Source: Gammaproteobacteria bacterium (GTDB taxonomy: Bacteria > Pseudomonadota > Gammaproteobacteria > Xanthomonadales > Wenzhouxiangellaceae). From it: DNA of 33,236 nt. The notes beneath the pieces are model-generated. The model was not told where the DNA came from, made no database searches, and was given only the letters and a program-made list of their open reading frames with translations. A program made the position numbers and the translations under genes. Within the stretch, counting starts at the first letter, position 1. Each line of letters opens with the position of its first letter. The DNA is taken from positions 1 through 33,236 of the forward strand of contig PWYW01000022.1 in the NCBI GenBank assembly GCA_003567685.1, in the 5' to 3' direction. Positions 1 to 33,236 of the stretch are shown here, in pieces.

Positions 1-1
1 A

Positions 2-78
2 GGGTGAGCTGCGTGTACATAGTCATCGTTGATCTCTCTTTGGACGGAAAGAAAAACGTCTATTCTCGCAGCTCGCCC
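2..78. repeat. Short inverted repeat at the left edge
   Basis: Bases 2-13 and 67-78 are inverted copies of each other with one mismatch (GGGTGAGCTGCG against CGCAGCTCGCCC), separated by 53 bases. There is no T-run, so a simple terminator is not supported. The rest of 1-191 shows no recognisable gene; it is the upstream region of the lipoprotein gene. The repeat may belong to whatever lies left of the window. Confidence 0.35.
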
Positions 79-191
79 ACTTTCTGGACTGGGGTGTCGC
101 ACTTAGTATATGAATCCGGGCTTCCTTTCAGTGACCGATCGAGGACAGTCTTCTAATAAGGCATAAAGACAGGGTTGAGGCTTTCCGGTCA

Positions 192-1187
192 ATGCATAGA
201 TCAGTGGTTTTGGCGTTTATCATCGTGTTGATTTTGGGCATGGCATCTTGTACTCGAGTTATCAAGAGCCCAGAGGTCCGTGAATACTTGAAGGTTGTTC
301 AACCAGGAGACAGCATGGTCGTTATCAAATATCGACCGGGGTTTCTGGTCGATCATGTAGCGGTACGATCCATTCTGTTCGGCCGCTCGTCGGAGGTCTT
401 GGGGCGGATAGTGCAAGCAGGCATTCATGAGTCGAGTGAGGCGGGCGTCACTTGGAAAATCAAGGCTCAGGAGGCGATCGCTGACAAGGTGGAAGATCAT
501 TGGGAGCTTGTAGAGAGCCACTTGGCCTCCTCGACGAGCGAAATTCAGCGAAGAAATCTGGTTGGGCGCGGCAGATTGGAGTTGACTCTGGTTCTTGTCG
601 ATCAGCAGGTTTCTGTTGATAGGATCAGAGGAGGGCGGGTTACCACGAGCCCGTCACTGACTTTTTATCAATTCCTTGATGTCAAAAGCCCTGAGGCCCT
701 GGAGTATTCGCTTATTCAGGCACTCGGCACGATTCATCATGAACTTGTTCACTTTGCCGCGCGTCGTCAGCTTTTGACTTTCGAGGGAGGCTCAAGCCGA
801 CGTGAGGCACTGAATGAGGAAATATTTGCCTACATCGTTCAGAGCTGTGTAAATTTCATGCTTCTCGATCGATTTCATGGTGCGAGGTTTCGAATTACGA
901 TAGATCTTGACCGCGCTGTGTTGGCCAATGCCTGCCAGGATCGGTCAGCGCTCGATGTTCCGAGTATGGCTGGTAGAGTCATAAGCTCTGATCTTTTGTA
1001 TTACGGTCTGGGTCAAAACAGCGAGTTGAGTAGAGACACATTGCATTTGGTGCTTGAGAATTGCGAACGAATTAGCCATAAACCTCAAAACTTCGTATCC
1101 TGGATAGAAAGCCCCGGCACAGACGACCAATTGGCTTTTCGAGAGCGTATGCGCGGAAGAGGCGTTTGTATCGATGGAAGGAAATAA
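192..1187 (+). CDS. Putative lipoprotein with a zinc-metalloprotease-like HELVH motif
   Basis: This predicted 331-residue protein is not a family I recognise. Residues 1-20 form a lipoprotein-type signal (hydrophobic stretch ending LGMASC, with Cys20 as the likely lipidated residue), so it is probably membrane-anchored in the periplasm. Residues 183-187 read HELVH, the HExxH zinc-binding motif, preceded by a hydrophobic helix; Glu205, Glu209 or Glu210 could supply a third ligand as in gluzincins. The rest has no domain I can name. Base composition is clearly poorer in GC than the neighbours (some lines near 43-55 %), which suggests horizontal transfer. It stands alone, with 290 gene-free bases after it. 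The start is the ATG that opens directly into the signal peptide. The protease call is inference from one motif and the location. Confidence 0.6.
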   Translation: MHRSVVLAFIIVLILGMASCTRVIKSPEVREYLKVVQPGDSMVVIKYRPGFLVDHVAVRSILFGRSSEVLGRIVQAGIHESSEAGVTWKIKAQEAIADKVEDHWELVESHLASSTSEIQRRNLVGRGRLELTLVLVDQQVSVDRIRGGRVTTSPSLTFYQFLDVKSPEALEYSLIQALGTIHHELVHFAARRQLLTFEGGSSRREALNEEIFAYIVQSCVNFMLLDRFHGARFRITIDLDRAVLANACQDRSALDVPSMAGRVISSDLLYYGLGQNSELSRDTLHLVLENCERISHKPQNFVSWIESPGTDDQLAFRERMRGRGVCIDGRK

Positions 1188-1478
1188 AGGGCGCTGCGCC
1201 CGATCCGTTGCGCCGATTTGGTGGGTCGTTATTGCTGAATCGTTGTTTATTAGAAGCGGAAGCCCTCAAGGTGGGGTATCCGTATCCGTTCCAAATGATT
1301 CAACGTATCCGAAAGCATGCGATACGATGGCTGTAGAGTTGTATTCACGAACGGCCCAACATGCATTTGAATAGCATCAGCCCGGAACCGAGCCTGGTCT
1401 TAACGGCCTTTGCGTGACATCTGGAACGCACGAAGAATTGAGGGTTATTATGAACTCTGAATTCAACGGGCTGGGTCT
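1188..1478. other. Gene-free stretch between lipoprotein and acyltransferase
   Basis: About 290 bases without a convincing gene. A small perfect hairpin (GGGCG-CTG-CGCCC, about 1190-1202) follows the lipoprotein stop but lacks a T-run. A 66-codon open frame overlapping the lipoprotein end (1174-1374) has no recognisable features. A ten-codon open frame, 1450-1482, starts ATG after a GAGGGTT-like ribosome site and overlaps the GTG start of the acyltransferase; it may couple translation. Confidence 0.4.
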
Positions 1479-2369
1479 GTGATTCGCCAACTGCTGACTG
1501 CCGGAGCGCTGCTCACGCTGATGTTGATCAACACCCTGGTGTTGATCGGCCCGATGATGCTGATTGCGTTAGCCAAGCTGCTGGTTCCCGGCAAGCCTTT
1601 CAAACAGGCCTGCTCGCGGGGTGTGATGTGGGTGGCCGAGACCTGGGCTGAAATCAACAAGAAAATCTTCGCCCTGTTGTTGCCCACGCGCTGGGATATT
1701 CGCGGTCGAGAGAACCTGAGCAAGCAATCGTCCTACCTGGTGGTGAGCAACCATCAAAGCTGGGTCGACATCCCCGCGCTGGTCGAAACGTTGAATAATC
1801 GCGCACCGTACTTCAAGTTTTTCTTGAAGAAAGAACTGATCTGGGTGCCGTTTCTGGGGCTGGCTTTCTGGGCGCTGGATTACCCCTTCATGAAGCGTTA
1901 CAGCAAGGCCTACCTGAAGCGTCATCCGGAGAAAAAGGGCGAAGACCTGGCGATTACGAGGCGCGCCTGCGAGAAATTCAAGGATCTGCCGGTCACCATC
2001 GTCAACTACCTGGAAGGCACTCGCTTTACGCCGGAAAAGCACGCTCGGCAGAACTCTCCCTACCGCCATCTGCTCAAGCCCAAAGCCGGGGGCCTGGCCT
2101 TTGCCCTGGCCGTGTTGGGAGAGCAGATTGATGCGCTGCTGGATATCACTATCGTTTATCCCGATTCACCCACCCCGGGTTTCTGGCAGCTGATCAGTGG
2201 CCAGGTCGATTCCGTCATCATCGATATCCAGACCCGTCCGGTCGAGCCCGAACTATGGCAGGGCGATTACGAAAACGACCCCGAATTTCGCGTATTCATG
2301 CAGCAGTGGGTGTCGGATTTATGGGCAGCGAAAGACCAGCGTATTTTAGAGCTAGGGGTTTCTCGCTAG
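1479..2369 (+). CDS. yihG: YihG-type 1-acyl-glycerol-3-phosphate acyltransferase
   Basis: A 296-residue membrane-bound acyltransferase of the PlsC/LPLAT superfamily, which moves an acyl chain onto lysophosphatidic acid in phospholipid synthesis. The N-terminus is hydrophobic (residues about 5-30). Motif I is present as NHQSWVD (the HX4D catalytic pair) and motif III as YLEGTRF. The tryptophan inside motif I, the following FFLKKELIWVPFLG segment and the roughly 300-residue length are typical of the YihG branch rather than of PlsC proper. The start is GTG at 1479; a ten-codon open frame from ATG 1450 overlaps it. The gene stands alone on the plus strand. Function of the superfamily is known; the exact substrate here is inferred. 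Confidence 0.85.
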   Translation: MIRQLLTAGALLTLMLINTLVLIGPMMLIALAKLLVPGKPFKQACSRGVMWVAETWAEINKKIFALLLPTRWDIRGRENLSKQSSYLVVSNHQSWVDIPALVETLNNRAPYFKFFLKKELIWVPFLGLAFWALDYPFMKRYSKAYLKRHPEKKGEDLAITRRACEKFKDLPVTIVNYLEGTRFTPEKHARQNSPYRHLLKPKAGGLAFALAVLGEQIDALLDITIVYPDSPTPGFWQLISGQVDSVIIDIQTRPVEPELWQGDYENDPEFRVFMQQWVSDLWAAKDQRILELGVSR

Positions 2370-2399
2370 CTATCAAGACATCGAGCATACCGATTTCCG

Positions 2400-2441
2400 A
2401 TTGACCGTTGGCGATTGGCGGTTGGCGGTTGGGGTTGGCGG
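2400..2441. repeat. Heptamer tandem repeat (DTTGGCG)n
   Basis: Four to five tandem seven-base units can be read: ATTGACC, GTTGGCG, ATTGGCG, GTTGGCG, GTTGGGG, then TTGGCGG. They lie about 30 bases after the acyltransferase stop and just before the regulatory region of the next gene. Imperfect units suggest an old or slowly changing array. Confidence 0.7.
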
Positions 2442-2465
2442 TCGTGACCCTTGATCGACTGACTG

Positions 2466-2481
2466 TGTGACATTTATCACA
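2466..2481. promoter_or_regulatory. Perfect CRP/Clp-type binding palindrome
   Basis: TGTGACATTTATCACA matches the CRP consensus TGTGA-N6-TCACA at all ten fixed positions, and the flanking G and C extend the symmetry to 18 bases (2465-2482). It is centred about 95 bases before the ATG at 2569, so an activator-type position relative to a promoter between 2500 and 2550 is possible. I could not pick a convincing -35/-10 pair. In Xanthomonadales the equivalent regulator is Clp; which protein binds here is inference. Confidence 0.75.
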
Positions 2482-2568
2482 CTTCGGCGATTTGCCCTGG
2501 AAAACGCTGGAAAACCCATGGCCGTCCGTCTACGCTTGACCTTCAGGTTTGGTTGACAGGTTTGTTCG

Positions 2569-4089
2569 ATGCGTTGGTTTCAGGCTGGAATTTCAGAGGT
2601 AATGTCCCACTTGGCCGGACGTCAATGGGAGCCTCTTGGCGTGACGATTGTTGCCGGCGTGCTGCTCTTTGGGCCGGTATCGCTGATGGCAGATGACGGG
2701 CCACAAGTGCCCGAGGTTTTGGCGCCGGCCCTTCTGACCGAGCCACACGGCTTTCAGCCAGGCCAGCTGATCTATCGAAACATCATCAATGATCGCACGA
2801 CCAATGTTGCTTATCACAACGGCAACGTATTTACCCACAACGTCACGGGAGTGGGTCGGCGTGCCTGGCGATGGGACGATTTGTCGGACGTTCAGTCGTT
2901 CGAGGAATTTGACTTTCCCGGTGGAATACCGCTGTTCAATGATCAGGGCAACCATGCCCATACCAAGATGGGCCCATGGCTGGGCGGTCGCTGGGGGTTC
3001 CAATTGCGCTATGAAGGGCCGGGTCTGAACGTTCGTGATGGCAATTTCCCGCCCGAGTGGCGTTTTCATCAGGAGCAATCCGGCACCCGTCACAACCTTT
3101 ACTGGCCCTGGGGACTGGTCTTCGATTGGGTGCAGTACGACAACCAGAACAATGGTGCCGTGATCTACCGAGCTGGCGAGCGCCTTTACGAATTCAATCC
3201 GCTCAACGAATACGGTGTCACGGGTAACGGCATCCTGTTGGGCAATATCCTGTTCATCACGTCTGATGAAACAGCCAACGGCATCCTGTCTTTCGACATC
3301 AGCGCGATCTTCAATGAACCACCGGCCCCCCCGGTGTTGCTGGACAAGCTGGCTGGCCCCTTCGGAGGCTACATTGCTGTTCCTTACAAGAATTACCTGA
3401 TTTTGAGCCGCCGAGTGGGCCGGACTGTTGATGTGATTGACAGCAGCGATCCAACCAACTTGACCTTTGTTACCTCGATTGATACCGGTGGGATCAATTC
3501 CGGCGTGCCCTACGTTCAGGCCCAGGACAACTACATCTTCACCCAAAGTCGCAAGATCAATATGGACACTTTTGAAATCGAGGTGTCCTTTGACGAAGAC
3601 GATATTGATCGTCCGCCAGGCAGTGTGCCGGGTGCTTTGGATATTTCCCAGTACATGCGACCGGTCGGGCCCTACGTGATTACCGGCGGCATGAATGCGA
3701 GCGGTCGGAATGGAGTGGGAATCTGGGTGCATCAGGAGGGTCCGGATTTACGGGCCCCTTATGTTGGGTGGCACATGCCGAGGCCCGGCCAGACCAACTT
3801 CCCGGTGGGTGCGCCGATCAGTTTGCTGATCCACAAGACGCTGGAAACCTTCACCATCGTCAATGGCGAGTCGATCATTCTGCGTGAATTGGGCACCACC
3901 GACCCGATAGATGCCTGGACATCCTTCGCGCATGATGGTGTCCTTACCCTGACGCCCATGGAGTACCTGGAAGCCGACACGATTTATGAGCTGGTGGCGG
4001 CATCAAGGATGCCGCTGGCAACGGCATCGAGCCCTACAGCTTTACCTTTTCCACCGGCAGCGCTACGGGTGGCAACCAGAGCCCGGTGA
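2569..4089 (+). pseudogene. N-terminal part of a giant secreted beta-propeller/cytochrome protein, ended by a frameshift
   Basis: This 506-codon frame is the front of a longer protein that continues in another frame. A signal sequence is visible (hydrophobic VTIVAGVLLFGPVSL, then LMADDG); translation may start at 2569 or at the ATG at 2602. Residues about 50-390 look like a secreted beta-propeller (repeated D/N-rich strands such as LSRRVGRTVDVIDSS). From about residue 398 an SbsA-type Ig-like (Big_5) domain begins (PGQTNFPVGAPISLLI ... LTLTPMEYLEADTIYELV). After codon GTG 3994-3996 this frame turns into nonsense, while the frame one base back reads GGIKDAAGNGIEPYSFTF, the expected end of the Ig domain. 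One lost G in 3994-4000 explains it. Either the gene is broken or the base is a sequencing error. Confidence 0.75.
3994..4001 (+). other. Frameshift site joining the two halves of the giant protein
   Basis: The sequence reads CTG GTG GCG GCA in the upstream frame. Adding one G after GTG (GTG GGC GGC ATC AAG) restores a continuous Ig-like domain and runs straight into the downstream frame, which starts with the same domain's last strand and a PKD domain. The site is a short G-rich run, not a classical slippery heptamer, so a one-base deletion or an assembly error is more likely than programmed frameshifting. Confidence 0.75.
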
Positions 4090-7000
4090 TTGAAGGTTTT
4101 TCGGCTTCGCCGTCTCGAACGGAAGCGGGTCAGACGGTAATACTGACCGTTGCGGCGTCCGACCCGGACGACGACCCGATGGAGTTTCGCTTCATTCCCG
4201 GCGATGGCTCGCCAGCAACGGAATGGTCCTCGGAAACAACGTTCAGCCATACCTACCAGAACGATGGGCATTTCGATGCGCGCGTTCAGGTGCGTGACAT
4301 CAAGCCTGATGGTTCAACCTCGCAGGTAACGGCCAACACGGTGATCACGATTGCGCCGCCGCCCGAGGTGTTCCCCACGCAGTCCAACCAGATTGCGCTG
4401 GATTCGAGCAACCGCCGGGTGTTCAATGTCAACCCCGACTCGGCGAGCGTAACGGCACTGGACGCCGATACCAACGCCATCCTGTTCGAAGTGTTGCTGG
4501 ATGCGGTGCTCGGCCTTCCCGATCAGACCCATGTTGATCCGCGCTCCATCGCTTTGGATAGCCAGGGACAGTTGTGGGTGGCTGCCTACGGCATCGACCA
4601 GGTCATTGTTTTGAATTCCGACAACGGGGCGCTGGTGCAGTCGATTGAACTGGGCTATGGTGCCGCTCCCATAGGCGTGCTGGCCAGCCCCACTGGCAAT
4701 GCCATTTTTGTATCGACTGAAGGACGGGCCAGCAGCAACCCCGGACACGGTCAGGTAATACGTTTTGCGACATCAGGCGCCGAAACCGGCAGAAGGGATC
4801 TTGGCCCAACGCCCCGTGCCATGGCCATGACCAGCGACGGTAACCGCCTGTTTGTTTCCCGTTTCATCTCAGACGAGAACCAGGGCAATATCTGGGAAGT
4901 CAATCCGAGCTCCATGGCGTTGACTCGCACTTTCAATCTTTATCGTGATCGCGGCGCGCGCGGTTTTGACAGTGGCTCCTCCGGAAAAGGCGTACCGAAT
5001 TACGTAGGTGGCCTGGCCATTTCGCCAGATAATGAGTGGCTGTGGTACGCCGCCACCAAGCCGAACACCCAGCGCGGTGCCTTCTTCCGCCAGGACACTG
5101 AATACAATCTGGATCTTACCCACGACTCTACCGTCAGACCCCTTGCCGGTCGCATCAACCTGATCAGCAACGAGGAACCCAACGTAGGCAACTGGTCGGA
5201 TGCCACCAACAATCCGGCCATTCGCATTGACCTGAATAACAGTGATTCGCCCTCATCCATCACCTTTTCGGACCGGGGCGATTATGTCTTCGTCACCCGG
5301 CAGGGCAACAACAGCGTGGCGGTCTTTGACCACCTTCGACTGCTGGACGGCGGGGTGCGCGCCACCATCTGGCGCATGCCGGCAGGCGCCGCGCCGCAGG
5401 GTATCTTGCTGGATCACGACACCGGCAACCTATTCGTCAACAATTTCATGGACCGCAGCCTGTCGGTTCATCCCATCGCCGGTTTCCTGAATGCCGGGGA
5501 TCGCACGCTTGACGAGGCGCAGATTGTCACGGCCAGCCGGGAATTTCTGTCGCCACCGGTACTGCTGGGCAAGCAGATCTTCTATCACGCGTCGGACCAG
5601 ATGAGCTTCGAGAATTACATCTCTTGCGCGAGCTGCCATTTCGACGGTGGCCACGATGGACGGACTTTCGATTTCACCCAGCGCGGGGAGGGCCTGCGCA
5701 ACACCACCGACCTGCGCGGGCGTAGCGGAATGGGCCACGGGAATGTCCATTGGACGGCCAATTTCGATGAAATACAGGATTTCATTATCGATATTGTCGA
5801 GCACCAGCTCGGCAGCGGGTTTCTCCCCGAGGGTGAGTTGCCCAATCCTCCGCTCGGTGCACCGAACTCGGGTCGCAGTCTCGAGCTTGATGCCATGGCT
5901 GCTTACGTGGCCTCGCTGGATGCCGACACGATTCCGCGCAGTCCTTTCCGGCAGGCCGATGGTTCAATGACGGCCGACGCGATGGCTGGGGAGGAGCATT
6001 TCCTGGCCCAGAACTGCGCCAGTTGCCATGACCCGTCATCGGGCTACACCGACAGCAGCAGCAACCCGGTAACTCTCCACAATGTAGGCACGCTACGCGA
6101 TAGCAGCGGTTTCCGCCTGGGTGAGACGCTGCCCGGCATTGATACGCCCACGCTGCTGGGCATTCATCACACGGCACCGTATTTCCATGACGGCTCTGCC
6201 GAAACGCTGGAAGAGGTATTCATCAAGGCCGGCGGGCGCAGGATCCAGGCCGAGGACGGACAGCTTTCGGGTCCGGAAGCCAGAATTCGTGAGGACATGG
6301 TGATCAACATGGACCACAGCGCCCATGGCACGGCCGTCCAGCTTCGCTCCCTCGGCGATGCGGTCACGTTTTCCCAGATCGATGGCGGACCGGGTGGTCT
6401 GGGCGCCGTCGAGCTTCGTTACGAGGCGGTGCACGAGCGTACCGTTCGGCTGGTCGTCAATGGCACCAGCTATGAACAGCTCGTGCCGGGTGCGGCGACT
6501 ACCCGACAATGGCGTCGCGTCTTTTTCAACGACGTTGAATTCAATGCCGGCACAAGCAATACGCTGCGAATCGAGCTGGCGGGCAATCCGGGAGCCGGAG
6601 GAAATCGCGGCTTTCAAGTCGATGACTTCACCGTGACCACTGCGGGTGATCGCGCCCTGGCCGAACCACACCGGCGGGTATTGAATATGCCGGCCACGCA
6701 GCGCCAGGAACTGATTGCCTACTTGCTGCAGCTGGATGGCTCCAGCCTCGGTGCCACACCAGAGCCGGTTGCGCCGTCCCCACTGACGCATCCGGTCTCC
6801 ATTGAAGTTGCCGAAGGCAATGGCGCGGCATTCTCGGGCTCATTTGCTGGTTTCCCGGCACCGTCCCTGCAGTGGCAGTTCCGCGCTAACCAGACTGATG
6901 CCTGGACTCCGATCAACGACCAAACGGGCAACCAGTTCACCATTTCCGCCGTCCAGCCTGCCGATGCCGGTTACTACCGCCTGGTGGCCAGCAACGAGGA

Positions 7001-7919
7001 GGGAACTGCGGCGAGTAATGCCGCCAGCTTGACCGTTTTGCCGCCCCCACCGCCGCCAACCGTCCCAGTTCAGGGACTTGTGGCCGAGTGGCTATTTGAA
7101 GAGCCCGACGGCAACACGGTCTTTGATACCGGTCCGTTTGAACATCACGGCACCCTGTCCAACCAGGGCGTCAGTCGCATTGAGGGTGTTGTGGGCGATG
7201 CGCTGTTATTTGACGGCGCCCATGCCAGTGTGGTGGAGTTGCCCAGCTTCGAGCTTTCCGGGCAGGCCGTGACCTTCTCTCTATTTGGTCGGGTGGACGC
7301 TCAGACTGTCGGCGACGCACGTTTCTTCGGTAAAGCTTTGGACTATCCGTCACAAAGCCATACCTGGATGCTGAGCACGCTGGACAATCGCCGGCTGCGG
7401 GCGCGTCTGCGGTTGGGCAACAACACCGTGGAGCTGATTTCGCCGAACAACGTCTTCGAGTTGGGTCAGTGGCATCATCTGGCGATGATCTATGACGGCT
7501 CGACCTTGCGCATTCTCGTTGATGGCGAAACGGTCGCTTCAACCAGCGCAAGCGGCTCCATCGCCCAACAACCGGACAACCCGGTCGCCATTGGTAATCA
7601 CCCGCAAGCGGGTGCTCGGTCGTTGAACGGTGCGATTGACCAGTTCAGGATTTATGACCGCGCCCTGACAGCCGATGAAATCGATGCCCTGGTCGAGGAG
7701 CTTCCGCCAGTGGAGGGTCCCGAGCCTCCGGCGAACGATCGCTTGTTCCATGATCGCTTCGAACCCATGGCCCTGCGATTGTCGCCGCTAGGACTGGTTC
7801 CCGGTGCGGGAATCTACGGATTGGTCTGGGCAGGCGAGGGGGCCATGCCGCATTGGTCCAGCAAGCGCTGCCAGGCCAGGATGTGGTTATGGATGGATTG
7901 GTCAAAGGCTTGCCAGTAA
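3997..7919 (+). pseudogene. C-terminal part of the giant protein: PKD, beta-propeller, di-haem cytochrome, CBM-like, Ig and LamG domains
   Basis: Downstream of the frameshift the protein runs about 1,306 codons; an ATG at 4086 gives 1,277 residues and that numbering is used here. Order: PKD-like domain (residues 1-90, SDPDDDPMEFRF), YVTN-like beta-propeller (about 95-470), and a MauG/cytochrome c peroxidase-like domain with two CASCH haem sites (Cys514-His518 and Cys644-His648). That domain is interrupted: after HDGSAETLEEVF a CBM6/35-like insert (about 716-855) appears before the expected closing helix AEPHRRVL...ELIAYLLQLDG. An Ig-like domain (about 893-985) and a LamG/concanavalin-like domain (about 996-1201) follow. 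A DRLFHDRFE motif ends at residue 1226; 51 extra residues after it overlap the opposite gene. Likely secreted or surface-bound redox protein; substrate unknown. Confidence 0.7.
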
Positions 7920-8869
7920 CCGGTTTCTGACTGGTCATCCAGCACCATGGTGAAATAGCTTTCCAGCGCGCCGCCAGGTGCTGCGTCGTGCAGCTGGCTC
8001 ATAGCCAGTAGCGGTGGCATCAGTTGCTGGCGGACTCGTTGGACGTCAGCCAGGTAGGGCTGGACGTGGCCGACGAAGACGGCAATAAACACGTTGTGCA
8101 TGATTTCCGACTGGCGGTTCGGGCGACCGGCGGGACAAAGCGGGCGCTCGTCCAGGCGCTGTTCGATCAGTCGGGTAGCGTCATTCAGGCGAGTGGTGAC
8201 GAGGATGGCGCTCATCAGCGCCTGGCCAGCCAACGGGTCGTTGTTCCAGCGCTGGTAGACCGGGTCGAGCGTCAGCACGTTCTGCTCAAGTTCACCGTCC
8301 AGCAGGCGGCTGATCAGCTCGTTCACCTGCTCGGCGTTGCGTGCGCTCAGGCTGGCCTGGTGAAGATCCGGCTGGATGGGCAACGGGCCGCGGGAGCGGG
8401 CGAAGTGACGCTCGATTTCGCGGTTTGCCCAGACCGCGTTCCAGGCCACCTCGGGCAAGGTCTGGCGCTTTTGCGCGGCGGCGTCTTCCAGTTGCTCGAC
8501 CAGCGATTCGCGCTCCAGCGTCTCGGCGCAGGTTTCGGCGGCCAGGATGAACCGGCGCTCGACATCCAGCCGGGTCAACGGGTGCGCAACCCGGCCCAGA
8601 ATTGAATTGCGCTCGCCGACCACGAACTGCACGTCACAGCCGTACAGGCCAAGAAAATCGATCATGCTGATGCTGATCGGCTCGACGTGGCGACTGCGCT
8701 CGCGTGCTTGCGGAAAGCGGGGCGCAGTGGGGATGCGGCTGGGTGCCTGCTCGACATCCAGCACCCGGGCCAGGCGCTCGTTGTACTCGTCCAGCATGGA
8801 TTCCGGCTGCGAGAAGGGGTCGCAGGCCGCGAGCAAAACAACCGCGATGATCAGGCAAATGGCACGCAT
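7814..8869 (-). CDS. DUF3080-type lipoprotein
   Basis: A 351-residue predicted lipoprotein. The signal ends in VVLLAAC with Cys16 as the lipidated residue. The following segment (MLDEYNERLARVLD, then ISMIDFLGLYGCDVQFVVGERNSILGRV) matches my memory of DUF3080, a gammaproteobacterial family of unknown function. The rest is mostly helical, with arginine- and glutamate-rich stretches. It is convergent with the giant cytochrome gene, and its last 106 bases overlap the end of that frame. It lies 100 bases after frmB on the same strand, behind a likely terminator, so it probably has its own promoter. Family assignment is from memory; no function is known. Confidence 0.75.
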   Translation of the reverse strand: MRAICLIIAVVLLAACDPFSQPESMLDEYNERLARVLDVEQAPSRIPTAPRFPQARERSRHVEPISISMIDFLGLYGCDVQFVVGERNSILGRVAHPLTRLDVERRFILAAETCAETLERESLVEQLEDAAAQKRQTLPEVAWNAVWANREIERHFARSRGPLPIQPDLHQASLSARNAEQVNELISRLLDGELEQNVLTLDPVYQRWNNDPLAGQALMSAILVTTRLNDATRLIEQRLDERPLCPAGRPNRQSEIMHNVFIAVFVGHVQPYLADVQRVRQQLMPPLLAMSQLHDAAPGGALESYFTMVLDDQSETGYWQAFDQSIHNHILAWQRLLDQCGMAPSPAQTNP

Positions 8870-8925
8870 GGATGCTCTCGTCAGGGGTGCCCAAATGCTG
8901 CCACCCGGTCAGCAACGACAGCGTC

Positions 8926-8957
8926 AAGAAGAAGGCCGGGCGGGTGCCTGTCCGGCC
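8926..8957 (-). terminator. Likely rho-independent terminator after frmAB
   Basis: On the minus strand GGCCGG (8957-8952) pairs with CCGGCC (8939-8934) around a 12-base loop, and is followed by TTCTTCTT (8933-8926). It starts about a dozen bases after the frmB stop, so it would end the frmA-frmB transcript before the DUF3080 gene. Confidence 0.55.
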
Positions 8958-8969
8958 CGGACTTTGCCA

Positions 8970-10987
<2,018 letters not shown>

Positions 10988-11197
10988 TCAGGGTTCGCGA
11001 CCGTCCGGCCCCGGTGCGGTGACCGACCAGATCAAGGCGATGATCCAGCCGATACCAAAAATCGGTAACAGCAAGACATTGACGGCAATCAGTTTGCCCA
11101 GGCTGGGGTGTTTGCGGTAAATGCCGATAAACGTGGGAATCAGCATGAACGGCAGCATGATGATCAGCGTAAGGATCAGTTCTTGCGGGGTCAGCAT
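10988..11197 (-). CDS. Small membrane protein of the superinfection-immunity type
   Basis: A 69-residue protein with two predicted membrane helices (about residues 8-26 and 36-61). The pattern PTFIGIYRKHPSLGKLIAVN followed by FGIGWIIALIW resembles the Imm_superinfect family named after phage T4 Imm, which is widespread in bacteria where its role is unknown. It sits 51 bases before frmA on the same strand and 46 bases after the ghrA-type gene, so it may share a transcript with either. The family call is from memory of the motif; a phage-defence role should not be assumed. Confidence 0.7.
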   Translation of the reverse strand: MLTPQELILTLIIMLPFMLIPTFIGIYRKHPSLGKLIAVNVLLLPIFGIGWIIALIWSVTAPGPDGREP

Positions 11198-11243
11198 GGC
11201 GAACGGTCGTGGGCAACAGGCCGTTATTTTGCCAGATGCCGCG

Positions 11244-12167
11244 TTAGTAGCCGCGTTCGCGCTTGACCAGTCCCAGGGGTGGCAGGCCTTTTCGGACCCG
11301 ATGGTAACTCTCGACGATCAGCTCGGCGGCCTCATCGCTGCGGGTGATGGCCGAACAGTGCGGGGTAATGCGGATTTGCGGATGTTGCCAGAAGGGGTGG
11401 TCGGCGGGCAGCGGTTCCTGGTCGAACACATCAAGAATGGCCAGCGCCGGGCGTCGCTGTTCCAGGGCGGGTGCCAGGTCCGCTTCAATCAAGTGCGGGC
11501 CACGGCCGACGCTGATCAGCACCGAATCGGGCTTCATGGTGGTGAACAGTCGCTGGTTGAGAATGCCGCGAGTCTGGTCAGTGAGCGGCAGCAGGCAGAT
11601 CAGGTAGTCGGCCTGCGCTGCCAGGGTGGCCAATCCGCTGGCACCGCTGTGGACGACAGTGTCGTCAATTGACTGGCCGCTGCGGGTCCAGGCAGTGACA
11701 GGCAAGTCCAGTGCCTGGAAGGCCCGCGCGCAGGCTTGGCCGAGATGGCCATAGCCGAGCAGGCCGATGGTGGGCGTATGGCGCGGCGTCCAGGGTTGCC
11801 AGCGCCGTTCGGACTGCTGGCCGGCGAAGCGATCCAATCCTTTCCAGTGCCACAACACTTGCGCGACCAGGTAGGCGGCCATGTCGCTGGCCAGTTTCGG
11901 CCCGGCCAGTCGGCCCAGCGGCAGGTGTTCAGGCAGGTCCGGATCATTGACCAGGTGTTCCACGCCGGCGCCCAGGGAGCTGACCGCTTTCAGGCCGGTC
12001 AGTCTGGGGAGTAGTCCGGGCGGCTGGCGCCACAGTACGGCAAAGTCGATGTCCTCGGGCTGGCCGATGTCCGGCCAGTTGCGCACGTTCACCCCGGGCG
12101 CCATGGCCGCGACGCGCGCGGCCAGGCGGGAGGTGTCACGATCACTTGCGCAGATCAGCAGCGCCAT
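11244..12167 (-). CDS. ghrA: D-2-hydroxyacid dehydrogenase, GhrA-type glyoxylate/hydroxypyruvate reductase
   Basis: A 307-residue NAD(P)H-dependent reductase, the size of GhrA. The nucleotide-binding turn is GLLGYGHLGQA (residues 136-146). The catalytic set of the D-2-hydroxyacid dehydrogenases is present: Arg222 in SVGRGPHLIEADL, Glu251 in DVFDQEPLP and His270 in ITPHCSA. GAGVEHL near residue 67 is typical of GhrA. It likely reduces glyoxylate or hydroxypyruvate in the cytoplasm; substrate preference cannot be read from sequence. It lies 26 bases after the last amidohydrolase gene on the same strand and may be co-transcribed. No strong ribosome site is seen before the ATG. Confidence 0.88.
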   Translation of the reverse strand: MALLICASDRDTSRLAARVAAMAPGVNVRNWPDIGQPEDIDFAVLWRQPPGLLPRLTGLKAVSSLGAGVEHLVNDPDLPEHLPLGRLAGPKLASDMAAYLVAQVLWHWKGLDRFAGQQSERRWQPWTPRHTPTIGLLGYGHLGQACARAFQALDLPVTAWTRSGQSIDDTVVHSGASGLATLAAQADYLICLLPLTDQTRGILNQRLFTTMKPDSVLISVGRGPHLIEADLAPALEQRRPALAILDVFDQEPLPADHPFWQHPQIRITPHCSAITRSDEAAELIVESYHRVRKGLPPLGLVKRERGY

Positions 12168-12193
12168 CGTTGCTGTGTGTATCGTTTCGGGTC

Positions 12194-13522
12194 TTATCGA
12201 CCCTGGACGTTGGCGTTGCGGTCCTTGTAGCGCTCGTACAGGCGACGGGTCCGGTCGCGACCCAGGTCAACGCTCTGGCCGTCGACCCACACCTGGCGGA
12301 TCTGGCTGGTGGCTTCCAGCGGGTCGCCAGTGGCGGCAAACAGGGTGGCGCGCTTGCCCACCTCCAGGCTTCCCAGTTCATCCCCGAGGCCGAAGATTTC
12401 CGCCGGCCACAGGGTCACGCTTTTCAGTGCCGCATCTTCGCTCAAGCCGTGGCCGACGGCGCTGCCAGCCTGGAAGGGCAGGTTGCGCGCGTTGGCTACC
12501 TGAAGTCCGCTGCCGGTGTCGGCAATAGCGAACTTGACGCCTGCCGCTTCCAGTTTGGCGGGTGCGACGAAGGCCATGTCATAAGCCTCCCACCGGCGCG
12601 TTGGCAGTGAATAGACGTCCCGCAGGATGACTGGAACATCGTCAGCGGCCAGCCGGTCAGCCAGGTATTGGACATCGGCATTGGCCGAGAGGATGATGCG
12701 CTCGAAGCCCTGTTCCTGGGCCCAGTCGAGTGCCGCTTCCATCACGTCATAGCGGTTGGCATGGAGCATCAGCGGAACGTCGCCGGACAGCAGGCCGCCG
12801 AGTGCCTCAAGCTGGTCGTTGCGGGCAGGCGCCGGGCCATTGCCGTCGTTGGCAGCGGCATTCGCCTGGTGCCAGTGGCGAGCCAGATCCAGCGTTTGGT
12901 TGATCAACTTCAGGTCGTCGTTGTCCTCGTCGTCGACCGCGCCGGGCGGGTAGACAATATGCATCGCCACCGGGGCGGCCAGGGTCATTTCCTCCCAGCT
13001 CCAGCCTTCCAGGCTGATCACCGCCGAGGTACCGCGGATCAAACCGCCGCCCGGCACGATGTGGGCGCTGAGGATGCCGCCGGCCATGCTGGTTGGTAAC
13101 AACTCTGAATCGTGGTTGACGGCCACTTCGACGCGGATGGCCGGGTTGATGTTGCCCATCTCCACGGTATCCACGGTGCCGGCCACGCTGGCAATTTCGG
13201 TAATTCCCAGTTGGGTGCCCGGATGGATGAACCCGGGGTAGAGATGCAGGCCGTCCAGCTCGACGCGTTCGGCGTCGTCGGGAATATCGACGTCACTGCC
13301 GATGGCCTCGATTCGGCCATCGCGAATCAGCACGGTGGCGTTCTCGATCGGGTCCGAACTGACCGGGTGCACGGTAGCACCGACCAGGGCGGTGGTGCTG
13401 GCCTGAGCGGCGCTGACCATCAGCAGGCTGGCAGTTGCTGCCAGGGCCAGTCGGCGGACCGGGCCGTTCGGGGCGAGGTTATCGATCAAATCAGTGATCA
13501 TGGAAAATGCAGAATTCATCAT
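12194..13522 (-). CDS. Amidohydrolase-fold protein lacking the HxH metal motif (third of three)
   Basis: A 442-residue exported member of the amidohydrolase superfamily. A signal peptide is visible after a longer N-terminus (RRLALAATASLLMVSAAQAS). The entry domain (ALVGATVHPV, IENATVLIRDGRIEAIG) and the closing strand (LGDELGSLEVGKRATLFAA) are clear. Where active enzymes have PGxIDxHxH, this one has YPGFIHPGTQLGI, so both histidines are missing; an aspartate remains at FAIADTG. Hydrolase activity is therefore doubtful. Its start overlaps the end of the preceding amidohydrolase by 32 bases; an internal ATG at 13501 would reduce the overlap but has no ribosome site. It may be a structural partner of its active neighbour. 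Confidence 0.8.
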   Translation of the reverse strand: MMNSAFSMITDLIDNLAPNGPVRRLALAATASLLMVSAAQASTTALVGATVHPVSSDPIENATVLIRDGRIEAIGSDVDIPDDAERVELDGLHLYPGFIHPGTQLGITEIASVAGTVDTVEMGNINPAIRVEVAVNHDSELLPTSMAGGILSAHIVPGGGLIRGTSAVISLEGWSWEEMTLAAPVAMHIVYPPGAVDDEDNDDLKLINQTLDLARHWHQANAAANDGNGPAPARNDQLEALGGLLSGDVPLMLHANRYDVMEAALDWAQEQGFERIILSANADVQYLADRLAADDVPVILRDVYSLPTRRWEAYDMAFVAPAKLEAAGVKFAIADTGSGLQVANARNLPFQAGSAVGHGLSEDAALKSVTLWPAEIFGLGDELGSLEVGKRATLFAATGDPLEATSQIRQVWVDGQSVDLGRDRTRRLYERYKDRNANVQGR

Positions 13523-14981
13523 GGTCCAGTTCCGATTGGCGGTAGCCGGTCAAGTGGGTGGCGAAGCTGTGCACGCGACGACGTTCAGGCGCTGAGTCCT
13601 GGCCGTCGCCGTCGTTGCCGTTGGCGTTGTCGCCGTTGCTGTCGAGGACGCGGGCCATCAGCTCGGCGCGTTCGGCCTCCAGCTTCTCGCGCATGCGCTG
13701 GTCTGCCTCGCGATCAAAATAGCGGCGACCGTCAACCCAGGTCTGGTCAACCAGCGCACGGGTCGAGAGCGGGTGGGCGGTCCAGATCACCAGGTCGGCA
13801 TCCATGCCGGGTGCCAGGCGACCGATGCGGTCACCCACGCCCAACTGGTCGGCTGCCCAGGCGGTAACCATCTTCAGCGCATCGTGTTCATCGACGCCGC
13901 CGTAGCGCACGGCCTTGGCCGCTTCCAGGTTCATGCGGCGGGCCAGCTCCGGGTTGTCGGAATGCAGTGCGGTAAGCACGCCCGACTGGTGCATCAGCGC
14001 CGGGTTGAAGCCGGTACCGTCAATGGCTTCGTACTTGAAGGCCCACCAGTCGATGAAGGTGGAGCCGCCGGCGCCGTGTTCGGCCATGCGCGGCGCGATC
14101 TTGTAGCCTTCGAGCACGTGCTGGAAGGTCTTGATCACAAAATCGAACTGTTCGGCCAGGCGCATCAGTGCCAGCATTTCATCGGCCCGATAAGCGTGCG
14201 AGTGAACGTCTCGCTCGCTGTTGAGGATCTCGGCAATGGCTTCCAGTTCGTGATTGGGGCGGGGCGGTACCCGGTCGCGGGCCGCCCGTCCGCTGGGGAA
14301 GCTGTCCATGGCCTGGCGGTAGTCAGCCGCCTGCTGAAATTTATCGCGGATGATCTGCTCGACGCCGTGGCGGGTTTGCGGGTAGCGCAGCTCGCTGGCC
14401 TGCCAGTTGCTCTGCTTGGGGTTTTCGCCCAGGGCAAACTTGATGCCCTCTGGCGCGGCATCAAAGACCAGCTCGGCCGGGCTGGCGCCCCAGCGCATCT
14501 TGATGACCGACATCTGGCCGCCAATCGCGTTGGCCGAACCGTGAAGCAGATTGATGGTGGTGACACCACCGGCCAGCTGGCGGTAGATGTTGATCGACTC
14601 GGAATCAATCACGTCGCGAATGCGGACATCCGCCGTGCTGATGCGAGTGGCTTCGTTGACGCCGCCGAGGATGGCCGCGTGGGAGTGGCCGTCGATGATG
14701 CCAGGCGTGACGTGGTGGCCTTCGGCGTCGATTTCGATGGCCCCGCGCGGTGCCGACAGTCCGCTGCCGATGCGGTCAATGCGACCGTTGCGAATCAGCA
14801 GGTCGTGGTTTTCAAGAATGCCCTTGTCGGTGGCTGTCCAGATCGTGGCGTTGCGAATCAGCACGGCATCCGGCTGTTCCGGCTGCGGGCTGTTCCAGGC
14901 CTCGATGTCGGGCGTCCAGTCGGCCTGGGCGGTAGTGAAGGCCAGGCCCGAGATCAGGCCGGCAAGTATCCAGTGTCGCAT
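13491..14981 (-). CDS. Periplasmic amidohydrolase with intact metal motif (second of three)
   Basis: A 496-residue exported protein of the amidohydrolase superfamily. The signal peptide is residues 1-20 (ILAGLISGLAFTTAQA). The metal-binding HxH is present in PGIIDGHSHAAI, with later likely ligands in TFQHVLEGYK, MAEHGAG and TALHSDN (the conserved aspartate). The closing segment LGVGDRIGRLAPGMDADLVIW is typical of imidazolonepropionase/dipeptidase-like members. The C-terminus after about residue 435 is charged and D/N-rich. Substrate is unknown; related exported proteins are often thought to act on peptides or cyclic amides. Its ATG shares one base with the stop of the upstream paralogue (TGATG), so the genes are one operon. 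Confidence 0.88.
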   Translation of the reverse strand: MRHWILAGLISGLAFTTAQADWTPDIEAWNSPQPEQPDAVLIRNATIWTATDKGILENHDLLIRNGRIDRIGSGLSAPRGAIEIDAEGHHVTPGIIDGHSHAAILGGVNEATRISTADVRIRDVIDSESINIYRQLAGGVTTINLLHGSANAIGGQMSVIKMRWGASPAELVFDAAPEGIKFALGENPKQSNWQASELRYPQTRHGVEQIIRDKFQQAADYRQAMDSFPSGRAARDRVPPRPNHELEAIAEILNSERDVHSHAYRADEMLALMRLAEQFDFVIKTFQHVLEGYKIAPRMAEHGAGGSTFIDWWAFKYEAIDGTGFNPALMHQSGVLTALHSDNPELARRMNLEAAKAVRYGGVDEHDALKMVTAWAADQLGVGDRIGRLAPGMDADLVIWTAHPLSTRALVDQTWVDGRRYFDREADQRMREKLEAERAELMARVLDSNGDNANGNDGDGQDSAPERRRVHSFATHLTGYRQSELDHDEFCIFHDH

Positions 14982-16591
14982 CAGATCGACTCCTCTTCAT
15001 CGGGGCCGGCACTGCGGCGGCCACGCACGGTGAATTCTCCAAACGGCCCGCTGCCGTTGCCGCGGGCGCGGTCACCCTCGACATCCAGGCGGATCGAAAT
15101 GGTTCCGGATCCGCCAAAGCGGCTGGCGTCGATGGTGGCAATAACGCGCTCGCCGCTCACTCGAACCTCGGTCAGCGGGGTGTCGTTGCCCATGACGGAC
15201 AGGGTGCCTTCCATGCGACTGACCGGGCCGCTGAGAACCAGCTGGGCTTCCACATCGCCCATGCCGCCCAGGCCCAGAACCAGGTCCCAGGTGCCGGCCG
15301 GGTCAATCGCCGGCGGCACGATGGCGGCCAGCACGTACTGCTTGCCGTCCACCCAGACCTGGCTGATCGACGGCGATTCAACCAGCAGGTCGCCTTCAAC
15401 CACCAGCAGGTTGGCCATGGCGCCGCTGCGAATGCGGCCGGCACGATCACCCAGACCCAGCCAGTCGGCTGGCGCGGTGGTCAGTGAGGCCAGGGCCAGG
15501 TCAGCATCCAGGCCGCGCTCGATGGCTTTGACCAGGTTGGCAAAGATCTGGTTGGGCGATGACAGGCCGTGGCTGGTAAACATCAGCGGAATGCCGGCTT
15601 CGGCCAGCTGCCTGGGGTTGTTCGGCGCGCGATCCCAGCGGCGCAGCATCTCGAGCGAGACGTTTCGGTCGTTCTCATCACGCACGTCCGGTGCATCAGG
15701 GAAGTCCAGCGGCAGGATATGAGGGATGCGGCGATTGCCGAATGCCCCAAGGCGCTGGTATTCGGCACCATGGCCAACCATCACCAGGTTGATGTCACCG
15801 GGCTCAATGAACTCCAGAATGCGCAAGGTATCCAGCAGGTCCTGGGATTCGAAGATCAGCGGGGTCTGGCCAGCCAGCGCCGGGGCCAGGGCATCCACGC
15901 CTTCCAGCCATTCCGGACGGGCCTGGGCCGGGTTGCGCTGCCAGGCGGCGCGGGCGGTGGCCTGCCACTGGGCATCGGCGAAGGTCTGGCGCATCAGGGC
16001 AACGGCACCCATCAGTGAGCCAGGGAATTGACGATTGGAGGAGCGACCATCGAAGCTCGCGACCTGGCCGAACTGAGGATTCAGCAGATTGTTCGACAGG
16101 CCATGCTCGCCAAGGTTGGCCAGCATACCGCTACCCCGCAGCAAGCCGTCATCAGCCACCATCAATGCGGTGGTGAAGCCGGCCCGGCGCAGTTCAGCCA
16201 CGCGATCCGCCGGCCAGTCTCCTGCGGTCAATTGACGGTCAGGGTTGATCAGCTCGTGCCGGCCCGGCGGCGTTTCGCCGTTATCGTCATCCTTCTTGAT
16301 GCTGACCGGGTAGTAAGGATCGATCAGGCCGGGGAACACGGTGATCGGATCCTGGCCCTCGGCCCGTTCGAAGGTGTGCAGGCGGGCATCGGCTGGCGGG
16401 GTGACGTTGGCACCGACCGCCTCGATAACGCCGTCCCGGATAACCACGGTGCCAGACTCGATGACGCGGCCGGGCTCCAGGACGATGCGCACGTCAACCA
16501 GCGCGTGGGCGCCGGGTGCGGGCTGACGCAGTTCAGCCGAAACGGCCACTGACGCCGCGGCGCACAGCAAAATTACGCTTAGGAATCGCAA
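14981..16591 (-). CDS. Amidohydrolase-fold protein lacking the HxH motif, with extra C-terminal domain (first of three)
   Basis: A 536-residue exported amidohydrolase-like protein. I place the start at TTG 16591: it follows a GGGAGAG ribosome site at 16603-16597 by about five bases and opens straight into a signal peptide (LRFLSVILLCAAASVAVSA). The open frame continues 142 codons upstream, but only through the inverted-repeat element, and looks non-coding. The fold is seen in IESGTVVIRDGVIEAVGANV and LGLGDRAGRIRSGAMANLLV. The metal site reads FPGLIDPYYPVSI, so the HxH is absent. After about residue 410 there is an added beta-rich domain (GTWDLVLGLGGMGDVEAQLV). First gene of the three-gene unit. 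Probably a non-catalytic paralogue. Confidence 0.8.
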   Translation of the reverse strand: MRFLSVILLCAAASVAVSAELRQPAPGAHALVDVRIVLEPGRVIESGTVVIRDGVIEAVGANVTPPADARLHTFERAEGQDPITVFPGLIDPYYPVSIKKDDDNGETPPGRHELINPDRQLTAGDWPADRVAELRRAGFTTALMVADDGLLRGSGMLANLGEHGLSNNLLNPQFGQVASFDGRSSNRQFPGSLMGAVALMRQTFADAQWQATARAAWQRNPAQARPEWLEGVDALAPALAGQTPLIFESQDLLDTLRILEFIEPGDINLVMVGHGAEYQRLGAFGNRRIPHILPLDFPDAPDVRDENDRNVSLEMLRRWDRAPNNPRQLAEAGIPLMFTSHGLSSPNQIFANLVKAIERGLDADLALASLTTAPADWLGLGDRAGRIRSGAMANLLVVEGDLLVESPSISQVWVDGKQYVLAAIVPPAIDPAGTWDLVLGLGGMGDVEAQLVLSGPVSRMEGTLSVMGNDTPLTEVRVSGERVIATIDASRFGGSGTISIRLDVEGDRARGNGSGPFGEFTVRGRRSAGPDEEESI

Positions 16592-16697
16592 AAGGTCTCT
16601 CCCTTGAAGACTTGCTTGGAGACGCAAGAGTAGCGGCTTTGCGTCAACCGTGCATGGGTCGAAGGTCACGGAAGGCCAGTGAGCCTGCCTCGGAGAC

Positions 16698-16938
16698 ATC
16701 GGTTGGAGGCGCTTGACTGGAGGGCACTGCCGGTCGGGCCACGGTTTTGTCGGCCGCCCGGATGGGCGACCGATTCCCTGCAGGGCTCGGGCCAGGCGGG
16801 GGCCGCCGAACTCGCTACACGCCCTGCGGGCGCTTCGCTCAGACATGCGGCGGCCCTTTTCCGCCTGGCCCTGCGCGCTTCGGCTGCACCTTAACGGCCC
16901 GACCGACAGTGCCCTCCTGTCAATCGACTCCAACCGAT
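16698..16938. mobile_element. MITE-like element with 43-bp terminal inverted repeats
   Basis: Bases 16698-16740 and 16896-16938 are inverted copies matching at 39 of 43 positions. Inside them a second pair is visible: GGGCCAGGCGGGGGCCGCCG around 16790-16808 against CGGCGGCCC-TTTT-CCGCCTGGCCC at 16849-16871. The 241-base unit is thus mostly palindromic, contains no gene, and lies between two minus-strand transcription units. I see no clear target-site duplication. It could be a non-autonomous mobile element, or a large structured RNA or terminator. Copy number in the genome would decide. Confidence 0.6.
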
Positions 16939-16982
16939 CCTGATTTTGGAGGGTAGTTTGGGGGCTGGGTTGGGTTTGAGAG

Positions 16983-17012
16983 GACCGGCCATCCCAAGGG
17001 AGCTGGCCGGTC
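16983..17012 (-). terminator. Hairpin after the DUF4156 gene
   Basis: GACCGGCC (16983-16990) and GGCCGGTC (17005-17012) form a perfect eight-base stem with a 14-base loop, a few bases after the stop of the DUF4156 gene. On the minus strand it is followed by a C/T-rich rather than pure T stretch, so it is a plausible but not ideal terminator. Confidence 0.5.
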
Positions 17013-17017
17013 TGCAA

Positions 17018-17338
17018 TCAGGGGCAGCGATAGATGGCGAAGCGGCGCTGGCCGTCGCGTACCGGGCCGTCGGGCACGATGACGTTGCCGCCCATTTCAA
17101 CCGCGCTGTTGCGGGCCAGGTCGGCCAGTTCATCTTCAACGCGCGTGGCGCGACGCTGGACGGCGGCAACCCGGTCGCGCACCGAGGTGGTGGTATGGCC
17201 CAGGCGCTCGCAGCCGCGAACCTGTCCGGCGGCACGCTGTTCAACCTGCTCGGCGCCGGGCTCGGTACGAACCCAGGTGCAGGCCGACAGGCCAAGGGCG
17301 ATAGCGATGGGGATGATGATCAAGCGAATCAAGGTCAT
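17018..17338 (-). CDS. DUF4156-type lipoprotein
   Basis: A roughly 106-residue predicted lipoprotein. The start at 17338 opens into a short signal (LIRLIIIPIAIALGLSAC) with a clear lipobox; the frame can be extended 20 codons upstream, but that adds nothing signal-like. The mature part fits the DUF4156 pattern as I remember it: V..CERLGHTTTSV, a central arginine-rich helix, ELADLARNSAVEMGGNVIVP, and a YRC end. The paired cysteines may form a disulphide. Function unknown. It lies 67 bases after the YedE-type permease gene on the same strand. Confidence 0.75.
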   Translation of the reverse strand: MTLIRLIIIPIAIALGLSACTWVRTEPGAEQVEQRAAGQVRGCERLGHTTTSVRDRVAAVQRRATRVEDELADLARNSAVEMGGNVIVPDGPVRDGQRRFAIYRCP

Positions 17339-17405
17339 GGCCAAGAATTCCAGAAATGGAGTGAAAATCGTAGCAGATTGATCAGCCCAATGGTTCAAAG
17401 GTTCC

Positions 17406-18581
17406 TCAGGAAAGCCGGCGGCGCAGCGGCAGGCTGATGCAGACGCCGGCGACCATGCTCAGCGCAAACAGCCAGCCGCTGAGTGCCAACGCTGAAATGC
17501 CGGAAAGCAGGGTGCCGATGCTGCAGCCAAGCGCAATCATCGAGCCAAAGCCAAGCAACAGCCCACCGATAATGGCCAGCGGAATGCTGCGCCAGGGGCG
17601 ACGGGCGGGTTTGAACTGTCCGGCCATCAGGGCAGCCGCGGTGGAGGCCGCCACCATGGCGATGATGAATACGCCGTTGTCACCGATCAGCCGAACCGCG
17701 TCGCTGATGATGCAGCCGGCCACCCGGTCGAGCCCGACTATGCGTTCAGGCAGCAGCCCGGCTGTTTGTCCCAACTGGCGGGCATGGTGGCTGATTTCGG
17801 CGGTCACGCCCAGGGGCTGAGCGCGGAGGTACAGGGCAACGCCAATCAGGCCGACGAATGCACCGCCCAGCCATGCCGGCCAGCGCTGGCGGAAGATTCG
17901 ATCAACAAGGTCGGCCGGGCGTCCGGAAAAAGCCGATTGCACTGGCGGATGCGCCTGCTTGAAGTGCCGGAATAACCACAGGGTGACCAATGCAAGAATG
18001 ACCAACTGAAGCGCCGCCGACCCGGCATAGCCAAAGCGTGCCGGTAGCCATTCGACCGGTGCCTCAGCCAGCGTGCCTGGCCAGGCCTGTGTCCACAGCA
18101 TGAAGCCAAGAATGAAACCGGGAAGCACGCCGGCCAGGGCGAACAGCGACAGCCAGTTGCCCTCGCCAAGCCGATAAAGATGGGCCGAGATGCAAGAGCC
18201 CGACAGGCTCATGCCAACGCCAAAGCAGAGTCCTCCCAGAACGATCAGCCAACTGACCGGCCCGATATGCGCTCTGGGCGGCAGATGGCCCGCCGTGGGG
18301 TCGGGCACCCAGGCGCCGAATAACACCAGGTAGCCCAGCGTGCCCACTGCCAGGGCGGCGAGAATGCCCAGCATGCCGCGCGGGTCGCCTTCCTCGATCC
18401 ATTCGCGCAGGATGCAGAAGAAACAAAACCGTGAGCGCTGGAGGACGAAGCCAAAAGCGGCGCCAGCCATCAGCACGAACGAGACCTGGCGGCCCAGCGT
18501 GTCGTGCAAATGAAGGCCGCTCCCAACGAGAGCGGCCAGAATGAGCAGCGCCAGCGGCCAGCGAATCAGCGGGTAGGCCAA
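17406..18581 (-). CDS. YeeE/YedE-family (TsuA-type) sulfur-compound permease
   Basis: A 391-residue polytopic inner-membrane protein of the YeeE/YedE family; characterised members (TsuA, PmpA/B types) take up thiosulfate or related sulfur species through conserved cysteines. Cysteines sit in the expected loops: Cys53 and Cys56 in [10 protein letters not shown], Cys130 in [19 protein letters not shown], Cys290 in VAGCIISD and Cys353 in [16 protein letters not shown]. The two-fold repeat of the family is visible. The gene follows a periplasmic rhodanese by three bases, and a cysteine synthase diverges from that pair, which supports sulfur uptake for cysteine synthesis. The exact substrate is inferred. 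Confidence 0.85.
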
Positions 18582-18584
18582 GAA

Positions 18585-19508
18585 TCAGGTTCCTGTCCAG
18601 ACGCGACCGGCCGGGTTGCTGATGGGAACGCCAACGGCATTGCCCCATTCGGTCCAGGAGCCGTCGTAGTTGCGAACCTCGTAGCCCAGCAGGTGGCGAA
18701 GCAGGAACCAGGTATGGCTGGAACGCTCGCCGATGCGGCAGTAGGTGATGATCGGGCGTGAGCCGTCGACGCCCTGGGCGGCATACAGATCGCGCAGTTC
18801 CTCGACCGAGCGGAAGGTGCCGTCGGCCGGGTTGACGGCCTTGTCCCAGGGCACGTTGACCGCGCCGGGAATGTGGCCGGCCCGAACCGCCAGTTCCTGG
18901 ACGCCGGCCGGTGCGATAACCCGTCCGGTGAATTCGTCGTTGGAGCGAATGTCGATCAGGTCGGCATCGGTTTCACCTTCGACCACGGCCAGCACGTCGG
19001 CCAGACGTGCCCGCAATTCGGGCCGATCCTGGGCGACCTGGTAGTTGCGCCGCGGATGGCTGGGCGGCAGCGTGGACAGTGGGCGGCGTTCCAATTCCCA
19101 CTTCTTGCGGCCGCCGTCAAGCAGGCTGACGTTCTCATGCCCAAACTGCTCGAACACCCAGGCGCCCCAGGCGGCAAACCAGTTGTGGTTGTCACCGTAC
19201 AGCACGACATGGGTGTCGTTGCCAATGCCGGCTTCCGACAGCAGCTGCTCAAAGCGTTCCTGGGCCACCAGGTCCCGTCGCACGGTGTCGACCAGATCGG
19301 TGTGCCAGCGGAAATTCACCGCGCCCGGAATATGCCCTTGTTCATACAAGCCAGGGTTGACGCTGACTTCAATGACGCGGACGTTAGGATCGTTGAGGTG
19401 ATCAGATAGCCAGTCGGTATTGACCAGCGGTTCGACAGCATGCGCCAGGCCGCTGCCGATGAGTAGCAAAATTGCAGAAATCCAGTGCTTCACGATGGAG
19501 TGCCTCAA
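18585..19508 (-). CDS. Periplasmic two-domain sulfurtransferase (rhodanese)
   Basis: A 307-residue protein with a signal peptide (residues 1-24, ending GLAHA) and two rhodanese domains. The N-terminal domain is inactive, with Asp106 where the catalytic cysteine would be (YGDNHNW). The C-terminal domain carries Cys257 in CRIGERSSH, the loop of thiosulfate-type sulfurtransferases (CRxGxR) rather than the CG[S/T]GVT loop of mercaptopyruvate enzymes. GHIPGAVN occurs in both domains. It probably transfers sulfane sulfur from thiosulfate in the periplasm and hands it to the YedE-type permease encoded three bases downstream. The coupling is inference from order and location. Confidence 0.88.
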
Positions 19509-19707
19509 ACGGAAAAAACGAGCACTTACTGTAGATTGGGGACGTCAAGGCGAGAAAGATCAGGACGATCTAAGTTTATATCGCTTCGGGTTATATGCAG
19601 ACTTGCTGATGGCTTCATCATGTCCGCCGTACACTCCACCAAACGACACACCGGCCTGCACCGATTCTGGTGGCGAGGCCCGATTTGATGACAGGAAAGC
19701 GCAATTC

Positions 19708-20715
19708 ATGACTCGAGTCAGCAATTTCATTGATGCGGTTGGCAATACGCCGCTGATCCGTCTTGACCTGGCCTCCGAGCTGACCGGCTGTGAGATCTAC
19801 GGCAAATGCGAATTCATGAACCCGGGCGGGTCGGTGAAGGACCGGGCGGCCAAATATCTGCTGCTGGACGCACTCAAGGCCGGCAAGATCGAGGCTGGTG
19901 GCACCGTGGTCGAGGGCACGGCGGGCAATACGGGTATTGGCCTGTCCCTGGCCGGCAACTCGCTGGGGCTCAAGACCATCATCGTGATGCCGGAAACCCA
20001 GTCTGCTGAAAAGAAATCGGCCCTTCGTGGCATGGGGGCTGATCTCAGAACCTTTCCGGCCGTGCCCTACAAGAACCCGGACAACTACGTGCACCAGGCC
20101 CGGCGGCTGGCCGAATCGCTGGAATCGCCCCACGGCGTGTTCTACGCCAACCAGTGGGACAACACCTCCAACCGCGAAGGCCATATCCGCTCAACCGCAC
20201 CGGAAATCTGGTCACAACTCGACGGCGATATCGACGGGTTCATTTGCGCCGTGGGCACCGGCGGCACCCTGGCCGGCGTGTCGGCCTGGATGAAGCAACA
20301 GTCGAAGAAGGTGGTGATTGCCGCAGCCGATCCGGATGGCGCGGGTATTCACCACTGGGTACAGCATGGTGAGATCAAGTCCAGCGGTGATTCGATTACC
20401 GAGGGCATCGGCCAAAACCGAATTACCGGTAACCTGGACGGTATCGTCATTGATCAGTCGTACAACATTCCCGACCGGGAGCTGTTACCGGTGCTATGGG
20501 ACTTGATTGGACGGGAAGGCCTTTACCTGGGGGCCTCCAGCGGCATCAACGTGGCCGGTGCCATTCGCCTGGCGCGCGAGCTTGGTCCGGGCCACCGCAT
20601 CGTCACGATCCTCTGCGATTCGGCCAGCCGTTACGAGTCCAAACTGTTCAACCGTGACTTCCTGAACAGCCGAGACCTGCCGCCACCGCCCTGGCTGAAG
20701 GCAGGGAGTGCCTGA
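19708..20715 (+). CDS. cysK: Cysteine synthase (O-acetylserine sulfhydrylase)
   Basis: A 335-residue PLP enzyme that makes cysteine from O-acetylserine and sulfide, or possibly S-sulfocysteine from thiosulfate. The PLP lysine is Lys44 in NPGGSVKDRAA; EGTAGNTGIG (70-78) is the substrate loop, and GTGGTLAGV the phosphate loop. I chose ATG 19708, which follows AGGAAAG by about ten bases and begins the family's usual VSNFIDAVGNTPLIRL; the open frame upstream to 19420 overlaps the rhodanese gene and is unlikely to be coding. About 200 bases separate it from the divergent rhodanese-permease unit, room for shared regulation; I see no clear operator. CysK versus CysM cannot be settled here. Confidence 0.92.
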   Translation: MTRVSNFIDAVGNTPLIRLDLASELTGCEIYGKCEFMNPGGSVKDRAAKYLLLDALKAGKIEAGGTVVEGTAGNTGIGLSLAGNSLGLKTIIVMPETQSAEKKSALRGMGADLRTFPAVPYKNPDNYVHQARRLAESLESPHGVFYANQWDNTSNREGHIRSTAPEIWSQLDGDIDGFICAVGTGGTLAGVSAWMKQQSKKVVIAAADPDGAGIHHWVQHGEIKSSGDSITEGIGQNRITGNLDGIVIDQSYNIPDRELLPVLWDLIGREGLYLGASSGINVAGAIRLARELGPGHRIVTILCDSASRYESKLFNRDFLNSRDLPPPPWLKAGSA

Positions 20716-20749
20716 AAAAGATCGTCGGGATCTCGGCGATACCCGGGGC

Positions 20750-21499
20750 TCAGGCGGCATCCATGCCCGGCTGGGCAAAGAAATAGCCCTGGAATAACTC
20801 AACGCCGGCGGTTTGCAGCCACTCGAACTCTTCGGCGCGTTCCACGCCGCTGGCCATGGGTCGAATGTTCATTTGCTCGCAGAAGGCCAGCGCCGCCTTG
20901 ACGATCGCTTGCGACTCCGGATTGCGGTCAATACCGTCAACCAGTTTGTGGGCCAGCTTCAGTCGTTGCGGGCGGAAGCCGGCAACAGGGCGCAGGTTGG
21001 CGTCACGGTGGCCAAAGTTGTCGGCGAGCGTTGTCAGCCCCGCCGCCGAGAGGCAAGTCTGGACCTGTTCGAGCGCTGCGGCATTCCCGATCGCGTCAAG
21101 GTTGCTGAGCTCAAGCACAATGTTGGCGGGATCGAGGTTGTGCCGTCGGGCAATGTGAAGGGTGGTCGCGGCGACCAGCTCTACGTTGCCGGCCTTGATT
21201 TCACCGCAGTTCAGGTGCAGCTTGCTGTCGATGCCGAAAGCTTCGGCGGCCTCCATGGCACGAATGCGGCAGGCCTGGTCGAACAGGAAGCGCTGGTCAT
21301 GGGGAATACGGCTGAAAACGACGGCAGGCGGCTCGTTTTTTATGCCTCGGACCAGGGCTTCGAAGCCGACCACTTCCTGTTCGTTCGTGTCGATGATGGT
21401 CTGGAAGGCAAACTGGATGTCACTGCCCACCAACGCCTGGCAGTGATGCGTGTGATCGATCACGTCCATGGACATCGAGCCTTGCTCCTTGTCGCGCAT
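20750..21499 (-). CDS. Degenerate EAL-domain protein, probably not a phosphodiesterase
   Basis: A 249-residue protein that is almost entirely an EAL domain. The EALVR motif (47-51), Asn97, Lys181 and QGY (237-239) are kept. Key catalytic or metal positions are changed: LELSN (Asn133) instead of LELTE, DNFG (160-163) instead of DDFG, and MASGVE (Ser217) instead of AEGVE. It is therefore more likely a c-di-GMP sensor or a protein-interaction module than an active hydrolase. The pattern (FAFQTIIDT at 31-39, LADNFGH) resembles EAL domains found with BLUF photoreceptors, but no sensor domain is attached. The start has a good ribosome site (AAGGGGA) six bases before ATG 21499. Convergent with cysK. 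Confidence 0.85.
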   Translation of the reverse strand: MRDKEQGSMSMDVIDHTHHCQALVGSDIQFAFQTIIDTNEQEVVGFEALVRGIKNEPPAVVFSRIPHDQRFLFDQACRIRAMEAAEAFGIDSKLHLNCGEIKAGNVELVAATTLHIARRHNLDPANIVLELSNLDAIGNAAALEQVQTCLSAAGLTTLADNFGHRDANLRPVAGFRPQRLKLAHKLVDGIDRNPESQAIVKAALAFCEQMNIRPMASGVERAEEFEWLQTAGVELFQGYFFAQPGMDAA

Positions 21500-21514
21500 G
21501 AGTTCCCCTTTTTA

Positions 21515-21531
21515 CGCGAGTTCAATTCGCG
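21515..21531. promoter_or_regulatory. Near-palindrome upstream of the EAL gene
   Basis: CGCGAGTTCAATTCGCG is a 17-base dyad with one mismatch, lying directly before the ribosome site of the EAL gene. It could be an operator or a small leader hairpin. No protein partner is evident. Confidence 0.35.
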
Positions 21532-21639
21532 CCGATAATTCCATCCCTTGTCCGGCGCCCCGGCGATGATAGCCGCTGAGAGGGCTCGAATCCAGCGCAT
21601 CGCCGTCTGGACCCAGGCGGTGGCGCGCATTTGGCAGGG

Positions 21640-21981
21640 TCAATCGTGGGGTTGTCTGAGGTAATAGCGCTGATAGAGCATCCAGCCCGCAAGCAGTAGC
21701 AGCGCCAGGCCGGTGACCCAACGAAAGGTGTCGCCGAATCGCTGTACGCCAACCAGGGTGAATACGCAGCCGAGTCCGAGTAATACCGATACCAAGACCG
21801 GGTGTCCCTGAACCTCTTGATTGTGGCCGCCCATCAGAAGAAAGCCCAACGGCGCCGCCGCTGCCAACGCCAGGCCGGCCGAGAAAAGCCAGGGTTGCGA
21901 CTGGGCAAAAAGCCATCCGGCCAGACCAAGGCCGGCCAGGCAGGCCAGCGTCAGTACAGGGGTTGGCCAGTGATGTCGCAC
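21640..21981 (-). CDS. Small integral membrane protein at the end of the ABC operon
   Basis: A 113-residue protein with four likely membrane helices (about residues 8-26, 31-50, 62-79 and 86-103) and no motif I recognise. Its start lies three bases after the ABC permease stop, so it is translated with the transporter and may be a small accessory subunit. The short soluble loop QEVQGHPV and the polar C-terminus RYYLRQPHD give no clue to function. Confidence 0.7.
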   Translation of the reverse strand: MRHHWPTPVLTLACLAGLGLAGWLFAQSQPWLFSAGLALAAAAPLGFLLMGGHNQEVQGHPVLVSVLLGLGCVFTLVGVQRFGDTFRWVTGLALLLLAGWMLYQRYYLRQPHD

Positions 21982-21984
21982 GCC

Positions 21985-22965
21985 TCAGGCCTGGTCCGTG
22001 GCGCGGCGTCGGAACCAAACGGCGGCGACCAGCAGCGGCAGCGCAATGACCAGTCCAATCCACAGTTCAAGACTCAGCAGGTAGTTGTTCAGGTTGGAAA
22101 AACGCATGAACAGGTCTTCGTCGAACTGAATGTGCTGAAGCCCGTGATCGAACTGAATGTTGGCGCTCATCGGCAGCATGCTCGAACCCAGCCGCTTGAG
22201 CATGACCAGTCCAATATTCACGTTGGGCAGACTCAGGCTGCTGAGAAGGCTCCAGCTGTTCTGGATGATGGCCAATACGGCCGGAATGCCAATGGCAATC
22301 AGGATGGGCAACCGGGGAGCCCACGACGAACAGAACAGCAGCCAGGCATAAATGGGCATCAACCAGAGGGCCTGAACCAACAGGCCAGCAGCCATGACTG
22401 ACCAGAGATGGGGCAGGGAGGCCGGCAGCCAGATGGTGGTGAACGGGTTGACACCCGCCGACACCGCCAGGCCCGAGGCAATCAGCAGCAACACCAGGTG
22501 GGTGAGCATGATGGCCAGCATGAACATCAGCGGGATCAGCAGGCAGGCGGTAGCGAGCTTGGAACCCACCAGCATGCCGTCGGAAACGGGCAGGGATTTC
22601 CAGAACAGGATCGAGCGGTCCTTGCGATCGTCGAACAGGCTGCCAGCCAGGTAGAAGATGATCAGCAGGACCATGAACTGGAAGAAAATCGTTGACGTCG
22701 AAAACAGAAAGCCGGTGACCAGCAGTTTCAGTTGTTCACGATCAGTCTCGGCCAGCAGGCGCAGCGCGTCCTGAGCGGAGTGCAGCTCATGGTCGACCCG
22801 TGAGGCTATGGCCAGCGTGAACAGTGTCAGCAGGATGGTCAGCAAACCAATGCCCAGCGGTGCCCATTTCATCGAGATGGGGCTCTCCCAGAGCTCCCGG
22901 CGCATCAGACTGATCAGAGTGCGCAGGGGCCGCACGGCGGTGCCTGGAGTCATGACCTGGTTCAT
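21985..22965 (-). CDS. ABC transporter permease
   Basis: A 326-residue inner-membrane protein. The N-terminus RTLISLMRRELWESPISMKWAP is typical of ABC-2 type permeases. After one helix comes a periplasmic loop rich in charged residues (about 55-90), then at least five more helices. The segment GSLFDDRKDRSILFWKSLPVSDG is the conserved cytoplasmic loop of this group (the FxxDRKxxSxLFWKSLP pattern). It overlaps the ATPase gene by four bases (ATGA). With the GntR/YtrA regulator it forms an export-type ABC system; substrate unknown. Confidence 0.88.
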   Translation of the reverse strand: MNQVMTPGTAVRPLRTLISLMRRELWESPISMKWAPLGIGLLTILLTLFTLAIASRVDHELHSAQDALRLLAETDREQLKLLVTGFLFSTSTIFFQFMVLLIIFYLAGSLFDDRKDRSILFWKSLPVSDGMLVGSKLATACLLIPLMFMLAIMLTHLVLLLIASGLAVSAGVNPFTTIWLPASLPHLWSVMAAGLLVQALWLMPIYAWLLFCSSWAPRLPILIAIGIPAVLAIIQNSWSLLSSLSLPNVNIGLVMLKRLGSSMLPMSANIQFDHGLQHIQFDEDLFMRFSNLNNYLLSLELWIGLVIALPLLVAAVWFRRRATDQA

Positions 22966-23834
22966 GCGGCAAGCTCCTGGTCTTTGTCATCGCTCATCAT
23001 GGCGACGAACAGGTCAGCCACGCTGGGCTGATGGGTTTCGCCAAGCGCCTGAAGTTGTTCCATTGGCACTCCATCAAACAGCAGAATATGGCGACCGAAC
23101 ATCTGCCGTTCATTGAGTGGGCCCAGAGTGCGCGCAGCCTCGACCTGGTCGGGTTTGACCATCAATTCGGTATAGCGCTGATGAATCGCCTCCATGCTGC
23201 TGTTCAGGATCAACTGGCCGTTCTTGATGAAAATCAGGTCAGTCAGAATGTGCTCGACCTCCTCAACCTGGTGAGTAGTGATGATGATGGTCCGGCCCTC
23301 ATCGAAATAGTCATTCAGCAGATTGGAGTAAAAGCGCTTGCGAAACAGGATATCCAGGCCGAGCGTGGGTTCATCGAGTACCAGCAGCCGGGCATCAATG
23401 GCCATGACCAGTGCCAGATGGAGTTGCACGATCATCCCCTTGGAAAGCGATCGCACCCGGCTTTTGGGCTGGATCCGGGTCTCGGCAAGAAATTTCAAAC
23501 AGCGTTCGCGGGAGAAATTGGGGTGAAGTTGTTCGGTCAGGTCGATCAGGCGATCAACCCTGGCCCAGCGCGGCAGGACTGCGACATCGGCAATGAAGCA
23601 AACGTCCTTCATCAGCCGATCCCGCTGGCTGCTTGGGTCAAGGCCGAGAACAGACAATTCTCCCTGGTAATGCCCCAGACCGAGGATCGCCTTCAGCGCG
23701 GTCGTCTTGCCGGCGCCGTTGGGGCCAATGATCCCGACAATACGGCCCTGGGGAATGTCCAGATCAATGCCATCCAGGGCACGCGTTTTGCCGTAGTGGC
23801 GACTGAGGCTCCTTGCCTTGATGATCGAACTCAT
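22962..23834 (-). CDS. ABC transporter ATP-binding protein
   Basis: A 290-residue ATPase. Walker A is GPNGAGKT, the signature is the unusual LSKGM (instead of LSGGQ), Walker B is LLVLDEPTLGLD, and the switch histidine is in ITTHQVEE. I start it at ATG 23834 because GGGAGGAAAACGA lies directly before it and the ATG overlaps the regulator's stop (ATGA); an earlier start at 23858 is inside the regulator gene. The C-terminal 70 residues form an added domain as in YtrB-like ATPases. It powers the permease encoded next. Confidence 0.92.
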   Translation of the reverse strand: MSSIIKARSLSRHYGKTRALDGIDLDIPQGRIVGIIGPNGAGKTTALKAILGLGHYQGELSVLGLDPSSQRDRLMKDVCFIADVAVLPRWARVDRLIDLTEQLHPNFSRERCLKFLAETRIQPKSRVRSLSKGMIVQLHLALVMAIDARLLVLDEPTLGLDILFRKRFYSNLLNDYFDEGRTIIITTHQVEEVEHILTDLIFIKNGQLILNSSMEAIHQRYTELMVKPDQVEAARTLGPLNERQMFGRHILLFDGVPMEQLQALGETHQPSVADLFVAMMSDDKDQELAA

Positions 23835-24202
23835 TCGTTTTCCTCCCGGCCCGGCCAACGGGCTTCAAGATCCTTCCAGTCAAGACCCAGTTGCCTGAGT
23901 CTGGCGACCAGCTTGGGCCACTCCTCCGATAGAAACTTTTCCCGCTCGCTGGCAAGCAACTGACGACGGGCTCCGGCGCAGACGAACATGCCCACACCAC
24001 GTCGTTTTTCGACCAAACCGTCGTCTACCAATGATTGGTAGGCCTTGGAAACCGTCAGCGGGTTGATCTGGAAGTCAACCGCGACCTGTCGGACCGAGGG
24101 AAGGGCGGCTTCTTCTTTCAGGCTGCCATCAAGGATGGACGCGATGGTTCTTTCCCGAAGCTGCCAGTAGATCGGCTGATTGTCGTCCCATAGTCCGCTC
24201 AT
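23831..24202 (-). CDS. GntR-family regulator, YtrA subfamily
   Basis: A 123-residue DNA-binding protein. The winged helix-turn-helix occupies residues about 8-75 (PIYWQLRERTIASILDGSL, LPSVRQVAVDFQINPLTVSK, GLVEKRRGVGMFV). The short C-terminal helical tail instead of a ligand domain is typical of the YtrA branch, whose members usually control the ABC transporter in their own operon. Its ATG follows directly on the stop of the first operon gene (TGA-ATG), and it overlaps the ATPase by four bases. It probably binds the palindrome at 24561-24584 in its own promoter; this is inference. Confidence 0.9.
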   Translation of the reverse strand: MSGLWDDNQPIYWQLRERTIASILDGSLKEEAALPSVRQVAVDFQINPLTVSKAYQSLVDDGLVEKRRGVGMFVCAGARRQLLASEREKFLSEEWPKLVARLRQLGLDWKDLEARWPGREENE

Positions 24203-24529
24203 TCAGCGCGCGAGTCCGGGCAAAAAGCCACGCAGGAATGGCAGCCAGCCCTTCAGTGACCGAGTACGCTGGCGAGAATCCGACCGTCCTTCCTGGCGGT
24301 TGCGGTTGCCCAGATTCTCGGCGAGCGGCTCGCTGCTGCCTTCCATGCGCCCAGTGTCGCTGTCAGCGACAGCCAGTACGGTGCGTTCGCCAAGCGCCTG
24401 CTCGGCGAGCAGCTCCGCCTGGCGTTCGGAAAAATCAGTGACCGCGACCAGAAGCAGGCAAACGCCTGCCGCAACGGCGGCCAGTCCATGCGGAATAGCC
24501 AGGGGTTTTCGACGTGTAATGGGCAGCAT
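24203..24529 (-). CDS. Small membrane protein, first gene of the GntR-ABC operon
   Basis: A 108-residue protein with one likely membrane helix near the N-terminus (about residues 13-31, IPHGLAAVAAGVCLLLVAV), then a charged, arginine-rich soluble part and a hydrophobic C-terminal patch (GWLPFLRGFLPGL). I do not recognise a family. A ribosome site (GGAG) lies eight bases before ATG 24529, and the stop abuts the regulator's start. Because it leads the operon it may be a transporter accessory or small sensor, but nothing in the sequence shows this. Confidence 0.65.
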   Translation of the reverse strand: MLPITRRKPLAIPHGLAAVAAGVCLLLVAVTDFSERQAELLAEQALGERTVLAVADSDTGRMEGSSEPLAENLGNRNRQEGRSDSRQRTRSLKGWLPFLRGFLPGLAR

Positions 24530-24560
24530 GACCGAGCTCCGATGTGTCGATTAATGTACT

Positions 24561-24584
24561 GGTGTTATAGTCTAGTAAAACACC
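24561..24584. promoter_or_regulatory. Candidate operator for the GntR/YtrA regulator
   Basis: GGTGTT (24561-24566) and AACACC (24579-24584) are perfect inverted arms; over the full 24 bases the half-sites agree at 9 of 12 positions. The dyad covers the -10 element of the operon's promoter, as expected for a repressor that blocks its own operon. The link to the encoded regulator is inference. Confidence 0.6.
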
Positions 24585-24597
24585 GCCACGCTGTCAA
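24569..24597 (-). promoter_or_regulatory. Sigma70 promoter of the GntR-ABC operon
   Basis: On the minus strand: -35 TTGACA (24597-24592, perfect consensus), a 17-base spacer, and -10 TAGACT (24574-24569, four of six). Transcription would start near 24562, giving a leader of about 33 bases before ATG 24529. Confidence 0.65.
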
Positions 24598-24706
24598 GGA
24601 TATCCGACGTCGATCACGGCAGCGTAAAATCGCAGGCTGGTACGTTCAGAGCATCACCGATATGACCGTTCAGACGCTTCCGCCGCGTGACCGAGGACTC
24701 TAAAAG

Positions 24707-25579
24707 TTGCTCTACAAGCGGCTACGGTTGCCGCGACACTTTGTCCACAAGCATATGGGCCGATTGCGGGAACGGCGCTTCGGGGCGGAAGCAGACCTTC
24801 GTCGAACGCTGGCGAGCGAACTGCCCGAAGGACCGCTGGATTTGGATCCGGGTTCGGCATGGCGGCTGTTTGAAGCGGGCGAGATTCCCGAGTTGACCCA
24901 ACTCGCTGTGGACTGTGCAAGCTATTTCGAGGCGTTCAGGGCAAGCGGCGAGGCCGAGCGTTGCCTGGCGCGAAACCCCAACAAGCGGTTTCTGCTGGGC
25001 GTTTTATCCGGCAACGAGTTGTTCTCGCAATCAAACATTATTCGAGGCATGTTGGCCCGTCCGGTGCTCGATGCAGTCAGCCGCTATCTCGGCGCGGTTC
25101 CCCGCCTGGAGGGCGCTGTCCTGTGGTGGACGCCGCCAAACGACAGCGAGACCTCTTCCCAACGATGGCACATCGACGAGCTGGCTCCACGGCAGGTCAA
25201 GGTGCTACTGAACTGCAGCGAAGTCGATGAGTCGTGTGGCCCTCTGAATTTCATCCCTGGCGATCGCTCTGACCAGTTGCGCAATGACTTTGGTCATCAG
25301 CGCGGGCGTCTTGATAAGGAACGCTTGCTGGCTGAACTGGATCCGGCAGAAATTCGCCAGGCCACCGGTGGCCCCGGCAGCGGGGTCATGCTCGATTCAT
25401 CCCGTTGCCTGCATTTCGGCAGTCGTGGCAATCAGCGTGATCGTTTACTGCTGGCGTTTCACTTCTTCGCGCCTGACAGCCCCGTGGACTCGCGTTACCA
25501 CCTGGAAGCGGCTTCGCTGGACGAGTCGCTCGGCAACCTCGACCCAATTCAGCGCCTGGCGCTGGGTACCGGCCTTTGA
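24707..25579 (+). CDS. PhyH-type Fe(II)/2-oxoglutarate dioxygenase
   Basis: A 290-residue protein of the phytanoyl-CoA dioxygenase-like family, cytoplasmic hydroxylases using iron and 2-oxoglutarate. The facial triad is visible: His155 and Asp157 in WHIDE, and His236 in CLHFGSR; Arg246, ten residues later, fits the 2-oxoglutarate-binding arginine. The start is uncertain: TTG 24707 follows an in-frame stop by one codon and has GAGG about 12 bases before it, while ATG 24755 would cut 16 residues. It diverges from the GntR-ABC operon. Substrate unknown; small molecules or lipids are typical for relatives. Confidence 0.82.
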   Translation: MLYKRLRLPRHFVHKHMGRLRERRFGAEADLRRTLASELPEGPLDLDPGSAWRLFEAGEIPELTQLAVDCASYFEAFRASGEAERCLARNPNKRFLLGVLSGNELFSQSNIIRGMLARPVLDAVSRYLGAVPRLEGAVLWWTPPNDSETSSQRWHIDELAPRQVKVLLNCSEVDESCGPLNFIPGDRSDQLRNDFGHQRGRLDKERLLAELDPAEIRQATGGPGSGVMLDSSRCLHFGSRGNQRDRLLLAFHFFAPDSPVDSRYHLEAASLDESLGNLDPIQRLALGTGL

Positions 25580-25745
25580 AGATGGATCGCTTGATCGGGC
25601 GGGGGTGTTCGAGGCTGCTCATGCGGTAAACGGCCCCAGCCAGCAAGTCTGTTAAACTGCCGGGCTGAACATTTCGGCTTGCGGGTGGAATTTCCTGCAA
25701 GCGATCGAATCGAATCCAACGCATACATTCATCAGGAGATAGACC

Positions 25746-26438
25746 ATGCGCATTCGCCGTATTTTTGTTGCCGCCGTTGTGGCCGGTGCTGTTTCTGTCA
25801 GCGCCATGGCCGACGAGCTGCAAACCCCGGAAGAACGTCTGAGCTACACCATTGGTATGGACGTGGCCAACATGATGGCCGACCAGGGTCTGGACATTGA
25901 CCTGGATATCTTTTTTGCCGGCTTCAGTGCCCAGTTTCAAGGTGAAGACACCTTGCTTTCCCAGGAAGAGGCCGATGCCGAGCGCACTGCCTACATAGAG
26001 CGTCGGCAACAAGAGCTGGAAGCCGAGCGCGGTCAGGAAGCCCAGCGCAACCTGGAAGCCGGCCAGGCGTTTCTGGCCGAAAACCGGGGTCGTGATGGCG
26101 TGACCGAAACGGCATCGGGACTTCAGTATCGCGTGGTTGAAGAAGGCCATGGCCGTAGCCCGGCCGCTACCGACCGCGTGACCGTCCACTACCGCGGCAC
26201 CTTGATTGACGGTACCGAATTCGACAGCTCTTATTCTCGTGGCGAGCCGGCGACTTTCCCGCTGAATGGCGTGATTCCCGGCTGGACCGAAGGCGTGCAG
26301 CTGATGTCCGAAGGTGCGACTTTCGAGTTCTTCATTCCCGCTGATCTCGCTTATGGCGAGCAGGGTCGTCCAGGCCCGATTGGCCCCAACTCAACCCTGA
26401 TCTTCCAGGTTGAGTTGCTCGAAGTACACGGCGACTGA
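25746..26438 (+). CDS. Periplasmic FKBP-type peptidyl-prolyl isomerase (FkpA/Mip type)
   Basis: A 230-residue protein. Residues 1-22 are a signal peptide (FVAAVVAGAVSVSAMA). A helical dimerisation domain follows (about 25-115, with LSYTIGMDVANMMADQGLDID typical of FkpA/Mip), including a long charged helix. The FKBP catalytic domain spans about 120-228, with VHYRGTLIDGTEFDSSYSRGEP, VIPGWTEGVQLM and PADLAYGEQG. It likely assists folding of exported proteins at proline bonds. AGGAGA lies about eight bases before the ATG. It is followed 21 bases later by the DUF2058 gene. Confidence 0.93.
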   Translation: MRIRRIFVAAVVAGAVSVSAMADELQTPEERLSYTIGMDVANMMADQGLDIDLDIFFAGFSAQFQGEDTLLSQEEADAERTAYIERRQQELEAERGQEAQRNLEAGQAFLAENRGRDGVTETASGLQYRVVEEGHGRSPAATDRVTVHYRGTLIDGTEFDSSYSRGEPATFPLNGVIPGWTEGVQLMSEGATFEFFIPADLAYGEQGRPGPIGPNSTLIFQVELLEVHGD

Positions 26439-26459
26439 TCAAGCGGTAGACCACAACAC

Positions 26460-27095
26460 ATGGGCTCATTGCAGGATGCCCTGCTCAAAGCAGGGCTGGC
26501 TGACGAAAAGCAGCTGGACAAGACGCGGCCCGGCAAGCGTTCGGCGCGTTCGGACAAACCTCGGGGTGGCAAAGGCGGTGGCCCGAAAAAGGCCAGTCGC
26601 CGGACCCAGGGAGCTGGTGGAAAGTCTTCGGAACGGAACTCCGCTGCCGGCAAGGGGACTGCCGCCAAGCCGTCAACCGCCGAGTCCGATCTGGCGCGTG
26701 CCTATCGGGCACGTCAGCGGGCCGAAGCGGCCGAGCGCAAGGCCGAGCGAGAAGCGCGCCAGGCCGCCCAGGATGAACGCCGCAAGCGCAACCTGAAGCT
26801 TGATGGTTTGATCAAGGGCAATACCCTTAACCGCAAGGAAGCCGAGTTGCCGCGCTACTTTGAGCACCTGGGTCGGATTCGGCGGGTGATGTGCACGCCG
26901 GAACAGCGTGATGAGCTCAATGCGGGCCAGATCGGCGTGGTCAACCTGCGTGGTTCCTACCTGCTGGTTTCTCTCGAGACGCTCGAGAAATACCGCGAAA
27001 TCGCCCCCGACCTGGTGCCCGATCTGGCTGGAAAAGACGAGCCCGAAGACGACGGAAGCCACTACCCCCCAGTGCCAGACGATTTGATTTGGTAG
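26460..27095 (+). CDS. DUF2058 protein (YaiL-like)
   Basis: A 211-residue basic protein. The start GSLQDALLKAGLADEKQ and the ending HYPPVPDDLIW are hallmarks of DUF2058/YaiL as I recall them. Between lies a long lysine-, arginine- and alanine-rich stretch (about 25-120), likely disordered then a charged helix, and a C-terminal domain (about 125-190, including RRVMCTPEQRDELNAGQIGV and YLLVSLETLEKY). The basic region suggests nucleic-acid or ribosome contact; the function is not established. It lies 21 bases after the FKBP gene, probably on the same transcript, and converges on metH. Confidence 0.88.
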   Translation: MGSLQDALLKAGLADEKQLDKTRPGKRSARSDKPRGGKGGGPKKASRRTQGAGGKSSERNSAAGKGTAAKPSTAESDLARAYRARQRAEAAERKAEREARQAAQDERRKRNLKLDGLIKGNTLNRKEAELPRYFEHLGRIRRVMCTPEQRDELNAGQIGVVNLRGSYLLVSLETLEKYREIAPDLVPDLAGKDEPEDDGSHYPPVPDDLIW

Positions 27096-27172
27096 GAGGT
27101 AAAAGGTAAATAGTGAAAGGTGAAAGGAAACCCTCTCACCTCTTACCTCTTACCGCTCACCTCTTACCGCCC

Positions 27173-27187
<15 letters not shown>
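27096..27187. repeat. Inverted heptamer-repeat region between convergent genes
   Basis: Between the DUF2058 stop and the metH stop lie two arms built of seven-base units of the GGTRARA type: GGTAAAA GGTAAAT then AGTGAAA GGTGAAA on one side, and the reverse complement of GGTAAGA GGTGAGC GGTAAGA GGTAAGA on the other. The arms agree at about 22 of 30 positions and could form a long hairpin ending transcription from both sides. A second small perfect hairpin (CCCTCA-CCCCAG-TGAGGG, 27170-27187) contains the metH stop codon. Confidence 0.65.
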
Positions 27188-29832
<2,645 letters not shown>

Positions 29833-29836
<4 letters not shown>

Positions 29837-30867
29837 GCGGCTTTCTCCTGCTTGAGCGCCCGGGGCGCGTGCTCGCCTACTGCCCTGGCGATGGCGGCCA
29901 GGTGTTGTGGCGTGGTGCCGCAGCAGCCGCCGACCAGATTGATCAATCCGTCGCGGGCGTACTGGCCGATCACGCTGGCCATCTCTTCCGGGCTTTCATC
30001 GTAGTCGCCGAACTCATTGGGCAGGCCGGCGTTGGGGTGGGCGCTGACCAGACAAGTTGCCACCCGGCTGAGCGCCTTGACGTGCGGCTTGAGCTGGTCG
30101 GCACCCAGGGCGCAGTTGAAACCGACCGCCAGCGGGTCGGCATGGGCGACCGAGTAGTAGAAGGCTTCGGCCGTCTGACCCGACAGTGTGCGGCCCGAGG
30201 CGTCGGTGATGGTGCCGGAAATCAGCAGCGGCCAGCGCGCCTGGCGTTCCTCGAACACTTCCTGAACGGCAAAGATCGCGGCCTTGGCGTTCAGCGTGTC
30301 GAAGATAGTCTCGATCATCAGCAGGTCGGCTCCACCGTCCAGCAGGCCGCGCACGGCTTCGATGTAGGTATCCACCAGGCCCTGGAAATCCACGTTGCGA
30401 TAGCCGGGGCTGGAGACATCGGGTGAGATCGAGGCCGTGCGATTGGTCGGGCCAAGCACGCCAACCACGAAGCGCGGGCGTTCCTCGGTTGCCACGGCAT
30501 CGCAGGCTTGCCTGGCCAGTCGGGCGGCTTCGCGGTTAATTTCCTCGGACAGCTCTTCCAGTGCGTAGTCGGCCTGGCTGATGCGGTTGGCGTTGAAGGT
30601 ATTGGTCTCGATCAGGTCGCAACCTACGTCGAGAAACTGCCGGTGGATAGACTCGATCAGCGCCGGTTGGGTAAGCACCAGCAGGTCATTGTTGCCCTTG
30701 AGGTCGTCGTTGTGGTTGGCGAAGCGTTCGCCGCGAAAGGCGGCTTCATCCAGCTTTTCGGCCTGGATCATGGTGCCCATGGCGCCGTCCAGTAGCAGGA
30801 TGCGCGTGGTCAGGGCTTGTTTTAGGGCTTGCACGCGGTCGGGATCGTGCCAGTCGAGGAAACTCAT
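29833..30867 (-). CDS. metH: Methionine synthase, homocysteine S-methyltransferase part
   Basis: A 344-residue zinc-dependent homocysteine methyltransferase domain, equal to the first module of MetH. Zinc ligands are Cys252 in [11 protein letters not shown] and Cys315-Cys316 in [11 protein letters not shown]; the N-terminal [13 protein letters not shown] and [17 protein letters not shown] are typical. It takes the methyl group from cobalamin bound by the separate downstream chain and gives it to homocysteine. Split MetH of this kind is, to my knowledge, seen in Xanthomonadales relatives. It overlaps both neighbours by four bases (ATGA), forming an operon with the ArsR/methyltransferase regulator. 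Confidence 0.95.
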
Positions 30868-31826
30868 TCGTTCAGATCGCTCCGGGGCGGGGCGCCGTCA
30901 AGGAGCCGGGCCAGCAGGGTGATGATCCGGAAATTCGGGGTTTTCTGTTCAATCGAAGTCACGTCGCAGAAGCTGGCCTCGAAGCCGGCAGCGGCACACA
31001 GCGTTTTCAGCTGCTCGGTGGAAAAGCCGTTGTTGACGTGGCCGTAGCTTCGCACTTCGGTGGTGTAGCGGTGGCGCTTGAGAGTGGCCGCCAGCAGCTG
31101 ACCGCCGGGTTTGAGCACCCGAGCGGCCTCGGCAAACACTCGCTCGGGATGCGGGCTGTAAGTCAGGGCATGCAGTAGCAGCACGGTATCGAAGCTGTCA
31201 TCGGCGAAGGGCAGGGCGTGCATATCGCCCTGGTGGAAGCGGACATTGCCCTGTTCGGCAACCCTGGCCGAGCCGGCTGCAACCACTTTGGGTGACAGGT
31301 CAATGCAGTCGATGCCGTCGGCCTGACCGGCCAGCAGCTCGCCCATGACACCGTCGCCGGAGGCAATGTCCAGCACGCGACCGGGGCGCAGCAGATGAAC
31401 CAGGGCACGCGCCGTGGCCTCCCAGGTTCGCCCTGGTGAATAATGGCGCTCCATGTCGCCGGCCACGCTGTCGGGCCAGTTCTTGCCGCTGGCTCGCTGG
31501 CGAAGGACATCGGCCAGCTGCTCGGCATCCGACTGGACAAGGGCATCATCCAGGTCCTGCTTCAGCAGATGCCAGAGCGCTTCAAGCGCGGGGTCGCCGG
31601 TTTGCTGCTGAAGCCGGTAGTAAACCGAAACGCCTTCGCGGCGATCGGCCACCAGCCCGGCCTCGCGCAGGCGGGCCAGGTGGGTCGACACGCGGGGCTG
31701 GGCCAGGCGGGTAACCTGGGCCAGTTCGGCAACGGTGAGTTCTTCGGTGTCCAGCAGGGCCAGCAGGCGAAGGCGCGTGGCGTCTCCCAGCAGGCTGCAG
31801 TGACGACCGGCCGCATCCAGGTTGAT
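30864..31826 (-). CDS. SahR-like ArsR-family regulator with methyltransferase domain; apparent ATC start
   Basis: A predicted 320-residue protein: ArsR winged helix-turn-helix (about 8-75, [35 protein letters not shown]) and a SAM-methyltransferase fold (about 125-290, [15 protein letters not shown]). The helix-turn-helix continues upstream of the first canonical start (GTG 31691, which would cut it in half) to an in-frame stop at 31841-31839. No ATG, GTG or TTG lies between; ATC 31826 is eight bases after AAAGGGAT and begins (M)[14 protein letters not shown], the expected family start. So either ATC is used or an ATG was mutated or misread. This architecture beside metH fits SahR, the S-adenosylhomocysteine-responsive methionine-cycle regulator; that identity is inference. 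Confidence 0.75.
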
Positions 31827-31828
31827 AA

Positions 31829-31860
31829 ATATATCCCTTTATCGCGATTGAAAGATATAT
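31829..31860. promoter_or_regulatory. 32-base palindrome, candidate operator of the metH operon
   Basis: Centred between 31844 and 31845, the half-sites agree at 12 of 16 positions: ATATATC outer arms on each side and a perfect ATCGCGAT core. It begins two bases from the ATC start, covers the ribosome site and reaches the predicted transcription start. The regulator encoded directly downstream is the obvious candidate binder. In RNA the same symmetry could pair AUAUCUUU with AAGGGAUAU and hide the ribosome site. Confidence 0.65.
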
Positions 31861-31862
31861 GC

Positions 31863-31891
31863 ATCCTATCGCTTGAGGGGCAGAGGTTCAA
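31863..31891 (-). promoter_or_regulatory. Sigma70-type promoter of the SahR-like/metH operon
   Basis: On the minus strand: -35 TTGAAC (31891-31886), a 17-base spacer, and -10 TAGGAT (31868-31863). Transcription would start near 31856, inside the palindrome, giving a leader of about 30 bases. Confidence 0.6.
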
Positions 31892-32496
31892 GTGTTTTGC
31901 GCTGAATTGATGAATCCTGAGGTGCAGCAGCTGTTCGATCTGCTGTCGAGGGTTCCGAGCATCCGGTGGCGCCAGGTGATTCGGGCCAACCAGGGCGTTC
32001 GGCTTGCCTGCCATGTTCAGGCTCAAGGGAGCTTGGGTGACCTCGAGATCACACTGTCGGAGTGGACGGTTTTGCGACCTCGTTGAGCTTTGTGCCAGCG
32101 GATAGAAGCTGAGGGTTACCAGAAGACTTCCGCGCTCTGGTTGGCCCGAATCACCTAACGCCCCCCGATGCAGCAGGTTGCGGGATCGCAGCGGACTGTG
32201 GTCGGACCTGCCATTTCCTCCAAACCATCAGCGGGGAATGGTGTTGGCTGCTGGCGAGCGCTGACGCGCGGCGGCGGGCACGGTGTTTCAGCCGCTTAAG
32301 GCGCCCGGGACCCAACCTGATGCCGCAAACCGTTCAACTGCCGTGATGGTATTCGTTGGCACCCAAGCTCCCTTGAACCCGCAGAATTGACGCCGCCGGA
32401 TAGCGTCAGCGGTCGCCAGCAGCCGGCGCCGCTCGCCGCCTTCCAACCCACCTCCGTCAAAACTGGCGTCGAAGCGAGTAAAGGACGCAGCAGCTC
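31892..32496. repeat. Gene-free region with interleaved inverted repeats
   Basis: About 600 bases with no convincing gene. Three inverted pairs are visible: 31974-31993 with 32137-32156 (20/20); 32023-32039 with 32360-32376 (17/17, with similarity continuing to 32076 and back to 32323); and 32247-32267 with 32403-32423 (20/21). Their order is A B A' C B' C', so they cannot all be one hairpin; they look like several inverted copies of related units. A 64-codon frame (31892-32086) and a 131-codon frame (32288-32683, minus) cross the repeats and have no recognised domains. Confidence 0.65.
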
Positions 32497-33114
32497 TCAG
32501 GTGAGTAGGTTCAGTAGCCAGATCAGCAGTTTGCTGAGGATTTCTGCGGCAATCAGGCCGCCGATGAAACTGAAAACCGCGCGCTGTCCGCGCAGATTGG
32601 TAACCAGTGCATAGCCGTGGTACATCAGCCAGATCAGCCAGACCAGCATCACCAGCAGCGGCAGGCTGAGCACCGTCAGCCACATCGCATCCAGCATGTA
32701 GGCACTGTCGGCCATCACCATCGACGGATCATCTGGCATGGCGGCCATCAGCGCCTGGGTTCGCGCGTTGATCTCCTGGTTGATCCAGGGAATGCTCAGA
32801 TAGCCAACGCCAAGCAGCACCGGCCAGCGCGCCAGCGCCTGGGTGGCGAACAAATCCAGCGTTCGGAACTGGCCCTGGCTGAGCCAGCGGCCGAGCAACA
32901 GCAGACACAGGCTGATGCTGAGCCAGTTGATCAGCCCCTGGAGCAGCGTGATCCCGGGGTTGGCGGTGGGTGCAAAGTGCAGGTCAAGCACGCCGTCGGT
33001 CACCAGGCCTGCTGACCAGGCCAGGACCGCGGTCACGGCAATAACCAGCAGGCCGGCAATCAGGGCCGGGCCACCGGCAATCATCTCGAAAGGTTTGAAC
33101 AGATAGCGGCTCAT
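32497..33114 (-). CDS. Yip1-like integral membrane protein
   Basis: A 205-residue protein with about five membrane helices (roughly residues 13-37, 53-76, 92-107, 142-168 and 178-203). The pattern fits the bacterial Yip1 family: an N-terminal amphipathic FKPFEMIAGGPALIAG, a helix pair separated by the INQEINARTQALMAAM loop, and a closing GGLIAAEILSKLLIWLLNLL. The function of bacterial members is unknown. Its ATG overlaps the stop of the partial gene upstream (ATGA), so the two are one operon; downstream lies the repeat region. Confidence 0.75.
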   Translation of the reverse strand: MSRYLFKPFEMIAGGPALIAGLLVIAVTAVLAWSAGLVTDGVLDLHFAPTANPGITLLQGLINWLSISLCLLLLGRWLSQGQFRTLDLFATQALARWPVLLGVGYLSIPWINQEINARTQALMAAMPDDPSMVMADSAYMLDAMWLTVLSLPLLVMLVWLIWLMYHGYALVTNLRGQRAVFSFIGGLIAAEILSKLLIWLLNLLT

Positions 33115-33236
33115 GCGGGCTGGTCCTTTGATGGTTGGTCCTGTGGTGATGGTTCGGGTGCCTTGTCCGGGCTGTCAGCGTCTTCGGTCGTCATTGCCTG
33201 AAGAGCCTGAATGATGTCGTCGAGGCGGTTGCGCAC
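33111..33236 (-). CDS. C-terminal end of a gene running off the window
   Basis: The last 41 codons and stop of a minus-strand frame that continues past 33236. It reads NRLDDIIQALQAM, a short helix, then a tail rich in Asp, Pro, Ser, Gln and Lys (PEPSPQDQPSKDQPA). Its TGA overlaps the ATG of the Yip1-like gene. Too little is present to name it. Confidence 0.65.
   Translation of the reverse strand: MRNRLDDIIQALQAMTTEDADSPDKAPEPSPQDQPSKDQPA

Follow-up and report, generated by a model that had tools for sequence, protein, structure and literature searches.

The window analysed here, 33,236 nucleotides at the start of contig PWYW01000022.1 from a gammaproteobacterium of the Wenzhouxiangellaceae, raises the question of what a carbohydrate-binding-like segment is doing inside a di-haem cytochrome domain. 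A preliminary description, made from the letters alone, had placed a CBM6/35-like insert at 6215–6655, close to the second haem, and spoke of an undescribed surface redox system with propeller, PKD, Ig and LamG domains. An insert nested in a CCP/MauG-like di-haem domain is indeed found there (Table 1), as seen in profile searches, in an AlphaFold2 model and by comparison with insert-less relatives. The accompanying domains are all present in ORF2, although the LamG and Ig modules lie outside the common core of the insert-bearing proteins; the reading frame ends no more than 70 residues past the insert match in 49 of 94 insert-bearing frames (two, L065 and L131, are cut). The match of ORF2 to CCP_MauG (PF03150) exceeds the gathering cut-off (44.3 vs 25.6 bits), while the Big_5 match of ORF1 is sub-threshold (E 0.0011; 20.1 bits vs a cut-off of 23.6).

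Table 1. Features of the two reading frames in the window (nucleotide positions of the window; residue numbers are those of ORF2 unless ORF1 is named; rows are aligned insert-bearing sequences).
Feature	Position	Strand	Content or basis
ORF1, 506 aa	2569..4089	+	Leader-like hydrophobic stretch (by eye); Big_5-like Ig at ORF1 residues 395-476
ORF2, 1277 aa	4086..7919	+	In order: PKD; propeller; di-haem domain enclosing the CBM-like insert; Ig; LamG
PKD domain, residues 5-79	4098..4322	+	PF00801, 32.4 bits (cut-off 23.5)
Beta-propeller, about residues 95-470	4368..5495	+	Domain search, Foldseek
CCP/MauG-like di-haem domain, first part, residues 486-719	5541..6242	+	Profiles
Haem I CxxCH, residues 514-518	5625..5639	+	Both Cys and the His in 90/90 rows
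Trp556	5751..5753	+	90/90 rows; lines up with the Trp in the FWDGRA segment of bacterial CcP
Haem II CxxCH, residues 644-648	6015..6029	+	Both Cys and the His in 90/90 rows
HDG motif ahead of the insertion point, residues 701-703	6186..6194	+	His701 in 90/90 rows
Nested CBM6/CBM35-fold insert (by profile and model), residues 720-856	6243..6653	+	Profiles, AlphaFold2, Foldseek
Closing helices of the di-haem domain, residues 859-885	6660..6740	+	Alignment, AlphaFold2
His862, presumed distal ligand of haem II	6669..6671	+	88/88 rows with a residue there
Ig I-set domain, residues 901-984	6786..7037	+	PF07679, 39.3 bits (cut-off 23.7)
LamG/concanavalin-like domain, residues 1047-1199	7224..7682	+	PF13385, 101.8 bits (cut-off 27.6)

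ORF1 represents the N-terminal part of what is a single protein in relatives, matching them up to residue 475–479 with 33–51% identity over 423–488 columns to 12 relatives (picked for frames longer than 1200 aa) in which this part is continuous with that of ORF2. The ORF2 frame resumes the match from about 3990–3999. Since the match thus passes from one frame to the other, and the 12 relatives are continuous, a frame change near 3990–4000 splits the gene in the window; it may be genuine or may stem from the assembly. Judging by the short frames of a few other relatives (L017/L090, L065), breaks of this kind are probably not unique to the window. At its other end (7749–7919, forward strand) ORF2 runs 51 residues beyond an HDRFE motif, which is similar to the GFE-type C-termini seen in several relatives (L017, L028, L119, L138, L139). 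This terminal part overlaps the 3′ end of an opposite-strand ORF (7814–8869), and a second frame change possibly lies at 7749–7919. By eye, the C-termini of 12 relatives carry variants of FESGDTSAW (L027, L032, L042, L045, L046, L054, L056, L063, L069, L091, L163, L164), and in three others (L073, L143, L146) a hydrophobic stretch with basic residues forms the end, like a sorting tag. The protein is probably secreted and probably exposed at the cell surface, given the leader-like N-terminus, the tag-like C-termini of some relatives (both judged by eye) and the PKD, Ig and LamG modules.

About 137 extra residues (720–856) separate the TLEEVF segment (707–712) from the closing helices (859–885). 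Among 152 distinct core domains scoring at least 60 bits, 94 run on into the insert, 56 can be seen to close without one and two (L192 and L211) are cut before the site; as the set mixes two sources and was in part chosen for the insert, the ratio is not a frequency. The consensus of the insert-less forms reads HDGSAATL-DV----N----HG-T--L---E---LVAYL, and that of the insert-bearing forms HDGSA-TL-DVF--AGG-[insert]-LA-A-PHR-V--L-------L-AYL. The insert match in L131 covers the first 85 profile positions and is followed by a different sequence up to the contig end, which is probably a broken one. In three insert-less proteins (L186, L180 and L190) a RIEAE-Y or VIEAESF stretch, resembling by eye the start of a CBM6/35 domain, follows the closing helix, so that such modules may also lie downstream of the haem domain.

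The first set of loci, the best 80 of 321, had been chosen by similarity to an insert-containing query, three of whose six peptide patterns fall inside the insert. As this set is blind to insert frequency, searches were made with the core alone (profile A3, residues 486–717). Each search counts its centre genome, and since at most 9–11 candidates were scored per genome the counts are lower bounds. At E ≤ 1e-25 the core was detected in at least 31 of 250 genomes of the order, and in at least 11 of 297, 11 of 288 and 25 of 294 genomes in the phyla of G521, G522 and G523, to which the record titles Sulfidibacter (L053), Verrucomicrobiaceae (L044) and Planctomycetota (L077) respectively had led. 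At E ≤ 1e-10 it was detected in at least 10 of 274 genomes of the class, six of them weakly (43–48 bits).

Searched singly, the window insert gave a sub-threshold Pfam match to CBM_35_2 (E 0.0016–0.0023; 18.4–18.9 bits vs a cut-off of 23) and none in the PDB. A profile of 87 homologous inserts, on the other hand, matched solved regions of carbohydrate enzymes (nine distinct sequences, E 1.7e-15 to 3.6e-7), including 5x7o (1.7e-15), Xyn30D (4.4e-10), Lmo2446 (9e-10) and esterase D, 2w46 (1.5e-8). The Xyn30D module is titled CBM35 (4qb1), and the 2w46, 5x7o and Lmo2446 regions we also take to be CBM35. Individual members of the insert family matched CBM_6 (33/87) or CBM_35 (11/87) at E ≤ 0.01. 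AlphaFold2, run on residues 478–889 from 87 sequences and modelling the chain without haem, predicted a separate beta-sandwich that is not part of the cytochrome fold (mean pLDDT 87.8; pTM 0.88). Nearly all of the 50 Foldseek matches listed for this haem-plus-insert model are CBM6/35-type proteins, with TM scores normalised by target of 0.69–0.81 for isolated CBM6/35 domains. As judged by profile and predicted structure, then, the insert has the CBM6/CBM35 fold. It is similar to known domains of these families (Xyn30D 4qb1, CsCBM6-3 and others) in fold, in a probable calcium-site Glu/Asp and in conserved VNG, RY and W positions, and differs from them in the loss of the region-C Asn and in its nesting within an oxidoreductase domain. 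The separate CBM-type sandwich, together with the 56 relatives that close without it, indicates an insertion rather than chance resemblance or an ordinary element of the fold.

The haem domain itself led to hydrazine synthase (HZS). The best PDB match of core profile A3 was 5c2v_C, HZS gamma (E 7.8e-19), and a profile of the insert-less relatives (A5) matched the same chain at E 3.2e-34, extending through the His of its MHG motif (chain position 293), which was aligned to the HG His of these relatives. Haem gammaII of HZS is ligated by His229 and His332 (PMC12607021), and His106 of HZS gamma is named in section 8 of PMC12758564. In 5c2v_C, His229 is the His at position 190, within the second CxxCH, and His106 the one at position 67; with the resulting offset of 39, position 293 is His332. 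A His follows the HDG segment in all 53 insert-less tree rows (51 within a fixed stretch and two slightly further on), and among the 94 insert rows the counterpart of His862 is missing in L131 and L065, both of which are cut. By alignment, His862 is the presumed counterpart of HZS gamma His332 and thus the presumed distal ligand of haem II. With His862 in the place of His332 and just after the insert, the insert sits immediately before this presumed ligand, and the proximity to the second haem claimed in the preliminary description holds in sequence. In the AlphaFold2 model His862 (model position 385) lies eleven residues past the last insert strand (366–374), and block pLDDT is 97 at the first junction and 97–98 at the second, so that a flexible linker is predicted at neither.

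Kinship to HZS extends to the propeller. For the propeller-containing model the best Foldseek match was 5c2v chain B (E 2.3e-16), which we take as HZS beta, and the best of the 50 matches listed for this larger model are propellers. No di-haem protein is among the 50 matches listed for the haem-plus-insert model, and the kinship of the haem domain therefore rests on sequence profiles. HZS beta and gamma of 5c2v, the best PDB matches by fold and by profile, resemble the window protein in the order of propeller and CcP/MauG-like di-haem domain and in the counterparts of the haem II His pair; in HZS gamma, however, the domain closes directly behind the MHG His and no insert intervenes. According to section 8 of PMC12758564, the Trp of CcP/MauG-type enzymes is catalytically important and HZS gamma has His144 where the CcP Trp aligns, unlike the window protein with its Trp556; the same paper describes HZS beta and gamma as fused in Scalindua. 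Matches to NCBIfam were all far below cut-off, the best being MbnH (TIGR04039; 54.5 vs 362.85 bits, residues 687–747), ahead of the HZS gamma model (44.7 vs 625 bits) and the beta–gamma fusion model (43.8 vs 1250 bits; E 1e-11). In bacterial CcP and MauG the distal ligand of haem II is Met or Tyr. The window protein shares with MbnH, bacterial di-haem CcP and MauG the two CxxCH motifs and the HDG segment, and with CcP the Trp, but would differ in a presumed distal His862 on haem II and differs in the nested CBM. On profile and alignment grounds we place it in a branch of the CcP/MauG superfamily that joins a propeller to a di-haem domain as in HZS beta and gamma. Judging from homology to HZS gamma and CcP, haem I, with the CcP/MauG-type Trp556, would be the catalytic haem and haem II a bis-His electron-transfer site.

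Judged by the titles of their records, with labels as given, loci with the insert belong to Pseudomonadota groups, Verrucomicrobiota, Acidobacteriota, Planctomycetota, Hydrogenedentota, Sumerlaeota, Myxococcota or 'Deltaproteobacteria', and Binatia, and both forms are found together in four genomes (G030, G049, G058, G051). A quick maximum-likelihood tree was built from 146 core sequences, 93 with and 53 without the insert, after L019 (with the insert, 75.6 bits) and five rows that lack it (L107, L176, L192, L211, L212) had been dropped. Presence of the insert required three changes on this tree, against a mean of 43.2 when shuffled. The free quick tree placed the insert-less L186 and L152 inside the insert clade; holding the 93 insert rows as one clade gave a log-likelihood 52.4 above that tree (p-AU 0.888). 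A single clade is thus not rejected; the result agrees with one origin of the insert, the most likely history, without being proof of it.

The surroundings of the gene name no partner. Among clusters of neighbouring frames of at least 130 aa in the best 80 of 321 loci, many of them on short contigs, the commonest, protein-kinase-like by eye, was found in 11 loci and the next in six; the idea of a conserved operon was rejected on this count. In the window itself, translations at 8970–10936 on the reverse strand have the look of what are presumably an S-formylglutathione hydrolase and a glutathione-dependent formaldehyde dehydrogenase, side by side. The HZS_alpha domain (PF18582) was not detected in the genome of the window; controls of the first search were unmatched, but the same search gave matches above cut-off in 14 of 37 genomes (G003, G010, G031, G039, G044, G046, G055, G521, G525, G526, G527, G679, G1113, G1154), two of the window's genus among them. 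In these 14 genomes HZS_alpha and the core gene are on different contigs or no less than 0.8 Mb apart, with the proviso that breaks in draft contigs could hide nearness.

The hallmarks of CBM6 and CBM35 are a region-A Trp and an invariant region-C Asn, and Glu/Asp residues serve a structural calcium (PMC9843283). The PDB domains aligned to the insert profile show N-x-D at region C, whereas the Asn is found at the equivalent column 844 in none of the 88 inserts with a residue there. Column 846 holds Asp in 79 and Asn in nine of 88, and Glu723 is kept in 81 of 90 rows, both being equated with the calcium site by sequence. Trp809, a possible counterpart of the region-A Trp, is present in 82 of 90 rows and His747 in 52 of 90. 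Going by the alignment, the inserts seem to have retained the scaffold and the calcium site but to have lost the residue that usually anchors the sugar, which weakens the idea that the insert places the redox centre on a polysaccharide. BT0996-C, however, has Ala135 at region C, two residues before the calcium ligand Asp137, and still binds polygalacturonate (PMC9843283), so that absence of the Asn is a warning rather than a refutation.

The explanation that we favour, and to which we give somewhat better than an even chance, is a surface di-haem enzyme of an HZS-like propeller branch in which a CBM6/35 domain, most likely inserted once, serves as a docking platform beside haem II. The domain would have entered a short loop that links the HDG segment to the presumed distal His of haem II, and the sandwich, joined to the ligand segment with no flexible linker predicted, would form a platform that keeps a polymer (glycan or matrix) or a redox partner near enough for electron transfer. 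With its partner held near haem II, the enzyme would work at the cell surface; that partner could be a protein as well as a glycan or matrix polymer. Less probable, although we take it seriously, is a CBM fold that binds no sugar and acts as a structural cap or as a protein docking surface for the electron partner of haem II. The total loss of the region-C Asn fits such a role, the nine insert columns conserved at 90% or above (G, N, R and W residues) can be read as scaffold, and the insert, 22–45% identical to that of the window (87 rows) where the core is 53–70% identical (45 rows), behaves like a module under looser constraint. Against this stand the polygalacturonate binding of BT0996-C (PMC9843283), which lacks the same Asn, and Trp809 with His747, which could form a putative site. 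A ligand-gated haem, in which a polymer on the sandwich would shift the ligand segment beginning just past its last strand, loosen or tighten His862 and so switch electron flow to haem I, strikes us as unlikely.

Direct oxidation or cleavage of a polymer by a RoxA-like di-haem oxygenase, the CBM-like insert presenting the polysaccharide, is more doubtful still. A CBM fold within an oxidoreductase domain would suit it, as would weak matches to RoxA-like_Cyt-c (E 3.7e-5) and RoxC (E 0.0096), but the former (PF21419) reaches 23.6 bits against a cut-off of 26.7 over only 26 residues, the best PDB profile matches are HZS gamma and CcP, and even the commonest neighbour is shared by just 11 of 80 loci. 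That the protein is a working hydrazine-synthase-like enzyme we consider very improbable: the order of propeller and di-haem domain, the His332 counterpart and the match to the beta–gamma fusion model point that way, yet this match falls far short of its cut-off, HZS_alpha was not detected in the genome of the window and is distant or on another contig in the 14 of 37 that have it, and where HZS gamma has His144 (PMC12758564) the window protein has Trp556, in line with the Trp of CcP. The last alternative, that the segment simply belongs to the cytochrome fold, has nothing found in its favour and is refuted by the insert-less relatives; with the insert profile, the AlphaFold2 sandwich and the Foldseek matches to CBM domains also against it, we attach practically no weight to it.

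The docking-platform enzyme that we prefer belongs to a wider kind already on record. Distant HZS beta–gamma homologues combining propeller and di-haem domain have been described from environmental bacteria of many phyla (Hagglund et al. 2025, PMC12758564); like the window protein, they carry the conserved Trp in clades I–III of that paper, which focuses on copies beside alpha homologues. The 'undescribed surface redox system' of the preliminary description is thus half right, since the propeller and di-haem combination was known, while the nested CBM has no report in the literature searched. A carbohydrate module is not mentioned in the portion of PMC12758564 considered here, from whose main text the word 'carbohydrate' is absent, nor does the corresponding portion of PMC7691419, on a Wenzhouxiangella strain, contain anything on this protein. 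A search of openly available papers, with PMC12758564 covered by its main text, gave no report of a nested CBM in MauG, CcP, di-haem or HZS proteins among the matches listed. The insert-bearing proteins add a branch, for which no functional study was found in the literature searched, to the HZS beta–gamma homologues discussed for the origin of anammox, and their insert-less sisters, some in the same genome, provide a natural comparison. If the haem were ligand-gated after all, this would be a contact-sensing surface oxidoreductase distributed across phyla and a new regulatory principle for di-haem enzymes. More generally, the fold of a binding module placed just before a presumed axial haem ligand would unite binding at the surface with redox chemistry in a single unit.
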